Source of the DNA: a bacterium HR37
GTDB taxonomy: Bacteria > Desulfobacterota_D > UBA1144 > Nemesobacterales > CSP1-2
Direction: 5' to 3'
DNA: 64,000 nt
NCBI GenBank assembly: GCA_002898375.1
Contig: BEIN01000005.1
Location: 1-64,000, forward strand
A model generated the notes under the pieces. That model worked only from the letters and a program-made list of their open reading frames with translations, was not told the origin of the DNA and did not search any database. The position numbers were made by a program, and so were the translations under genes. Shown here one piece after another: positions 1 to 64,000 of the stretch; positions within the stretch are counted from its first letter, which is position 1, and every line of letters begins with the position of its first letter.

Positions 1-1
1 G

Positions 2-118
2 GTGGCTAAAGTGCTTGAGATATCCGTTCCAGCAGTAAAATCAAGACTACACAGAGCTAGACTCTTTCTAAGAGACAAACTCTCAGACTACTTCTTTGAA
101 TGGGGGAAGAAATGGTAA
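2..118 (+). CDS. ECF-type RNA polymerase sigma factor, C-terminal fragment
   Basis: The window opens inside a gene; 38 codons remain before a TAA stop. The residues form the end of a sigma region 4 helix-turn-helix: AKVLEIS, then the recognition helix AVKSRLHRARL, a pattern typical of ECF (group IV) sigma factors that bind -35 elements. The stop overlaps the start of a zinc-finger anti-sigma factor in the next frame, the usual sigma/anti-sigma operon arrangement. The N-terminal region 2 lies outside the window, so the subgroup cannot be assigned. Confidence 0.8.
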   Translation: MAKVLEISVPAVKSRLHRARLFLRDKLSDYFFEWGKKW

Positions 119-357
119 TGTGTAAGGAGATTGTAGAAAACATAATCGGTTATATAGAAGCAGAGCTAGACGATAAGACCCTCGAAGAGCTCGAGAAGCA
201 CCTACACGACTGTCCAGAGTGCCAGGCGTTTGTAAGAACATATAAAAAGATGCTTGAGCTAACCGGAAAACTCAAAGAAAGGACCTTTGTAACCCCTGAG
301 ATAAGAAAAAAACTAAAAGAACTACTTATATCCAAAATAAAATACCAAGAGAGCTAA
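118..357 (+). CDS. Zinc-finger anti-sigma factor (zf-HC2 type)
   Basis: A 79-residue protein with the anti-sigma zinc motif H-x3-C-x2-C (HLHDCPEC) near residue 33, preceded by a conserved N-terminal Cys and followed by a charged helix. Family knowledge: such proteins bind and silence the adjacent ECF sigma factor, often in a redox-dependent way. No membrane segment follows the zinc domain, so it is probably cytoplasmic. I chose ATG 118, which overlaps the sigma stop (TAATG) and sits 9 nt after a GGGGGA ribosome binding site; in-frame ATGs at 100 and 112 are alternatives. The signal sensed is unknown. Confidence 0.8.
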   Translation: MCKEIVENIIGYIEAELDDKTLEELEKHLHDCPECQAFVRTYKKMLELTGKLKERTFVTPEIRKKLKELLISKIKYQES

Positions 358-381
358 ACAGCACATTAACGCTGATTGGCC

Positions 382-411
382 TTGACAAAAAGATTTCAAC
401 TATACTATAAT
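382..411 (+). promoter_or_regulatory. Sigma-70 type promoter for the AhpD-like gene
   Basis: Consensus TTGACA at 382-387 and consensus TATAAT at 406-411, separated by 18 bp. Transcription would start near 418, about 40 nt before the ATG at 457. This is one of the best promoter matches in the window. Confidence 0.75.
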
Positions 412-434
412 TAGGACTGACTAGTTAGTTCTAA
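411..434. promoter_or_regulatory. Imperfect 24-bp palindrome across the predicted transcription start
   Basis: Twelve-base half sites match at 10 of 12 positions around the core ACTAGT (420-425). It begins in the last base of the -10 box and covers the predicted start site, the classic position for a repressor operator. The regulator is unknown; a redox-responsive factor is a guess from the downstream gene. Confidence 0.5.
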
Positions 435-456
435 AATATAAAAGGAGGATATAGCA

Positions 457-978
457 ATGGCCAGAATTCCATATGTGGAGAAAGAAAATGCTTCTCCAGA
501 GATAAAAGCTATATACGAACAACTTGAAAAAAAATTTGGCCTTGTACCAAACGTTATAAAGGCAATGGCAAATAGCCCAACCCTTCTTCAGGGATTTATG
601 CCATTTCTTGGAGCCGTTTTGGGACCAAGTGCCGTAGATCCTGCGCTTAAAGAACTTGCCATACTAACAACGACAAAGATCAACGGATGCAGCTACTGTA
701 CAGCTCATCATACAGCAGTTGCCCAACGTGTAGGGCTCTCAAAGGAAAAAATAGAAGCACCGCCAGACCCAAACAATCCAGTTTTTGATGAAAAGGAAAG
801 AGCTGTCATTAGATTTGCAAAAGAGGTAACAGAAAAGGTCTCAGCCAGTGAAGAATCAATCAATGAGCTCCGTAAGTACTTTAACGACTCCCAGATTGCA
901 GAACTAAACCTTGTTGTTGGGGCTTTTAATTTACTAACCCGATTTGCTGACACATTTAAGGTCGAGTTAGAACACTAG
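457..978 (+). CDS. Carboxymuconolactone decarboxylase / AhpD-like family protein
   Basis: A 173-residue all-helical protein of the CMD/AhpD fold. The redox motif C-x2-C followed by histidines (CSYCTAHH, near residue 77) is that of the peroxidase-related branch, which uses the cysteine pair for thiol-dependent peroxide reduction or disulfide relay. It has a good ribosome binding site (AGGAGG) before ATG 457 and its own strong promoter with a palindrome. The neighbouring sigma/anti-sigma pair and the NrtS-like gene 23 nt downstream do not fix a substrate. Peroxide detoxification is the most likely role. Confidence 0.85.
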   Translation: MARIPYVEKENASPEIKAIYEQLEKKFGLVPNVIKAMANSPTLLQGFMPFLGAVLGPSAVDPALKELAILTTTKINGCSYCTAHHTAVAQRVGLSKEKIEAPPDPNNPVFDEKERAVIRFAKEVTEKVSASEESINELRKYFNDSQIAELNLVVGAFNLLTRFADTFKVELEH

Positions 979-1001
979 GGAAAACACCTATAGACACCTG
1001 A

Positions 1002-1256
1002 ATGGGTAAAGAGTTTAGGGAATTTGTAAGGAACTTCTTTAGAAAAGATATTACTGTAAGAGCCATTAAGGTAGCTTTTTTTGTAGCTCCAATTCTTATA
1101 TTGATTAACCACTTCGATACGATAGTTTCATTACGATTCACCCTGGCTTTCTTCCTAAAATCCTTCCTTACCTTCCTTGTTCCTTACTGTGTTTCCGCAT
1201 ACTCATCAGCAAAGGCCAGTCTGGCCCTAGAACAAAACAAGAAAAATATTTATTAG
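1002..1256 (+). CDS. nrtS: Small NrtS-like membrane protein (putative nitrate/nitrite transporter)
   Basis: An 84-residue protein with a short basic N terminus and two hydrophobic segments, about residues 22-42 and 48-68. The patterns VAFFVAPILILINHFD and FLVPYCVSAYSSAKA resemble the NrtS family, small two-helix proteins linked to nitrate/nitrite transport in cyanobacteria. It lies 23 nt downstream of the AhpD-like gene and is probably cotranscribed with it. The family match is from memory of the sequence pattern, and transport has been shown for few members, so function here is an inference. Confidence 0.6.
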   Translation: MGKEFREFVRNFFRKDITVRAIKVAFFVAPILILINHFDTIVSLRFTLAFFLKSFLTFLVPYCVSAYSSAKASLALEQNKKNIY

Positions 1257-1262
1257 AAAATA

Positions 1263-1296
1263 AGGAAGTTCTCCTAAGGAAAACGGAGAACTTCCT
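1263..1296. terminator. Perfect 12-bp hairpin between convergent genes
   Basis: Arms AGGAAGTTCTCC (1263-1274) and its exact complement (1285-1296) flank a 10-base loop. It sits between the plus-strand NrtS-like gene and the minus-strand repeat protein. Downstream on the minus strand the sequence is T-rich, so it fits an intrinsic terminator for the minus-strand gene; on the plus strand the tail is A-rich, so termination there is less certain. Confidence 0.6.
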
Positions 1297-1337
1297 ACAA
1301 AACAACCACAGTTCTAAAAGGTTTTAGAGTTACCCCA

Positions 1338-1742
1338 TTACATACGTGGACTCATCCAGTTAAGATAGAAATCATAGTATGCACCTGAATCTCCAGGACC
1401 GTCAAAACTCTTATTGAATCCAACCCCTGACGATGTTGACCTGATCTTTGCTACATTAGCAGGTCTTTTACCCTTAGGATACATCCAGTCAAGATAGAAA
1501 TCGTAGTAAGTCCCTGAATCCGTGTAGAAATCAACTCTGGGCTCCACATTTGCAGTAAGAGGCTCTATATTAACAGAACTGGGTTTAGGACCAACATTTC
1601 TTTTGGGATACATGTAGTCAAGGTAAAAATTATAGTAGGCTCCAGAATCGGTTTGAAAATCAGTTCGTGGCTCTGAAAAAGCGTAAGATGTTAACAGAGC
1701 TACTGCAAATAAGAGCGAGAAAAAAGGTGTTAATTTCTTCAT
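1338..1742 (-). CDS. Exported protein with three 15-residue repeats spaced exactly 43 residues apart
   Basis: A 134-residue protein with a clear signal peptide (basic MKK, hydrophobic core, cleavage likely after YAFS-type residues near position 23). The mature part carries three copies of D-S-G-[AT]-Y-Y-[ND]-F-Y-L-[DN]-[YW]-M-[YS]-P, starting at residues 32, 75 and 118. The first two copies are preceded by EPR-x-DF, and all three are separated by Gly/Pro/Asn-rich linkers. I do not recognise a family. The aromatic, acidic repeat suggests an extracellular or periplasmic binding or assembly role, but nothing in the sequence fixes it. It has an AGGAGG site and a TATAAT -10 box (1769-1774), so it is probably its own transcription unit downstream of nuoF. 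Confidence 0.75.
   Translation of the reverse strand: MKKLTPFFSLLFAVALLTSYAFSEPRTDFQTDSGAYYNFYLDYMYPKRNVGPKPSSVNIEPLTANVEPRVDFYTDSGTYYDFYLDWMYPKGKRPANVAKIRSTSSGVGFNKSFDGPGDSGAYYDFYLNWMSPRM
1347..1649 (-). repeat. Three in-frame 45-bp repeats with a 129-bp period
   Basis: The copies occupy 1605-1649, 1476-1520 and 1347-1391. They encode the DSG-YY-FYL-M-P motif of the exported repeat protein. The DNA copies differ at many third positions while the peptide is kept, so this is an old duplication under protein-level constraint rather than a fresh tandem repeat. Confidence 0.8.
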
Positions 1743-1924
1743 GTATACTGACCTCCTTAATTGTACTTATTATATTAGATGTTTTTAAATATAAAAAAGT
1801 TTCAAAATATTTGATAAAAATATAGTCCTCTCACACTATCTACTCTTTACAGAAAGGTTTTTTTAACACAACCCAGGATATTGGTGGGATATCTGGTTAA
1901 AGCTAAAAGACTCTACACACTTAA

Positions 1925-3220
1925 TCAATCTTCTTCCCAAACACCCATATATCTGCTTTCAAAAGGACACCTCTTTAGCCTTATATGCTCTTCAAACTCA
2001 TGCCTAAACTTTCTAACTATAGACTCAACAGGCATAGCACAACCATCTGCGAGAGCACAAATTGTTGTTCCCTTCATTTGAGAACAGGCATCAAGTATGG
2101 TATCCAGATACTCCATTCTTCCCCTTCCTTCCTCAATCCTTGTTAACATCTTCTCAAGCCACCATGTACCTTCTCTGCACTGAACACATTGGCCACAGGA
2201 TTCATCTCTGTAGAAATGTGCAAGGTTTTGTGCAACCCTTACCATACAGGTAGATTCATCAATAACGGTTACACCTGCAGTCCCAAGCATAGAGCCTGCT
2301 TTTGCCAGAGAATCAAAATCCATAGGGATATCCAATTCATCTGCGGTAAGCACAGCAGATGAAGAGCCACCAGGAGATACAGCCTTTATGGCTCTACCAA
2401 ATCTCGTCCCCTCACCGTACTCATAAATCAACTCGCGTAGAGGAATACCAAGAGGAAGCTCATAGAGGCCTGGTCTGTTTACACAACCACTAAGTCCGTA
2501 TATCTTTGTTCCCGTATTCTTAGGGGTACCAATGCTTGCAAACCAATCCGCACCTCTGTTTATTATATGTGGTACACAAGCCAGTGTTTCAACGTTGTTT
2601 ATGATAGTTGGGCAACCAAAAAGTCCAACCTGTGCAGGAAAAGGCGGTTTTGGTCTTGGCTCCCCATTTTTTCCTTCTATTGACTCCAAAAGACCAGTTT
2701 CCTCGCCACATATATAGGCACCCGCTCCTCTAAACAAAATCACATCCAAACTGAATCCAGAACCCAAAATGTTCTCACCAAGAAACCCTTTCTCATAAGC
2801 TTCCCGAATAGCTCTCTCTAAGATTCTTGCTCCTTTTGGCATCTCTCCTCTTATGTATATGTAGCACTTGTGTGCATTAATGGCATAACAAGCAATTATA
2901 ATTCCCTCAAGCATCTGATGCGGATCGCGCTCTATAATCTCTCTGTCCTTAAAACTCCCAGGTTCACTCTCATCGGCATTACAACACAAATAAACAGGTT
3001 TTTTAGAATCTCTTGGAATAAAACTCCACTTTATTCCAGTTGGAAACCCTGCTCCTCCCCGTCCGCGAAGACCGGATTTCTTTACCTCTTCAATCACCTC
3101 AAGTGGATCCATTCTAAGGGCTTTTGGAAGTGCAGTATATCCACCAGAAGCAATGTAGGATTCAATTGTTTCCGAGTTGGCTCTATCCACATAGCTGCGT
3201 ATAATTCTCATCTCAGGCAT
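1925..3220 (-). CDS. nuoF: NADH-quinone oxidoreductase subunit F (NuoF/Nqo1)
   Basis: A 431-residue protein, full length for Nqo1. The glycine-rich nucleotide/FMN region is at 51-65 (LRGRGGAGFPTGIKW) and continues with the NADH-binding signature GAGAYICGEETGLLES (165-180). The N3 [4Fe-4S] cluster cysteines are Cys342, Cys345, Cys348 and Cys388. It would take electrons from NADH through FMN to the iron-sulfur chain. There is no nuoE or nuoG next to it and no extra ferredoxin or thioredoxin-like domain as in hydrogenase HydB, so partners must be elsewhere. It lies 86 nt downstream of cbiO with its own possible promoter. Confidence 0.9.
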   Translation of the reverse strand: MPEMRIIRSYVDRANSETIESYIASGGYTALPKALRMDPLEVIEEVKKSGLRGRGGAGFPTGIKWSFIPRDSKKPVYLCCNADESEPGSFKDREIIERDPHQMLEGIIIACYAINAHKCYIYIRGEMPKGARILERAIREAYEKGFLGENILGSGFSLDVILFRGAGAYICGEETGLLESIEGKNGEPRPKPPFPAQVGLFGCPTIINNVETLACVPHIINRGADWFASIGTPKNTGTKIYGLSGCVNRPGLYELPLGIPLRELIYEYGEGTRFGRAIKAVSPGGSSSAVLTADELDIPMDFDSLAKAGSMLGTAGVTVIDESTCMVRVAQNLAHFYRDESCGQCVQCREGTWWLEKMLTRIEEGRGRMEYLDTILDACSQMKGTTICALADGCAMPVESIVRKFRHEFEEHIRLKRCPFESRYMGVWEED

Positions 3221-3256
3221 ACTGGGCTCTCCAAGGCTTATTTATATTCAGCATTA

Positions 3257-3284
3257 ATTTTAAATGGATTAAAAGTGTTGGCAA
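3257..3284 (-). promoter_or_regulatory. Possible promoter for nuoF
   Basis: On the minus strand TTGCCA (3279-3284) and TAAAAT (3257-3262) are separated by 16 bp, in the gap between cbiO and nuoF. It suggests nuoF can be transcribed apart from the metal-transport operon. Confidence 0.4.
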
Positions 3285-3306
3285 GAAAAAGTTACGAATC
3301 CGCAAG

Positions 3307-4164
3307 CTATAGATGCAAAGTTTTTTTCCTTGAAGTCATAATCTCATCTGCAATAACCTTTGCTGCCTCTTCTACAGTTAGTGAAATATCTAACTCTACA
3401 CCGTATTTCTTTAACTCAAAGAACAGGGAACCAAGAACAGGTGGCTCTATGTGATTTCTTGAGAGAAGATCCAGTTGAGCAAATATCTCCTTTGGAGAAC
3501 CCTTTGTAACGATTTCTCCTCCTGCTGCCATGATGTATACAGTATCTGCAATAAGCGGAACCGTATCTATATTGTGGGTAGAGAGCAGTATAGCGGTACC
3601 ATTTTCCCTATTGATCCTATTAAGCAGATGTATAAGATCGGTTCTGCAAACAGGGTCCAGTCCTTCAAAAGGTTCATCAAGAATAAGGAGTTCAGGTTTT
3701 GTAACAAGTGCTCCTGCAAGCCCGACTTTCGTTTTCTCCCCTCCACTTAGATAATGGGGAACCTTATCTTTTAAATGCTTTATATCCAGTTTTTCAAGCA
3801 CCTCTTCTACCATTCTTTCAATATCATCTTTTCTGTATCCATAGTTACGTAAGGAGAAAGAAACATCATCCCACACTGTAGGAGCGATAATCTGCTCTTC
3901 CACATTCTGAATGAGTACTCCAATGCGCTCTCTTATTTTCGTATAATCCCTGGCAGGATCAACCCCAAAAACCCTAATCGTCCCCTGTGAAGCTTTGAGA
4001 AGACCCAGAAGATGGAAAATCAAGGTTGATTTTCCACTACCGTTTGGTCCTAAAAGAACAACCTTCTCTCCTCTACGAACAACAAAATCTATCCCCCGGA
4101 AGTGAAGCACCGTTCCATCAGGGTATGTGTATTTAAGTCCACTTACTCTTACTAGCTCTTCCAC
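3307..4164 (-). CDS. cbiO: Cobalt/nickel ECF-type ABC transporter, ATP-binding protein
   Basis: A 285-residue ABC ATPase with Walker A GPNGSGKST, ABC signature LSGGE and Walker B LLILDEP, followed by the H-loop (STHN). It is the energizing subunit for the substrate-capture protein CbiM and coupling protein CbiQ encoded just upstream. The GTG start overlaps the end of cbiQ by 13 nt, indicating translational coupling. The C-terminal extension after the nucleotide-binding domain is typical of CbiO/NikO. The metal (Co or Ni) cannot be told from this subunit. Confidence 0.92.
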   Translation of the reverse strand: MEELVRVSGLKYTYPDGTVLHFRGIDFVVRRGEKVVLLGPNGSGKSTLIFHLLGLLKASQGTIRVFGVDPARDYTKIRERIGVLIQNVEEQIIAPTVWDDVSFSLRNYGYRKDDIERMVEEVLEKLDIKHLKDKVPHYLSGGEKTKVGLAGALVTKPELLILDEPFEGLDPVCRTDLIHLLNRINRENGTAILLSTHNIDTVPLIADTVYIMAAGGEIVTKGSPKEIFAQLDLLSRNHIEPPVLGSLFFELKKYGVELDISLTVEEAAKVIADEIMTSRKKTLHL

Positions 4165-4982
4165 AATACACCTCTAACACCCAGCACCTTGCCTATATGG
4201 TAAAACCCAGATACTACAAAGACAAACAGGGAAAAGTAAAGAAAATACAGACTGAATCTATTAAAATCATCCCTAAATCTTACCACAAAGGAAAGGCTAC
4301 AAACACAAAGTGTTATTATAAAAATAAAGATATCACTCCAAATAAACTTTCTCTCTATCAGCTCATTTCCCAATCTACCACTATATCCCCTTACCCTCAT
4401 AACACAGTAAAACCTCTCGGCCAAATCAAATCCTCTTACAAGCAAAAGACCTATGCCCTGGGCAAAATTCCTAAGATTCTTTCTGTAACTTCTGGGAGAA
4501 AGCCCACCCCTTATTTTAAGGGCACGAATAAAATTATCCATAAGCTCAAGGAGGATAAACAAGGCTCTATATGTAAGAAACAAACCATCTACAATAACCT
4601 GAGGTAAGAACGGTCTTATACAGGAGAAAATCCTGTGATATGGTGTGGTAAGGATCAGAATAACCATGGTAAGAGCAGCCCCAAGAGCTTTAAACACAAT
4701 AACGGCGCTTCTTATAGGATCACCGTTCCAGCTGGCAATAGCAAAAAGCACGGCAAAAATAGCAGGATAAGAAGCAATAGAAACCACCCTCAGAAAGGGC
4801 AAATCCGTTAGAAGAGATAAGGTTAAAAGGGTTATGTAGATACTAATAAGTACAACAAGGTCTCCTGTAATCATAATAGATAGAACAAAAAGCAGGACAA
4901 ACACCATCTTACAAGCAGGAGATGCTCTGTGAAAGAAGCTCCTTCCACTGTTTGCAAGATAATCGATTATACCTATATCCAA
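4152..4982 (-). CDS. cbiQ: Cobalt/nickel transporter transmembrane coupling protein
   Basis: A 276-residue membrane protein with about five or six hydrophobic segments. The cytoplasmic coupling helices hold the family motifs A-[RL]-x-[IVM]-R-G (ALKIRG and VMRVRGYSG), which dock on the CbiO ATPase. It starts at a TTG after AGAGGTAAG and lies 12 nt downstream of cbiM. It forms the energy-coupling scaffold of the CbiMQO complex. Confidence 0.88.
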   Translation of the reverse strand: MDIGIIDYLANSGRSFFHRASPACKMVFVLLFVLSIMITGDLVVLISIYITLLTLSLLTDLPFLRVVSIASYPAIFAVLFAIASWNGDPIRSAVIVFKALGAALTMVILILTTPYHRIFSCIRPFLPQVIVDGLFLTYRALFILLELMDNFIRALKIRGGLSPRSYRKNLRNFAQGIGLLLVRGFDLAERFYCVMRVRGYSGRLGNELIERKFIWSDIFIFIITLCVCSLSFVVRFRDDFNRFSLYFLYFSLFVFVVSGFYHIGKVLGVRGVLWKS

Positions 4983-4994
4983 CGTTTCTTACCT

Positions 4995-5747
4995 CTACGT
5001 TGCTCTGGTAAAAACTAAGTCAGGTCTTACACGAAAGATATACCCTATAACGAGTCCGCTTATCGTTGACTCAAGTACCCATCCCGGAAATCCAATTACA
5101 AGAACTGTTTTTGCAAAGTTTAAAATACTCATCTTCTCCATCCTTTTCCCATCAGATAAGACTTCAGACTTGGTTTTTGATTCCTTTTGATCTGACTCTC
5201 CATCATGTATCTCCTTATGTGAATAAACGCTTAGTATCTCAAACGGATCTTTTTTCGATACGTATACGATACCAATCATAAATGAGGTGCTGATAATCAG
5301 GCTAAAGACGGTGGAGATAGCTGCTGTAAAGCTTATAGATAAGGCTTTATTGGTTTTAAATAGATAACATAGAAATCGAAACAGATAAAACCCAAAAACC
5401 GCTTCTACTCCTATCACCAGGGTGTTTAAACCAACAACTGTTATTCCACCGTGGCCAAACATCGCTATTATTAGATTAACTATAAACACGGATATAAAAC
5501 CCAGAATAGGCCCAAGCAATATACCTGCAACCACACTTAGATTTACGTGGTAAGCAATTGGTACAATCTCTAGAGTCATTCCCACTATCATAAGTGCAGA
5601 GATTACCCCGATAAGGGGAAGCTTATGTTCAAGCCCGTAGCTTTTTACCCTTTTTATACAAAACAAAAGAAAACCCATGGTAGCAATCCAGCCTAAAAGT
5701 ACAAGCCAGAAGGGAAGAACACCATCAGGTATATGAATGTGGGACAT
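4995..5747 (-). CDS. cbiM: Cobalt/nickel transporter substrate-specific component
   Basis: A 250-residue integral membrane protein opening with MSHIHIPDGVLP. The N-terminal Met/His segment is the metal-coordinating part of CbiM/NikM proteins. Several hydrophobic helices follow. A charged segment of roughly 45 residues, rich in Asp, Glu, Lys and Ser, is inserted before the last helix; I do not know this insert from standard CbiM. No cbiN or nikN gene follows, so this is a CbiM-Q-O system without a visible small subunit. It lies 32 nt downstream of the fur-like gene. Confidence 0.88.
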   Translation of the reverse strand: MSHIHIPDGVLPFWLVLLGWIATMGFLLFCIKRVKSYGLEHKLPLIGVISALMIVGMTLEIVPIAYHVNLSVVAGILLGPILGFISVFIVNLIIAMFGHGGITVVGLNTLVIGVEAVFGFYLFRFLCYLFKTNKALSISFTAAISTVFSLIISTSFMIGIVYVSKKDPFEILSVYSHKEIHDGESDQKESKTKSEVLSDGKRMEKMSILNFAKTVLVIGFPGWVLESTISGLVIGYIFRVRPDLVFTRAT

Positions 5748-5779
5748 TAAAGTAAATCTCCCCCCTTAGAATTCCAAAA

Positions 5780-6220
5780 TTAACGCTTACAGTCCTGACA
5801 CTTTCCCAAAAACTGAAGGAAGTGGGTCTCAATTGCAAAACCAGTTTTTCTTGAAAGCCTCTTAGACATCCTGTCTATAGGGCATTCTCTAAATTCAAAT
5901 ACCCTATTGCACCTTACACAGACCATTGGGTGTCCATGCTCTCTGGAAACAACTGTATAGCTATGACATCCGTCTTCAAGGTGAACTTTCACAACAAGTC
6001 CCAATTCCTCAAGCGTCTCAAGTGTTCTATAAATTGTAGCAAGGCCAACTTTTGGCAAAAACTCCCTTACCCTACTGTGGATCTCTGATATAGAGAGATG
6101 CTTTGGGCTATTTTTAAGCACACTTAACACTGCAAGACGCTGGGGTGTACATTTAAAGCCACGGGCATGAAAGAAGGTTTTAACCCAGGCCTGTTTATGC
6201 TTAAATTGTTTTTCTTTCAT
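5780..6220 (-). CDS. Fur-family metal-dependent transcriptional regulator
   Basis: A 146-residue Fur-fold protein. The winged helix contains TPQRLAVL and the recognition helix GLATIYRTLETLEELG. The dimerization part has the HGH metal site and two zinc-binding C-x2-C pairs (CVRC and CQDC). It is the first gene of an operon with cbiM-cbiQ-cbiO, so a nickel- or cobalt-sensing role (Nur-like) is at least as likely as iron sensing; this is inferred from context. I start at ATG 6220; an in-frame TTG at 6238 would fall inside the promoter palindrome. Neither start has a clear ribosome binding site. Confidence 0.88.
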   Translation of the reverse strand: MKEKQFKHKQAWVKTFFHARGFKCTPQRLAVLSVLKNSPKHLSISEIHSRVREFLPKVGLATIYRTLETLEELGLVVKVHLEDGCHSYTVVSREHGHPMVCVRCNRVFEFRECPIDRMSKRLSRKTGFAIETHFLQFLGKCQDCKR

Positions 6221-6235
6221 ACAAAGGCATAAATC

Positions 6236-6258
6236 CAATTGAGAATTTTTTTCAATTG
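6236..6258. promoter_or_regulatory. 23-bp palindrome over the fur-cbiMQO promoter (candidate Fur-family operator)
   Basis: Arms CAATTGA (6236-6242) and TCAATTG (6252-6258) are exact complements. Extended to 11-base half sites around T6247, 9 of 11 positions match. It overlaps the -10 box of the minus-strand promoter, so occupancy would block transcription. An autoregulatory site for the adjacent Fur-like protein is the simplest reading. Confidence 0.6.
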
Positions 6259-6283
6259 TAACCTATAGTATAAAGTCAGTCAA
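6255..6283 (-). promoter_or_regulatory. Promoter of the fur-cbiMQO operon
   Basis: On the minus strand TTGACT (6278-6283) and TACAAT (6255-6260) are 17 bp apart. The predicted start near 6248 leaves a leader of about 28 nt before ATG 6220. Confidence 0.6.
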
Positions 6284-6349
6284 TTCTACAGAAAACCTGT
6301 TGACCTTAACACAGGGTATAGTGTATTTTGTTTTGTCAAATAAAATCCC

Positions 6350-7528
6350 ATGAAAAGCAGAAAAAAACAATTCGATGTCATAGTTGTAGGTGGTGGCCCG
6401 AGTGGGCTTCATACCGCCTCTCTTCTGGCTGATTCTGGGCTAAGTGTACTGCTACTTGAGGAAGACATAGCTATAGGACATGGAGTTGTATGCTCTGGAG
6501 TTATTAGCAAAGAAGCTTTTTTCAGGTATGACCTTCCAGTTGAATCCATAGTAGGCAAGTTAAAAGAAGCAGAGCTTTTTTCTCCAGGAGGTATAAGTAT
6601 ATCATATACACACCCGGATGAGTCAGTAGTTGTTGTTGACAGACACATATTCGACAAAAAGATGGGAGAAAGTGCCCAGAAAAAAGGGGTAGAGATACAG
6701 CTTGGTACAAAGGTAAGTTCGCTTACAGTAAGAGAGGACTTTGTAGAGGCCACAGTGAGAACACAGGGGGAAGAAAAAAAAGTAACAGCAGAAATAGCCG
6801 TTATAGCCACAGGTGTTAGGTTCAACCTCCAACTGGCCTTAGGACTTGGACGTCCAAAAAAAATCCTTAAAGGAATCCAAATTGAGATACGGGATAGAAA
6901 GCCTGAGAGGTTAAGGGTGTATTTTGGAAGCAGATTCTCTCTTGGTTTCTTTGGATGGGCTATACCACTTCTAGACGGTAGAACAAGAGTAGGTGTTATG
7001 ACCGAAGGAAACCCGCTAGAGGGCCTAAAAGGTACCCTATCCCAAGTTATACAAGATGCTGAATCTTATCTGGCAAACTGCACAATAAAAAGACGGGGAA
7101 TTGCTTTTGGAGTTATACAGCGCACGTATTCCGATAGAATCATTGCAGTAGGAGAAGCAGCAGGGCATATAAAGACAACCACAGGAGGCGGAATCTACTA
7201 TGGTCTTATAAGTGCGGAGATGGCTTCAGATACCATAAAAAAGGCTTTTCAAAAAGGTAGTTTTAAAGCTGGGGTTCTTTCCGAATACGAAACAAAATGG
7301 AAAAAAACCCTTGGTAAGGAGATTACACTGGGAGAGTACTTTCACAGCTTCTATTCCAGATTGGGCGATAAAGAAATAGATGAGCTTTTCCATGCAGCAG
7401 AGAAAGATGGACTTCTATCCTTTATATCTCAAAAGGGCAGGTTTGACTGGCACAGAGAGGTTATAATTAAGATTTTAAAAAGCCCAAACCTAAGAAAGGT
7501 ACTCTGGAAAGGGCTGGTTAAAGGATAG
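6350..7528 (+). CDS. Geranylgeranyl reductase family FAD-dependent oxidoreductase
   Basis: A 392-residue flavoprotein with an N-terminal Rossmann dinucleotide motif ([20 protein letters not shown]) ending in the acidic LLLEED, and the second FAD motif around AVGEAAGHIKTTTGGGIYYG. This layout is that of the geranylgeranyl reductase / digeranylgeranylglycerophospholipid reductase group, which saturates isoprenoid double bonds in quinones, lipids or carotenoid-like chains. An isoprenyl diphosphate synthase lies at 56.3 kb, but not in the same operon. The exact substrate is unknown. The 3' end overlaps the convergent lhgO gene by 11 nt. Confidence 0.8.
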   Translation: MKSRKKQFDVIVVGGGPSGLHTASLLADSGLSVLLLEEDIAIGHGVVCSGVISKEAFFRYDLPVESIVGKLKEAELFSPGGISISYTHPDESVVVVDRHIFDKKMGESAQKKGVEIQLGTKVSSLTVREDFVEATVRTQGEEKKVTAEIAVIATGVRFNLQLALGLGRPKKILKGIQIEIRDRKPERLRVYFGSRFSLGFFGWAIPLLDGRTRVGVMTEGNPLEGLKGTLSQVIQDAESYLANCTIKRRGIAFGVIQRTYSDRIIAVGEAAGHIKTTTGGGIYYGLISAEMASDTIKKAFQKGSFKAGVLSEYETKWKKTLGKEITLGEYFHSFYSRLGDKEIDELFHAAEKDGLLSFISQKGRFDWHREVIIKILKSPNLRKVLWKGLVKG

Positions 7529-8732
7529 TTTTGCTATCAAGCAACATATCAACCACATACCTGGCAAAGGCCATCGATGAGGTAAAAGCTGGTGAGATTG
7601 CATTCAATATATGGAGCGAGTCTCCATCTTTTATCAGAACAAAATCCATAACCAGTTTTTTGGTAGGCCAGTGAACAAGCTGAGGCCGAATACCAACCTT
7701 ATCCGTGTCCTCAAGATCCTCGTAAGATAGCTCAGATACAAGAGAGCTTGCCTCCTCAAAGAAAAAGCGTCTTGAGTATTTTTTTATTTCCTTAAATGCT
7801 AAATCCCTAAATCCACTGTCCTCGATTAAAAGAATCAGTTCCCTAAACAGTATAGAAAACAGCTCTATTGAAGCCCCTTTCTTAAATAATCCATAATCCT
7901 CTCTACCAAGAGCAGGAATAGCTGTAGGACCTATATAAACCACATCATCCGCTCCACGGGTAAAGTGAACACCAAGAAAAGGATTTCTTAGGTCTGGTAC
8001 AGGGTATATATTACCCCTAACAATATAAGAGCGTTCTTTCCTTAACCTCTTATAGGTTCCTTTGAAAGGCAGTATTTTGTAATCCTTTCCCACCCCAAAA
8101 TAAGCCGCCACCTTATCAGCATAGGCTCCCGAAGCATTTACAAACTTGTTAAAGGTTATATAGCCTTCTGGAGAAGTAATTGCTTGGTGGCTCTCTTTAA
8201 GCCCCCTAAAGCCTATCCCATAGAGTATCTTAACCTTTTTTGAGCTAACAAGCTCATAAGCAATGGCATTTAGCACTTCCTTGGGATTAACAACAGCTGT
8301 ATCAGGTGAAAAAAGAGCTTTCTCATATGTCTTTGCATAAGGCTCAACCTCTTTAAGTTCGTTTTTATCAATTATAAATGCCCTGGCCCCACTTATATCC
8401 GCTCTTCGTTTAAGTTCGTAGAGCCCATCCAACCTGCTTTCGTCCTTTACAACTATTACCTTACCGCATTCCCTAAGGGTTAATCCCTTTTGACGACAGA
8501 ACTCCTTCATCAAGCGATTTCCCTCCACGCAAAACCTGGCCTTAAAGGTATCCGGTATGTAGTAGATCCCTGCATGAAGAACACCACTGTTTCTTCCACT
8601 TGCATGTGCCCCTAGCTGTTTTTCTTTCTCGAGGATAACTACCTCCTCTACTCCCCGCCTGATAAGCTCACGGGCTATTGTAAGACCGGTTATCCCCGCT
8701 CCAACTATCAAGAATTCGCTTCTTAAATGCAT
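7518..8732 (-). CDS. lhgO: L-2-hydroxyglutarate dehydrogenase/oxidase family flavoprotein
   Basis: A 404-residue FAD-dependent enzyme of the DAO fold. It has the N-terminal motif IVGAGITGLTIARELIRRG, then the LhgO-type signature GAHASGRNSGVLHAGIYY. Family role: oxidation of L-2-hydroxyglutarate to 2-oxoglutarate with electrons passed to a quinone, removing a by-product of central metabolism. The closing region (PQLVHW, NAISPAFTSSMAFA) matches the C-terminal FAD contact. It is a single gene convergent with the reductase at 6350 and divergent from carD. Confidence 0.88.
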   Translation of the reverse strand: MHLRSEFLIVGAGITGLTIARELIRRGVEEVVILEKEKQLGAHASGRNSGVLHAGIYYIPDTFKARFCVEGNRLMKEFCRQKGLTLRECGKVIVVKDESRLDGLYELKRRADISGARAFIIDKNELKEVEPYAKTYEKALFSPDTAVVNPKEVLNAIAYELVSSKKVKILYGIGFRGLKESHQAITSPEGYITFNKFVNASGAYADKVAAYFGVGKDYKILPFKGTYKRLRKERSYIVRGNIYPVPDLRNPFLGVHFTRGADDVVYIGPTAIPALGREDYGLFKKGASIELFSILFRELILLIEDSGFRDLAFKEIKKYSRRFFFEEASSLVSELSYEDLEDTDKVGIRPQLVHWPTKKLVMDFVLIKDGDSLHILNAISPAFTSSMAFARYVVDMLLDSKTIL

Positions 8733-8753
8733 GTCATATATGATAACAAGTAT

Positions 8754-8782
8754 TTGACCAAAAGTTTAATTTATGATATTGT
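8754..8782 (+). promoter_or_regulatory. Promoter for the CarD-family gene
   Basis: TTGACC (8754-8759) and TATTGT (8777-8782) with a 17-bp spacer, about 31 bp before ATG 8814. Its position supports starting the protein at 8814 rather than further upstream. Confidence 0.45.
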
Positions 8783-8813
8783 AGTTAAAACCAACGCCAA
8801 GGAAGGAAGAGGG

Positions 8814-9311
8814 ATGTTTAAAATAGGAGAGAAAGCTGTTTATCCGGCTCATGGCGTTGTAAAAATTAAGGGAATAGAAGTTAAAGAAATCTGTGGAACC
8901 AAAAAGACCTTCTACATACTCAAAGTACTTGATGGTGATGTAACCGTAATGGTTCCAACCGACAATGCCAGAACGGTTGGGCTAAGACCGGTAATCTCGA
9001 AGAAGGAAGTAGCCAGGGTTTACCAGATACTAAAGAGCAGAAAAAAAAGCCTTAATTCCACCAATGGACACCAAAGCTGGAATAAGAGATACAGGGAGTA
9101 CGCTGAGAAGTTAAAAAGCGGTGATATATTTGAAGTAGCCACAGTCTTTAAGGACATATTCCTCCTACAGAATGAGAAAGAGCTCTCATTCGGTGAGAGA
9201 AGAATTATGGAGAATGCTCGCAGTCTCTTAATTAAGGAGATTGCTATAGCTACAAATTCCGATGAAAGCCTGATTTCTGAAAAGATCGAAAGACTCCTTA
9301 ACGGTGGGTAG
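8814..9311 (+). CDS. CarD/CdnL family transcriptional regulator
   Basis: A 165-residue protein starting MFKIGEKAVYPAHGVV, the hallmark of the CarD N-terminal RNA-polymerase-interacting (Tudor-like) domain, followed by an all-helical C-terminal domain. Members bind the beta subunit and stabilize open promoter complexes, often at rRNA promoters. I use ATG 8814 because of the ribosome binding site GGAAGGAAGAGGG and the conserved N terminus; a longer reading frame runs back to 8727 but crosses the promoter. The DUF58 gene follows 20 nt later. Confidence 0.9.
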   Translation: MFKIGEKAVYPAHGVVKIKGIEVKEICGTKKTFYILKVLDGDVTVMVPTDNARTVGLRPVISKKEVARVYQILKSRKKSLNSTNGHQSWNKRYREYAEKLKSGDIFEVATVFKDIFLLQNEKELSFGERRIMENARSLLIKEIAIATNSDESLISEKIERLLNGG

Positions 9312-9331
9312 AGTCTTTTTTCCCTTCCACC

Positions 9332-10204
9332 ATGTTAAAAGACATAATAGATACAGACGCAGCTACAAAGCTTAGGGGTTTTTCCTTCAGAATTCCTATA
9401 CCAGTAAAAAGCTTCAAAGTTGGTATACACAAAAGTTACCATAAGGGCATAAGCCCTGATTTCCTTGAGTACAAAGAGTACTCAAAAGGAGACGAGCCAA
9501 AACACATAGACTGGAGGCTATATGGCAGGTTAGATAGGGCGTATGTAAAAAAGTTTGAAGATGAGACAAAACTTAACTGGTACATTCTGATAGATTGTAG
9601 CGGTTCTATGGATTATGGAATCAATGAAACGAAAAAGTTTACATATGCTCTAAGGCTCTCGGCAACCCTTGCATACCTGTTACTCAAACAAGGTGACCCT
9701 GTTGGAATAGCACATTTTTCTGGTGAAGACTCCGTGGTGGTTCCTCCACGTGGAAGTCTACAAAACCTTATTTCTGTCCTGCAAAAGCTTAAAAGCTTAA
9801 AACCAGTTGGGAAAACACCCTTTAAGGAAGCAATAACGAGGGTTCTTGAAAGAGCTTACCCGGATTCAGCTTTTATCCTGGTGTCAGATTTCCTTGTGGA
9901 TCCTGAATCGGTAAACGATATCCTAAAACTCCTTGGGGCCTTTGGGAAAGAAACAGTTGGATTTCATATACTCCACCCTGAGGAAATCAATTTTGACTTC
10001 AGTGGCTCAATAGAGTTTGAAGATATGGAAAACGGAGAAAAAGTAGTTGCTGATGCATCCTACATAAAAAGGAAATATAAAGAGAAGATAAAAGAGTTTA
10101 TAGACAGACTACTCTCCACTTTCCATCAAAACAAAGCACACTATGTTTTTGCTCTATCTGACATGCCTATAGAAAATGTGCTAATACAGATTGCAACCAG
10201 ATAG
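9332..10204 (+). CDS. DUF58 domain protein
   Basis: A 290-residue protein with the DUF58 signature SPDFLEYKEYSKGDEPKHIDWRLYGR split over about residues 46-72, followed by a von Willebrand A-like fold with a MIDAS motif (DCSGSMDYG, near residue 89). DUF58 proteins usually act with a MoxR-type AAA ATPase and a BatA-like membrane VWA protein, as a metal-dependent folding or assembly system at the membrane. The BatA-like gene follows 9 nt downstream, but no moxR gene is next to it. Confidence 0.88.
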   Translation: MLKDIIDTDAATKLRGFSFRIPIPVKSFKVGIHKSYHKGISPDFLEYKEYSKGDEPKHIDWRLYGRLDRAYVKKFEDETKLNWYILIDCSGSMDYGINETKKFTYALRLSATLAYLLLKQGDPVGIAHFSGEDSVVVPPRGSLQNLISVLQKLKSLKPVGKTPFKEAITRVLERAYPDSAFILVSDFLVDPESVNDILKLLGAFGKETVGFHILHPEEINFDFSGSIEFEDMENGEKVVADASYIKRKYKEKIKEFIDRLLSTFHQNKAHYVFALSDMPIENVLIQIATR

Positions 10205-10213
10205 GAGAATACC

Positions 10214-12235
10214 TTGAATTTTCAGTTTCTAAGCCCACTCTTCTTACTGGGACTTGCCACAACCGTTATTCCCCTAATTGCACACCTTATATCAAAAAGA
10301 AGGCATGCAAATACAAAAAAGCGCTTCTCAGCGGTATCTTTTATACTAGCCTCCCAAGCTGAGGCGACAAAAAGGTCACGTATAAGAGACCTACTGCTTT
10401 TGCTTATAAGGGTATTTATACTCGTATCTATAGTTATTGTGTTTTCAAAGCCCGCTTTCTTTTCCTTTCTGAAAGATGTTGGCTCTAACGAAACAAAATC
10501 CGTTGCAATAGTAATTGATAACTCTTTAAGCATGAGCTATGGAGATAATCTCGAACTTGCCAAAAAGAAGGCAAAAGACATTATCTATGCTCTTAACAAA
10601 AGCAGCCTTGCAGCTATAATCCCGCTTGTTTCAACGAATAACTCACTGCCTGCAATCACCTCTGATAAGAAAAAGCTACTAAAGGCTGTAGATGATATAA
10701 AACCCTCTTATTCATTCACCGACAACCAGACAAGGATAGAAGAGGCATTTAATCTCTTACAAAGAACACACCACAAAACCAAAGAAGTAATAATGATTAC
10801 GGATCTTCAAAGAAACGGCTGGAGAGATGAGGAATTTAAGAGGGAATGGTTTATACCAATAGATATCTCTGAAAAGAACAATCAAGAGAACCATGCCGTA
10901 TCCAATATAGAGTTTGAATATAGAGGAGATTCAATTAAAGTAGCAGTTGAGGTATCTAATTTTTCTAAAGCTCCGGTAAAGAATCTGCTTACAAAAGTTA
11001 TCTTAAACGGTAAAGAAGCAAACAGAGTTATTGACATAGCTCCTAGAGCAAGGGAAAAGAAGGAGTTTCTCTTTACAGGACTTCAATGGAAATCCACTCT
11101 TACAGAAATAACTGGTAAAGTACAGACTGCAAACGATAACCTAAAGGCAGATGATACCAGATACTTTGTTATCCCAAGAGCAGGTAAACCAAACATACTT
11201 ATAGTGGATGGTGATCCAAGTGAAGACCCCAGATTCAGTGAAACTTTCTATATAGTACGAGCACTGGAAACCCTATCTGAGGTAACAGAGTTTAGATTAA
11301 ACATAAAGAGTAACGATGACTTTCTCTCTGAAGAACTTGATAAATACAAGCTCATAATACTGGCAAACACAGGATATTTATCCCCCAAAAAGGCACATGA
11401 GATAGAGAGATTCCTAAATGAAGGTGGCTCCGTTATAGTATTTCTTGGAAGTCAGATAAGAGCCAATGTATATAACATGCTGCTTGGAAACACTTTACCT
11501 GCAAAAATTGAAGATACGGTTGAAGGAGATTTTTTCTTGAGGGCAAAAGCTCCACTTACCTTCTTACCAGATACAGATAAAAGATTAAAGCAAGTAAAGG
11601 TTAATAAACTTTTTAACACCCTCCCCAATAAAGACTCTGGTGTTATTTTCTACATCTCAAATTATATGCCCTTTCTTCTAAAAAAGAATATAAAAAATGG
11701 AATCGTATACATGTTTACTTCCACTGCTGATACAGCCTGGACCAATTTCCCTATAACCCCTGTTTTTGTACCTGTAATAAAGTACATCCTTGACTCTTCT
11801 CTTACCAAAGTCTCTGAAAAAAGAAATTTCCTGGTCGGAGAAGCCGTGGATATAAGCCTTCAAGACAATATAGAAGAGGTAACCGTAAAAACGCCCTATG
11901 GGGAAAATCTTAAGGTAACAAAACAAAATCCCATATTTTATAAAACACTTGTTCCCGGTATATACCGGATTGAATACAAGGGTAAACACCTCTACAGCTT
12001 TGCTGTAAACACTGATCCACGAGAATCAGATCTCGGAAAAATCTCTTTCCAACTCATAGGTAGCTCAGAAAACAAAACCAAACCAATAAAGGTTGTAAGA
12101 GAGATAGGAACTTACTTTATATGGTTAACGATTGCCATGCTTACTGTTGAATGCCTTTTAAAAAACCTCAATCTGCTAAGTTTACTCCATCTACTCCGTG
12201 GGGAAAATCAAAACCAAGAAGGGTTAAAATCGTAG
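10214..12235 (+). CDS. BatA-like membrane protein with N-terminal double-TM domain and VWA domain
   Basis: A 673-residue protein starting with a TTG codon behind TAGGAG. Residues 1-80 form the BatA/aerotolerance N-terminal domain (FLSPLFLLGLA and a second helix near 62-78). A VWA domain follows with the MIDAS-like DNSLSMSYG near residue 101. Later comes a glutamine-amidotransferase-like segment (VDGDPSEDPRFSE onward), and a C-terminal transmembrane helix lies near residue 640. It is translated together with the DUF58 protein. The gene's last 68 nt overlap the convergent phosphodiesterase gene. Confidence 0.85.
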   Translation: MNFQFLSPLFLLGLATTVIPLIAHLISKRRHANTKKRFSAVSFILASQAEATKRSRIRDLLLLLIRVFILVSIVIVFSKPAFFSFLKDVGSNETKSVAIVIDNSLSMSYGDNLELAKKKAKDIIYALNKSSLAAIIPLVSTNNSLPAITSDKKKLLKAVDDIKPSYSFTDNQTRIEEAFNLLQRTHHKTKEVIMITDLQRNGWRDEEFKREWFIPIDISEKNNQENHAVSNIEFEYRGDSIKVAVEVSNFSKAPVKNLLTKVILNGKEANRVIDIAPRAREKKEFLFTGLQWKSTLTEITGKVQTANDNLKADDTRYFVIPRAGKPNILIVDGDPSEDPRFSETFYIVRALETLSEVTEFRLNIKSNDDFLSEELDKYKLIILANTGYLSPKKAHEIERFLNEGGSVIVFLGSQIRANVYNMLLGNTLPAKIEDTVEGDFFLRAKAPLTFLPDTDKRLKQVKVNKLFNTLPNKDSGVIFYISNYMPFLLKKNIKNGIVYMFTSTADTAWTNFPITPVFVPVIKYILDSSLTKVSEKRNFLVGEAVDISLQDNIEEVTVKTPYGENLKVTKQNPIFYKTLVPGIYRIEYKGKHLYSFAVNTDPRESDLGKISFQLIGSSENKTKPIKVVREIGTYFIWLTIAMLTVECLLKNLNLLSLLHLLRGENQNQEGLKS

Positions 12236-13589
12236 GATAAAGATCAACTGTCCTTATGAACTCCCTTGACAGTCTGGTATTTATACACAGAGGAACAACA
12301 ATATGCTCTTTAAACAAGGCACCATGAGAGGAGTGGTGTTCCGGTTTTTCGTGCTTTGCCCTCAAATCAAACCCGTGCTTTGCACTAACCACCAGGTCTC
12401 CTGAGCGGGGAGACTCAAGGAGTTGAATGATCTGAAGAGGAGCATCCGGGTAATTTGAGTAAAAACTATACCTAAGGATCTCATCCCTACTCATTTTCCT
12501 GGGCAGAGTACTGTAACCAAAAGGGTCACCAGAGACTGTCTCATATCTTATGTATCCTTCATCATCTATCCAAGTTATAGCTTCTCCCTTCTCACTTTTT
12601 ACCCTTGCCCTACCCATCTCATCAACCCCAGCAACTATGTCTACCTCAGGTCTTTCCAAAAGTGCATCAACGAGTTCTGAAAGCTCTTCAAATGCTCTTT
12701 TTCTTTCCCATCCGTCCTGGCCTTTTATATAGATATGAGACATTGCATTTCCTGATACCATATTTGCTGCATTTGCATCTGCATAGTGTTTAAAAATATT
12801 CGGATAGTAAAAGGTCTTAAACCCGAGGTTATCCAGAAAACCTAACATATCAAAATGAGAATGGGTTTGTGTAAGACCATGATCACTAGTAACTACAATA
12901 AGCGTCTCATCCAGTCCTCCCTGAGCCTTTAGAGCCTTCACTATAAGGCCAACAGTTTCATCAATCCTTAGATAAGACTCCAACACTTTGTTATGAAACG
13001 GATGATAAAGGTGGGAATAGGTATCTATACCCAAGAACACAACATAAGCAAATTGAGGACGTTGTTTAAGGGAATCGATCAGTATATCTCTAGCTGCAAG
13101 ATCCACTTCATCACACCTATCGGTAAAGTGGCTTTTAATCTTATAGTAGATTCTTAAAAACCTAGTTTTATCCCCTCCAAAACTTATACCCCGTGATAGC
13201 TCATTTAGTATGCTTATGGATCTGGGAACAATTTCAAAAATGGTTTTTGCTTCCTTAGGAATGTCATAGTTCATTAAAAACCCCTCTAATCCCACATAAC
13301 TCCTAGATCTATATAGAGAAAAGAGCTTCCTTGCATAAACCCTCCTGTCAAACCACCTTATTCCCGGCAGATTACACCGACCAGGGAATTTACCCAAGAG
13401 AAAAGGAGCATAGGCAGGTCCAGTGGTAGAAGGGAAAACAGAAATAGCCTTTCCATATGTTCCATTCTTTACAATATACTCGGATATATTGGACATATAC
13501 CCTCGGTTTAGAAGCTCCTCAAAAACATCTGCCCTGGCACCATCAGCCATTATAAATATACAGCTTTTAAAGCTCGCTGGTTTTTTCAT
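12168..13589 (-). CDS. Alkaline phosphatase superfamily / type I phosphodiesterase-nucleotide pyrophosphatase
   Basis: A 473-residue enzyme. Metal and nucleophile motifs of the superfamily are visible: MADGARAD (first Asp near residue 15), the Thr nucleophile region FPSTTGPAYAPFL, D-T-Y-S-H-L-Y-H, and SDHGLTQTHSH for the second metal site. A late HSSHG adds a further His. It would hydrolyse phosphodiester or phosphomonoester bonds; the substrate is unknown. No signal peptide is seen, so it is probably cytoplasmic. It follows glnE by 25 nt on the same strand. Confidence 0.85.
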   Translation of the reverse strand: MKKPASFKSCIFIMADGARADVFEELLNRGYMSNISEYIVKNGTYGKAISVFPSTTGPAYAPFLLGKFPGRCNLPGIRWFDRRVYARKLFSLYRSRSYVGLEGFLMNYDIPKEAKTIFEIVPRSISILNELSRGISFGGDKTRFLRIYYKIKSHFTDRCDEVDLAARDILIDSLKQRPQFAYVVFLGIDTYSHLYHPFHNKVLESYLRIDETVGLIVKALKAQGGLDETLIVVTSDHGLTQTHSHFDMLGFLDNLGFKTFYYPNIFKHYADANAANMVSGNAMSHIYIKGQDGWERKRAFEELSELVDALLERPEVDIVAGVDEMGRARVKSEKGEAITWIDDEGYIRYETVSGDPFGYSTLPRKMSRDEILRYSFYSNYPDAPLQIIQLLESPRSGDLVVSAKHGFDLRAKHEKPEHHSSHGALFKEHIVVPLCINTRLSREFIRTVDLYPTILTLLGFDFPHGVDGVNLAD

Positions 13590-13614
13590 CTTTAGTTTGA
13601 GACCGGAGAGTAAT

Positions 13615-16395
13615 TCACAGAGAGAAATAACTCTCGTATATATTTCTTATCTCTTCAGTTTTGGAAATATAGATTTCTTTTAGTTTTTCTCCGTTTTCCT
13701 TCATTCCCAATTCCAAAGCAAGCTTATGAAAATCACTATCATAGATCTCACTTATGGATCTATCATGGAGAAGCCTAAGAAGGTTCTCAAGCCTTTTAAG
13801 GAAGTAAAAACCATCCTTTAGAGTATTAAAAACCCCCTCCTCTATTAAACCAGATTCCCTAAGCCCGTACAAGGCCTCTAGGGTATTTTGCTTTCTTACC
13901 GATGTATAAGAACCACCAAACTTAAGCTGAAGCATCTGAACCAGAAACTCTATATCAACTATACCTCCACGTCCAGTTTTAAGGTTTAACCTGTTTTCAT
14001 CTTCTCTGGCAAGTTCCTTTTCCATTCTGGCTCTCAAATGGTAGATTTCTCTATGGAAATCCTCCTTTAGAGGTTTTTCATAGACAAAGTACTCTACTAT
14101 ATCCATAACCTCCTTGCCAAGCTCCATGTTACCTGCTGAAGGTCTTGCCTTTATAAGAGCCTGCCTTTCCCAGAGCCTTGCACTTTGTTCATGATATTTC
14201 TTAAAAGCCTCAAGCGAGGATACAAGAGCACCTGCCCTGCCAGAAGGCCGCAATCTTGTATCTATTTTGTAAGCAAATCCCTCACCCGTTGGTATTGAAA
14301 GTATGGAGATAAGCTTTTGCCCAATCTTAGAGAAAAACTCATGATCCTCACCTTCGTATATGAAGATAATATCAAGATCAGAATTATAGCTCATCTCTTT
14401 TCCTCCCAGCTTTCCCATTCCAATTACCACTATATCAGAGATACCTTCTGTCTTTCTCACTTTGCTTTTTACAACCTCACCAGCAAGGGAAAGCCCAACC
14501 TCAAGTACCGAATCCGCAAGCATGGATAGGTAGTTACCTACATATACCGGATCCACCTCCTGATTAAGATCCCTTAGGCAAACCTTTAAAGTCTCAACAT
14601 GCTTAAACCTTCTTATCGCATCAAGTTTATCCTCGTACTCTTCTTCGTCTTCAACCAACTTTTTTAGCTCTTCAACCATTTCTTCTTTTGAGGAGAATTC
14701 CTTCCATACACTCCTTAGGGTGATTAAATCAAGATACTCTGGATGCTTTATAAGAAAGTTTGAGAGAAAACCACTTGTTGAGAAGAGCTTGGCCAGGAGT
14801 TCAAGTATAGATGGATTCTCAGCTAGCACAGCGTATATAGAGGTACGCCATCCAACCCTTACAATAAACCTCTCAAGGTTTATTAACGCTGCATCTGGAT
14901 CAGGAGAAGCAATTACCTTGCTTAAAAAAGCAGGTATAACCCGATTTGAAAAAACCCTGCCTCTTGGACCAATTCCCCCCCTGTGGGGATCAAGAAGTGC
15001 AGATATTATCTCAAAAGCTCTATGAGGATACTTAAAACCCAGATTCTTCAAATTCTCTAAAACCCTATCCTCTTCCAGACTATCCCCCATCAAAAAATCA
15101 GCAACCTCAAGAAACTCCCTTCCAACTTCCTCAACCTTTTTAGAAGGCTCATAGAAAAGCTGATTGTATATTTGAGAGACCTGTGATGTTACCCTAGCAT
15201 ACTCCTTCTCAAACTCTTCCCTATTTCTCAACCCCACCCTTTTTGCAAGCTTATCTATACCGTCTGCATCATCTGGCAACTTATGTGTTTGCAGCTCATC
15301 TACCAGCTGAATTGCATGCTCAACCCTTCTAAGAAACAGATACGAAGAGGAAAGGGATTCAAACACCTCCTTATCTATAATTCGTCTTTCCCAAAATTTC
15401 TTTAACGCTTTTAAGGTATTTTTCTCCCTTAGCTCATAAATAGCTCCACCATTCACAAGCTGAAGAGCCTGCACAAAAAACTCTATCTCACGAATCCCCC
15501 CCTTTCCTAGCTTTACATCCTGCCTTCTATGGAGCCTATCAAGTTTTGCCTTCATATCCTTTAAATCTTCTATAGATGCATAATCTATATACTTTCTGTA
15601 AACAAAAGGCTCAACCTCTTTAAGAAATCTATCCCCAAGCAACAGATCACCAGCAATGGGTCTTGCTTTGATAAGAGCAGCCCTTTCCCAAGTATCTCCC
15701 CAGTAGTAATAATACTCAACGGCTCCCTCAAGGGATATTGCAATAGGACTCTTACTTCCTCCCGGACGCAGTCCAAGATCCACTCTGTAGATAAAGCCAT
15801 CCTCCGTAACCTTGCTTAACGACCTGGTAATCCTTTCAGCCAGCTTAAAAAAGGGATCGGGATGGGATGCATTATAAAGATAAACCAAATCCACATCTGA
15901 GCTTAAGTTAAGTTCCCTTCCACCAAGCTTTCCCATTCCAAGGATTACAAACTTTCCCTTACCCTCTACCTTAACCTCTCGACTAAAGAACCTAAATGCC
16001 GCTTCTAAAATCCCTGATGCCAGATCCGATAACTCCTCCATTACCTCTGGAAAGGCAGCAAAGCCCATTATATCTCTATACACTATACGTGAGAGCTCTC
16101 TGTATTTATATCGCCTTAACCTTGCCATAAACTCGGATGCCGTTCCGGACTCTCTTTGGAAACCATCTGTTTCCTCAACAAACTTCTCAATGGCTTTTTT
16201 TGTCTCTACAAATTCTGAGCTACTTAGCACATCAAGTATCTGTGGGTCCTTTATAACTGCTCTGCCAAGAAAACGACTATATGAAGAGATTAGAAATAAC
16301 AGCTCTTCCCTGCTAGGGGATAGATGACCATGGATCTGTTTAAAAAGCACTACAGTGTTTTTTGCGTTTTCAGGGTCCGGAAAAACCTTACTCAA
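13615..16395 (-). CDS. glnE: Bifunctional glutamine synthetase adenylyltransferase/deadenylase
   Basis: A 926-residue protein with two nucleotidyltransferase domains, each carrying the signature G-M-G-K-L-G-G (GMGKLGGRELNLSSDVDLVY near residue 152 and GMGKLGGKEMSYNSDLDIIF near 660). Each is followed by a GlnD-UR-like helical domain with RLRPSG or LRPGGSKS. The N-terminal half removes and the C-terminal half adds AMP on glutamine synthetase, under control of PII. No glnA or glnB is nearby. The TTG start overlaps the small upstream gene by 8 nt. Confidence 0.93.
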   Translation of the reverse strand: MSKVFPDPENAKNTVVLFKQIHGHLSPSREELLFLISSYSRFLGRAVIKDPQILDVLSSSEFVETKKAIEKFVEETDGFQRESGTASEFMARLRRYKYRELSRIVYRDIMGFAAFPEVMEELSDLASGILEAAFRFFSREVKVEGKGKFVILGMGKLGGRELNLSSDVDLVYLYNASHPDPFFKLAERITRSLSKVTEDGFIYRVDLGLRPGGSKSPIAISLEGAVEYYYYWGDTWERAALIKARPIAGDLLLGDRFLKEVEPFVYRKYIDYASIEDLKDMKAKLDRLHRRQDVKLGKGGIREIEFFVQALQLVNGGAIYELREKNTLKALKKFWERRIIDKEVFESLSSSYLFLRRVEHAIQLVDELQTHKLPDDADGIDKLAKRVGLRNREEFEKEYARVTSQVSQIYNQLFYEPSKKVEEVGREFLEVADFLMGDSLEEDRVLENLKNLGFKYPHRAFEIISALLDPHRGGIGPRGRVFSNRVIPAFLSKVIASPDPDAALINLERFIVRVGWRTSIYAVLAENPSILELLAKLFSTSGFLSNFLIKHPEYLDLITLRSVWKEFSSKEEMVEELKKLVEDEEEYEDKLDAIRRFKHVETLKVCLRDLNQEVDPVYVGNYLSMLADSVLEVGLSLAGEVVKSKVRKTEGISDIVVIGMGKLGGKEMSYNSDLDIIFIYEGEDHEFFSKIGQKLISILSIPTGEGFAYKIDTRLRPSGRAGALVSSLEAFKKYHEQSARLWERQALIKARPSAGNMELGKEVMDIVEYFVYEKPLKEDFHREIYHLRARMEKELAREDENRLNLKTGRGGIVDIEFLVQMLQLKFGGSYTSVRKQNTLEALYGLRESGLIEEGVFNTLKDGFYFLKRLENLLRLLHDRSISEIYDSDFHKLALELGMKENGEKLKEIYISKTEEIRNIYESYFSL

Positions 16396-16672
16396 CTTTT
16401 ATCTTCCTTGCCTTCCTTGAACGTCTTTTTGATTTCCCTTTGGTTCTATTTATACCGCTTCTAAATAAAAAATATGCCAGGTTTCCTACCAGACCAACTC
16501 CCTTTTTTAGGGATTCAACTGTAAGGCCATATGCAAACCTTCGGCCCTTTTCCTTCTCCAGGAATCTCTTTAGCCCTTTTATTGCAAATCCAGTGCCTAT
16601 TAACCACTCCGTAGTGCCTTTAACAAAGTGTTCCCTTGCCTTTTTAAGCTCACTTAACTCTTTCTTTTTCAT
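16388..16672 (-). CDS. Hypothetical basic protein
   Basis: A 94-residue Lys/Arg-rich protein I do not recognise. It begins with a charged helix (KKKELSELKKAREHF), has a weakly hydrophobic stretch near residues 57-72 (VGLVGNLAYFLFR) and ends in a highly basic tail (KGKSKRRSRKARKIK). It overlaps the glnE start by 8 nt, so the two are probably coupled. A membrane-peripheral or nucleic-acid-binding protein is possible; nothing is diagnostic. Confidence 0.6.
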   Translation of the reverse strand: MKKKELSELKKAREHFVKGTTEWLIGTGFAIKGLKRFLEKEKGRRFAYGLTVESLKKGVGLVGNLAYFLFRSGINRTKGKSKRRSRKARKIKVE

Positions 16673-16740
16673 GCTTAGAATTTTACCACAAACCCGGCAA
16701 TTAATTTAACCAAATATAGAAAAAAACCTGAATAACCAGA

Positions 16741-19155
16741 TTATAAGAAATTAAGAGGGTCCACATCAACAAAAAACCTTATCCTGCCCAACCCCTTCTC
16801 AGAAAAGACCTTCACAAGCTGTCTGGAAAAGCCATGGAGTGCACTTAAGCTGTCAGATTTCATAAGCATTTGCCACCTGTACCAGTTTTTTACCTTATAT
16901 ACGGGACAAGGGGAAGGACCAAGTATATCTACAACCTCAAGAGGAAGCTTAGAAGCCAGTTTCCTAACAGTTTCCCTAACAACTCTGGCAAATTCCAGAG
17001 TCTCATCTCTAGACCTTCCCTGAAATCTAAAATTAACCATCCTTGAAAAAGGAGGGTATTCTAGTTCTTTTCTGAGCTTTAATTCTTCTTTTAAAAAACC
17101 CAAGCTATCATGATTAACTGCAAACCTTATGCTTGGATGTTCAGGATTGTAAGTCTGGACAATCACCCTTCCATTCTCCATCCCTCTTCCTGCACGTCCC
17201 GCAACCTGGGTAATAAGTTGAAACGTTCTTTCCCCCGCACGAAAATCAGGGATACCAAGGGATATATCGGCAGATATAACCCCTACAAGGGTTACCCCGG
17301 GAAGATCATGTCCCTTTGCCACCATCTGGGTTCCTATAAGGATATCTATCTCACCTCTCTCAAGCCTCTCATACATCTTAAGTAACTTAAGCTTTCCACC
17401 TACCTCATCCCTATCCATTCTGGCTATGCGTGCTTGAGGCAATATAAGCTTTAGCTCTTCTTCTACCTTCTGAGTACCCATCCCCAGGGTTATTAAATCC
17501 TTTCCACACAGACTGCAGTTCTTAAAGAACTCTTCCGACATTCCGCAGTAGTGGCATTTCAATGTATTTCCCCTATGGTAGGTAAGAGAGATGCTGCAGT
17601 TGGGACAGGTAAGAATTCTTCCACAGGCCTGGCAAATAACAAGTGTTGAAAGCCCTCTTCTGTTTAGAAAAAGGATTGTCTGTTTCCCTTCTTTAAAGTT
17701 CTCCACCACTGCATCTTTAAGCCTTCTGGAAAACACCTTGCCCTTTTCCTTTCTCATATCCACAACCTCAATCTGTGGAAGCGGACGGTCTTCAACTCTT
17801 GTGGGAAGCGAGATAAAATCAAACTTCTTCTTAACTGCATTAGCATATGACTCAACAGAAGGAGTAGCTGAGCCGAGTATAACAACTGCATTTACCATCC
17901 TGCCTAAAACAAGGGCCAAATCACGGGCGTTGTAACAGGGAGGCTCATCCTGTTTGTAAGAGGATTCATGCTCCTCATCAACCACTATAATCCCTATATT
18001 TCTAAATGGGGTAAATATAGCAGACCTAGCACCCACAACCACTTTTACCGCTCCACACCTGGCCATACGCCATGCATCAAACCTCTCCCCATCACTCAGT
18101 GCACTGTGTATAACGGCCACACCCTTTCCAAATCTTGAGCGAAACCTCTTTACAAGCTGAGGTGTAAGGGAAATCTCCGGAACAAGCACTATTGCCTCTT
18201 TATTACGCTTTATAACCTCCTCTACAGCCCTTATATATACCTCAGTTTTGCCACTTCCCGTAACGCCATAGAGAAGGAATGGCAAAAACCTCCCACGCAA
18301 GATAGCCTCTTTTATCCTGTTTAGAGCGTATTCCTGATCAGGATTGAGAACATGGGGGCTATCTTCTATAACCTCCATATGTGAAAAAGGGTCCCTTATA
18401 ACCTCCTTTTTTTCTATCCTTACAAAACCCTTTTCCTCAAGCCACTTTATATGTTGCCTTGGGTCACCAAATGTTTCCCTTAGAGTTGCATACGGTACAT
18501 ATCCATGAGTCATAATAAATTCCAGTATTTTGGCCTTTGCAGGAAAGCGAGACTTCTCGGTATCGCTTAATCTCACACCGTGCCTTGCTACAACAATCTT
18601 TTCAAACTTTATCCCGGTGCTTGGGTACAGTTTGTAATCAAACTCGATTAGCCCTCTGCGTCTAAGCGAATTTAGAAACTCATGGTTTAAACCACCTACC
18701 AGAGTAAGTAGCTTTCTAACGTTTATCTCCCCTGAAAGGGATAGAACCCTTAGAACCTGCTGCTCTTCCTTCTTTATTTTGTTGCTGTAAAGAAGCTCTG
18801 TCCCTTTTTCTGTAATCCTTATAACCTTTCTCAAGCTCACACCCAGACCAGATGGATGAGAGGCTTTAAGGACGGTACCAAGGGGACACATATAGTATCT
18901 GGACACCCATCGTAAGAACTCCAACCTCTTCTCATCAAAGAGAGGTTCTTCATCCACAATATCAATCACTTCCTTTAAAAAAACCCCCTCAGGTGGCTCC
19001 CTAAATCCCACAACAAAACCAAGAACCTTTCTGTTTTTGAATCTAACAATTACCCGTTTTCCAATTTCTATTCCATCTCTAAGGTAATCCGGAACCTTAT
19101 AACAGAATTCCCCTTCGCGGGGAATAGGAATGGCAACTTCTACCGTCTCTTTCAT
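16741..19155 (-). CDS. priA: Primosomal protein N' (replication restart helicase PriA)
   Basis: An 804-residue helicase. The N-terminal DNA-binding domain opens with VEVAIPIPREGEFCYKVPD. Walker A is GVTGSGKT, motif II is DEEH, and the insert holds paired zinc-binding cysteines (CQAC, CPNC, CHYC, CSLC) near residues 500-540. Helicase C-terminal motifs (GTQMVAKGHD, QVAGRAGRG) follow. It reloads the replisome at stalled forks by recognising branched DNA. Length and motif order are normal. Confidence 0.94.
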   Translation of the reverse strand: MKETVEVAIPIPREGEFCYKVPDYLRDGIEIGKRVIVRFKNRKVLGFVVGFREPPEGVFLKEVIDIVDEEPLFDEKRLEFLRWVSRYYMCPLGTVLKASHPSGLGVSLRKVIRITEKGTELLYSNKIKKEEQQVLRVLSLSGEINVRKLLTLVGGLNHEFLNSLRRRGLIEFDYKLYPSTGIKFEKIVVARHGVRLSDTEKSRFPAKAKILEFIMTHGYVPYATLRETFGDPRQHIKWLEEKGFVRIEKKEVIRDPFSHMEVIEDSPHVLNPDQEYALNRIKEAILRGRFLPFLLYGVTGSGKTEVYIRAVEEVIKRNKEAIVLVPEISLTPQLVKRFRSRFGKGVAVIHSALSDGERFDAWRMARCGAVKVVVGARSAIFTPFRNIGIIVVDEEHESSYKQDEPPCYNARDLALVLGRMVNAVVILGSATPSVESYANAVKKKFDFISLPTRVEDRPLPQIEVVDMRKEKGKVFSRRLKDAVVENFKEGKQTILFLNRRGLSTLVICQACGRILTCPNCSISLTYHRGNTLKCHYCGMSEEFFKNCSLCGKDLITLGMGTQKVEEELKLILPQARIARMDRDEVGGKLKLLKMYERLERGEIDILIGTQMVAKGHDLPGVTLVGVISADISLGIPDFRAGERTFQLITQVAGRAGRGMENGRVIVQTYNPEHPSIRFAVNHDSLGFLKEELKLRKELEYPPFSRMVNFRFQGRSRDETLEFARVVRETVRKLASKLPLEVVDILGPSPCPVYKVKNWYRWQMLMKSDSLSALHGFSRQLVKVFSEKGLGRIRFFVDVDPLNFL

Positions 19156-19193
19156 ATTAAGGAAAGCCTAAAAAGGTTATAAAAACACCGCCT

Positions 19194-20216
19194 TCAAGGT
19201 TCAACAATAACCTTTAGAGATTCTCTTGACTCAGCAACCAATTGAAAACCAAAAGCAATCTCAGAGAGAGGAAGACGATGTGTTATCATATCAACAACGT
19301 TTACACGTCGTTCCCTTATAAGCTCGATTGCCAAGGCCAGGTCATAAGGAGCAGCAGCATATGAGCTTGTTATTGTAACACCAGACCACCATACATCGTT
19401 AAAGGGAATAGAAACCTTAACTTCAGGGTCTGTAGGGGCAAAGAAGAGGATGCTACCTCCTTTCTCCACCAGATGGAACGCCTGCTCAATTGCCCTAGCA
19501 GACCCGGTACAGACAATTACAAAGTCTGCAAGGCGTCCTTCGTTTACATTACGTAAACGTGCCACTATATCCTCACTACCAGCATGAATTACAGCACTTG
19601 CTCCAAACCTAAGGGCAGCACTGAGCTTGTACTCATTTACATCTGTTGCAATAACACGACCTGCCCCCTGTGCACATGCCAGTTGAAGATGAAGAAGCCC
19701 TGTAACTCCGCTTCCTACAATTAATACACTGCTTCCCATACGAAAGCCACAAACCCTCTGCCCCCTTATAGCACACCCAAGGGGTTCTATAAAAGCCCCC
19801 TCTTCAAAAGACATCCCCTCAGGGAGCAAGAAGGTTCCCCTATCAACGTTAAGTGCAGGGATCCTTACATACTCGGAGAAACCACCGGGATCAAAGTGCG
19901 TTCTTCTTAAGGTTTCACATACCGAGTGGTTACCACGAAGGCAGTGATAACAGGTGTTGCATGGGACATGATGTGTTGCAAAAACCCGGTCTCCCGTTTT
20001 GAATTTTGTCACTCCCTCCCCCACTTCAACCACCTCCCCAGCAATCTCATGTCCAAGCACCACAGGAGCCTTGGGAACACGATACCACTCCATAACATCA
20101 CTCCCACAGATACCACTTGCACGAACACGCACCAGGATCTCCCCGGGGCCAACCTGCGGTATCGGTCTCTCTTCGATTCTAATGTCTCGATTGTTATAGT
20201 AAACAGCTACACGCAT
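19194..20216 (-). CDS. Zinc-dependent medium-chain alcohol/polyol dehydrogenase
   Basis: A 340-residue MDR enzyme. The catalytic zinc residues are in CGSDV and GHEIAGEV, and the structural zinc lobe is C-x2-C-x2-C-x7-C (CNTCYHCLRGNHSVC). The NAD(P)-binding motif is near residue 168 (VGSGVTGLLHL). It resembles threonine or sorbitol dehydrogenases. Ten bases separate it from the upstream LsrF-like aldolase gene on the same strand, so the two enzymes probably act on consecutive sugar-like intermediates. The substrate is not determinable. Confidence 0.87.
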   Translation of the reverse strand: MRVAVYYNNRDIRIEERPIPQVGPGEILVRVRASGICGSDVMEWYRVPKAPVVLGHEIAGEVVEVGEGVTKFKTGDRVFATHHVPCNTCYHCLRGNHSVCETLRRTHFDPGGFSEYVRIPALNVDRGTFLLPEGMSFEEGAFIEPLGCAIRGQRVCGFRMGSSVLIVGSGVTGLLHLQLACAQGAGRVIATDVNEYKLSAALRFGASAVIHAGSEDIVARLRNVNEGRLADFVIVCTGSARAIEQAFHLVEKGGSILFFAPTDPEVKVSIPFNDVWWSGVTITSSYAAAPYDLALAIELIRERRVNVVDMITHRLPLSEIAFGFQLVAESRESLKVIVEP

Positions 20217-20226
20217 GGGGCTATTT

Positions 20227-21051
20227 TTAATTAACTGCTGCTCTTTTTTTGACTTCCTCTTCTTTAAGGGTCATAAAAAGGTCTAGAGCCTCCTTGGGTG
20301 TATACCCTTCATGAACAATAGCACGTATAGCCCTTATCATAGCAACTGGATAGTCCGATTGCCATATGTTTCTACCCATATCCACACCCACAGCCCCTCT
20401 TTGTATCGCATTATAAGCCATCTCCAGTACATCTAGCTCAGTAGCCAATTTAGGTCCCCCAGCAATCACTATAGGAACCGGACAACTCTCCGTTACCTTT
20501 TCAAAGTCCTCACAATAATAGGTTTTTACCATATGTGCACCTATCTCCGCACATATACGGCAGCAAAGGGAAAGAAAACGTGCATCTCGCTTCTCAAGCT
20601 CTCTACCAACAGCGGTAATAGCCATAACGGGAATACCGTATTCCTCACCCTGATTCACTAGCTCAGCAAGGCTAAGAAGTGTTTGACGTTCATGCTCGGT
20701 CCCAATAAAAACCGAAAGCCCAACACCTGCAACGTTAAGACGTATAGCATCCTTAATGGAAGTGGTAATTCCCTCGTTTGATAAAGAGGGCCCAATTATG
20801 CTTACTCCTCCTGATACCCGTAAAACCACACTCGTTGCAGTTGAAGGATCAACTGATGTACGGAGAACACCACGTGTAAGCATTATGGAGTCAGCATAAG
20901 GTAGCAGGGGCTCTATTGTTTTCCTCGGAACCTCTAGTCGTGTTGTAGGCCCCAGAAAATAACCGTGATCCACAGCAAGCATAAGTGCCCTTCCGGTATC
21001 AGGTCTTATTATTTTTGCCATCCGATTTTTCATTCCCCAATCCATCAGCAT
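20227..21051 (-). CDS. LsrF-like class I aldolase/thiolase (DhnA family)
   Basis: A 274-residue TIM-barrel protein. Opening residues DWGMKNRMAKI then AVDHGYFLGPTT closely resemble E. coli LsrF, the 3-hydroxy-5-phosphonooxypentane-2,4-dione thiolase of autoinducer-2 breakdown. The likely Schiff-base lysine is in VKTYYCE, and the phosphate site is IVIAGGP plus GAVGVDMGRNIWQS. Related family members make fructose 1,6-bisphosphate or aminodeoxyheptulosonate. No lsrK, lsrR or AI-2 transporter gene is visible, so a true AI-2 role is uncertain. It heads an operon with the zinc dehydrogenase and has a good promoter. Confidence 0.82.
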   Translation of the reverse strand: MLMDWGMKNRMAKIIRPDTGRALMLAVDHGYFLGPTTRLEVPRKTIEPLLPYADSIMLTRGVLRTSVDPSTATSVVLRVSGGVSIIGPSLSNEGITTSIKDAIRLNVAGVGLSVFIGTEHERQTLLSLAELVNQGEEYGIPVMAITAVGRELEKRDARFLSLCCRICAEIGAHMVKTYYCEDFEKVTESCPVPIVIAGGPKLATELDVLEMAYNAIQRGAVGVDMGRNIWQSDYPVAMIRAIRAIVHEGYTPKEALDLFMTLKEEEVKKRAAVN

Positions 21052-21080
21052 CTCACCTCACTTTCGATTTTTTTAGAGAA

Positions 21081-21109
21081 ACTTTAAAGTAAGGCATGGG
21101 AAAAGTCAA
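21081..21109 (-). promoter_or_regulatory. Promoter for the LsrF-like/dehydrogenase operon
   Basis: On the minus strand TTGACT (21104-21109) and TAAAGT (21081-21086) are 17 bp apart, about 30 bp upstream of ATG 21051. Confidence 0.5.
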
Positions 21110-21115
21110 TAAAGG

Positions 21116-21143
21116 TTTACAACATTGGAGAAAAAAGTAAAAT
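21116..21143 (+). promoter_or_regulatory. Promoter for the HTTM-domain gene
   Basis: TTTACA (21116-21121) and TAAAAT (21138-21143) with a 16-bp spacer, about 28 bp before ATG 21172 and back to back with the minus-strand promoter. Confidence 0.4.
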
Positions 21144-21171
21144 TTAAAGGTATATCTTCCGGCTAACCCCA

Positions 21172-22647
21172 ATGGTGTACCTAGAAGACAGAATAAAGGT
21201 CGTATGCACAAAACTCAGGTTATGGTTCTTTCATGAAACATGGGCACTACCGGTTGATATATTCCGGATACTTGTAGGAATCCTCTGCGTTTTTTACTAC
21301 TTCTTTCTATTTCTCGAAGTAAGGGACTTTAGCAGTCCCGACGGACTTGTAAGCCATGAGTTCTATCTGGAACACTTCTGGTGGTTAAACATCAATCTTA
21401 TACAACCAGGTACCCCAACCATTGTATTTTACGTGCTGATAGCATTAGCCTGGATAGGCTCCTGGGCAATTATCACAGGATACCGTACAAAACTGGTTGC
21501 GGGGATTCTTTTTTTGATAACCGTATGTATTCAACGCTGGAATTTTGCAGTAATGTTTGTTGACGATGGGATAATGCACCTTGCACTATTCTGGTTAGTG
21601 CTTCTGCCGGTAGGGAAAACCCTTGTTTTAAATGAATTGCTTAAGGAAGGGAAAGGATGCCTGTCAAAGTGGGTCCGGATAAAGGTTCCGGGTGTTGCAG
21701 TAAGTTGCCTTACTTTTAATATCTGCTGGGCTTACCTTATAGCCGGACTTACGAAACTAACAAGTCCGATGTGGCAAGAGGGAGTTGCCCTTTATTCGAT
21801 TCTAATTCTGCCAATTTCCCGAATGCCCTATTTCTGGCAACCAGAACACCTTGGGATTTTAAAAGTAGCAAACTATGCAGCAGTTATCACAGAAATAGCT
21901 CTTCCATTCCTTCTCCTATCTCCTAAAGGATCCCTTAGAAAATGGTTGGGGCTTATACTTCAAATTCCCTTTCACCTGGGTATTATCCTTACTTTAAAGA
22001 TCCCATTTGCAAACTTTGCCTTCATTGCCTCAGGTGTCCTGTTCTTCAGAGAAGAGATAATGGAGGCAATCAGGAAAGGATTTGAGGGGCCAAAACCTGA
22101 GTTAGAACCAAAGGTCAACAAAAAAGCATACATATACTCGGCAATAGCTATAGTTTTTGTTACGCTTGTTTGCCTTTCAACACTTAGAAGAATACCACCC
22201 TTTAAACCCATAGGCCTGTTTGCAACAAAGGTTCTATGGCCAGTGGGTATATCACAGGATTACCGTTTGTTTGATTGGATAGACAGAACCAACTACCATA
22301 TGGTACAGAGAGCTATATTTTACCCTCTTGGAAGTACCCAACCAAAAGAGATAAAACCCACAAAGATCATTCCTCGCTCCGTTCGCTATGCCCTTATCCT
22401 AGCCCGTGTATACGATGTTTACTGGTTGCTACACATACCACCTGCGCTAAAACCCCAAATAGAGAAGGAAACACGACGCCGTATAGGAAAACGTGCTTGC
22501 AGGGTGCTTGGGAGCTCCGGAAGACTCATTCTTGAGACAACTATCCACCATATAACTCCAGATAACGTTGAACGAAAGAAAAGGCCAAGGATAGATGTGA
22601 TGAGCTTTTGGTGTTTGAACGGAAAGTTGGTTGACAATATCCCCTAG
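21172..22647 (+). CDS. HTTM-domain membrane protein (vitamin K-dependent carboxylase-like)
   Basis: A 491-residue protein with several hydrophobic helices in the first 320 residues and a soluble C-terminal part. The start LPVDIFRILVGILCVFYY and the segments HFWWLN, RWNFAVMFVDDGIMHLALFW and ICWAYLIAGLTKLTSPMWQEG match the HTTM (horizontally transferred transmembrane) domain found in gamma-carboxylases and many bacterial proteins of unknown function. No thioredoxin, quinone or carboxylation partner is adjacent. Catalysis is therefore not claimed. It is a single-gene unit with its own promoter. Confidence 0.78.
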   Translation: MVYLEDRIKVVCTKLRLWFFHETWALPVDIFRILVGILCVFYYFFLFLEVRDFSSPDGLVSHEFYLEHFWWLNINLIQPGTPTIVFYVLIALAWIGSWAIITGYRTKLVAGILFLITVCIQRWNFAVMFVDDGIMHLALFWLVLLPVGKTLVLNELLKEGKGCLSKWVRIKVPGVAVSCLTFNICWAYLIAGLTKLTSPMWQEGVALYSILILPISRMPYFWQPEHLGILKVANYAAVITEIALPFLLLSPKGSLRKWLGLILQIPFHLGIILTLKIPFANFAFIASGVLFFREEIMEAIRKGFEGPKPELEPKVNKKAYIYSAIAIVFVTLVCLSTLRRIPPFKPIGLFATKVLWPVGISQDYRLFDWIDRTNYHMVQRAIFYPLGSTQPKEIKPTKIIPRSVRYALILARVYDVYWLLHIPPALKPQIEKETRRRIGKRACRVLGSSGRLILETTIHHITPDNVERKKRPRIDVMSFWCLNGKLVDNIP

Positions 22648-22746
22648 GCACTTTTGTTAGCAATTGCACATATATGTTTAACAAAATTGCAAATTTCCAT
22701 AATATTTTTCAGGAATTGTTTATTTTGCATTTGCGAAGAAAAGCCC

Positions 22747-22775
22747 TTGACATTTAACAACTCGGTTATTATCTT
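22747..22775 (+). promoter_or_regulatory. Promoter for the phasin-like gene pair
   Basis: Consensus TTGACA (22747-22752) and TATCTT (22770-22775) with a 17-bp spacer. An AAAGGAGGGG ribosome binding site follows before ATG 22818. Confidence 0.55.
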
Positions 22776-22817
22776 TTCTACTAGATAGAACCAATCACCA
22801 AAAGGAGGGGTTGAAAA

Positions 22818-23231
22818 ATGCCTGAGAGAAAAGAAGTTCAACATGTAAGGGATGTTACAGAAACCCTTAAGGAAATCACTAGCATTGTAAAGGAAAATTA
22901 CCTAAACAGTGTTGAGCTCTGGATTTCTTTATGGGAAGAGAACTTAAAGGTTATAAATTCCCAGTTAGAGAACTGGCTTAACATGCAGCAGAGCTATCTA
23001 AACTCTTTAAAAGAGGTATATAACAAGGTTCAGAAGGATATCTCAACACTTACGGATCCAAAGGTTGTATTTGAGGAGATTGAAAGGCTCCTAGCCTTAC
23101 AGAAAGACTATATTGACTCTCTTAGGAGGATCTCAAACAGGTACACAAAAGAAACCTTTAACCTTGCTAACAGGAATACAGAAAGATTTTTTTCCCTGTT
23201 TGACGAGTGTATAAACCTTCTAAGAGTGTAA
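22818..23231 (+). CDS. Phasin-like helical coiled-coil protein
   Basis: A 137-residue protein predicted almost wholly helical, with amphipathic heptads (VELWISLWEENLKVINSQL, EEIERLLALQKDYIDSLRRI). There is no signal peptide or membrane segment. Size and pattern resemble phasins, the coat proteins of polyhydroxyalkanoate granules, but helical proteins of this kind are easily confused. No PHA synthase is in the window. A strong ribosome binding site and a consensus promoter suggest high expression, as expected of a structural protein. The gene after it begins 36 nt downstream. Confidence 0.55.
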   Translation: MPERKEVQHVRDVTETLKEITSIVKENYLNSVELWISLWEENLKVINSQLENWLNMQQSYLNSLKEVYNKVQKDISTLTDPKVVFEEIERLLALQKDYIDSLRRISNRYTKETFNLANRNTERFFSLFDECINLLRV

Positions 23232-23267
23232 CTTTTGGTTCCTAAAGGGAAAGGGGGAGATAAATCT

Positions 23268-23630
23268 ATGCAGGAAGCTATACAAGGACAGAATTTAAAA
23301 GAATCAATAGCAATGGCTTTTAATCTCGGGGTATGGATGAGACAAAAGAAGGGACATGAAGGTAGAGTCTTAGAAGTTGCTAAGGAGCTAAGAGATATAA
23401 TATTCTGGAACATATCTCAGCAATACAGTAACATCTATCCACCTGAGATATTAGAGGCTAATGTGGAGTATTTCCTAGAAATTGCTCTACTGGGTTATAT
23501 ACTGCCTGATATCTGTCCTCCAGATGAGGAACTTAAGAACAAACTTATTGCTCTAATAGAGGCCAAAGCCAGAACCACTTACAAAAAGGATCAAGATAAG
23601 CAGGAACAACCAACTATAACGAGTTACTGA
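23268..23630 (+). CDS. Hypothetical helical protein paired with the phasin-like protein
   Basis: A 120-residue acidic protein I do not recognise: MQEAIQG start, central helices (ESIAMAFNLGVWMRQKKGHEGRVLEVAKELRD), a semi-hydrophobic stretch near residues 60-90 (YFLEIALLGYILPDICPPDEE) and a Lys/Gln-rich tail. ATG 23268 has AAGGGGGAGA 6-8 nt upstream; an in-frame TTG at 23235 lacks such a site. It is cotranscribed with the phasin-like gene and stops 3 nt before the convergent bioF stop. Confidence 0.65.
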   Translation: MQEAIQGQNLKESIAMAFNLGVWMRQKKGHEGRVLEVAKELRDIIFWNISQQYSNIYPPEILEANVEYFLEIALLGYILPDICPPDEELKNKLIALIEAKARTTYKKDQDKQEQPTITSY

Positions 23631-23633
23631 GGT

Positions 23634-24815
23634 TTAGGGGTTTACAAAGAGTTCGTTATATACTTCTCTAAATGCGCTAAGAGCGATCTCAATATGCTCC
23701 TCTCTATGTGTTGCCATCAGGGTTGCACGTATACGGCATTTACCGTGCGGAACAGAAGGAGGACGTACAGCAGGGGTAAAAACTCCCTTCTCTTTTAACA
23801 AGATGGAGAACCTAAGGGTAGGTTCAGCTTCTCCTATTAATACAGGGATAACAGCTGAATTTGAAGGAAGAATACTAAGCCCAATATCTTTAAGGCCTGA
23901 TTTAAACCTGTTTATTAACCCCCATAAATAATCCCTTCTTTGAGGCTCGGACTCTATAATATCAATTGCAGCCATAGAAGCTGCAACTGCAGAGGCTGGA
24001 AGAGAGGTATCGAAGATAAAGGTCCTTGCTCTGTTTCTTAGAAACTCAATGAGCTTTTTACCTCCCGCAACGTATCCCCCCAAAGATCCTATAGCCTTTG
24101 AAAGCGTTCCCATAACTATATGAACCCTATCCTCAACACCAAAGTACTCGGTAGCTCCACTTCCCCTTTTCCCAAGAACCCCGGTAGCATGAGCTTCATC
24201 AACCATAAGCATACAACCGTACATCTCAGCCAGCTCAACAAGCTCTGGAAGGGGAGCTATATCTCCATCCATACTGAACACTGTATCCGTAACTATAAGC
24301 CTTTTACCAGATGAACTGGTTTTAGACAGAAGGTAGCCCAAATGGTCTATATCACAGTGCCTGTAAACCTTAATTTCTGCACGGGAAAGACGACATCCAT
24401 CTATTATGGAAGCATGATTGAGTTCATCACTAAATATTACATCTCCAGGGCCAACCAAAGCAGATATGGTTCCCACATTTGCCAGATACCCAGAGGAAAA
24501 AAGTATCGCAGACTCTGTTTTTTTAAAGGAGGCAATCCTTTCCTCAAGCTCCCTATGAAGGTCTAAACTCCCGCTCACAAGACGAGACCCACCAGAACCG
24601 GTACCGTATTTCTCCAGTGCTCTCCTTGCAGCCTCCTTAACCAGAGGATCGGTAGAAAGTCCAAGGTAGTTGTTGGAGGCAAGAAGTATGTATCTTTTCC
24701 CATCTATTAAGACCTCCGGATTTTGTCCACTTTGAAGCTCTGTAAGTACACGGAACAGCTGCTTGTCTTTTATAAGCTTAAGTTCTTCCTCGATCCATAA
24801 AAGGGCATTTTCCAT
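23634..24815 (-). CDS. bioF: 8-amino-7-oxononanoate synthase (or close alpha-oxoamine synthase)
   Basis: A 393-residue PLP enzyme of the alpha-oxoamine synthase family. It has ASNNYLGLSTDP at the start of the fold, the SGYLAN segment, DEAHATGVLGKRGSG for PLP ring contacts, and the PLP lysine in GTLSKAIGSLGGYVAG. It condenses pimeloyl-ACP/CoA with alanine in biotin synthesis. Glycine C-acetyltransferase is a near relative, but position directly after bioA (11 nt gap) argues for BioF. Confidence 0.9.
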   Translation of the reverse strand: MENALLWIEEELKLIKDKQLFRVLTELQSGQNPEVLIDGKRYILLASNNYLGLSTDPLVKEAARRALEKYGTGSGGSRLVSGSLDLHRELEERIASFKKTESAILFSSGYLANVGTISALVGPGDVIFSDELNHASIIDGCRLSRAEIKVYRHCDIDHLGYLLSKTSSSGKRLIVTDTVFSMDGDIAPLPELVELAEMYGCMLMVDEAHATGVLGKRGSGATEYFGVEDRVHIVMGTLSKAIGSLGGYVAGGKKLIEFLRNRARTFIFDTSLPASAVAASMAAIDIIESEPQRRDYLWGLINRFKSGLKDIGLSILPSNSAVIPVLIGEAEPTLRFSILLKEKGVFTPAVRPPSVPHGKCRIRATLMATHREEHIEIALSAFREVYNELFVNP

Positions 24816-24825
24816 AACAGGATTA

Positions 24826-26190
24826 CTAAACTTCTCCCTCAGTAGCTCTCTTAATAGCCCTATAGGTTACCTTAACAAGCTTGCTCAGGTCCTCAATAGG
24901 GATTCCAAGAGGTGGCATAAGAACAACAACATTTCCAAGAGGACGTATAAGAACCCCTTCTTGCATTGCAAACTCTGCAACCCTCCAGCCCATCTTCATC
25001 CCGGGCGGATAAGGTTTTTTAGATTCTTTATCTTCAACCAGCTCTATCCCAACCATAAATCCCTTATTCCTAACATCTCCCACGTGCTTAAGTCCCCTAA
25101 ACTCCTGCAGTTCCTGCTCTAGAAACTCTATCTTTTCCTTTAACTTCTCAAGGGTTTTATACCTTTTAAAAGCCTTAAGATTTCCCAAGGCAGCTGCACA
25201 GCAAATGGGGTTTCCCGCATAACTGTGACCGTGAAAAAAAGTTTTAAACTCTTCATAATCACCTAAGAAGGCATCGTATATATCCTGCGTTGTAATGGTT
25301 GCAGAAAGCGGTAGATAACCTCCGGTCATACCCTTTCCCAAAACCAATATGTCAGGAGTAACATCCTCATGCTGACAGGCAAACATCTTACCGGTTCTTC
25401 CAAAACCGGTGGCAACCTCATCAAGGATTAAAAGCACATTGTATTTATCACAGTACTCCCTTACCCGTCTTAGATACCCGGGAGGGGAAACAATCATCCC
25501 CCCAGCCGCTTGAACATAGGGTTCTAGGATAACAGCCGCTATCTCTTCATGATGCTTCTCTAGGATCTTTCCCACCTCTTCAGAACATGCGATATTACAG
25601 GAAGGGTAAGTCTTTCCCAGGGGACACCTGTAGCAGTAGTAAGATGGGGCCTTGTATGTCTTAAAAAGTAGGGGTTTAAACGCTGCATGAAACAGGTCTA
25701 TACCCCCTACGGAAACAGCCCCTATGGTGTCACCATGATAACCGTTTTCCAAACACACAAACTTTGTTTTGTTTGGTTTTCCCTTATGCTGCCAGTACTG
25801 AAAAGCCATCTTCAGAGCAACCTCAACCGCACTTGCACCATCACCAGAATAAAAAACCTTCTTTAAACCGGAAGGACATATATCAATTAGCTCCTTTGCA
25901 AGCTCCACTGCAGGAGGATTTGTAATACCCAAAAGGGTGCTATGTCCAACCTTTTGAACCTGTTCTTTAATGGCGTCGTCAATCTCTGGAACCCTGTGGC
26001 CGTGGATATTAACCCAAAGTGAGGATACTCCATCAATGTACCTTCTACCCTCCGTATCAATTAGATAAACGCCCTCAGCCCTCTCAATTATTATTGGTTT
26101 TTTACTCTCATACTCCTTCATCTGGGTAAAGGGATGCCAGACAAACTCAATATCGTATTGCTCAAGTTTTTTTATATCGTACTTGTCCAT
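24826..26190 (-). CDS. bioA: Adenosylmethionine (or lysine)-8-amino-7-oxononanoate aminotransferase
   Basis: A 454-residue class III aminotransferase. The opening VWHPFTQMKEYE is diagnostic for BioA/BioK. GYHGDTIGAVSVGG, DEVATGFGRTGKMFACQHE and the PLP lysine in LVLGKGMTGGYLPLS follow. A Cys-containing segment (YYCYRCPLGKTYPSC) is typical of the longer thermophile and Bacillus-type enzymes. It makes 7,8-diaminopelargonate; whether the amino donor is S-adenosylmethionine or lysine cannot be told. It is the second gene of bioB-bioA-bioF. Confidence 0.92.
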   Translation of the reverse strand: MDKYDIKKLEQYDIEFVWHPFTQMKEYESKKPIIIERAEGVYLIDTEGRRYIDGVSSLWVNIHGHRVPEIDDAIKEQVQKVGHSTLLGITNPPAVELAKELIDICPSGLKKVFYSGDGASAVEVALKMAFQYWQHKGKPNKTKFVCLENGYHGDTIGAVSVGGIDLFHAAFKPLLFKTYKAPSYYCYRCPLGKTYPSCNIACSEEVGKILEKHHEEIAAVILEPYVQAAGGMIVSPPGYLRRVREYCDKYNVLLILDEVATGFGRTGKMFACQHEDVTPDILVLGKGMTGGYLPLSATITTQDIYDAFLGDYEEFKTFFHGHSYAGNPICCAAALGNLKAFKRYKTLEKLKEKIEFLEQELQEFRGLKHVGDVRNKGFMVGIELVEDKESKKPYPPGMKMGWRVAEFAMQEGVLIRPLGNVVVLMPPLGIPIEDLSKLVKVTYRAIKRATEGEV

Positions 26191-26276
26191 GATAACCAGC
26201 CAAAGGGAAACAGAACTTACATAAAAGGTATCGGTTATTATACAACAATTAAAGGTCGCTTAAAAGAAGGGATTTG

Positions 26277-27263
26277 CTAGGGTACATCCTTCCTTACCGG
26301 CATCTGTAGATCATCTAGCATACGAAGGTCTTCCTCGGGAGAGCGACCGAGGGTGGTAAGGTAGTTTCCAAGGATCATAGCATTTGCCCCTGCTAAAAGA
26401 CCCATAGCCTGAAGGTCTCTAAGGGTTACTTCTCTTCCTCCAGCAGCCATAATTATTTTATCGGGTAAAATAAGCCTAAATATTGCAATGGTCTTTACAG
26501 CTTCAAAAGGTGAAACCAGTGGCAGATGGCCCAAGGGTGTCCCTGGTCTTGGATTAAGAAAATTTATTGGAACCCAGCTTGGGTCAAGCTCCTTTAGTTC
26601 AAAGGCAAACTCTATTCTCTGTCTTACAGACTCTCCCATGCCCAGTATACCACCTGAGCAAAGCTGCATTCCTGCTTTTTTTACCAACTTGGCTGTTCTC
26701 AACCTGTCTTCATAGGTATGGGTGGTACAGATCCTTGGGAAATAACTACGACACGTCTCAAGATTATGGTTATAACGCCAGACACCGTGTTCCTTTAAAG
26801 CAAAGGCCTGCTCTTCCGTAAGTTCGCCAAGTGAGCAACCTATTTTTAGGTTTGTCTCCTTACGAAGAAGATCAACTGCTTCAAGGACCTTCCTAAAAAC
26901 CTTTGGTGTTGGGCCTCTTCCACTTATAACAATACAGAAATCCATAGCACCCAGCTTTTCTGCCTGTTTTGCAGCCATAAGGATCTTCTCTGTAGCCATA
27001 AAGGGATGTGTTTTTATCCCGGTATCGTAGTGTGCAGATTGAGAGCAAAAGGCACAATCCTCTGGGCAGTTCCCGGTCCGTGCACTTATTATAGAACGCA
27101 AAAAAACACCATCTCCTCTGTACTTAAGAGTAACTTTCCTGGCAAGAGCAATAAGATCAGGCACCTGTTCTCTTGGAAGCTCTGTTAAGGAAAGAGCCTC
27201 CTCAAATGTGATTGGCTCTTCTTTTTCTAACAACTTTTCTCTAACTACATCTAATACGCTAAT
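26277..27263 (-). CDS. bioB: Biotin synthase, probably with an AUU start
   Basis: A radical-SAM enzyme of 328 residues from the proposed start. The cluster motif is C-x3-C-x2-C (NCPEDCAFCSQSAHY), and NHNLET, SGGILGMGE and the C-terminal AAGGRE motif are in place. It inserts sulfur into dethiobiotin. The first ATG/GTG/TTG is TTG 27233, which has no ribosome binding site. Reading upstream adds ISVLDVVREK, matching the N-terminal helix of other BioB proteins, and ends at ATT 27261-27263, five bases after a perfect AGGAGG (27269-27274). I therefore favour ATT. No bioD, bioC or bioH gene is nearby. Confidence 0.9.
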   Translation of the reverse strand: MSVLDVVREKLLEKEEPITFEEALSLTELPREQVPDLIALARKVTLKYRGDGVFLRSIISARTGNCPEDCAFCSQSAHYDTGIKTHPFMATEKILMAAKQAEKLGAMDFCIVISGRGPTPKVFRKVLEAVDLLRKETNLKIGCSLGELTEEQAFALKEHGVWRYNHNLETCRSYFPRICTTHTYEDRLRTAKLVKKAGMQLCSGGILGMGESVRQRIEFAFELKELDPSWVPINFLNPRPGTPLGHLPLVSPFEAVKTIAIFRLILPDKIIMAAGGREVTLRDLQAMGLLAGANAMILGNYLTTLGRSPEEDLRMLDDLQMPVRKDVP

Positions 27264-27264
27264 C

Positions 27265-27291
27265 TTAACCTCCTGGAAATTAATAGGTAAA
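27265..27291. promoter_or_regulatory. Candidate BirA-type operator over the bioB ribosome binding site
   Basis: TTAACC (27265-27270) and GGTAAA (27286-27291) are near-complementary half sites 15 bp apart. This spacing and the TTAACC/GGTTAA half site resemble BirA operators of biotin genes. One of the six positions differs, and no birA gene is in the window, so this is a candidate only. Confidence 0.4.
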
Positions 27292-27338
27292 TTTTTTAAC
27301 TGAAAGCCGTATTTTTGTCAACAGCTGTTTACTGTAGA

Positions 27339-28400
27339 ATGATACATAGGTTAAAACTGCCCATAATAGCTTTCTTAAGTTGTTTGGTGTTATTTGGTGT
27401 ACTTCTTACTATAACCCCCTGGGGAAATTCCCTGTACCGCACAGCATTTATCATTTCCTACATTGTTCCCAGAACTCCCAAGTGGTTTGAATGGGCAAGA
27501 CAAGAAATCTATATAAAAGAGGAGAAGTTTAAAACCAAAAGAGACACTTTAGGGGCACCGCTAGAACACAGAGTCTATATATACCTACCAAAAGAGAAAA
27601 AAAGTTATCCGTTTATAATACTCTTTCCTGGGTTTAGCCCAAAAGGAGCACAAGACCCAAGGCTTGTAAATCTTGCTATATCTTTTGCTTCAGTTGGTAT
27701 CGGGACAGCAATACCGGACTCCCCTACAATACGTAAAAGGATATTCTCAAAAGAGGACATAAATCGGCTTATAGAAACATTCTATTTTTTGAGTAAGAGA
27801 AACTACGTTAACCCACAACGCATTGGCTTATGTGGTTTTTCAGTAGCTGGCTCTTACGCACTAATTGCAGCATCCTATCTAGGAGATAAACCTCTTTTTG
27901 TTATATCAGTTGGCGGTTATTTTGATCTTGTAGAACTCCTTGCAGAGATCCTATCAAAAAAGGCTAAATACAGGGGCAATGAGAGAACATGGATTCCAGA
28001 TACCCTTCCCCAAGAACTACTTTTTAATGCGCTTACGAAAGAGATAGGCAAGGAGAGAGTCGAAAAAGCATTCTTACAAAAAGAGCTTACACTAGAGGAT
28101 GCAAAAACCTACATAACTTCCCTTCCAAAGGAGTTTATAAAAGAGCTTATCGAACTTTCCCCATCCTCTAGAGCCCATAACATCAGAACACGTGTTTTTA
28201 TTATGCATGATAGAAACGATAGAATAATACCCGTTGAAGAATCACGTAAGATAAGAGATGCTCTCCCTAAAGAAATTCCTCTCCACTATAACGAATTTTC
28301 CCTTATACACCATGTAACCCCAAAAACACTTCTTAGCAAAGACATAATTGGCTTTTCATGGCGTGTATTTAGTATCGTTCACCTATTATCACAGCAATAG
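27339..28400 (+). CDS. Alpha/beta-hydrolase family protein with N-terminal membrane anchor
   Basis: A 353-residue protein. A hydrophobic helix at about residues 7-26 (PIIAFLSCLVLFGVLLTI) should anchor it in the membrane or act as an uncleaved signal. The hydrolase fold follows: IILFPGFSPKG near the oxyanion region, the nucleophile elbow GLCGFSVAGSY (G-x-S-x-[AG]), and late acid and histidine candidates in HDRNDRIIPVEES and IHHVTPK. The substrate is unknown. I use ATG 27339; an in-frame TTG exists 24 nt upstream. Confidence 0.75.
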   Translation: MIHRLKLPIIAFLSCLVLFGVLLTITPWGNSLYRTAFIISYIVPRTPKWFEWARQEIYIKEEKFKTKRDTLGAPLEHRVYIYLPKEKKSYPFIILFPGFSPKGAQDPRLVNLAISFASVGIGTAIPDSPTIRKRIFSKEDINRLIETFYFLSKRNYVNPQRIGLCGFSVAGSYALIAASYLGDKPLFVISVGGYFDLVELLAEILSKKAKYRGNERTWIPDTLPQELLFNALTKEIGKERVEKAFLQKELTLEDAKTYITSLPKEFIKELIELSPSSRAHNIRTRVFIMHDRNDRIIPVEESRKIRDALPKEIPLHYNEFSLIHHVTPKTLLSKDIIGFSWRVFSIVHLLSQQ

Positions 28401-28409
28401 AAGCAGTTA

Positions 28410-29591
28410 TTATTCACCAATTAACACAAGAACCCCTGTATATGTAAACATACAGTTTCTTCCCCTTAAGGGACCAAACTCCGCATTACCAAAGAAACCT
28501 ACTATTGGTATATCGCCTAGAAAACTTGTAATATAGGCCGTATCTATTCCCCTGTATCCGTAAAGAGACATCCCACGTGCACAACAGTTGAAATAGAGTC
28601 CAAATTTAAAAGGTCTCCTAGGATCACCTGTGGCAACCACCCGTTCAAGCATCCGTTTTAGATCCTCACGTGCAAGCTCAGGGTTACGCATGGTAAAAGT
28701 TATGACCTGACCTTCCCTTACATTTTCAGCTACCCCTATTACGCCACTGTCGGGATTGAACCCTATTATGTTTCTCACAAGATAATCTCCTTCAACACTC
28801 TCTATCTCATGGGGATCTGGTGTAAATCCGACAAACAAGAGACGTAACATATCCTTTGGGTTTTCAACCAGGCTTTTAGGAACCTGTTTTTTTAACACCT
28901 CAAAAGCAGGTTGTCCATCCAGTTCAAATATTATGTTCCTGTCAGCTTTTGTTACAATACATGGGTTACCTACAGGTTGACACCCCTGGGTAATTCCAAT
29001 CCTATACGTAAAGCTTCCCTCCAGAATAGCCCCACAAACAGCTCCAGAAATAACGGTATCTCCACAAAACTCAAAAGTTTCACTCAGCATTGGATGTTCA
29101 GAAGCAGCAGCTCCAACTATAGGGATCTCCCCCAGCTGAGATTCTATCCCTCTGAATACAAGCTCAGGATTCAGAAAAAAAGGATCACAAAGGAGCATAA
29201 GAAGAGCATTTTCTTCTTCTACAGGAACAAACTTTTGTCCAATCTCTATACCGGCCTTTACCCCACCATCCCCTGAGTGTTTAACTATAAACGTAGAAGC
29301 CCTTATACTGTCAGAACTGACAGCCAAAACTGAGACGGCTGGCTCTGCTTCTATTTCCCCCATATTGGTTAGCACCCCCAGAGCACTACATCCAACCACA
29401 TCCTTGGTTTTTATAACCTCTCCTATAGAATTTAAAATATCCTTGTATGCTGACCTGTAAGGGAATGTAGAAAAAACCAAAGCCCAATCGGCCCTCTCCA
29501 TATCGCCTGTACTTAGAGCCTGAAAGGCCGCTTTCCTTGCTGCCTTAACACCGTTTTCATCCTGAGAAAATCCAAATCCTGCTTTTATCAT
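28410..29591 (-). CDS. FIST domain sensory protein
   Basis: A 393-residue protein with an N-terminal FIST_N domain (ADWALVFSTFPY, DVVGCSALGVLTNMGE, then GDGGVKAG) and a C-terminal FIST_C domain (RNIIGFNPDSGVIGVAENVREGQ, GLYFNCCARGMSLYG, GFFGNAEFGPL). FIST proteins are thought to bind small ligands such as amino acids in signalling. Here there is no fused kinase, PAS or methyl-accepting domain. The ATG overlaps the stop of ndh (ATGA), so they are cotranscribed. Confidence 0.87.
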   Translation of the reverse strand: MIKAGFGFSQDENGVKAARKAAFQALSTGDMERADWALVFSTFPYRSAYKDILNSIGEVIKTKDVVGCSALGVLTNMGEIEAEPAVSVLAVSSDSIRASTFIVKHSGDGGVKAGIEIGQKFVPVEEENALLMLLCDPFFLNPELVFRGIESQLGEIPIVGAAASEHPMLSETFEFCGDTVISGAVCGAILEGSFTYRIGITQGCQPVGNPCIVTKADRNIIFELDGQPAFEVLKKQVPKSLVENPKDMLRLLFVGFTPDPHEIESVEGDYLVRNIIGFNPDSGVIGVAENVREGQVITFTMRNPELAREDLKRMLERVVATGDPRRPFKFGLYFNCCARGMSLYGYRGIDTAYITSFLGDIPIVGFFGNAEFGPLRGRNCMFTYTGVLVLIGE

Positions 29592-30910
29592 AACCCCCTC
29601 TCTTGCTTATAATTTTCCAAATCCCTATACAACTCTGCCCTTCCAGAACAGATAAAACACCTTCTTGGAAACCTTATTATGGCTGTATCCCTTGGAAAAA
29701 CCATAGCAAGCATCCAATCAACTGCAACCTGGATCTGTTTTTTTAGGCCCACAAGTTTCAGTAGGTGCAGGGCATTCCACAATAACCACGCTATAAAACC
29801 TGCCAGTCTTATCCTTCCTACTCTTATAACTGCATCGTTCATACCAAGAGAAACCAACATACCTGAAGGGGAGAAAGAATACTCCTCAAAAGACCTGTTC
29901 TCTATTGCATTAACGATGTTCTTTGCAGCTACCCTTGCCTGCTCAATTGCAACCGGAGCAACCGGTTGAGATGACCTCCGTAACTTATCACCCTCTACAA
30001 AAGCACTATCTCCTATAACGTAAACCTCTGGAAACTCAGGAATCTGCATATAACCGTTTACCAGTATACGCCCAAATTCTCCCTTCCTTACCCCAAGAGA
30101 ATCCAAAACCGGGTTTGCCCTTACACCAGCTGTCCAGATTACTATACCTGCCCTTAATATATCCCTGTTGTTAATCTCTACCCCACCCCTAAAACACCTT
30201 GTAACCCTTGCACCTGTTCTAACCTCTATACCTTCTTTAAGCAGCTTTCCCTTAGCCTTCTTTGCAATGTAGGGATCAACACCTTCTAATATCTCGCTAG
30301 CCGCTTCAAGAAGAACAATTCTTACGTCACCAAAATCAATTCCCCTATAGTTCTTAACCGCCTGTCTGTATATAAAGTCTCTTATCTCTGCTGTAAGTTC
30401 AACTCCAGTATAACCCCCACCAACTATAGCAAAGGTTAGCATTTCCCTTTTTAAATCAAGGTTTTCCTCGTGGTCCGCGTGTTCAAGTATGTCAATAATA
30501 TGGTCTCTTAACTCCACCGCATCTTCCAGAGTTTTTAGAGAGAAGGTGTATTCACTAGCACCCGGAATATTAAAAAAGTTAGTGGTGCTTCCCAAAGCTA
30601 TTATGAGATAATTATAGGATATCCAACCCTCAAGAAGCCTTACAACCTTTTTCTCTAGGTCTATACCAATTACCCTATCCCTTATAAACCTGAATCTTCT
30701 ATCTCTTCTAATATCTCTTATGGTCTGTACTATATGTCTTGGTTCTATATACGATGAAACGATCTGAGGAAGAAGAGGGGTAAAAAGGGTGTAGTTCTGG
30801 TTGCTTATAAGTACTAACTCCACATCCTCTCTTTTACGAAAGTGCCTCTCAAGGTTAAGTACAGCTTCTATCCCACCAAAGCCAGAGCCAAGAACAACTA
30901 CTCTTATCAC
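29588..30910 (-). CDS. ndh: Type II NADH dehydrogenase (NDH-2)
   Basis: A 440-residue two-dinucleotide-domain flavoprotein. FAD motif VVLGSGFGGIEAVLNLERHF lies at the N terminus; the NADH motif FAIVGGGYTGVELTAEI lies near residue 155. The FAD-contacting VYVIGDSAFV and the quinone-site AQVA-type region (QPVAPVAIEQARVAAKNI) follow. The C-terminal third has an amphipathic membrane-binding helix and ends in a basic tail with C-x2-C (CFICSGR). It oxidizes NADH to reduce quinone without pumping protons. I start at GTG 30910, 5 nt after GGGAGGGG; a longer frame to 30955 lacks such a site. Confidence 0.9.
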   Translation of the reverse strand: MIRVVVLGSGFGGIEAVLNLERHFRKREDVELVLISNQNYTLFTPLLPQIVSSYIEPRHIVQTIRDIRRDRRFRFIRDRVIGIDLEKKVVRLLEGWISYNYLIIALGSTTNFFNIPGASEYTFSLKTLEDAVELRDHIIDILEHADHEENLDLKREMLTFAIVGGGYTGVELTAEIRDFIYRQAVKNYRGIDFGDVRIVLLEAASEILEGVDPYIAKKAKGKLLKEGIEVRTGARVTRCFRGGVEINNRDILRAGIVIWTAGVRANPVLDSLGVRKGEFGRILVNGYMQIPEFPEVYVIGDSAFVEGDKLRRSSQPVAPVAIEQARVAAKNIVNAIENRSFEEYSFSPSGMLVSLGMNDAVIRVGRIRLAGFIAWLLWNALHLLKLVGLKKQIQVAVDWMLAMVFPRDTAIIRFPRRCFICSGRAELYRDLENYKQERGL

Positions 30911-30968
30911 AACAACCCCTCCCTTTATCCTTTCCCTGAAATAGTATAACACCATTGGTGTTTGTAAT

Positions 30969-31409
30969 CTAAATCCTTCCCCACGATATAAACCTAAGAG
31001 GGGTTATTCTTATCACAGGGAGATTTAGTTCAGGAAGCTTCATCTCCACATATTGAGGGTACTTTTTGCATAAAAGCCTAAGTGAGTCTTCATATTCCTT
31101 ACCAGATTCCAACAATCCCGCTGTGCCAAGGATAATAATGTAGCCTAGCTTATTCCAATCCTCACTGTACTCATCGACAACAACCGATACATTTGGGTTT
31201 TCAAGTATGTTCTTTACCCTCTTTAACTCCTTTACAGATACACGCTTTGGCTTTTTATCAAGGGGAGTATATATATACCTGCCATTGTAGACATAACATA
31301 TTGGAAGAACCAAAGGGCTTCCATGTTTATCAACTGTGGCCATCCTTGCAACTCTGTGTGATGATAAAAACTCCTTTTCCTTCTCAGTTAAATACCCTCT
31401 AGACCCCAT
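30969..31409 (-). CDS. Pyridoxamine 5'-phosphate oxidase-like FMN-binding protein
   Basis: A 146-residue split-barrel protein. FLSSHRVARMATVDKHGSPLVLPICY and the strand NVSVVVDEYSEDW are characteristic of the PNPOx-like/F420-like superfamily that binds FMN or a deazaflavin. Proteins this short are rarely true pyridoxamine oxidases, so the reaction is unknown. It lies 59 nt upstream of ndh on the same strand. Confidence 0.8.
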   Translation of the reverse strand: MGSRGYLTEKEKEFLSSHRVARMATVDKHGSPLVLPICYVYNGRYIYTPLDKKPKRVSVKELKRVKNILENPNVSVVVDEYSEDWNKLGYIIILGTAGLLESGKEYEDSLRLLCKKYPQYVEMKLPELNLPVIRITPLRFISWGRI

Positions 31410-31447
31410 AACCTCCCCTTTCCTGTGGAACTTGCATTATCCAGTAG

Positions 31448-31477
31448 TTATTTTATAATAGTTTTTTTATAAAATAA
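31448..31477. repeat. A/T-only inverted repeat upstream of prs
   Basis: Arms of 11 bases (TTATTTTATAA at 31448-31458 and its exact complement at 31467-31477) around an 8-base loop, in the 104-bp divergent gap between the PNPOx-like gene and prs. It consists only of A and T in the arms, so it may be chance, an UP element or a regulator site. Confidence 0.3.
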
Positions 31478-31513
31478 AAGCATAAGGTTGTTTTATCTTT
31501 TCACTAACCTGTA

Positions 31514-32455
31514 ATGGAAAACATAAAGATATTTAGCGGGACATCTAATTTTCCACTTTCAGAAGCGGTATGCAAATACCTGGGGGTTCCTCTTGGAAGG
31601 GCAGAAATCAGAAGGTTTAGTGATGGAGAGGTATTTGTAGAAATAGCAGAAAGTGTACGCAGAACCCATGTATTTGTTATACAATCAACCTGCCCTCCTG
31701 TGAACGAAAACATAATGGAGTTGCTGATTATAACAGATGCTCTAAAAAGGGCCTCAGCAAAGGCAATCACAGCGGTAATACCATACTACGGGTATGCAAG
31801 ACAGGACAGAAAAGTTCAACCAAGAGCCCCCATATCGGCAAAGCTTGTTGCTGATATAATAGTTAAAGCAGGGGTTGGCAGGGTTGTTACCATGGACTTA
31901 CATGCAGGCCAGATTCAAGGCTTCTTTGATGTCCCGGTGGATCATCTCTATGCAGCACCTGTTCTTATAGACTACATAAAGAACAAGTTCAGCAAGGATG
32001 AAATAGTTATTGTATCCCCTGATGCCGGTGGAATGGAAAGAGCCAGAGCGTATGCAAAGAGACTGGGGACAGGACTTGCTATGACGGATAAAAGGCGGCC
32101 AGCTCCAAACGAAGCTGAGATAATGAATGTTATAGGGGATGTAAAAGGGAAGATTGCAATCATAGTGGATGACCTTGTAGACACAGGAGGAACTGCCATT
32201 CAGGCCGCCCAAGCCCTTATAAGGGAAGGTGCAAAAGGGGTAACTCTGTGCTGCACACACGGTGTGCTCTCGGGTAACGCTATAAAGAAAATAGAGGATT
32301 CACCACTTGAAGAGGTTATAATAACGGATACAATACCACCCAGAGAGGAAGCAAAAAGATCTGGAAAAATAAAGGTCCTTAGCATAGCAAGCCTCTTAGG
32401 AGAGGCTATTAGAAGAATAGCTATAGGAGAATCCATAAGTACTCTATTTACATAG
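31514..32455 (+). CDS. prs: Ribose-phosphate pyrophosphokinase
   Basis: A 313-residue enzyme, full length. Visible motifs are SDGEVFVEI, the catalytic flexible-loop ARQDRK, TMDLHAGQIQGFFDVPVDHLYAAP (split; Mg-ATP site), and the PRPP loop IVDDLVDTGGT near residue 217. It makes PRPP from ribose 5-phosphate and ATP for nucleotide, His and Trp synthesis. The rplY gene follows 10 nt later, a common prs-rplY-pth order. Confidence 0.96.
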   Translation: MENIKIFSGTSNFPLSEAVCKYLGVPLGRAEIRRFSDGEVFVEIAESVRRTHVFVIQSTCPPVNENIMELLIITDALKRASAKAITAVIPYYGYARQDRKVQPRAPISAKLVADIIVKAGVGRVVTMDLHAGQIQGFFDVPVDHLYAAPVLIDYIKNKFSKDEIVIVSPDAGGMERARAYAKRLGTGLAMTDKRRPAPNEAEIMNVIGDVKGKIAIIVDDLVDTGGTAIQAAQALIREGAKGVTLCCTHGVLSGNAIKKIEDSPLEEVIITDTIPPREEAKRSGKIKVLSIASLLGEAIRRIAIGESISTLFT

Positions 32456-32465
32456 GAGTAAGGCT

Positions 32466-33098
32466 ATGGCACAAAGTACTTTAACGGTAATAAGAAGAAA
32501 AGAGGTTGGCAAAAGCGCAGCGAGGAAAATAAGAAGGCAGGGAGCAATTCCTGCTATTTTCTACGGGAAAGAAACCGAACCGATACCCTTGATTGTAAAT
32601 CTAAACGAATTAAAACAGGCGCTATCAACGGAAGCAGGAGAAAACACAATTCTTGAGCTCCACATAAAGGATAACGGGGAAGAAATTACAAAGCTAGCTT
32701 TGCTTAAAGACATTCAATTTGACTACCTTACCAACAAACCAATTCATTTTGATTTTCAAGAAGTTCTTCTAAGAGAGAAAATAAGTGTAAAGGTTCCTGT
32801 AAAGATAGTAGGAAAAGCACCCGGGGTTAAGGAAGGTGGCATCCTTGAAGAGATACTTAGGGAGATTGAAATTGAGTGTTTCCCAACGGATATACCAAAC
32901 TCCATAGAAGTAGATGTATCTCAACTAGGAATAGGAGATTCAATACACATACGAGATCTCTCCTTACCTGAGGGAATTACGGTTTTACACGAGCCAGATG
33001 AAACAATCGTTACAATACTTTCACCCGCTGTTGAGGCAATAGCAGAAACGGAAGCAACAGAATCTGAAACCACCACAAAAGAGGGTGAGGAGAAGTAA
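32466..33098 (+). CDS. rplY: 50S ribosomal protein L25/CTC family
   Basis: A 210-residue protein with the 5S rRNA-binding L25 domain at residues 1-90 (RKEVGKSAARKIRRQGAIPAIFYGK split over the start) and the CTC/TL5 C-terminal beta domain (VKVPVKIVGKAPGVKEGGIL). It ends in an acidic Thr/Glu tail. It binds 5S rRNA in the large subunit. It sits between prs and pth, the conserved bacterial order. Confidence 0.95.
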   Translation: MAQSTLTVIRRKEVGKSAARKIRRQGAIPAIFYGKETEPIPLIVNLNELKQALSTEAGENTILELHIKDNGEEITKLALLKDIQFDYLTNKPIHFDFQEVLLREKISVKVPVKIVGKAPGVKEGGILEEILREIEIECFPTDIPNSIEVDVSQLGIGDSIHIRDLSLPEGITVLHEPDETIVTILSPAVEAIAETEATESETTTKEGEEK

Positions 33099-33103
33099 CC
33101 TAA

Positions 33104-33678
33104 ATGAAGACTTTTTTGGTAGTTGGTCTTGGAAATCCTGGGAAAGACTACGCTATGTCGAGACACAATGTTGGTTTTATGGTAGTTGACAGGCTTGGAA
33201 ACAGGCTGGAAACAGGTATAAAAAAAAAGGTTTTAAAAGTCTCTACGGAGAAGCCCTTCTAGAAGGGAAAAAAATAATTCTTCTTAAACCTCAAACTTAC
33301 ATGAATCAAAGTGGTAAAGCTGTGGTGGAAGCAACTTCATTTTTTAAAATTCCCAAAAAGGATATAATCGTTATTCACGATGAACTGGATCTCCCCTTCG
33401 GAACAATCAGGATAAAACCTGATGGGGGAAGTGCAGGGCACAAAGGGGTTGAGTCGATAATAAACTATCTTGGCAGCAAGGAGTTTATAAGAGTTCGAAT
33501 AGGAATAGGGAAACCGGTTTGCAAATCAGAGGTTGTAAACTATGTGCTTTCTGAATTCAGAAAAGAGGAGAAGGCATTACTGGATAAAGTGCTTGATAAA
33601 GCAGGGGATGCTGTTTTAGAGATAATCAACCAAGGAATAGAAAGTGCTATGAATAAATTCAACAAAAGAAACGCATAA
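33104..33678 (+). CDS. pth: Peptidyl-tRNA hydrolase, reading frame broken at a run of nine A
   Basis: The N-terminal part starts at ATG 33104, five bases after rplY, and reads [20 protein letters not shown] with the catalytic His in SRHNVG. Translation in this frame stops at 33261-33263. The rest, [15 protein letters not shown] onward with PQTYMNQSG and HDELDLPFG, lies in the -1 frame. The two frames meet at A9 (33220-33228), within ATA AAA AAA AAG. Adding one A gives a continuous protein of 191 residues, normal for Pth. Pth is essential in well-studied bacteria, so a sequencing error, transcriptional slippage or ribosomal -1 shifting at A-AAA-AAG is likelier than a dead gene. Confidence 0.88.
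33220..33228 (+). other. A9 slippery run at the pth frame change
   Basis: Nine consecutive A bases followed by GG. In the initial frame the codons are AAA AAA AAG, so the heptamer A-AAA-AAG, a known -1 slippery sequence in E. coli dnaX, is present in the right register. Homopolymers of this length also allow RNA polymerase slippage, as in Thermus dnaX, and are frequent sites of sequencing error. Confidence 0.7.
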
Positions 33679-33714
33679 ACCCTCAATTAATAACTTATAA
33701 AGGAGGTTGCAAAG

Positions 33715-35760
33715 ATGGGTGAGCTAATTGCAGCTCTTTTTGGGCCTATAGTGGCTATAGCGGTCTTAGGTTATGCATACCTTACGTACAAACACATCAG
33801 GTCACTTCCTGATGGAAACGATAGAATGAGAGAGATAGCATCTGCTATTCACCAGGGAGCAATGGTTTTTCTGCAAAGAGAATACAGGATAATAGCTATC
33901 TTCGTTGCAGTTATCTTTGTACTCCTGTCAATATTTATAGGCATATGGACAGGAATAGCCTATGTAGCAGGAGCAGTGTGCTCAATGGCTGCAGGTTTTT
34001 TTGGTATGAAAGCAGCCACACAGGCTAACGTAAGAACCTCACAGGCTGCAGCAACGGAGGGACAGGGACAGGCCCTTAGCGTGGCCTTTAAGGGCGGCAG
34101 CATAATGGGTCTATCTGTAGCCGGGCTTGGACTCCTGGGGCTTAGCATAGCATATGCCTTTGGAATTGGGATTCCTGATAATCCAGCAGATACCACTGTG
34201 CTTTCCACATTTGTACATAACTTTGCAAGCACAATAAGCGGATTTGGAATGGGGGCAAGCTCTGTTGCCCTTTTTGCAAGGGTAGGAGGAGGTATTTACA
34301 CAAAAGGAGCCGATGTGGGTGCAGACCTAGTTGGTAAGGTAGAAGCAGGAATCCCAGAAGACGATCCCAGAAACCCAGCGGTTATAGCTGATAATGTGGG
34401 AGACAATGTAGGAGACGTAGCAGGAATGGGAGCAGACCTCTTTGAATCGTACGTGGCTTCAGTAATAGCAACAATAGTTATCGCTGCAGATAGAGAGACT
34501 CACCAGATAGCCTTTATGGCTATTCCGATAATCCTTATAACCATAGGGACAATTGCCTCTGTTATAGGTGGAAAAAGCGTAGAGTGGCTAAAGAACCTAG
34601 ACCCTCAGATCGTTCTAAGACGAGCAACCCTTTATGCGGGAGGAGTGTATATTGGAGGATCTCTTATAGTCCTTCTTATACTTGCCCTTGTAGAGGGGAT
34701 TGGGGGTAAAGAAATTATGGGAATCTATGGAGCCTCAGTTCTTGGGCTTGTAACCGGAATAGCAATTGGACTAATTACAGAATACTACACCTCAGGTTCC
34801 CCAATAAGGAAGATAGCTGAAGCATCTAAAACAGGCGTTGCAACAAACATCATCGAGGGGCTTTCTGTGGGTATGATAAGCACAACTATCCCAGTTATCA
34901 TAATAGCAATAGCCATTGGGCTTTCTTATGCTTTTGCAGGCCTGTATGGAATAGGGATAGCTGCAGTAAGCATGCTTGCCACAATTGGAATCACAATGTC
35001 CGTAGATGCATATGGGCCTGTTGCAGACAACGCAGGTGGAATAACAGAGATGGCAGAGCTTGGTGAGGATGTAAGGAAGATCACAGATAGACTGGACTCC
35101 CTAGGTAACACAACAGCAGCAATAGGAAAAGGCTTTGCAATAGGTTCAGCCGCACTTGCAGCACTTGCCCTGTTTGCAGCATATACAAAGGCAGTTGGTC
35201 TAAACACGATAGATCTAACCAACAGCAAGGTTGTAGCCGGTCTTTTAATAGGAGGAACAGTTCCTTTCCTTCTTGCCTCTTTAACGATGAGAGCCGTTGG
35301 AAGAACCGCACAAAGAATGGTTGAGGAGGTAAGGAGACAATTTAGAGAGATAACCGGGCTTCTTGAGGGAAATGCAAAACCGGACTACGCAACTTGTGTT
35401 GGCATAAGCACAGATGCTGCACTTAGAGAGATGATAGTCCCGGGAATAATAGCCATTATAGCTCCTCTGATTATAGGGTTTATCCTAGGTAGGGAAGCAC
35501 TTGGGGGCTTCCTGGCAGGAGCGGTTGTAACCGGGGTTATGCTTGCACTTATGATGGCAAATGCAGGTGGTGCATGGGACAATGCAAAGAAGTATATAGA
35601 AGCCGGCAACCTGGGAGGTAAAGGCTCTGACCCACATAAGGCCGCAGTTGTTGGGGACACAGTAGGAGATCCATTTAAAGATACTGCGGGTCCTGCAATG
35701 AATATACTCATAAAGCTTATGTCGATTGTATCACTTGTAGTTGCACCCCTTTTAATTTAA
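33715..35760 (+). CDS. hppA: Membrane-bound ion-translocating pyrophosphatase (K+-dependent type)
   Basis: A 681-residue protein with about sixteen hydrophobic helices. The pyrophosphate site [20 protein letters not shown] and the paired acidic motif [20 protein letters not shown] are present, as are DNAGGI and the late [14 protein letters not shown]. The segment [16 protein letters not shown] has Ala where K+-independent enzymes carry Lys, so it should be K+-dependent. It couples PPi hydrolysis to H+ or Na+ export; the ion cannot be decided by eye. AAGGAGG precedes ATG 33715, 36 nt after pth. Confidence 0.95.
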
Positions 35761-35775
35761 AAAAGAGATAAATAA

Positions 35776-35810
35776 TCGGGAAGGATTTGGAACACCAAAC
35801 TCCTTCCCGA
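35776..35810 (+). terminator. Strong hairpin after hppA (terminator or attenuator)
   Basis: TCGGGAAGGATTTGG (35776-35790) pairs with the segment ending CTCCTTCCCGA (to 35810) with one bulged C and a four-base loop. The tail ATTTGG is only weakly T-rich, so termination may be partial between hppA and ychF. Confidence 0.5.
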
Positions 35811-35835
35811 ATTTGGAGGTTTAAGTTATAAAGGT

Positions 35836-36924
35836 ATGGGGCTTAGTTGTGGTATTGTAGGGCTACCAAATGCAGGCAAATCAACCATCTTTAATGCCCT
35901 AACCTCTTCCAGGGCTATGGTGGCAAACTACCCCTTTACCACAATAGATCCCAATGTCGGTGTAGTTAATGTTCCTGATGAACGCCTTGAAAGACTTGCC
36001 GAGATTATAAAGCCTCAGAGGGTAATACCAACTACACTTAAGTTTATAGATATAGCCGGGCTTGTAAAAGGAGCGAGTCAAGGAGAAGGTTTAGGTAATA
36101 AATTTCTGGGTCATATAAGGGAAGTAGATGCCATAATACACGTGGTAAGATGCTTCAAATCGGATGTTCCCCACGTTTTTAACAGTGTAGATCCTAGAAG
36201 GGATGTAGAGGTAATAAATCTTGAGCTTCTTCTTGCAGACCTAGAAACCGTAGAAAAAAGGATGGCAAAAGTAGAGAAACAGGCAAAATTAGGAAACAAA
36301 GAAGCGCAATCTGAGTACCTCTTACTTGAGAGATTAAAGGATCACATGAATAGAGGCAAACCTGTAAGGCTTTTTAAATCCGGAAACGAACTGGAAGAAA
36401 AAACGATTAAAAGCCTAAACCTGCTTACAGAAAAACCCTTACTATATGTTGCAAACTTAGAGGAGAAAAACGGAAATGAGCCATGCCTTGGCATTCTGGA
36501 AGAAATAGCCAAAGAAGAAAAAACGGAGCTTGTTCCCATATACGGTAAACTTGAAGCAGAGTTGGCTGAGCTGGATGAAAACGAGAAAGTAGAGTTTTTA
36601 AAGGAGATGGGTTTAAGTGAGTCAGGACTTAAAAGGCTTGTAAAGTCAGCTTACAAACTTCTTGATCTTATTACCTTCTACACAACAAATGGTATAGAAC
36701 TTAGAGCATGGAGCATAAAGAAGGGAACAAAAGCACCGCAAGCCGCGGGTAAAATACACAGCGATTTTGAGAAGGGTTTCATAAAAGCCGAGGTAGTATC
36801 CTACGAAGACTACATAAAACACAAATCAGAATTAAAAATTAGAGAACTAGGGCTTTTGAGAATAGAAGGGAAAGACTATCAAATTCAAGATGGAGATATG
36901 GTATACTTTAGGTTTAAAGTTTAA
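35836..36924 (+). CDS. ychF: Redox-regulated ATPase YchF (OLA1 family)
   Basis: A 362-residue OBG-family P-loop protein. G1 is GLPNAGKST, G3 is DIAGLVKGASQGEGLGNKFL, and the G4 position carries NLEE rather than NKxD, which is why this family prefers ATP. A coiled-coil insert and the C-terminal TGS domain (LITFYTTNGIELRAWSIKKG) follow. It associates with ribosomes and stress responses in other bacteria. The ribosome binding site is weak. Confidence 0.95.
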   Translation: MGLSCGIVGLPNAGKSTIFNALTSSRAMVANYPFTTIDPNVGVVNVPDERLERLAEIIKPQRVIPTTLKFIDIAGLVKGASQGEGLGNKFLGHIREVDAIIHVVRCFKSDVPHVFNSVDPRRDVEVINLELLLADLETVEKRMAKVEKQAKLGNKEAQSEYLLLERLKDHMNRGKPVRLFKSGNELEEKTIKSLNLLTEKPLLYVANLEEKNGNEPCLGILEEIAKEEKTELVPIYGKLEAELAELDENEKVEFLKEMGLSESGLKRLVKSAYKLLDLITFYTTNGIELRAWSIKKGTKAPQAAGKIHSDFEKGFIKAEVVSYEDYIKHKSELKIRELGLLRIEGKDYQIQDGDMVYFRFKV

Positions 36925-36936
36925 ATTACACAAAAG

Positions 36937-36981
36937 CTCCGTTATCCTAAAAGCCTTAGGATCGGAAGCCCAGAACGGAGG
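36937..36981 (+). promoter_or_regulatory. Structured leader of rpsF-rpsR sequestering the ribosome binding site
   Basis: An outer stem CTCCGTT (36937-36943) with AACGGAG (36974-36980) is stacked on an inner stem ATCCTAA (36944-36950) with TTAGGAT (36956-36962), leaving an 11-base bulge on the 3' side (36963-36973) and a five-base loop. The outer 3' arm contains most of the GGAGG ribosome binding site. Known biology: many bacteria control rpsF operons by S6:S18 binding to a leader hairpin, so this is a candidate autoregulatory element; it was not tested against that motif. Confidence 0.6.
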
Positions 36982-36989
36982 ATATACAC

Positions 36990-37364
36990 ATGGCAAAACC
37001 CAACTTTTATGAGACTCTCTATATAGTAAGACCTGACCTGGGAGAAGAAGACACAAAGAGAGTACAAGAGAAGCTAAAAGAGATTATACTGGCCCACGAG
37101 GGAGAAATTTTTAAATTCGATAAGTGGGCAGAAAGAGAACTTGCCTATGAGATAAGGCACTATACAAAGGGAATCTACTATATCATTGTATACAAGGCAC
37201 TTCCCACCGTGGTTGCTGATCTGGAGACAAATTTTAGGCTTCTAAACGATGAAGTGCTTAGGTTTATGACGGTGAAGATAAAAGAAGATGCCGTAAAGAA
37301 AGAGCAACGTGTCTCTTCACCTGAATCAGAAGAAACCCAAATCCCCAGTGAAGGAGGAATCTAA
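36990..37364 (+). CDS. rpsF: 30S ribosomal protein S6
   Basis: A 124-residue protein with the S6 ferredoxin-like fold (FYETLYIVRPDLGEED, EREL-AYEIRHYTKGIYYI, LNDEVLRFMTVK) and an acidic tail. It forms a heterodimer with S18 in the 30S platform. The gene heads rpsF-rpsR-rplI, with rpsR 3 nt later. Its ribosome binding site is inside a leader helix. Confidence 0.96.
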   Translation: MAKPNFYETLYIVRPDLGEEDTKRVQEKLKEIILAHEGEIFKFDKWAERELAYEIRHYTKGIYYIIVYKALPTVVADLETNFRLLNDEVLRFMTVKIKEDAVKKEQRVSSPESEETQIPSEGGI

Positions 37365-37367
37365 ATT

Positions 37368-37604
37368 ATGGAAGCACCAAGAGAAAGAAGGTATTTTGCA
37401 AAAAAGAAGGTCTGCAAGTTCTGTACCGAAGGACTGGAGCCAGATTATAAAGACATCGAGTTACTGTCAAACTTTATCAACGAAAGGAAAAAGATCATTC
37501 CAAGGAGAACCTCAGGTCTTTGTGCCTATCATCAAAGGAGACTTACCACAATGATAAAGCGAGCACGTATTATGGCCCTTCTTCCATTTACCGTGCTTCA
37601 CTGA
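37368..37604 (+). CDS. rpsR: 30S ribosomal protein S18
   Basis: A 78-residue protein with the conserved core [15 protein letters not shown] and [16 protein letters not shown]. It has cysteines near the N terminus (VCKFC) and one at GLC, the zinc-binding (C+) type. It binds S6 in the platform of the small subunit. It is located between rpsF and rplI. Confidence 0.96.
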
Positions 37605-37650
37605 GAGAAAAACCACACTTACTACAATCTTGTGGAGGTGAAACCACACT

Positions 37651-38097
37651 ATGAAGGTAATTCTTTTAGCTGATGTAGGGTCATTAGGGAAAAAGGGAGA
37701 AACAAAAGAGGTAAAAGAAGGATTTGCAAGAAATTACCTGTTTCCAAAGAACCTTGCAGTTCCTGCAACCCCTCAGAATCTAAAAGCCCTGGAGCAACAG
37801 CAACAGGCACTAAAGAGAAAGGAAAGCAAGCTAAAAGCAGAAGCTGAAAAGATAGCAAAAAAACTTCAGGAGATATCCTGCACAATACCTGTAAAGGTTG
37901 GAGAAGAGAACAGGTTGTTTGGTTCAGTAACTTCCCAACACATAGCAGATGCGCTTTCCAAATTGGGATTTGAGATTCCAAAGAAAGACATAGAATTGGA
38001 AACACCTATAAAGACCCTTGGAACTCACGAGGTGCGAATAAAACTTCACCCTCAAGTAAGCGTAAATCTTAAGGTTAACGTTGTCAGTGAGAACTAA
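37651..38097 (+). CDS. rplI: 50S ribosomal protein L9
   Basis: A 148-residue protein with the N-terminal L9 RNA-binding domain ([17 protein letters not shown], then [15 protein letters not shown]), a long connecting helix and the C-terminal domain ([18 protein letters not shown]). It binds 23S rRNA near the L1 stalk base and limits ribosome stacking and frameshifting. It is the last gene of the S6-S18-L9 operon, 3 nt from a convergent gene. Confidence 0.96.
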
Positions 38098-38100
38098 CCA

Positions 38101-38928
38101 CTACGGATTGGGTAACATAAGTTCCTCGAGTGTAACCTTTTTATAACCACTTGGGATCTCAAACTCCTGATCAGGTATGCTTGTATTTTGGATTCTGGTT
38201 ACTTCCTCTATGTAGGTATCACCGCTGGGAGAGTAATCAACAGACCTCATAGGAAACCCGGATTCGTATATCTCTTGAAATTCCTTCTCCTGGTCATCAA
38301 GACCGGAATATCCAAATCCAGCCCTCTCACCTATTTTCTTTATCTCCATCATATAGTTTGCCAGTTTTTTCATATCAACCTCTTTATCAAACCCAACATC
38401 TTTGCTAACCCAGATCTCCTCTATCAATCTTCCATCTTCATAGACCTCGTACTTGCGTGAGTTATATCCTGCTATCTTCTCAAATACATCCGTCTTCTTT
38501 AAAACTAACTTCTTTTGTTTAACCCTATCCGAGGGGAGCAGCCCACGTGATTTCATCATCTCTTCCATCTGAGCTCTTTGCTCAGGTGGAAGCTTGGAAA
38601 GCTGCTTTTCTATCTCTGCTTTCATCTTTACTGTAGTTTCCTCAATAAACTTAAAGTAGTCTTCAGGTTTTGCAACGGTATACCTTTTACCAGCATTGTC
38701 TACCTGAATCATCTCCCCGCTGTTTAAATCAAGAATTGCTACAGTCTGTTCGTTTTCGTCGGTAAACTTAATCTTATTTTTGGAGATATAAATCCTTCCC
38801 TTCTGTTTAGCCACACTTCCCTTTTTATACATTACCCTTTCCATAACAATCCCAGCAAAAGATTCCCTAACCGAGCCAACAAGGACAACAAGAAGACAGA
38901 TGCAAACTAACCTTAAAGACATTCTCAT
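38101..38928 (-). CDS. Exported DUF4412-like protein
   Basis: A 275-residue protein with a signal peptide (basic RMSLRL, hydrophobic core, cleavage likely after SFA near residue 25). The mature part begins with a beta-rich domain: YKKGSVAKQKGRIYISKNKIKF, ILDLNSGEMIQVDNAGKRYTV, as in DUF4412 and LolA-like folds. A helical insert rich in Met, Glu and Lys follows (residues 95-125), and then further strands. A periplasmic lipid- or hydrophobe-binding role is possible by analogy only. It has a good minus-strand promoter flanked by an inverted repeat. Confidence 0.72.
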   Translation of the reverse strand: MRMSLRLVCICLLVVLVGSVRESFAGIVMERVMYKKGSVAKQKGRIYISKNKIKFTDENEQTVAILDLNSGEMIQVDNAGKRYTVAKPEDYFKFIEETTVKMKAEIEKQLSKLPPEQRAQMEEMMKSRGLLPSDRVKQKKLVLKKTDVFEKIAGYNSRKYEVYEDGRLIEEIWVSKDVGFDKEVDMKKLANYMMEIKKIGERAGFGYSGLDDQEKEFQEIYESGFPMRSVDYSPSGDTYIEEVTRIQNTSIPDQEFEIPSGYKKVTLEELMLPNP

Positions 38929-38980
38929 GTAACTTACCTCCTGATAATTAAGCTTATTTCAAATTGAGAGCATAGGCAAT

Positions 38981-39050
38981 AAACACTTAAATAATCACCA
39001 AAAAGCGATTCATTAAATATATACTGTTTTACCAGCTTTGTTAAGTGTTT
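38981..39050. repeat. Perfect 10-bp inverted repeat with arms 60 bp apart
   Basis: AAACACTTAA (38981-38990) and TTAAGTGTTT (39041-39050) are exact complements with 50 bp between them. The right arm overlaps the -35 of the minus-strand promoter and the left arm lies in the leader. No full-length transcript from that promoter contains both arms, so a DNA-level role is more likely than an RNA hairpin. Confidence 0.5.
39016..39044 (-). promoter_or_regulatory. Promoter for the DUF4412-like gene
   Basis: On the minus strand TTAACA (39039-39044) and TATATT (39016-39021) are 17 bp apart, giving a leader of about 80 nt. An AGGAGG site precedes the ATG. Confidence 0.5.
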
Positions 39051-39086
39051 AAACCATAACACCCCCTCTCTGTAATTTAATCTCTA

Positions 39087-39114
39087 TTGACGACCACTTT
39101 ATTTATGATAGATT
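39087..39114 (+). promoter_or_regulatory. Promoter for thi4
   Basis: TTGACG (39087-39092) and TAGATT (39109-39114) with a 16-bp spacer, about 45 bp before ATG 39159. No thiamin riboswitch motif is seen between promoter and gene. Confidence 0.4.
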
Positions 39115-39158
39115 AAACTTTTGATAACACCGTAGTATAAAAGGGAGGTAATATTGTT

Positions 39159-39968
39159 ATGGCCGATAAACAAAGGCTTTTTGCTCCTGTCGGAGAAAAG
39201 GAAATCACAAGGGCTATAGTAGAGGAATTCTCCAAAGAGTTCTCAGAGTATGTAACCAGTGACGTTATAGTTGTAGGTGGAGGTCCAAGTGGTCTTGTAG
39301 CAGCAAAGGATATCGCCAAGAAAAAGTATAAGGTTCTGCTTATAGAAAGAATGAACTATCTGGGAGGAGGATTCTGGATAGGTGGATACCTTATGAACAA
39401 GGTTACCGTAAGAGATCCGGGACAGAGGGTCCTAGACGAGATAGAGGTTCCGTATAAAGAGGTCTCAGAAGGGCTTTATGTGGCTGATGGTCCTTACGCG
39501 TGCTCAAAGCTAATAGCAGCAGCATGTGAAGCCGGAGTAAAGGTAGCAAACATGACAATGTTTGATGACCTAGTTTACAGGGAAAACGGTAGGGTAGCAG
39601 GGGTTGTGGTTAACTGGACCCCTATTGCAAACATGCCAAAGGAAATTACATGTCTTGACCCCATTGCCCTTGAAGCAAAACTCGTTATAGATGCAACGGG
39701 ACACGATGCATACCTTGTATCCAGGCTGGCTCAACAAGGGCTTTTTAAAAAGCTTCCAGGTCATGGCTCCATGTGGGTGGAAAAGGCTGAGGATGCCCTT
39801 GTTGAATACACCGGGGAAGTACATCCGGGTCTAATAGTATGTGGAATGGCTGTAAACACAACATACGGGCTTCCAAGAATGGGACCTACATTTGGCGGTA
39901 TGCTACTTTCCGGGAAAAAAGCTGCAGAGGTTGCAGTAAGCATACTTCAAGAACAGGCAAGAGCATAA
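39159..39968 (+). CDS. thi4: Thi4-family thiazole synthase (ADP-thiazole or ribulose-type)
   Basis: A 269-residue Thi4 protein. The FAD/NAD-type motif [14 protein letters not shown] is at residues 38-51, [20 protein letters not shown] at 63-82, the active-site segment TCLDP at 164-168, TGHD at 180-183 and [13 protein letters not shown] near 240. It makes the thiazole half of thiamin from NAD and glycine. Archaeal sulfide-using enzymes have His at the position of Cys165, while yeast Thi4 has the sulfur-donating Cys205 in CMDP. This protein has Cys. The gene stands alone with a terminator after it. Confidence 0.92.
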
Positions 39969-39978
39969 AAATAAACCA

Positions 39979-40002
39979 GGGGGGTACCTCTACCCCCCTT
40001 TT
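39979..40002 (+). terminator. Intrinsic terminator after thi4
   Basis: GGGGGGTA (39979-39986) pairs with TACCCCCC (39991-39998) around a four-base loop, followed by TTTT. The hairpin overlaps the stop codon of the convergent gene, and the other side is also T-rich on the minus strand, so it probably works in both directions. Confidence 0.75.
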
Positions 40003-40796
40003 CCACCTTTAGTAAGAAACTCTAGAGTTTTTTTATGCCTCTCACAGAGTTTTCCCTCAAGTTGAACCCTTAAAACCTCTTCCTGCCAGTGGGAATTGTA
40101 TAGACAACAGCATTTGTTCTGACAGAAGGCCTCACCTGTAGCCTCATAAAATATAACCTGGAGTGTATATGATTTTAACACCTCTGTAATACGTGGATCG
40201 TCATATTCTATAAACATACCCTTAAAAACCTCATCAAGCTCTTCAATCCCTCTTCCACTCTGAATAAATCCAGCCTTAAGCCAGTAGTACTCTCTTGGTC
40301 TTGCAGGAGCCTCAACCACCCCAGAGGTTGAGATAATAGAGGGAATACCAAGGAGCACAACCCTTGCATGGTATCTCTTTGTCTCAAAGGTTCCAAAAAG
40401 CTTACCGGTAAAGATTATATGAACCAAGCCAGATTTAAGCTCACCTGGGATCCGCTTAAACATGACCCTGTAGAGTATTCTCTGAAGCCAAAAACCATCA
40501 AACATAACCTCAGGAGATTTTAAATCCTTAAGTAACTTTTTTAATTCAGTATCTACCCCTTTATCTGCAGGCTCATAAGGTCTTTCCAAAGGGCTTGATA
40601 TATCTAAAACCCTCGTACCAATGATACTTTTTATGTACTCATTCTCATCCTCATCAGAAAGATCCAGAAAGGAAAGCAGATCCCCACGATTGGTGGCATC
40701 AAAGCCCAACCCCCTTAGATAATCAACTAAGGCATTAATTGATAGAGCCTCTGAGGGGTTATCAGAGTAGATAAAAACTTGTTTAATCAAGCTCAT
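39990..40796 (-). CDS. Uncharacterized protein with C-terminal Cys cluster (DUF6775-like)
   Basis: A 268-residue protein. The N-terminal part (FIYSDNPSEALSINALVDYL) looks like a small alpha/beta domain. The C-terminal part carries FCQNKCCCLYNSHWQEEV and LCERH, a set of Cys and His that could bind metal. It resembles an uncharacterized archaeal/bacterial family (recalled as DUF6775), but I cannot confirm the assignment. It is the last gene of the minus-strand run cdc48-pilD-htrA-ridA, starting 8 nt after ridA. Confidence 0.65.
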   Translation of the reverse strand: MSLIKQVFIYSDNPSEALSINALVDYLRGLGFDATNRGDLLSFLDLSDEDENEYIKSIIGTRVLDISSPLERPYEPADKGVDTELKKLLKDLKSPEVMFDGFWLQRILYRVMFKRIPGELKSGLVHIIFTGKLFGTFETKRYHARVVLLGIPSIISTSGVVEAPARPREYYWLKAGFIQSGRGIEELDEVFKGMFIEYDDPRITEVLKSYTLQVIFYEATGEAFCQNKCCCLYNSHWQEEVLRVQLEGKLCERHKKTLEFLTKGGKGG

Positions 40797-40804
40797 AAGG
40801 AAGC

Positions 40805-41266
40805 TTAAGGAAAAATCTCTACAATAACCTCTATTTCTACAGGAGCACCCATGGGTAGTTCATAAACACCAACCGCAGCACGTGCGTGAATACCGCTTTC
40901 ACCAAAGACCTGATAGAAGAGCTCAGATACCCCGTTTATTACCGCTGCATGCATCTCAAAACCAGGGGCACTTGCCACATATCCCGTAACCTTTACAATT
41001 CTTTTAACCCTATCCAGCGTTCCAAGTTCTTCCTTTATTGCAGAAAGAGCGTTTATACCCGCAATTTTTGAAGCCTCTATAGCTTCTTCAACCGAAACCT
41101 CACTTCCAACCTTTCCTTTAAATAAAAGCCTTCCCTCTCTTAAGGGAAGTTGACCAGAAACATATACAAAATTACCCGCAGTAACTGCAGGTCTATAGAA
41201 ACCAAGGGCTACGGGAACTGGTGGAAGCTCTATACCCAATTGCTTTATTCTTTCCTCTATTCCTAT
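40805..41266 (-). CDS. ridA: RidA family protein, probably with an AUA start
   Basis: A RidA/YjgF/UK114-family protein of 153 residues from the proposed start. Motifs are FVYVSGQLPLREG, the central NALSAIKEELG, and the Arg-containing HARAAVGVYELPMGAPVEIE. RidA hydrolyses reactive enamine/imine intermediates from PLP enzymes. The first standard start is TTG 41239. Family members usually begin IEE-x-[LI]-x-x-LGIELP, and here that segment continues to ATA 41266, overlapping the htrA TAG stop and 7 nt after AAGGAG inside the htrA end. Confidence 0.88.
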   Translation of the reverse strand: MGIEERIKQLGIELPPVPVALGFYRPAVTAGNFVYVSGQLPLREGRLLFKGKVGSEVSVEEAIEASKIAGINALSAIKEELGTLDRVKRIVKVTGYVASAPGFEMHAAVINGVSELFYQVFGESGIHARAAVGVYELPMGAPVEIEVIVEIFP

Positions 41267-42675
41267 TGCTCTTCTCCTTCTAGTCTAAGGGCAATGTAGA
41301 GGGTGTTTTCTTCCCTCTTGATAAGGAAGAGAACAGTCTGTCCCTGCTTAATTGAGCCAATAACCTTTCTGTACTCGCTTAGATTGCGAACAGGTTTTTT
41401 GTTGATCTCAAGTATTACATCTCCCCTTCGAAGTCCTGCATCCCACGCAACGCTTCCCTGCTCTACATTGGTTACTATAACTCCCTCTGACTCTCTTATA
41501 TTAAACATTCTCCTTATCTGTGGGGTAATCTCCTGTACCGTAATCCCAAGTCCCTCTTCAATATTTTTCTGATCCCCTCCTCTACTGGAGATAGCAGCTC
41601 CAGAATCTGGAAGTTCCCCAAGCCTTAACTTAACCGTTTTTTCCCTTCCATTTCTTATAAGCTTAATCTCGCTTTCTGTACCTGGAGGCGTCATAGCAAC
41701 CCTCTTAGGAAGCTCACTCATCTCCTTTATCTTTACCCCATTGAACTCCACAATTATATCCCCTCTCTTTATACCCGCTTTCTCTGCTGGACCTCCCGGG
41801 GTAACATCCGCAACCAGAGCACCAACTGGCTCCCTGAGATTAAGGCTCTCTGCAATCTCAGGAGTTACCTGCTGCACTAAAACCCCAAGCCAACCACGAA
41901 CCACTTTCCCCTTGCTTTTGAGCTGCTCAACAACATACCTTGCCATGTTTGCAGGGATTGCAAATCCTATACCCTGTCCTCCAGCGATTATTGCTGTATT
42001 TACACCAACCACCTCTCCATTGAGATTAAAAAGAGGTCCTCCACTGTTACCCGGGTTTATAGCAGCATCGGTTTGAATAAAATCATCATAAGCCCCAAGT
42101 CCAAGGGACCTACCCTTTGCACTGACAATTCCTACGGTGACTGTGTGACCAAGGCCAAATGGGTTTCCTATAGCAACCACCCACTCACCTATCTCAAGCT
42201 TATCTGAGTCCCCAAACCTTACAGCCTGAAGCCTTCTATCCGGTTTGATTTTAATAAGAGCAAGGTCTGTCTTTGGATCCTTCCCTATAACCTTGGCTTC
42301 GTATCTCCTGCCATCTTCAAGAATCACATCTATATCCTTTGCCTTCTCTACTACATGGTTATTCGTTATAATGTAGCCATCTTCGCTTATAATAAATCCT
42401 GACCCAAGCCCCCTTTGTCTAAACTCTCTCTGTGGATTCTCTCCAAAGAATCTCCTGAAGAACTCCTCAAACGGATCGTTTTCCCCCCCACCGAAAGGTG
42501 ATTCAAAGGGCATTATGCTTCTTCTAACTATATTGGTGGTACTTATATTAACCACAGATGGTTTTAACCTCTTAACGAGTTCAGATAGTGAGGTAAGATC
42601 AGCCCCTCTGACGTTACCATAAGGAAAGGCTGTAAGGAATAAAAACACAAACACAGTTATCAGGTATCTTTTCAT
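41263..42675 (-). CDS. htrA: HtrA/DegP-type periplasmic serine protease
   Basis: A 470-residue protein with a signal peptide (MKRYLITVFVFLFLTAFPYG). The catalytic triad is His107 (TNNHVV), Asp137 (TDLALI) and Ser211 (GNSGGP). Two PDZ domains follow (LRRGDVILEINKKPV in the second; GVKIKEM in the first). It degrades or refolds damaged envelope proteins. I use ATG 42675 with GGAGG upstream; a longer frame to 42714 lacks a binding site and would break the signal peptide. It is the third gene of the cdc48-pilD-htrA-ridA run. Confidence 0.94.
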   Translation of the reverse strand: MKRYLITVFVFLFLTAFPYGNVRGADLTSLSELVKRLKPSVVNISTTNIVRRSIMPFESPFGGGENDPFEEFFRRFFGENPQREFRQRGLGSGFIISEDGYIITNNHVVEKAKDIDVILEDGRRYEAKVIGKDPKTDLALIKIKPDRRLQAVRFGDSDKLEIGEWVVAIGNPFGLGHTVTVGIVSAKGRSLGLGAYDDFIQTDAAINPGNSGGPLFNLNGEVVGVNTAIIAGGQGIGFAIPANMARYVVEQLKSKGKVVRGWLGVLVQQVTPEIAESLNLREPVGALVADVTPGGPAEKAGIKRGDIIVEFNGVKIKEMSELPKRVAMTPPGTESEIKLIRNGREKTVKLRLGELPDSGAAISSRGGDQKNIEEGLGITVQEITPQIRRMFNIRESEGVIVTNVEQGSVAWDAGLRRGDVILEINKKPVRNLSEYRKVIGSIKQGQTVLFLIKREENTLYIALRLEGEEQ

Positions 42676-42745
42676 AACACAAAGCCTCCAAACACTGGAA
42701 TATGATATTGGCATAGATAAATGATGTCAAGAAAAGAGTTTATAA

Positions 42746-43555
42746 TCATAGGGAATTAAAGCTACCTATAAAGCAGTAAAGAGCAGCAGCCAGTGAAAGG
42801 AAGGGTCCAAATGGAAGCGCATATCCTAGGTCCTTTCCCCTGTATAACATAACCAAAACACCGACTACGGTTCCAAGAACAGAGCTTGTAAAAGCCACAA
42901 ATAGCACCCCTTTCCACCCAAGGAATGCTCCAATCATGGCAAGAAGCTTTACATCACCCATACCAAGCCCTTCTTTTTTTCTTACAAGCTCATAAATTCC
43001 GCCTATAAGTAGAAGCATACCAGCACCCAGAGCTACTCCCACAAGTGAATCCATTATGGGGGTTCCAATAACCACACTCCACCCTGTTTTAGAGAGATCT
43101 CTAAGTACATACCAATCCGTACTAAAACCACTGTAGAGCAACCCGACCGCAATACCTGGAAGGGTTATAACGTTTGGGATTATCATATGTCTTATGTCTA
43201 TAAAAGATACAACCAGAAGTGCGGATAGAAATGAAAAAAGGAAAAGAGTTTGCAGAGTAAGGCCAAAACGCCAGAGTAAAAGCACACTTATCAAGCCAGA
43301 CAGTAGCTCAACCACTGGATAAACCGGAGAAATCCTGCTTTTACAGTATCTACACCTCCCAAGAAGTAGCAGGTAACTCAGCAGAGGTATGTTATCGTAA
43401 AACCTTAAATGGGTTTTACAGGAGGGGCAATGAGAAGGCGGAAAAACAACTGACTCTCCACTTGGCAGTCTATGTATGCAAACGTTAAAGAAACTCCCCA
43501 TTATCAAGCCAAAGACAAAAGACAAAAGCAGTTTAAGTAGATCTATATCAGGCAC
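42746..43555 (-). CDS. pilD: Prepilin peptidase / N-methyltransferase
   Basis: A 269-residue membrane protein with two zinc-binding C-x2-C pairs in the N-terminal cytoplasmic loop (CPSC and CRYC), the marker of bifunctional PilD. The aspartyl protease sites are the Asp of FIDIRHM and the Asp of GMGDVKLLAM. About eight hydrophobic helices are seen. It removes the leader of type IV pilins or pseudopilins and methylates the new N terminus. No pilin gene is in the window. The GTG start overlaps cdc48 by 8 nt. Confidence 0.93.
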   Translation of the reverse strand: MPDIDLLKLLLSFVFGLIMGSFFNVCIHRLPSGESVVFPPSHCPSCKTHLRFYDNIPLLSYLLLLGRCRYCKSRISPVYPVVELLSGLISVLLLWRFGLTLQTLFLFSFLSALLVVSFIDIRHMIIPNVITLPGIAVGLLYSGFSTDWYVLRDLSKTGWSVVIGTPIMDSLVGVALGAGMLLLIGGIYELVRKKEGLGMGDVKLLAMIGAFLGWKGVLFVAFTSSVLGTVVGVLVMLYRGKDLGYALPFGPFLSLAAALYCFIGSFNSL

Positions 43556-45707
43556 TGTGCTTTGTTCTAATACCGTCGGTAGCTATAGAAAGGAAGGGAG
43601 TGTTTCCCCTGCTGCTTACAATCTCTTTTAAAGCCTCATCAAAGTGAAGTTGATTAATTCTTAAAACCCCTTTCCCCCGTTTTAGATGGTCTCTTATTGC
43701 AATTAATGAGGCCCTCTGGCAGAGAAGCTCTACTTCAGCTCCAGAAAACCCCTTTATTTTGCTTGCTATATCTCTTAGGTTTACCCCCCTTGCAAGAGGC
43801 TTCCCGCGAGTGTGTATCTTTAGTATGTCAAGCAGGTCCTCTTCATCCGGATACGTTATTTCCAGAAGGAGGTCAAATCTACCAGCTCTAAGAAGGGCTG
43901 GGTCCACCATATCAATTCGGTTTGTAGCAGCAATAACTATAACCCCTCTTAACTCTTCAATACCATCCATCTCAACCAGAAGTTGACTTACAACTCTTTC
44001 AGAAACACGATTATGAGTTTCCACACGATGGGGAGCAAGGGCATCAAGTTCATCAAAGAAAACTATGCACGGAGCAACCTGTTTTGCCTTCTTGAATATA
44101 TCTCTTACGGCCTGCTCAGATTCCCCAACATATTTTGAAAGAAGTTCTGCTCCCTTTATAGAGATAAAGTTTACACCACTCTGATTGGCAATTGCCTTTG
44201 CAAGAAGCGTTTTTCCGGTTCCTGAAGGACCATAAAGAAGTATCCCCTTGGGAGCTTTAGTCTTTGTAGCTTCAAATAGCTCTTTGTACTTAAGTGGCCA
44301 AACAACAGCCTCCATGAGTTTTTCCTTTATGCTCTTAAGCCCACCCACATCCTCCCAGCTAACCTTTGGTACCTCCACAAAGATCTCCCTTATAGCCGAT
44401 GGTTCAACTTCTCTAAGAGCCTCCATAAAATCCTGCATGGTGACACTGAGCGTTATAAGCTTCTCATACGGAAGGGCCCCATCCTCAAAATCAATGTCCG
44501 GTATAGTTGCCCTAAGTGCCTTCATCGCAGCCTCACGACACAGATTCTCTATATCTGCCCCTACAAATCCATGCGTAAGGTCAGCAATCTTTTCCAGATC
44601 TATATCCTTTGCAAGTGGCATACCCCGTGTGTGAACCTCAAGGATCTCAAGCCTGCCATTTCTATCAGGTACATTGAGGGTTATCTCCCTATCAAATCTC
44701 CCCGGCCTTCTTAAAGCCGGATCAAGCATATTTGGGAGATTGGTTGCCCCTATTACCACAACCCTTCCTCTCTCCTTAAGACCATCCATTAAGGCAAGAA
44801 GCTGTGCAACAACCCTCTTTTCCACATCTCCCGTAACCTTATCCCTCTTGGGAGCTATTGCATCAATCTCGTCTATAAAGATAATAGAAGGTTGGTTCCT
44901 CGTTGCAACCTCAAAGATATCCCTTAACCTCGCCTCGCTCTCTCCGTAGAACTTATGCATAATCTCAGGACCGTTTATAACCTGGAAGTTCACCTTTGAT
45001 TCATTTGCAACGGCTTTGGCAAGTAGTGTTTTCCCGGTCCCGGGTGGCCCAACAAGAAGCACCCCCCGAGGAGGTTCTATACCCAGCCTATCAAAGACCT
45101 GGGGATACCTTAAAGGAAGCTCTACAATCTCTCTAACCTTCTTTATCTGCTCCTTTAAACCACCTATGTCTTCATATGTGACCTTTGAAGAATCTACCTT
45201 AACCTTTGGTCTGTGTTTTACCTCAATCTTAGTTGAAGAGGTAATTACAACAGATTCCGCAGGTATTGTCCCTATTACCTGAAAATCCTCAACTCTCGAA
45301 CCGGGAAAGGTAACCCTTACCCTATCCCCCACGGTAACCGGCAATCCCTCAAGACGCTTTGCTAGATACCTTGTCTCATCCCCATTTACATTCAGCAGGA
45401 AGTTACTATTAAAAGGTGCAAGAACAACCTTTATTGCAGACTCAGCCTCAACTTTCTTTACAAAGACGTGCTCGTCTATACCAACCCTTGCATTCTCTCT
45501 GATAATACCATCAGCCTGTATAACAGATTTCTTTCGAAATGACTTCTCAGAAGGCATAACCCTTGCAACGGTTTTTCTCTTTCCTCCTATTTCAATAAAA
45601 TCCCATGCATCTACCCCAAGCAGACGCATGTCCCTGGGGTCAACCCTTACAAAACCCTTACCGGCGTCTTTTACCGAAATTTCACAAATTCTAAGCGATA
45701 ACACCAT
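43548..45707 (-). CDS. Cdc48/VAT-type double AAA+ ATPase
   Basis: A 719-residue protein with the full archaeal/eukaryotic layout: Cdc48 N domains at about 1-155, then two AAA domains. D1 has GPPGTGKT (220-227), [12 protein letters not shown] and RRPGRFD. D2 has [20 protein letters not shown] and RAGRFD. The D1 pore region has KFYGESE, D2 KYVGESE. It unfolds proteins, feeding a protease or dissociating complexes. It is otherwise mostly archaeal and eukaryotic but known in scattered bacteria. I start at ATG 45707; a GTG lies 9 nt upstream. Confidence 0.93.
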
Positions 45708-45728
45708 GACAGCCACTCTAGATTTAAA

Positions 45729-45758
45729 ATATTACCGAATCCTACTGTTCAAGGTCAA
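45729..45758 (-). promoter_or_regulatory. Promoter of the cdc48-pilD-htrA-ridA run
   Basis: On the minus strand TTGACC (45753-45758) and TAATAT (45729-45734) are 18 bp apart. The predicted leader is only about 15 nt. Confidence 0.5.
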
Positions 45759-45769
45759 GCAGGATTCAA

Positions 45770-45798
45770 TTGAACCAGCCTGCTCCCTCGATTATAAT
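45770..45798 (+). promoter_or_regulatory. Promoter for recF
   Basis: TTGAAC (45770-45775) and consensus TATAAT (45793-45798) with a 17-bp spacer, about 30 bp before GTG 45827. Confidence 0.6.
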
Positions 45799-45826
45799 TT
45801 TATAAAAACTCATATAAAGAGCATCT

Positions 45827-46939
45827 GTGATACTTAAATCCATTACCCTTAAGAACTTTAGAAATTACAGGTCTGAAACCCTAACATTTCACGAACGATT
45901 CAATGTAATTGCAGGAGACAATGCTCAGGGAAAAACAAACCTGCTAGAAGCAATTAACCTGCTTTGCACATTTAGACCCTTTAAACAGGTAAAGATGGAA
46001 GAACTTATCCTCTTTGGGGAAGAGGAAGGGAGGATTAAAGGGGAGATAGAGTCAGAATCAGGCTTAAACGAAGTCCACATAGTTCTTAGAAAGGGGGGAA
46101 AGACCCTAAAACTCAATGGAAAAGTTGTATATAATACCACCAAGTTTACAGGAAAATTCAATATAGTTACATTTCTTCCTTCAGACCTGGAGATAATAAA
46201 GGGAACCATTCAAGACAGGAGAAAATACATAGATGCTGTTATCTCTAACATCATACCCGAACACCTAAGAGACCTAAAATTGTATTTCAGGGCTTTAACA
46301 CAGAGAAATGCACTTCTTACACATCAAACACAGGTATCTAAAGAATCTATAGAAGTCTGGAATGAAACCATAGCTGAAATCGGAGGAAGAATAACCAGAA
46401 GAAGAATAAAATTTATAAAAAAAATAGAACCTGAAATAAAAGAGGCATACAGACAGATCTCCGGTCTGGAAACGGATATACAGATACGATACAAAACTTC
46501 TTTTACACCAAGTGTAGGTTTTGAGGAGGACATAAAAAGGGAACTGGAGTTAAGGTTTAGCCACGACAGAAAATATGGCCACACATCAGTTGGTCCCCAC
46601 AGAGACCAGATAGACTTTGCTATAGATGGGAAAATTGCATCTGTTTTTGCATCTCAAGGGGAAGCAAAAACGTTGGTCCTTGCTTTAAAAACATCGGAGA
46701 TCAAACTGCTTACACAGATTCTAAAAAGAACCCCAATTCTTATACTAGATGACATAGCTAGCGAGCTGGACTATAAGAGAAGAAGCTTCCTGTTTCACCT
46801 GCTTAGAGAATTCAATGGACAAATATTTATCACAACAACGGTTCCCAAAGAGATCCTGTATAAGGGAGAAAAGAAGGTTTTTTTCATAGAGGCAGGGAAA
46901 GTCCAACCTGCAGTCTTAAGATACTCTCCCGTTTACTAA
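45827..46939 (+). CDS. recF: DNA replication and repair protein RecF
   Basis: A 370-residue SMC-like ATPase. It has LKNFRNYRSETL at the start, Walker A AGDNAQGKTNLLEAI, the signature GEAKTLVLALK and Walker B ILILDDIASELD. It loads RecA at gaps with RecO and RecR. The GTG start gives the conserved MILKSITLKNFRNY beginning. It is not beside dnaA-dnaN-gyrB as in many genomes. Confidence 0.95.
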   Translation: MILKSITLKNFRNYRSETLTFHERFNVIAGDNAQGKTNLLEAINLLCTFRPFKQVKMEELILFGEEEGRIKGEIESESGLNEVHIVLRKGGKTLKLNGKVVYNTTKFTGKFNIVTFLPSDLEIIKGTIQDRRKYIDAVISNIIPEHLRDLKLYFRALTQRNALLTHQTQVSKESIEVWNETIAEIGGRITRRRIKFIKKIEPEIKEAYRQISGLETDIQIRYKTSFTPSVGFEEDIKRELELRFSHDRKYGHTSVGPHRDQIDFAIDGKIASVFASQGEAKTLVLALKTSEIKLLTQILKRTPILILDDIASELDYKRRSFLFHLLREFNGQIFITTTVPKEILYKGEKKVFFIEAGKVQPAVLRYSPVY

Positions 46940-46940
46940 T

Positions 46941-47609
46941 TTACACAGGCCACTGCTCACATCTAAATCCCATATCCCAGAACATCCACTCGAAACGGCT
47001 TGTGGTTACAAAGTGTCTTTTAAAAGCCCTCTTCTCGGTGTTCTTAAGTTCCTTTGCAATCTCCTCCGTAAGGGCTAAAACTGCCTCTACTATTTTAGAG
47101 TACTCCTCCCCAGCATATGTATCTATCCATCTCTGATAAAGCGGATTCGGAGAACCTTTGGATATAAGGGCCTTTCCAACTTCCCAGTAAATCCAATAGC
47201 ATGGGAGGACCGCACCTATGATTTCACTAAAAGGACAGGAATAAGCTACAGCCAAAAGATAGCTCGTATAAGCAAGATTTGTAGGGGCAAGAGGAGTATT
47301 TAATATATCAGCCCTTTTTAAGCCAAAGTCCCTGAAGAAACTCTCATGAAGAGCACGCTCTACCTTAAGAGCCCCTAAAGAATGCTCATTAAACATCATA
47401 ATCCATTTTTCCCGTGGGGCCTTTGCTGCAGCTATACTTAGCACCCGTGCAAACTCTCTTAGATAGAGTGCATCCTGAATAACATAGAATCTAAAGCTAC
47501 TTTCATCCAATGAGCCATCTGTAAGCCCTTTAAGAAAGGGGTGAGAAAGTATCGATTCGTATATATCTTCTATCTCCTTCCAAAGCTCCTGTGTAAACTT
47601 TTTACCCAT
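46941..47609 (-). CDS. tenA: TenA/thiaminase II family protein
   Basis: A 222-residue helical heme-oxygenase-like protein. Matching segments are HPFLKGLTDGSLDESSFRFYVIQDALYL (in two pieces) and the active-site region AVLPCYWIYWEVG with its conserved Cys, then IDTYAGEEY. TenA hydrolyses aminopyrimidine precursors to salvage thiamin. Together with thi4 at 39 kb it shows thiamin metabolism, though the genes are 7 kb apart. I use ATG 47609 with AGGTGA upstream. It converges on recF with a 1-nt gap. Confidence 0.9.
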   Translation of the reverse strand: MGKKFTQELWKEIEDIYESILSHPFLKGLTDGSLDESSFRFYVIQDALYLREFARVLSIAAAKAPREKWIMMFNEHSLGALKVERALHESFFRDFGLKRADILNTPLAPTNLAYTSYLLAVAYSCPFSEIIGAVLPCYWIYWEVGKALISKGSPNPLYQRWIDTYAGEEYSKIVEAVLALTEEIAKELKNTEKRAFKRHFVTTSRFEWMFWDMGFRCEQWPV

Positions 47610-47685
47610 TTCAATCACCTGTTTAGAAAGATAATAAATTATAAAACTTTTCCCAATTTATGGTAAATTTAAAAAGGAGGTGAGT

Positions 47686-48153
47686 ATGGGCCTTAAAGAA
47701 AAAATTGCCAATGATCTAAAAGAAGCGCTGAAAAACAGAAAGGATATTGAGCTTTCGGTATTAAGAATGCTCCAGTCAGCCATACGAAACAAAGAAATAG
47801 AGCAAAAAAAGAAAGATGGACTCTCAGATGAAGAGGTTATTGAGGTTATATTGGGTGAGATAAAAAAACGAAAAGAAGCAATTGAAGGATACACAAAAGG
47901 GAGAAGACAAGACCTTGTAGATAGAGAAAGAGCAGAACTAGAGGTTTTAATGAGTTATATGCCGAAACAACTGGAAGAAGGGGAAATCAGAGAAGAAGTA
48001 AAAAAGGCAATAGATGAACTGGATATAAAAACCCCTTCAGATTTTGGCAAGCTGATGAAAACGCTTATGTCCCGCCTTAAGGGGAAAGCTGAAGGTTCTC
48101 TTATAAGTAAGATAGCAAAGGAAGAACTAGAAAAGCTGGAGGGAAAAAAATGA
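47686..48153 (+). CDS. GatB/YqeY domain protein
   Basis: A 155-residue helical protein matching YqeY: IANDLKEALKNRKDIELSVLR, then AIRNKEIEQ, YMPKQLEEGEI and FGKLMKTLMSRLKGKAEG. The fold is shared with the tRNA-binding tail of GatB, but the free-standing form has no settled function beyond possible tRNA binding. Start is ATG 47686, 6 nt after AAAGGAGG. The stop overlaps the next start (ATGA). Confidence 0.9.
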   Translation: MGLKEKIANDLKEALKNRKDIELSVLRMLQSAIRNKEIEQKKKDGLSDEEVIEVILGEIKKRKEAIEGYTKGRRQDLVDRERAELEVLMSYMPKQLEEGEIREEVKKAIDELDIKTPSDFGKLMKTLMSRLKGKAEGSLISKIAKEELEKLEGKK

Positions 48154-48671
48154 AAACTGCACTTCTCTCCCTTTTGGTTGTAATGTTTGTATCCTCATTT
48201 TTCCTATGTACTAAAACACTGGCGGAACTAAAACCAGGAGATCCTGCTCCAAGCTTTGTAACCACAGACCATGATGGGAAAAAAGTGGACTTAAACGAGT
48301 TAAAAGGTAAATGGGTAGTACTGTATTTCTACCCTAAAGATGATACACCGGGGTGCACAATAGAAGCAAAAGAGTTTACCGAGTTATATGAAGAGTTCTT
48401 AGAAAACAACACACTGGTCTATGGAATAAGCGCTGACACAAAAGAAAGCCATTGCAGTTTTAGAGACAAGTACAGACTCAAGGTACCACTAATCCCTGAT
48501 GAGAAACACAGGCTTATGTCACTTTACGGAGTGGAAGTTAAAAACGGAGTAGCTTCAAGGGATACCGTAATAATAGATACCTCGGGTAACATAGCAAGGA
48601 TATACAGACACGTAAAACCAGCAGGACATGCAAGGGAAGTTTTAGAATTTATTAAGGAAAACTCAATGTAA
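48150..48671 (+). CDS. Exported peroxiredoxin of the Bcp/PrxQ type
   Basis: A 173-residue protein with a signal peptide (MKTALLSLLVVMFVSSFFLCTKTLA) followed by a Bcp/PrxQ domain. The peroxidatic cysteine is in PKDDTPGCTIEAKEF, preceded by the conserved Thr and Pro. The resolving-Cys position five residues later holds Lys/Glu rather than Cys; another Cys occurs at SHCSFRD. It reduces peroxides outside the cytoplasm, most likely in the periplasm. It is coupled to yqeY by an ATGA overlap. Confidence 0.9.
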   Translation: MKTALLSLLVVMFVSSFFLCTKTLAELKPGDPAPSFVTTDHDGKKVDLNELKGKWVVLYFYPKDDTPGCTIEAKEFTELYEEFLENNTLVYGISADTKESHCSFRDKYRLKVPLIPDEKHRLMSLYGVEVKNGVASRDTVIIDTSGNIARIYRHVKPAGHAREVLEFIKENSM

Positions 48672-48718
48672 AATACCCTACAGTAGATTTATTTCCTTCT
48701 AATAAGGAGACAAAAGAG

Positions 48719-50533
48719 ATGATAACACCCAGTGGAGATTCTATAACCGGGGCAGAAGGAGTTAGATGGGATCTCTCGGATTTATACAGTGGTATAGATG
48801 ACCCAAAAATTAAGGACGATTTACAGGATGCTCTCTTTAGGGCAAAGGCATTTGAATCCAAATACAGGGGAAAGATTAACTCAACCGAAGCCAATGCCAC
48901 GGTGGTTTTAGAAGCTGTAAGAGAGCTGGAGTCCATAAGCGAACAGGTAGGTAAGCTTATCTCATTTGCACAGCTTGTATTTGCTGCAGATACAGGCAAT
49001 CCAAAGAATGGAGCTTTTCTTCAATACATCCAAGAACAAGCAACGGAGATAAAAAAATATCTTCTGTTCTTCGAGCTTGAATGGATTGCCCTACCAGATG
49101 ATAAAGCAAGTAACATTCTGGAAGACAGATTACTATCACACTACAAGCACTTTCTTGAACATCAAAGACGCTATAAACCACACAGGCTAAGCGAAGCGGA
49201 AGAAAAGATACTGGAAGAAAAAAACAACACCAGTTCAAGAGCATTTATACGCCTTTTCGATGAAGTAATAAACAACACGAGATTTAGGATAAAGCAAAAT
49301 GGTAAGGTTAGATACCTTTCCGAGGCTGAAATCCTTTCCCTTCTATACGAACCCAACAGGAACATAAGAAAAGCTGCATCCAAAAGCCTTACAAACGGAC
49401 TGCAAAAGAACTCCCACATCCTTACATACATATTTAACACACTGGTTCAGGACCATGCTATAAATGACCGCCTTCGCTCCTTTCCTCATCCTATGGCCTC
49501 ACGCAATCTAGACAACGAAATCGATGATAACACGGTAAACACACTTATAAGCTCATGTGAAAACAACTACGACATTGTAAACAGATACTACAAACTAAAG
49601 AAGAAGCTTCTGGGAATAAAAAAGTTTTACGACTATGACCGATACGCCCCCGTGTTTCCGGAAAGCAAAAGGGTTAGCTACAATGAATGCAAGCGTATAA
49701 TCCTGGAGGCTTTTGAGAGCTTCTCTCCCCAAATAGCCAGAATCGCGGAGGAGTTCTTTGAAAAAAGATGGATAGATGCAGAGTTAAGACCGGGAAAACG
49801 TGCCGGTGCATTTAGCCACGGAACCGTTCCCAGTGTTCACCCTTATGTGTTTATAAACTACACGGGAAAGCTACGGGATGTTATGACACTTGCCCATGAA
49901 CTTGGTCATGGAATCCACCAGTACCTTTCAAGAAAGCAAGGATACTTTCAATCTCATACCCCTCTTACCATGGCCGAGACAGCAAGTGTGTTCGGGGAAA
50001 TCCTTGTTTTCCACAAGTTAAAGGAATCGGAAAAGGATGTAAAAACCAAACTCTCTATTATCTGCAGCAAACTAGAAGATATATTTGCAACCGTGTTCAG
50101 ACAGGTTGTGCTCACAAGATTTGAGGAGAAACTGCATTTGGCAAGAAGAAAAGAGGGCGAGTTAACAACTGAGCAGATAAACATGTTGTGGATAGAAGCA
50201 AACAAACCGATGTTTGGAGATTCCGTAGAGCTAACGGACAACTACGGATGGTGGTGGATGTATATACCACACTTTGTTCACTCACCATTTTACTGTTACG
50301 CCTATGCGTTTGGAGAGCTTTTGGTTCTGGCCCTTTATAACAGATACCTAACTGAGGGGAAGGCTTTTGTTCCACGTTATATAGAACTTCTCTCCTCAGG
50401 TGGAAGTGATGCACCCGATAGGCTTCTTGCCAAGATTGGTATAGATATCTCAAACCCGGGATTCTGGCAGAGCGGATTGGATCTCGTGCGAGATATGGTA
50501 GATGAGGCTGTAGAACTATCGAATACGATATAA
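48719..50533 (+). CDS. pepF: Oligoendopeptidase F (M3 family)
   Basis: A 604-residue zinc metallopeptidase. The HExxH motif is in TLAHELGHGIHQYLS (near residue 390), with the downstream Glu in MAETASVFGE. Product-binding residues are in WIEANKPMFG and the Tyr-rich HFVHSPFYCYAYAFGE. It cleaves short peptides in the cytoplasm. AAGGAG lies 9 nt before ATG 48719. It is convergent with the TPR lipoprotein gene. Confidence 0.95.
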   Translation: MITPSGDSITGAEGVRWDLSDLYSGIDDPKIKDDLQDALFRAKAFESKYRGKINSTEANATVVLEAVRELESISEQVGKLISFAQLVFAADTGNPKNGAFLQYIQEQATEIKKYLLFFELEWIALPDDKASNILEDRLLSHYKHFLEHQRRYKPHRLSEAEEKILEEKNNTSSRAFIRLFDEVINNTRFRIKQNGKVRYLSEAEILSLLYEPNRNIRKAASKSLTNGLQKNSHILTYIFNTLVQDHAINDRLRSFPHPMASRNLDNEIDDNTVNTLISSCENNYDIVNRYYKLKKKLLGIKKFYDYDRYAPVFPESKRVSYNECKRIILEAFESFSPQIARIAEEFFEKRWIDAELRPGKRAGAFSHGTVPSVHPYVFINYTGKLRDVMTLAHELGHGIHQYLSRKQGYFQSHTPLTMAETASVFGEILVFHKLKESEKDVKTKLSIICSKLEDIFATVFRQVVLTRFEEKLHLARRKEGELTTEQINMLWIEANKPMFGDSVELTDNYGWWWMYIPHFVHSPFYCYAYAFGELLVLALYNRYLTEGKAFVPRYIELLSSGGSDAPDRLLAKIGIDISNPGFWQSGLDLVRDMVDEAVELSNTI

Positions 50534-50538
50534 AAAAC

Positions 50539-51132
50539 TTACCTTCCAGGACAACGTTCCATACCGACCTCCTGCAGGTGACCTTCAATCTCCCTTAATA
50601 GCTCTGTGTTATTTAGAGCCTTTTTGCATGCAATCGTTAAGAAAAAGATAGCCTTATCCAGTCTTCCCAACCTCGAATACAGAGCACCCAGTGTATCAAG
50701 AGCGTAGGCCGGAACCTCACCGTGAGAATACGCAATAGCCCTGTTTAGGTACCTCAATCCGGCTTCATAGTTACTGTTTAACCTCAGATATAGGAAAGCA
50801 AGATTGTTAGCTGCTTCTATACTGTTTTCATTCTTTTTAAGTGCCCTAAGATAATATCTTTCTGCCTCCTCAAAGTTACCCTGTTTAAAGTAGGTATTCC
50901 CGATATTTACCAATGGGATAACAAGGCTTGGATTTTTACCCAAAGCCTTTTTATACTCTCTGATTGCAAGCTCGTATTTACCTTCTCTTTCATAAGCTAC
51001 ACCTAAATTATTATGTTCCTCAGCCGTTAGAGGATCCCTTGCAAGCAACACAATTCTTGGCAGATAAATACATCCGCTTAATAACAAAAGAAGCAGGACA
51101 AATGAAGGAAACACCGGCCTTGTAGAATCCAA
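50539..51132 (-). CDS. TPR-repeat lipoprotein
   Basis: A 197-residue protein with a lipoprotein signal (hydrophobic core and lipobox LLSGC, Cys21) followed by about four tetratricopeptide units (NNLGVAYEREGKYELAIREYKKAL, IGNTYFKQGNFEEAERYYLRAL and so on). TPR lipoproteins are protein-interaction scaffolds at the envelope. It is the last gene of a three-gene unit with a C39-like peptidase (3 nt upstream) and a GG-tail membrane protein. In Pseudomonas PA2778 I recall peptidase and TPR regions in one protein; here they are separate. Confidence 0.85.
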   Translation of the reverse strand: MDSTRPVFPSFVLLLLLLSGCIYLPRIVLLARDPLTAEEHNNLGVAYEREGKYELAIREYKKALGKNPSLVIPLVNIGNTYFKQGNFEEAERYYLRALKKNENSIEAANNLAFLYLRLNSNYEAGLRYLNRAIAYSHGEVPAYALDTLGALYSRLGRLDKAIFFLTIACKKALNNTELLREIEGHLQEVGMERCPGR

Positions 51133-51135
51133 AAC

Positions 51136-51672
51136 TCACCTTTTGATAACAAGCATAAGTCTGTTCATCCTTTTCCACTCACCATCGAGCTTATCAAACC
51201 CTATTTCCTGATTTCCCTTATTCCCCGTGTGTATAAAAAACACTCTCTTCTTCCTGTCATAACCGTAAACAACGTAGTAATGGGGAACACTTATAACAGC
51301 ATTTCCAAGATCAACAAGCACTATCAAGGGAATCCCACCATCAATAAAAGACACCAACTCATCAATACTTCCATTCCTTATATCCGTCTTATACCCCATC
51401 TTTCTTGCAAAGTACTCCATATCTGTTATAAGTGCTCCCCTTAACTTCGGGGTATAAACCTCCTTGGCAATCTCTCTTTGGTCTACAGGAGTACCATAGA
51501 ATCTTAGCAACGATTCCAGGGCAGCCGGGCCGCAAAACTGATCCTCCTGTTTTATAAATGGTACGTTTTTTATTACCTTTGATGACTCAGATGCGTTAAC
51601 ATGGGATAAGGACACAAAGGCAGCATATAGAAGGATATAGAAGGTAAACTGAGCCAAGATAACCCTTCTCAT
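51136..51672 (-). CDS. C39-like cysteine peptidase, exported (PA2778-like)
   Basis: A 178-residue protein with a signal peptide (RRVILAQFTFYILLYAAFVS). The peptidase core has QEDQFCGPAALESLL with nucleophile Cys47 and an upstream Gln for the oxyanion hole, and the catalytic His131 in SVPHYYVVYGYD. C39 peptidases cut after double glycines, usually in cytoplasmic parts of bacteriocin exporters; this one has no ABC transporter fused and faces outward. It lies 7 nt downstream of a gene whose product has a GG before a C-terminal helix. Confidence 0.83.
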   Translation of the reverse strand: MRRVILAQFTFYILLYAAFVSLSHVNASESSKVIKNVPFIKQEDQFCGPAALESLLRFYGTPVDQREIAKEVYTPKLRGALITDMEYFARKMGYKTDIRNGSIDELVSFIDGGIPLIVLVDLGNAVISVPHYYVVYGYDRKKRVFFIHTGNKGNQEIGFDKLDGEWKRMNRLMLVIKR

Positions 51673-51679
51673 AAAGGCA

Positions 51680-52081
51680 TTAAATCCTTCTTAAAACTAT
51701 AAGGACCAGTATAACTATTACAAAAACAACAAGTACCAATACCGCTGCTGTTGCAGCACCATCTCCTCCCGCTGGTATTCTATCAGAAAGAGCAGCCAGT
51801 TGATGAACCTGCTCATCACTCATCTTACTTATCTTCTCAAGAACCTCTTCCTTGGAAAGACCATAGCTTTTTAACCTCTCTGCTACAATCTTATTCTCAA
51901 GCATCCTCCGGATCTTCTCTTCACTTATGCTTCTTGATACGGTACTCCCATCCGAAGAAAGCATCTGAGAGGAAACCATAGCCCCCTCTGCACTCTTTGA
52001 AAAGATGGATACAGGAGTAAAACTTCCAAGAACAAGCATTATTATTAGTACCCTGTAAACCCTTTTCTTTACCAGACTCAT
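51680..52081 (-). CDS. PA2779-like protein with Gly-Gly C-terminal tail
   Basis: A 133-residue protein: signal peptide or first helix at residues 8-25, a helical middle (EEKIRRMLENKIVAERLKSYGLSKEEVLEKIS split), then IPAGGDG with Gly105-Gly106, a strongly hydrophobic helix at about 110-129 and a basic RRI end. This GG plus helix plus basic-end layout recalls GlyGly-CTERM sorting tails. The pairing with a C39-like peptidase matches the PA2779/PA2778 pair of Pseudomonas, whose function is not known to me. It is the first gene of the operon, with a consensus promoter. Confidence 0.8.
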   Translation of the reverse strand: MSLVKKRVYRVLIIMLVLGSFTPVSIFSKSAEGAMVSSQMLSSDGSTVSRSISEEKIRRMLENKIVAERLKSYGLSKEEVLEKISKMSDEQVHQLAALSDRIPAGGDGAATAAVLVLVVFVIVILVLIVLRRI

Positions 52082-52114
52082 TGTCCATCCTCCTTTGGTA
52101 TTTAAAGTGTATTC

Positions 52115-52144
52115 ATATTACAAAAGACCAAATGCACATGTCAA
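52115..52144 (-). promoter_or_regulatory. Promoter of the GG-tail/C39/TPR operon
   Basis: On the minus strand consensus TTGACA (52139-52144) and TAATAT (52115-52120) are 18 bp apart. AAAGGAGG follows before ATG 52081. Confidence 0.6.
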
Positions 52145-52146
52145 GT

Positions 52147-52165
52147 ACTTTCCTTGCAGGAAAGT
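52147..52165. promoter_or_regulatory. 19-bp palindrome just upstream of the -35 box
   Basis: ACTTTCC (52147-52153) and GGAAAGT (52159-52165) are exact complements with five bases between. It sits 2 bp upstream of the minus-strand -35 box, where activators often bind, in the divergent gap shared with ndk. Confidence 0.45.
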
Positions 52166-52251
52166 TACCTGTTGACAACCCTTAAAACTCCAAGAAAATT
52201 AACTGATTAAACAACTACTGAATCCACAGGTTGCTAACGGAGGTAGAGAAG

Positions 52252-52680
52252 TTGGAAAGAACACTATCAATTGTAAAACCCGATGGAGTAAGTAAGAACC
52301 TCATAGGTGAGGTGATAAAAAGGTTTGAGCAGAATGGACTCAGAGTAGTAGCGCTTAAGATGGTTAAGCTCTCAAAAACACAAGCTGAAGGATTCTATGC
52401 AGTTCACAAAGATAAACCGTTTTTCCAAAGCTTAACCGATTTTATGTCTTCCGGGCCATGTGTTGTAATGGTTCTGGAAGGCAAAGACGCCATATCTAAA
52501 GTACGCGAGATAATGGGGGCAACCGATCCCAAAAAGGCTGAAACGGGAACCATACGAAGGGACTTTGCTCAAAACATCGAACGAAACATAGTTCACGGTT
52601 CTGATTCAAAGGAATCTGCATCTTTTGAAATAAGCTACTTCTTCAACGCACTTGAAATACACGAACGCAGGGAAGAATAA
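52252..52680 (+). CDS. ndk: Nucleoside diphosphate kinase
   Basis: A 142-residue enzyme starting [14 protein letters not shown], the standard N terminus. The active-site His is in RNIVHGSDS. It balances nucleoside triphosphates. I use TTG 52252, 8 nt after GGAGG (52239-52243); an in-frame TTG at 52231 lies before that site. It converges with lipB. Confidence 0.96.
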
Positions 52681-52685
52681 GGCCT

Positions 52686-53384
52686 TTACCTGAGCTCAGT
52701 TAAAAGAGATACATCAGAAGGAACCAGCTTTGCTCTAAAATTCTTCTCAAACCATTTAACAAGGCTTAACGCTACATCTCTAAGGGGAATTTCCTTCCCA
52801 AGAATCTTCTTCATGGAAGTTACACCCTTATCCGGAATCCCACAGGGGACTATAAAGGAGAAGTAATCAAGGTCTGTGTTAACATTAAGAGCAAAACCAT
52901 GCATCGTGACCCAGTTTCTTACATATATACCTATAGCTGCAATTTTCTCATCTCCAACCCAAACCCCCGGATACTCTTCAACGATATACCCCTCTATGCC
53001 GAAGTCCTTTAGAACATCCATAATGGTTTTCTCAAGAAGGTAAACATAGGTTTTAACCCCAAGACCAAAATCCCTGAGGTTTATAATAGGGTAGCCCACA
53101 AGCTGACCAGGACCGTGGTAGGTAACATCACCTCCTCGTTCGATTCTATAAACTCTAACCCCTTTTTTCTCTATTTCCTCCTTAGAAGCCAAAATATTTC
53201 CCTGATCACCAAACCTTCCAACCGTAATTACAGGGGTATGCTCTACCAGGAGCAAAAAGCCCCTCTCGTTGAGGTCTCCAAGGATAACTTCCCTGTGCAG
53301 TTTCCTCTGCGTATTAAGGGAAGCTATATAATCTACCCTTTCCTTATATTCCCACCTGATTATGTTCTCCAAAGAAACAGTCAC
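52686..53384 (-). CDS. lipB: Octanoyl-(acyl-carrier-protein) protein N-octanoyltransferase
   Basis: A 232-residue enzyme with RGGDVTYHGPGQLVGYPI (substrate pocket), the catalytic Lys in KIAAIGIYVRNWVTMHGFALN, and the nucleophile Cys in VPCGIPDKGVTSM. It transfers octanoate from acyl carrier protein to lipoyl domains. lipA is not in the window. The start is GTG. The divergent holA gene begins 64 nt away. Confidence 0.95.
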   Translation of the reverse strand: MTVSLENIIRWEYKERVDYIASLNTQRKLHREVILGDLNERGFLLLVEHTPVITVGRFGDQGNILASKEEIEKKGVRVYRIERGGDVTYHGPGQLVGYPIINLRDFGLGVKTYVYLLEKTIMDVLKDFGIEGYIVEEYPGVWVGDEKIAAIGIYVRNWVTMHGFALNVNTDLDYFSFIVPCGIPDKGVTSMKKILGKEIPLRDVALSLVKWFEKNFRAKLVPSDVSLLTELR

Positions 53385-53404
53385 CTAAAACACCATCTCC
53401 GTAT

Positions 53405-53434
53405 TTGCTTTCTAACCTTTAAATCACTTATAAT
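53405..53434 (+). promoter_or_regulatory. Promoter for holA with a very short leader
   Basis: TTGCTT (53405-53410) and consensus TATAAT (53429-53434) with an 18-bp spacer. Transcription would begin near 53441, only about 7 nt before ATG 53448, and no ribosome binding site is visible. Confidence 0.45.
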
Positions 53435-53447
53435 TTTTCCAGATATT

Positions 53448-54464
53448 ATGGCAAACAAAAGGCTTTCAAACAAACTGAGCTACGGTGATTTTATAAAAAA
53501 AATAGAGAGCAACCAAATAGAGCCCGTGTATATATTTACCGGAAATCAGATTCACCTTATGGAAGGGGCAGTAAAAAGGCTAAAAGACAAATTGCTGGGT
53601 CAATCAGATGGATTTGATTTTTTTAACTTCTACGGAGACTCTACATCCGCAAACGAGATACTAAACTGTGCTAAAACATACCCAATGTTTTCTAAAAAGA
53701 GGCTGATTGTAGTCAGACATGCTGAAAAACTACCCCAGCAGGAAATAAGGATTTTAGATGCGTATTTTTCCAATCCATCTGCTTTTACCTGCCTTATACT
53801 CCTCTTTACAGAAGATAAGAACCTAGCACTTAAAAACAGAGAGAAGCCGTATTTCGTTTCGTTTGATCTAAACACAAAAGATATGCTCCAGGAGATAAGA
53901 GAGGAAGCAAAGAAACTTGGCTACTCTATAACAACAGAGGCAATTGAAACCCTTATTTCACTAGTAGGACATGACATTCAATACATCCACAAAGAGTTAG
54001 AAAAGATTTCGCTATTTATGGATAAGAAGCAAATCATAGAGAAAGGCGATATACAACAAATTATAGAGAAAACCACTTTTGAAGATGCATTTCATTTGAC
54101 AAACGCGCTTGCAGAAAGAAATAAGAAAAAAGCACTTAACATCCTTATAGAACTTCAGAAAAAGGGAGAAGAACCTCTTATAATCCTTAACAGGATATAC
54201 TGGCGATTTAGATTAATATGGAAGGTAAAAGAACTAATGGGGAAAAACACCACCGAAGAGGCCATGTTAAGAGAGTTAGGAGTATCTTCAGGATCACTCT
54301 ATTACCTCAAGCAACATGCAAAAAACTTTAGCTACAGGGATATAAAACACATTATAGAAACCATATATAAGAGTGACAGATGGCTTAAAACAAGCTCTGT
54401 TCCAAGAGACACACCCCTTGTAAATCTGATTTTAGAATTCTTTAATTCAAAAGGAAAAAGCTAG
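53448..54464 (+). CDS. holA: DNA polymerase III subunit delta
   Basis: A 338-residue AAA-like clamp-loader subunit. Starts with SYGDFIKKIESNQIEPVYIFTGNQIHLME. Later it has SKKRLIVVRHAEKLP and the collar-domain pattern RIYWRFRLIWKVKEL. It opens the beta clamp. The open frame continues upstream to 53115 inside the antisense strand of lipB, but family alignment and the promoter place the start at ATG 53448. It overlaps the convergent rpsT by 4 nt, as in many genomes where holA and rpsT are neighbours. Confidence 0.92.
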   Translation: MANKRLSNKLSYGDFIKKIESNQIEPVYIFTGNQIHLMEGAVKRLKDKLLGQSDGFDFFNFYGDSTSANEILNCAKTYPMFSKKRLIVVRHAEKLPQQEIRILDAYFSNPSAFTCLILLFTEDKNLALKNREKPYFVSFDLNTKDMLQEIREEAKKLGYSITTEAIETLISLVGHDIQYIHKELEKISLFMDKKQIIEKGDIQQIIEKTTFEDAFHLTNALAERNKKKALNILIELQKKGEEPLIILNRIYWRFRLIWKVKELMGKNTTEEAMLRELGVSSGSLYYLKQHAKNFSYRDIKHIIETIYKSDRWLKTSSVPRDTPLVNLILEFFNSKGKS

Positions 54465-54757
54465 CCAGAAGGCTGCTCTTGCTCAAGCTGTTTTGATAGC
54501 TCATGAACCTTTTTTGAAAGCCTAGCGATATGTCTGGAAGCAGTTCTCCTGTGTATTATACCCTTTGAGGCAGCCTTACTAAAAGCCGATACGACAACTC
54601 TTAAAGCCTCTTGGGCTCTTTGGAGGTCTCTGGCCTCTAGTGCAGCCCTCAACTTCTTTACCAGCGTTTTTAGCCGTGAGCGAACGGCTACATTCCTCAT
54701 CCGTCGCTTTAAGCTCTGACGGTGCTTTTTAACGGCGGAACGAATCCTTTTTGCCAT
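54461..54757 (-). CDS. rpsT: 30S ribosomal protein S20
   Basis: A 98-residue basic helical protein: MAKRIRSAVKKHRQSLKRR at the start, then LRAALEARD and the conserved SKAASKGIIHRRTASRHIARL near the end. It binds 16S rRNA near helix 44. ATG 54757 lies after AAGGAG; a GTG and an ATG upstream at 54766 read in frame but are less likely. Confidence 0.95.
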   Translation of the reverse strand: MAKRIRSAVKKHRQSLKRRMRNVAVRSRLKTLVKKLRAALEARDLQRAQEALRVVVSAFSKAASKGIIHRRTASRHIARLSKKVHELSKQLEQEQPSG

Positions 54758-54816
54758 ACCTACCACTCCTTAATCCGTTTGATTCCAAGCATGATAGTTT
54801 GCCAATGATAAGGGAT

Positions 54817-54844
54817 TTGTCAAATACATTTATTATGGTATAGT
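54817..54844 (+). promoter_or_regulatory. Promoter for the transaldolase gene
   Basis: TTGTCA (54817-54822) and TATAGT (54839-54844) with a 16-bp spacer, 35 bp before ATG 54879. AAGGAGAG supplies the ribosome binding site. Confidence 0.45.
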
Positions 54845-54878
54845 CCAAAAGTACAACCAACCGAAGGAGAGAAGAGGT

Positions 54879-55529
54879 ATGAAGTTCTTTCTCGACACTG
54901 CAAACCTGGATGAGATTAGGGAGATAGCAAGCTACGGAGTTCTAGATGGTGTTACAACCAACCCAACCCTTGTTGCAAAAGAAGGAGAACAGGGAAGTTT
55001 TAAAGAACTGATAAGGGAAATCTGTGAGATAGTAAACGGGCCTGTAAGCGCAGAGGTTATTAGCGCTGATGTAGAAAGGATGATAGAGGAAGCCAGAGAG
55101 CTTGCCAGAATTCATCCCAACGTTGTGGTTAAGATGCCACTTACAGAAGATGGCATCAGGGCAACAAAAAAGGTATCAGAAGAGGGAATAAGGGTAAATG
55201 TCACTCTAGTCTTCTCTCCCACACAGGCACTTTTAGCAGCAAAGGCCGGGGCAACCTATGTTAGCCCTTTTGTAGGAAGACTTGATGACATATCAAGCAC
55301 GGGAATGGAGCTTGTGAAGGATATAGTAACCATTTACAAAAACTATGGCTACAAAACTGAGGTTTTGGTTGCCAGTGTGCGCCATCCCATTCACGTTGTA
55401 GAAGCCGCAAAAGTGGGGGCTCATATTGCTACCATGCCTTACAGGGTATTTAAGCAACTCATCAAGCATCCTTTAACGGATATAGGGCTTGAAAGGTTCC
55501 TCTCAGACTGGGAAAAATTAAAGGGATAA
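54879..55529 (+). CDS. tal: Transaldolase / fructose-6-phosphate aldolase, short type
   Basis: A 216-residue TIM-barrel enzyme. [11 protein letters not shown] and [14 protein letters not shown] match the small transaldolase B/FSA group; the Schiff-base Lys is in [11 protein letters not shown], and [19 protein letters not shown] follows. It transfers dihydroxyacetone units in pentose phosphate metabolism; whether it acts as transaldolase or as fructose-6-phosphate aldolase cannot be told. It is a single gene. Confidence 0.94.
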
Positions 55530-55530
55530 G

Positions 55531-56268
55531 CTAAGATTTAATTCCAGCTATAAAGAACTCCCTGTTACCATCTGCACCAAGTATTGGAGAGGGAATAACA
55601 CCGAGTACCTTAAAGTTTAGTTCGTGCAGGAAATTTGTTATCTTGTTTATGACCTCTCTATGCTTGCTTTCATCCCTTACAATGCCCTTTTTCCCAACCT
55701 CTCCTTTCCTTACCTCAAACTGAGGTTTTATAAGCGCAACTAGGATCCCCCCATCCCTCAATATATCACGTACTGGAGGTATAACCTTGGTAAGGGATAT
55801 AAAGGAAACATCTACCGTAGAGATATCTACAGGTTCCCCTATATCCTCAGGCTTTAGATACCTGGCATTAGTTCTTTCCAGAAGCACAACCCTTGGGTCC
55901 TGTCTCAGCTTCCAATGTAGCTGTCCATATCCAACATCAACTGCGTAGACCTTTTTTGCTCCATGCTGTAGCAGGCAATCGGTAAAACCACCTGTGGATG
56001 CACCCACATCCAAGGCAACCTTATCTCTAACATCAACCTCAAACTCCCTTAAAGCTGCCTCAAGCTTAACCCCTCCGCGACTTACGTATCTTAACAAAGA
56101 CCCCTTAACCTCTAGCTTTGAATCCTCTCTTACAAGGGTCCCTGCCTTATCCACCCTGCAACCTTCAACAAACACTGATCCACTCATAATTAATGAACGC
56201 GCCTGTGCTCTTGTAGAAACTACTCCCTTTTTCAGAAGAAGAACATCTAGTCTTTCTTTTCCCTTAAT
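55531..56268 (-). CDS. tlyA: TlyA family rRNA methyltransferase, possibly with an AUU start
   Basis: A two-domain protein: S4 RNA-binding domain (KERLDVLLLKKGVVSTRAQARSLIMSG split) and an RrmJ-like methyltransferase with the SAM motif ALDVGASTGGFTDCLLQHGA. TlyA methylates 2'-OH of cytidines in rRNA and some members lyse cells. The conserved N terminus starts at KGKERLD. Upstream options are ATT 56268, overlapping the ispA stop (ATTAA) 7 nt after GGGGGA, or TTG 56283 with no binding site. I favour ATT, with modest confidence. Confidence 0.9.
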   Translation of the reverse strand: MKGKERLDVLLLKKGVVSTRAQARSLIMSGSVFVEGCRVDKAGTLVREDSKLEVKGSLLRYVSRGGVKLEAALREFEVDVRDKVALDVGASTGGFTDCLLQHGAKKVYAVDVGYGQLHWKLRQDPRVVLLERTNARYLKPEDIGEPVDISTVDVSFISLTKVIPPVRDILRDGGILVALIKPQFEVRKGEVGKKGIVRDESKHREVINKITNFLHELNFKVLGVIPSPILGADGNREFFIAGIKS

Positions 56269-57145
56269 ACCTGCGTCCCCCAAGGTAGAAAGCGATTTCT
56301 CTAAGTGGTTCTGCTTTCTCATCAAAGTCCCTTAAGCAGGAAACGGCTTTAAGGGTAAGTTCAAGTGCTTTATCCTTTGCCTTTTTTATACCGACAATCC
56401 CCGGATACGTTGCCTTCTTTCTACGTATGTCAGAGCCTCTACTTTTCCCTATATCCTCTCCTCCCTCAATATCAAGAACATCATCTATAATCTGAAAGGC
56501 AATGCCAAGATTCCTGGAATAGGAACGTAACTGCAGGATCTGATCCTCAGTTGCTCCACCCACTTTCCCCCCTGATACAACAGAAGCCTCTATAAGAGCC
56601 CCCGTTTTTAAGTAGTGCATCCTCTCAACAGTTTCTATGCTTACCTCTTTTCCCTCAAGTGCAAGGTCAAGGGCCTGCCCTCTAACCATACCCTTTGAAC
56701 CCGCAGCTTTTGAGATCTCCCTTATAACATCAACCACAAGATAAGGGGATATCTCACTCTGGGCAATAACAAAGAAAGCATCTGTAAGAAGGGCATCACC
56801 GGCCAGAATAGCTACAGCCTCACCAAAAACGTTATGATTCGTTGGAACACCCCTCCTCAATGTATCGTCATCCATAGCAGGTAAATCATCGTGAATGAGG
56901 GAGTATGTATGAATCATCTCTATTGCACATGCCACAGGAAGAACATCCTCTGCTCTTCCTCCAACTGCCTCAGCAGAGGCAATACAAAGAACAGGCCTTA
57001 ATCTCTTTCCACCCGCCAATATACTGTACCGCATAGACTCATCAAGTGTAGTGATTGAATCAGAAGCATCCTTAAATAGCTCTGACAACATCCTATCAAC
57101 AAGCTTTTTCCTCTCGGATATATACTCTTCTACATTAAAACCCAT
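56264..57145 (-). CDS. ispA: Polyprenyl diphosphate synthase (farnesyl/geranylgeranyl)
   Basis: A 293-residue trans-isoprenyl diphosphate synthase. The first Asp-rich motif is in SLIHDDLPAMDDDTLRRG, with LAGGKRLRP upstream. The second Asp-rich motif is in FQIIDDVLDIEG. The chain length made is set by residues before the first motif (HTYS), which I cannot judge reliably. It follows xseB by 3 nt and precedes tlyA, the common xseB-ispA-tlyA order. Confidence 0.94.
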   Translation of the reverse strand: MGFNVEEYISERKKLVDRMLSELFKDASDSITTLDESMRYSILAGGKRLRPVLCIASAEAVGGRAEDVLPVACAIEMIHTYSLIHDDLPAMDDDTLRRGVPTNHNVFGEAVAILAGDALLTDAFFVIAQSEISPYLVVDVIREISKAAGSKGMVRGQALDLALEGKEVSIETVERMHYLKTGALIEASVVSGGKVGGATEDQILQLRSYSRNLGIAFQIIDDVLDIEGGEDIGKSRGSDIRRKKATYPGIVGIKKAKDKALELTLKAVSCLRDFDEKAEPLREIAFYLGGRRY

Positions 57146-57148
57146 AGG

Positions 57149-57373
57149 CTACTCTTCTTCCGGATTAAAACTCTTTCTAACTATCTCTCCACCCTCACCC
57201 TCTACCAGTATCTCTACCTTTTTTTGAACCTCGTTTAACCTGCAGTAGCAAAGATCCACAAGCTTAATGCCTCTTTCAAAAAGGCTTACAGACTCCTCAA
57301 GAGAGAGATTCCCATCTTCTAGCTTCTCAATTATCTCTTTAAGTTCTAATAATGCCTCTTCAAAGGTCTTCAT
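57149..57373 (-). CDS. xseB: Exodeoxyribonuclease VII small subunit
   Basis: A 74-residue helical protein with FEEALLELKEIIEKLEDG and LSLEESVSLFERGIKLVDLC, the diagnostic XseB pattern. It partners XseA in degrading single-stranded DNA. xseA is not adjacent. It begins the xseB-ispA-tlyA unit. Confidence 0.93.
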   Translation of the reverse strand: MKTFEEALLELKEIIEKLEDGNLSLEESVSLFERGIKLVDLCYCRLNEVQKKVEILVEGEGGEIVRKSFNPEEE

Positions 57374-57416
57374 CTGTAGTTATTTTAGCCGTGCTGATGA
57401 AACTATACAAGTAACT

Positions 57417-59261
57417 CTAGACAGTTATCTGATTGCACTCTTTAAAGCCCAATTTCTCCGTTAGACTAAGCCCATTTGCTAAATCAACAAACACTATTTT
57501 GTCTCCTTTTTCAATAGAGAGATTGCTTCTACATATAAGCGTGTCTTTAAGCTTCCCTCGTATCAAAAGAACTGCAATAACATCCTGGGGAACCGGTATA
57601 TCCTCTATTTTCCTTCCTGCAAGACCATCTTCCACGTAACATTCAAAAACTCTGTATTCCTTGTGAGCCACCTTGTGATTGATCTCGTACATGTTAAGGG
57701 GTTTCCCAAAAGCAATATCCAAACCAAGTTTTGCTATGGTTTCCTTTCCCATATTACTCTCTATCATGTTTAAAACCGGGAATGCAGCTTTTATACCAAA
57801 ATCATCTTTTACCAGTTTGCTTACCAAAAGGTTTACCTTGTTGCTTGTTGTAACCGCAAGCAGGGTATCAGCCTCAGTAATGCCTACCTTTTCAAGGTTA
57901 TCCGGGTCAAGGCTGTTACCCTCCACAACATCAAACCCCTCTACGTAAGCTATCCGCACAAGGTTTTCGTTTGTATCTATAAGCCCAACTTCCCTACCGT
58001 TCTTTTTAAGGAGTTTTCCCACTAACCTTCCAAATGCATTGGCACCAACAATAACCACCCTTCTACTCTCTGTTAATACCCCCAGTATCCTTGCAACACC
58101 ATTTGCAGTAAGTCCCTGTATGAGAACGGAAATACCTATGGTTAAAAAGACCAGTCCCTGGATCTCATCCCCCCACGTCATTCCCCTTCTTTCAAGCTGG
58201 ATAGCAAATATTGAAGATACCGATGCTGCTACAATTCCCCTCGGGCATATATAGGAGAGAAAAACCTTTTCCCTAAAATGCAGATCAGATCCGATGGTAG
58301 AGATAAAAACCTCGATAGGACGAACTATAAAGAGAAGGGCAAGAACAACCAGCACCCCATTCCAGCCAAGTATTGAAACATGCTTTAGCTCCAGATTTGC
58401 AGATAATAGGATAAAAAGAAGGGAGATTACAAGGACTGAGAGCTTACCCTTAAACTTTCTCAGTGTATCTTCTTCAGGTATATCCATATTTCCCAAAATA
58501 GCCCCAGAAGCAACTGCAGCCATAAGACCAGATTCTGCAATTAAAGCCTCTGATAGCGCATAGATTCCCAGCGCCGATGCTAAAACGAATAGATCAGCAA
58601 TCTCTTCCATAAGCAGGGACCATCTCTTTACAATCTTTCCTATTAGAAAACCACCTATTACACCAACTACCGTTCCTATTGCCAGCCTAAAGAAAACGAG
58701 GAAAAAACTATGCAAGAAGGACAGTGATTCCTGAACTATCAGTTCAAATACAAATATTGCAACCATAGCCCCTATGGGATCTATAAAAACACCCTCTGAC
58801 TCCAGTATGTTCTTCAGCCTAGAACCCACTTTTACCCTTCTTAAGAGTGGGTGTATTACGGTAGGACCCGTTACTATAACAAGAGAGCCAAAAAGGAAGG
58901 CCTTTTCCCATGATATATCCATTATCACTCTTGCAAAAAAAGCCCCCAGAAACATAGTTATCAGACCGCCATAGGTGATAAGGGGAAGGATAACCTTCTG
59001 GTGTTTTTTTATCTCGGATTTATCAAGATTAAGACCGGCTTCAAAAAGTATTATTGCCACACAGAGCTTTATAATAGTCTCAAATCCTCCCCCCAGAAGC
59101 TCAGGGTTAAGGATACCGAGAACCTCAGGACCTATTGCAATTCCTATCACAAACAGGGGAACTATACTAGGGATTCCCATAAAAGCAGAAATAAGTTGTG
59201 CAACTATACCTGAAGTAATGGCAATTACAGTCATCCACAAAAGAGAATCAGCTCCACTCAT
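57417..59261 (-). CDS. CPA-family cation/proton antiporter with TrkA-N and TrkA-C domains
   Basis: A 614-residue protein: about twelve membrane helices to residue 390, with the NhaP-like segments GSLVIVTGPTVIHPLLRR and ESEGVFIDPIGAMVAIFVFE containing the paired Asp of the ion site. A TrkA-N (RCK) domain follows (VVIVGANAFGRLVGKLLKKNG, NAD-binding), and then a TrkA-C region. It exchanges Na+ or K+ for H+ with gating by nucleotide. I use ATG 59261 behind AAGGAGG; the frame runs on upstream to 59312. Confidence 0.9.
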   Translation of the reverse strand: MSGADSLLWMTVIAITSGIVAQLISAFMGIPSIVPLFVIGIAIGPEVLGILNPELLGGGFETIIKLCVAIILFEAGLNLDKSEIKKHQKVILPLITYGGLITMFLGAFFARVIMDISWEKAFLFGSLVIVTGPTVIHPLLRRVKVGSRLKNILESEGVFIDPIGAMVAIFVFELIVQESLSFLHSFFLVFFRLAIGTVVGVIGGFLIGKIVKRWSLLMEEIADLFVLASALGIYALSEALIAESGLMAAVASGAILGNMDIPEEDTLRKFKGKLSVLVISLLFILLSANLELKHVSILGWNGVLVVLALLFIVRPIEVFISTIGSDLHFREKVFLSYICPRGIVAASVSSIFAIQLERRGMTWGDEIQGLVFLTIGISVLIQGLTANGVARILGVLTESRRVVIVGANAFGRLVGKLLKKNGREVGLIDTNENLVRIAYVEGFDVVEGNSLDPDNLEKVGITEADTLLAVTTSNKVNLLVSKLVKDDFGIKAAFPVLNMIESNMGKETIAKLGLDIAFGKPLNMYEINHKVAHKEYRVFECYVEDGLAGRKIEDIPVPQDVIAVLLIRGKLKDTLICRSNLSIEKGDKIVFVDLANGLSLTEKLGFKECNQITV

Positions 59262-59418
59262 AAACCACATCCTCCTTGTACCATAACTGCTTAAAAACTG
59301 CAGTAAGCACAAAACCTAAAAAATTTACATATTTTACTGCACCAAACAGAACTTAGCAAAGTTAAATTAAAATAAATAGGCAGGGTAAAATATACACGAG
59401 GAAACCCAGGAGGGTAGG

Positions 59419-60180
59419 ATGAAACTTAAAGACAAAGTGGCGATAGTAACAGGAGGAGGAACAGGTATAGGAAGGGCCACCTCCATTCTCCTAGCAAAAG
59501 AGGGGGCCAGAGTAACGGTTGCGGGAAGAAGAGAGGAAAAGCTCATTGAAACAGTAGAGAAGATCAAAGAGAACGGAGGAGCAGCACACCATGTCACCGC
59601 AGACATATCAAAGGAAAAAGATACCCTAAGGATAGTTAAGGAAACGGTTAATGAGTTTGGAAAACTTGATATTCTTGTAAACAATGCAGGTGTATTTAAA
59701 GGAATCCCGCTTGTAGAGACCTCTGAGGAAGACTACAACTACATAATGGATATAAACCTTAAAGGAACCTTCTTTATGTGTAAGCACGCTGTTACGGAAA
59801 TGAAAGAAGGCGGGGTAATTGTAAATGTTGCAAGCACACTTGGGATCAAAGGATTTAGAGGATTTACAACAGCAGCATACTCCGCCTCAAAAGCAGGGGT
59901 GATAATGCTTACAAAAGCACTTGCACTCGAGCTTGCCTGCTACAGAATAAGGGTAAACTGCGTATGCCCCGGTGTTGTAGAGACGGAGCTATTTGAAACC
60001 CTAGGTATACCAAAAGAAAAAATCCCAGAGAGAATGAAAATGTGGGAAGAGTTTCACCCAATTGGAAGAAACGGGAAACCCGAAGACGTTGCACGGGCTA
60101 TTCTTTTCCTCGCATCTGATGACTCTTCATGGGCTACAGGAGCTATTCTGGCCCTGGACGGAGGGATAACAGCAGGATAG
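59419..60180 (+). CDS. SDR family oxidoreductase
   Basis: A 253-residue classical short-chain dehydrogenase. The cofactor motif is TGGGTGIGRAT, NNAG is present as ILVNNAGVF, and the catalytic Ser-Tyr-Lys are in NVASTLG and YSASKAG. An Arg after the second strand (AGRREEKL) suggests NADP preference. It resembles 3-oxoacyl-ACP reductases and glucose dehydrogenases; the substrate is open. It has an AGGAGGG site and converges with the large fusion gene 8 nt away. Confidence 0.9.
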   Translation: MKLKDKVAIVTGGGTGIGRATSILLAKEGARVTVAGRREEKLIETVEKIKENGGAAHHVTADISKEKDTLRIVKETVNEFGKLDILVNNAGVFKGIPLVETSEEDYNYIMDINLKGTFFMCKHAVTEMKEGGVIVNVASTLGIKGFRGFTTAAYSASKAGVIMLTKALALELACYRIRVNCVCPGVVETELFETLGIPKEKIPERMKMWEEFHPIGRNGKPEDVARAILFLASDDSSWATGAILALDGGITAG

Positions 60181-60188
60181 GGTAATCA

Positions 60189-63131
60189 CTAAAACACTAT
60201 CTCGGCCACCATTTCCCTACCATTCCTTAAAAACCTGACCTTTACTACACTTCCTCTGTCCTTGTAAAAAAGTGCAATCTTTAGGTCATCAAAATCCCTT
60301 ACAGGATAGCTATCAAGGGAAATGATGATATCTCCTACTCTCAATCCAGAATTTCTTGCTATGCTTTCTTTTTTAAATCCGGATACCTTTAAACCATTAT
60401 CCTCTTTCACAACAAGAATACCAAGTTCAGGTGATCCCAGGGCCTCAATCTTTTCCGGATAAAGGATATAATCACCTATACCAATGTCGGGTTCTTCATC
60501 GAGGAGTATTATAGAGTAATCGTAACCGTTTCTTCTTAAAACCCTTTTTGGTATACCCCAGCCGTATTTAACATGCTCACTTCCGGCTAAAACAACCATC
60601 TGATAATCCCTGTTCTCCCTGAGAAAACCATCTATGGATTCAGCCATATACTCATCCCAGATTATCTGTGCCTGGAGAAAGAACTCAAACTTGTTCCCAC
60701 CAACCTCAGGATGCCCGGAGAAGATCCTCTTTAGCCTTTCCCTATAACCCTTAACAGAAAAATCCATTTGAGAGGGAAGGTGTTTTCTTTCTTCCTCCGC
60801 TAATGATTCTATTCCGCCTTGTGCAACCTTTTTTACAATGCTGCTATCAATATTTAAGGCCACTACTGGAATCCTTTTTGCCCTGGCAAAATCTATTATC
60901 GGTTTGTATAGATTATAGTCAAATCCCCATCTCTTAAAGTACTCCGTTTGCCTGAGAAACTGCACCTCATCTATTTTTCCTTCTATATAATCGTCTATAA
61001 CATGCTGGAAGGGTTTTTGAAACATCTCCATTCCTATAGCAACCTTTCTTCCCTCTCCATATAAAGACTTAATGATATTTAGCTGGGCCACATGATGAGC
61101 ATACCGGTCATGACGCTCCCCTATGTATATGATCTTTTTATCCTTTACCGCGTTAACTACACTCTCCAGATTACCTGCTAAGGAAACAGGTAAAGCCCTT
61201 ACCGGCTCCCTTACCTTAAGAACAATGCCCCTCATTGATTCCTCTACCCTACTGTATACGTTCTCCCCGCCGTTAAAAGAAAGAGATGAGTACTTATCAA
61301 GATGCAATAATTTCCTAAAGCCAAGCTCCACCTCAAGCTTTGATTTACCCTGCAGAATGGCAACCACTTCATCCTCATTCCACGGATTTCTCCTTACAAA
61401 GATACTAAAACCCGCATCGGGAAAACCGATTCTTCCAAAAAGCCTTTTCACCAAAGGATTTTCTCCATCACAAACAACAAAGGAGCTGGATCTTATCTCT
61501 TTAAATGCAAATTCTTCTGGCATTTTTAAAATAGTTTCTTTACCCTTTCCTGTAAAGAAACCAGCTATATAAGCACACCTTTCCCTGCTCTCCCCTGACT
61601 CTGGCAGGACAAAATAGAGCTTTTTCTTTCCCAGCATTCTTGAGATAACCGGTGGAAATTCATCGGTTGTAAGCCTTCTAAAGACATCGTAGTTCTCATC
61701 AACCACAATCCTTAACGGCTCATCTTCTAAATAGAAGGTAAACCTTTCACTCCTTCTAGAGGATTCGATTAACTTGGTAATCCTTTTACCACCTGAAAAG
61801 TAAATTGAAATCAGTATAAGCAGTCTATAAACATCTCCTCTCTGCACAATATCAAATGTTAAGCGAAATTTCCCCTTGTGGATTTTAAGCCCTACATTCT
61901 CAATTCCTATCTCCGGAGCTCCTACCCTATACAACCACTGGTTAAAAAACCAGCTGAGATCACCTCCGTACCTTCTCTCAAATGCCACTCTTATATCATC
62001 CCAAGATACCCTCTTAAACCCGCCCTCAACTATGAGATCCCTAAGGGAAGAATAAAAAACCCTTCCTCCAACCGTTTTCATAAGCATATGAAAAACCATG
62101 GCAGATTTTCCATAACCTATAGCCCTTGACAGGTTATCACGTGGATACCTAAACTCATTCAGAGGAAACTCTCTTTTTCCCCCAGCATAAGAGTTGTACT
62201 TTACAAGCAGGCTCTTTCGGTACTCCCAACCCCTGCCCTTAAGTTCTTCATATAGATGGTCTGCAAGGTAAGTTGTGATACCCTCAGCCCAGTTACCTCC
62301 CTTAGGGTTAACGTAGAGGTAGCTACCAAACCACTGATGGAGAATCTCGTGTCCCAAAGAGGTTTCAACGATGAAAGGAAGGTTTAAAACCTTTTTGCCA
62401 AAAACAATAAGTGTGGGAGCAGAATACCCTACAGGCAAGTTAACCTCTACAATTGAGAGCCTTTTATAGGGGAATTTATAAAGAACATCCTCGTATCTAT
62501 CTATGTACCTTCTGGTGTATTCAATATAGCCTTCTGAGAGATGATGCTCTTCCCTGAAGAAGTAAGTGTAAATGTTAATTCCCTTATACTGTTTCCATCT
62601 CACCCTAAATTCCTTAGAAGCTATAAGGTGGATTTTCTCAAGCGGATGGGGAAAACCAAATTCAAATACCCGATACCCACCTTCATTATAACTTCTTACC
62701 GCTTCAGCCTCGGATACCGCTTTAAAACCTCTTGGTAACCTAACGGTAAGATTATAAACAGAGAGGTCATCCACAAACGGATACCATCGATCCAGTAAGA
62801 CCACATTTCGTTCATCTATACTGTTCTCAAAAAGCCCCTCATAGACAATAACAATCGGTTTACCTTTCTCTCCTGAGATAACGATGCTGCCACCCGTTTT
62901 CTCTAAAGGCAGGGAGCTAACCTCAACAATATTTAACCCTTCCGTATAAAAGGTTACATATCCCGTGTAATCCGGGATAAACTCTGCCCTACCAATCACT
63001 TTTGATTTATGTGTATCTATGTTGACCTCCAGGTTATACAGGGAAGATGCTCTTAAGCTTAGTGGATAAAATAGAAGCAAAAGAAACGGATAGAGAGCAA
63101 ACACCAATCTCATAACAAACCTCGATAACAC
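60189..63131 (-). CDS. Exported M1-peptidase-like / ChaN-like / PDZ fusion protein
   Basis: A 980-residue protein. Signal peptide at 1-29. An M1 aminopeptidase-like catalytic region includes HEILH at 261-265, followed by QW and Glu283 (17 residues later, where family members usually have 18). A ChaN/DUF399-type domain spans about 655-895, with IGERHDRYAHH (670-680), GMEMFQ and LAGSEHVKYGWGIP (848-861), a haem- or iron-binding fold in the known members. A C-terminal PDZ domain covers 900-980 (GLRVGDIIISLD). The missing canonical GxMEN may mean a changed substrate. A role in envelope peptide or haem handling is inferred. Confidence 0.85.
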   Translation of the reverse strand: MLSRFVMRLVFALYPFLLLLFYPLSLRASSLYNLEVNIDTHKSKVIGRAEFIPDYTGYVTFYTEGLNIVEVSSLPLEKTGGSIVISGEKGKPIVIVYEGLFENSIDERNVVLLDRWYPFVDDLSVYNLTVRLPRGFKAVSEAEAVRSYNEGGYRVFEFGFPHPLEKIHLIASKEFRVRWKQYKGINIYTYFFREEHHLSEGYIEYTRRYIDRYEDVLYKFPYKRLSIVEVNLPVGYSAPTLIVFGKKVLNLPFIVETSLGHEILHQWFGSYLYVNPKGGNWAEGITTYLADHLYEELKGRGWEYRKSLLVKYNSYAGGKREFPLNEFRYPRDNLSRAIGYGKSAMVFHMLMKTVGGRVFYSSLRDLIVEGGFKRVSWDDIRVAFERRYGGDLSWFFNQWLYRVGAPEIGIENVGLKIHKGKFRLTFDIVQRGDVYRLLILISIYFSGGKRITKLIESSRRSERFTFYLEDEPLRIVVDENYDVFRRLTTDEFPPVISRMLGKKKLYFVLPESGESRERCAYIAGFFTGKGKETILKMPEEFAFKEIRSSSFVVCDGENPLVKRLFGRIGFPDAGFSIFVRRNPWNEDEVVAILQGKSKLEVELGFRKLLHLDKYSSLSFNGGENVYSRVEESMRGIVLKVREPVRALPVSLAGNLESVVNAVKDKKIIYIGERHDRYAHHVAQLNIIKSLYGEGRKVAIGMEMFQKPFQHVIDDYIEGKIDEVQFLRQTEYFKRWGFDYNLYKPIIDFARAKRIPVVALNIDSSIVKKVAQGGIESLAEEERKHLPSQMDFSVKGYRERLKRIFSGHPEVGGNKFEFFLQAQIIWDEYMAESIDGFLRENRDYQMVVLAGSEHVKYGWGIPKRVLRRNGYDYSIILLDEEPDIGIGDYILYPEKIEALGSPELGILVVKEDNGLKVSGFKKESIARNSGLRVGDIIISLDSYPVRDFDDLKIALFYKDRGSVVKVRFLRNGREMVAEIVF

Positions 63132-63616
63132 TATCTACTATCCTTAGGTTCCAAAGGCAATAAAAGGTGCTCCAGCAACCTAAAGCTTACACCATATATT
63201 CCCCGTGCCTCGCTTTCTCTGTTTCCTGCCACATTAAGAATCGAGACCCTGTGGTTTTTAAGCCAGTTATTAAACTTTTCCCTTTCCTTTAAGAAATCAA
63301 AATCCCTATTAATAGCTATAAGATATAGAGGTTTTCCAAGCTCTTTGCATTTCTGATAAGTTAGCCTTGTACCACCAATTAAATACCTGTATATAATCAG
63401 TGTTCCATCGGCATAGATCAGGTTCTTAACAGTTCTGACCCTGTAGTCATAACTCTCAGTCTCCACAAGGAAGGTATACGTATCCGGTATCCTGCCATCC
63501 TCTGCCCTTCTATTCCTGGGAATAAATCCGAAATAGTCAATACCGTGCTTTATAGCAAAATCCAGTGCAGCTCTATCAACACCTGTCTGACCTCCGGATA
63601 CAATCTGCCTGATCAC
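63131..63616 (-). CDS. Putative molybdenum-carrier-like protein
   Basis: A 161-residue Rossmann-like protein. IVSGGQTGVDRAALDFAI and RAEDGRIPDTYTF, with GGTRLTYQKCKELGKPLYLI, match the MoCo carrier-like family. Known members bind molybdenum cofactor or similar ligands, but the molecular role in bacteria is open. Its stop overlaps the first base of the fusion gene start, so the two are coupled. The ATG at 63616 has no strong binding site. Confidence 0.8.
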   Translation of the reverse strand: MIRQIVSGGQTGVDRAALDFAIKHGIDYFGFIPRNRRAEDGRIPDTYTFLVETESYDYRVRTVKNLIYADGTLIIYRYLIGGTRLTYQKCKELGKPLYLIAINRDFDFLKEREKFNNWLKNHRVSILNVAGNRESEARGIYGVSFRLLEHLLLPLEPKDSR

Positions 63617-63730
63617 ATAAACATAATTACACTAAAATTAAGATTTGGGAAAGAAGTAACAAACAGGATCCTAAACGGTTTTTTTAAGAAATCGATAAAC
63701 AAAAAGAGAAATTTATACGTGCTTGCTATC

Positions 63731-63952
63731 TTAAGAAATTACCTTCCCTTCACTAAAATCATATACAACCCCGAGTTCAAGAGCCTCAACAAGCATCTCA
63801 GCCAGCTTCATAAGATCCACACGAGTTAATCTAAGAGTTATGTTTCCTATAGACAGGTGGTAGAAATCACAACATCTGCACTTACTGATGCTACCGATAT
63901 CAGAGCTTGAAAGAGCCAGGGCTTCTGTTTTATAAGAATAGGTTCGCCTCAT
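63731..63952 (-). CDS. Small hypothetical protein with CxCC motif
   Basis: A 73-residue protein with KCRCCDFYHLSIGNITLRL, then a helical Leu-rich end. The Cys set may bind zinc. It resembles small DUF6686-type proteins, but I cannot confirm this. ACAGGAG lies just before ATG 63952, and the start overlaps the stop of an upstream frame (ATGA). Confidence 0.55.
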   Translation of the reverse strand: MRRTYSYKTEALALSSSDIGSISKCRCCDFYHLSIGNITLRLTRVDLMKLAEMLVEALELGVVYDFSEGKVIS

Positions 63953-64000
63953 CTCCTGTACCTCTCCACTAAGGTATAGACCTTTATGCTAAGCCTTTTT
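63949..64000 (-). CDS. C-terminal end of an upstream gene (partial)
   Basis: The last 16 codons of a minus-strand frame that enters from beyond base 64000 and ends RLSIKVYTLVERYRR at TGA 63949-63951. The ATGA overlap with the 73-residue protein supports a real gene, but too little is visible to name it. Confidence 0.35.
   Translation of the reverse strand, partial: KRLSIKVYTLVERYRR

Follow-up and report, generated by a model that had tools for sequence, protein, structure and literature searches.

The open reading frame at positions 1338-1742 on the minus strand of the window (the whole 64,000-nucleotide stretch analysed) encodes a small protein that begins with what by eye is an export signal and contains a short aromatic motif in triplicate. 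It represents a genuine, previously unnamed protein family whose motif is well defined, whose distribution is narrow and whose function is unproven. Because strict conservation of the motif is combined with loose spacers, the explanation that fits best, although we put it forward only tentatively, is that a secreted, largely unfolded protein uses three equivalent motifs to dock onto a partner in the cell envelope, possibly in connection with stress. Under this scenario, proline-rich spacers of equal length would hold the three short motifs apart, each motif would fold as it binds, either to one and the same folded partner or to a site that several partners share, and the three jointly would provide avidity or bridge partners in the envelope. 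Production of the protein would probably be linked to an ECF sigma/anti-sigma system and hence to envelope or oxidative stress. The conservation of the motif is a direct observation; disorder, docking and regulation are what we infer. The relevant features of the window are the following.

1..118, plus strand: ECF sigma-factor gene, 3' end only, truncated at the contig end
100..357, plus strand: zf-HC2 (zinc-binding) anti-sigma-like protein (Pfam PF13490, E 8.8e-9)
457..978, plus strand: carboxymuconolactone decarboxylase/AhpD-like peroxidase-related protein
1002..1256, plus strand: NrtS-like small membrane protein (NCBIfam NF038050, E 4.7e-9)
1264..1295, minus strand: terminator, consisting of a hairpin of 11 perfect base pairs and a U-rich tail (-19.9 kcal/mol, z -5.6)
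1338..1742, minus strand: open reading frame with ATG start, 134-aa secreted protein with three aromatic motifs (from sequence and homologues)
1344..1391, minus strand: motif copy 3, residues 118-133, DSGAYYDFYLNWMSPR
1473..1520, minus strand: motif copy 2, residues 75-90, DSGTYYDFYLDWMYPK
1602..1649, minus strand: motif copy 1, residues 32-47, DSGAYYNFYLDYMYPK
1674..1742, minus strand: predicted signal peptide, approximately residues 1-23 (read from the sequence by eye)
1752..1758, minus strand: strong ribosome-binding site AAGGAGG (from sequence)
1776..1801, minus strand: promoter-like element AACTTTT-N14-ATCTA, at -59 from the ATG

Given the ribosome-binding site, the terminator hairpin, the signal peptide and the three motif copies, 1338-1742 is a real gene; GGAGG is also present upstream of the genes of the relatives. 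The signal peptide has a predicted cleavage site near AFS/EPR in the window protein and AxA in relatives (by eye in both cases), and the product is probably periplasmic. It contains no cysteine, and Phe, Tyr and Trp account for about 20% of its mature part.

In agreement with the preliminary description, the three copies start at residues 32, 75 and 118, each with DSG, and the period of 43 residues is exact in both intervals; the sequence matches itself with a score of 170 at offset 43, whereas 2000 shuffles of the mature part reach at most 49 at any offset. The copies are non-identical, and, since most of them have a PRTDF-like stretch ahead of the core, the repeat unit exceeds the 15 residues originally assigned to it. 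The divergence of third codon positions that had been reported is evident for copies 1 and 2, where the 48-nucleotide segments differ at 2, 1 and 9 sites by codon position, but the excess is less clear for copies 1 and 3 (4, 3 and 8) and copies 2 and 3 (4, 2 and 5).

A profile search of 57 genomes of the phylum identified six copies of the gene in five genomes, namely the window genome (G000), G001, G003 (two copies, G003a and G003b), G005 (where the gene is cut by the contig end) and G035. A scan of contigs from one genome per species, which is sensitive to close relatives only, yielded three loci in two genomes, Desulfobacterota bacterium AH_259_B03_O07 (both G003 copies) and Deltaproteobacteria bacterium NC_groundwater_453 (G005). 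The repeat-unit search of 386 genomes matched seven, the five family genomes and two by chance, and added nothing credible. Weak matches in G280:C15 and G000:C7, read by eye as threonyl-tRNA synthetase, and in G007, covering 13 residues only, were dropped. Among viral contigs, 68 stretches carried a pattern and none was a relative; no relative was found in phages, and the plasmid search gave one match at E 9, which was ignored, whereas the G035 protein as query gave none. For the zf gene of G035, no second genome had a strongly matching orthologue, and hence no further repeat gene could be located by position. Based on the profile search of 57 genomes and the repeat-unit search of 386, the family is real and narrow within the genomes searched. 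Both G003 repeat genes (L003 3386-4224 and L099 8312-9166) lie within a duplicated segment (868 columns, 83.9% identical), in one copy of which the first motif is damaged.

The window protein has no match in Pfam, NCBIfam, PHROGs or PDB (matches were accepted above the curated cut-off or, for PHROGs, at E below 0.001), and none of the relatives reaches the cut-off, the best match being that of the G035 protein to Pfam ASH (21.2 bits against 27). Among the papers listed by searches of the open-library literature, no title or abstract start describes this protein, and the motif letters occur in 0 papers; Rfam gives no match over positions 1-4000 of the window. Thus, no described family was found to contain this repeat, as the preliminary description had supposed. 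Ricin-type beta-trefoil proteins contain three repeats of about 42 residues, and the window protein resembles them in having three units of about 43 residues; in contrast to these proteins, however, it lacks QxW and a Pfam match, its third unit ends at the motif, the spacers in the family vary from 34 to 43 residues, and the low-confidence models contain no strands.

A weak match (E 0.0024) was the starting point of a comparison with proteins that we take to be ActE-like (cytochrome c N-terminus, alternative complex III). In pairwise comparisons, the G035 protein scored 78 with the ActE-like protein of G010 (maximum of 57 in 1000 shuffles), 56 with that of G035 itself (shuffle maximum of 50) and not above shuffles with that of G000, and for the window protein none of the three comparisons exceeded the shuffles. 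With the ActE profile of the mature N-terminus, the G035 protein ranked 18th among the listed non-ActE open reading frames (1598 searched), inside its own shuffle range, and the profile including signal peptides gave 6.5 bits. Kinship with the ActE-like N-terminus was therefore rejected, the profile being above neither decoys nor shuffles.

The motif is more conserved than the spacers in the family. Over 15 aligned copies with the consensus Y-[DN]-F-Y-x-[DN]-W-M-x-P-[KR], Y, F and Y never vary, and D, W and M after them are present in 14; the order of the residues is preserved, not the composition alone. By contrast, the spacers diverge, with identity between spacers 1 and 2 of 7/34 in the window protein and 9/34 in G001, a pattern that favors docking motifs, although the spacers are similar to each other within G003a (32/36) and G035 (27/43), which speaks against it. 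The spacing is equal inside every complete protein and the period varies between proteins (43/43, 43/43, 45/45 and 52/52). In the window protein and G001, spacer length is the same despite differing spacer sequence, which hints at a constraint on length and would agree with docking; nevertheless, equal spacing may be inherited from a tandem duplication. No relative has more than three motifs, and the G003b paralogue has lost most of motif 1 and retains two intact copies; the variation of copy number in steps of 43 residues that had been proposed as a check is not seen, the relatives having three copies at periods of 43, 45 or 52.

Comparison of the window gene with that of G001 (dN 0.33, dS 2.09, the latter near saturation) indicates purifying selection on the protein, as originally suggested and as expected of docking motifs. 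The same comparison bears on a different reading, under which the protein belongs to the envelope, evolves fast and is specific to its lineage, its repeats having arisen by chance duplication without the number of three mattering in particular. Presence in only five of the 57 genomes, the loss of motif 1 in one paralogue and the absence of the gene at the syntenic place in G002 would be compatible with such a protein, but dN is much below dS, and the G035 protein, which is 32-42% identical to the other full-length proteins, retains three motifs; we consider this reading improbable, and if it were nothing else, the interest of the family would be limited to annotation.

AlphaFold models built on six and five sequences have mean pLDDT values of 46.4 and 49.0. 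In both, each of the three motifs carries a short helix, and the signal peptide is the only other structured part, except for a three-residue turn in one of them. As weak evidence, the models fit an unfolded chain with three short motifs, and helices on the motifs even at low confidence would suit docking; against this, the low pLDDT may stem from the small number of sequences and not from disorder. Neither the hydrophobic moment nor the periodicity of conservation decides between helix and strand: in the f1 copies, the strand-type moment (0.35-0.38 at 170 degrees) exceeds that at 100 degrees (0.16-0.24), and G035 is mixed. The alternation Y-x-F-x-L-x-W-x-Y and this strand-type moment would be expected if the motifs were amphipathic strands of a structural or surface protein, stacking into a fibre or attaching to a surface polymer. 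The alternation, however, is weaker in G035, where L is replaced by S or V and the last Y by S, both models show helices, there are at most three motifs, and no surface-anchor domain was found by Pfam in the window protein or its relatives; a structural role accordingly appears rather unlikely.

Even less probable is that the protein is a precursor processed into three similar peptides that act as signals or antimicrobials or carry modifications. Such a precursor would account for the near-equality of the three motifs, for P-[KR] after each of them and for the secretion signal, but no conserved protease, transporter or maturase was noticed among the open reading frames read around the copies. 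The sole RiPP match, to a multi-core precursor of the AmcA type, is confined to the G035 protein (17.3 bits against a cut-off of 40, E 0.004) and covers residues 108-131, that is, a spacer and not the motif. Thus, among the fibre, ligand-binding array and precursor envisaged in the preliminary description, the array, in the form of docking motifs, is the best although unproven, and the other two gain no support.

In the window, the gene order is the sigma-factor 3' end, zf-HC2, the AhpD-like gene, the NrtS-like gene, the repeat gene in convergent orientation and nuoF. In G002, sigma, zf and nuoF adjoin and the repeat gene is absent from the syntenic place; accordingly, the three genes between zf and nuoF are either an insertion in the window or a loss in G002. 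The arrangement differs at every locus: in G001, an AhpD-like fragment is convergent to the repeat gene and overlaps a sigma fragment, and a protoglobin gene is a neighbour; a divergent sigma-zf pair is found 1.4 kb away from the G003b copy; the G035 copy stands behind another, different sigma-zf pair and opposite a 1-Cys peroxiredoxin gene; and the G003a copy (contig C210) has no sigma gene nearby and a cytochrome P460 downstream. An ECF sigma gene is thus located near four of the five assessable copies (G005, where the gene runs off the contig, was left out), which under a rough independence null with 9-30 sigma region-4 matches per genome has a probability of about 1e-6, an optimistic value as related copies are taken as independent. 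This association favors the stress-linked docking scenario, but imperfectly, given that G003a has no sigma gene, G002 lacks the repeat gene, and most of the genomes with zf-HC2 orthologues (26 of 57) lack it as well, so that the repeat gene is not an obligate part of the sigma/zf system.

At L097 12096-12443, the C-terminal AhpD-like fragment overlaps the ECF sigma fragment, with a transposase-like open reading frame just beyond, possibly a rearrangement or an assembly joint. L003 1489-2202 (minus strand) encodes an ECF sigma factor with an N-terminal remnant resembling the cytochrome P460 at L099 9223-9771 (57.7% over 26 aa), a sign of local rearrangement. Elsewhere in the window, 60189-63131 (minus strand) encodes a 980-aa protein with an unusual combination of M1 peptidase, ChaN/Tiki haem-binding and PDZ domains, and 21172-22647 (plus strand) a 491-aa membrane-like protein with no Pfam match at E 0.001.

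The upstream element, which occurs once in the window (both strands), has similar counterparts at -61 to -63 in G001, G005 and G035, so that AAC[CT]TTT-N14-ATCTA is found at -59 to -63 in four of the six copies and is absent from the two G003 copies; because the element was derived from these very sequences, the argument from conservation is partly circular. ECF promoters typically have AAC in their -35 region, and this element may be one. Two BcrS sites also contain GTAACCTTT (PMC8315932). A genome-wide regulon defined by the element was not supported by a search of seven genomes, in which matches showed no excess over the control and one-mismatch matches were fewer than for the reversed control.

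The closest parallel among known systems is with MrpX and BcrX, methionine-rich periplasmic peptides with MXKDX repeats under an ECF sigma factor, which are likewise small exported repeat proteins encoded beside an ECF sigma/anti-sigma pair (PMC8315932, PMC4623255). The likeness extends to the ECF sigma gene near most copies; the repeat gene, however, is directly behind sigma-zf only in G035, the motif is aromatic rather than Met-rich, the regulator differs in being of the zf-HC2 type, and no counterpart of the MsrPQ (YedYZ) genes of their operon was noticed on reading the lists of neighbouring open reading frames. The main rival explanation, because of the neighbouring genes, is an oxidant sink acting in the manner of MrpX/BcrX, in which a protein controlled by an ECF sigma factor would use its exposed Tyr, Trp and Met to remove peroxide, hypochlorite or radicals from the periplasm. 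Apart from the sigma genes and the BcrS-BcrX precedent (PMC8315932), this explanation would draw on the AhpD-like (window; fragment in G001), 1-Cys peroxiredoxin, cytochrome P460 and protoglobin neighbours and on an aromatic content of 16-20% in the mature proteins of the window and G001. Nevertheless, the mature window protein has only 4 Met in 112 residues and the relatives 1-6, strict conservation that includes the poorly oxidised Phe would be needless for a sink, and no MsrPQ-like genes were noticed among the neighbouring open reading frames read; we regard this possibility as unlikely.

In the most specific form of the docking scenario, an unfolded, exported trivalent adaptor with exactly three copies of a new aromatic motif at fixed spacing, commanded by ECF stress sigma factors, would gather or bridge three copies of one envelope complex, which we consider a long shot. 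If the motif does serve docking, the family would provide a new short motif acting outside the cytoplasm, three per protein and fifteen copies aligned, whose built-in replicates would make the binding residues easy to test, and a concrete ECF-linked envelope effector for an unstudied lineage.
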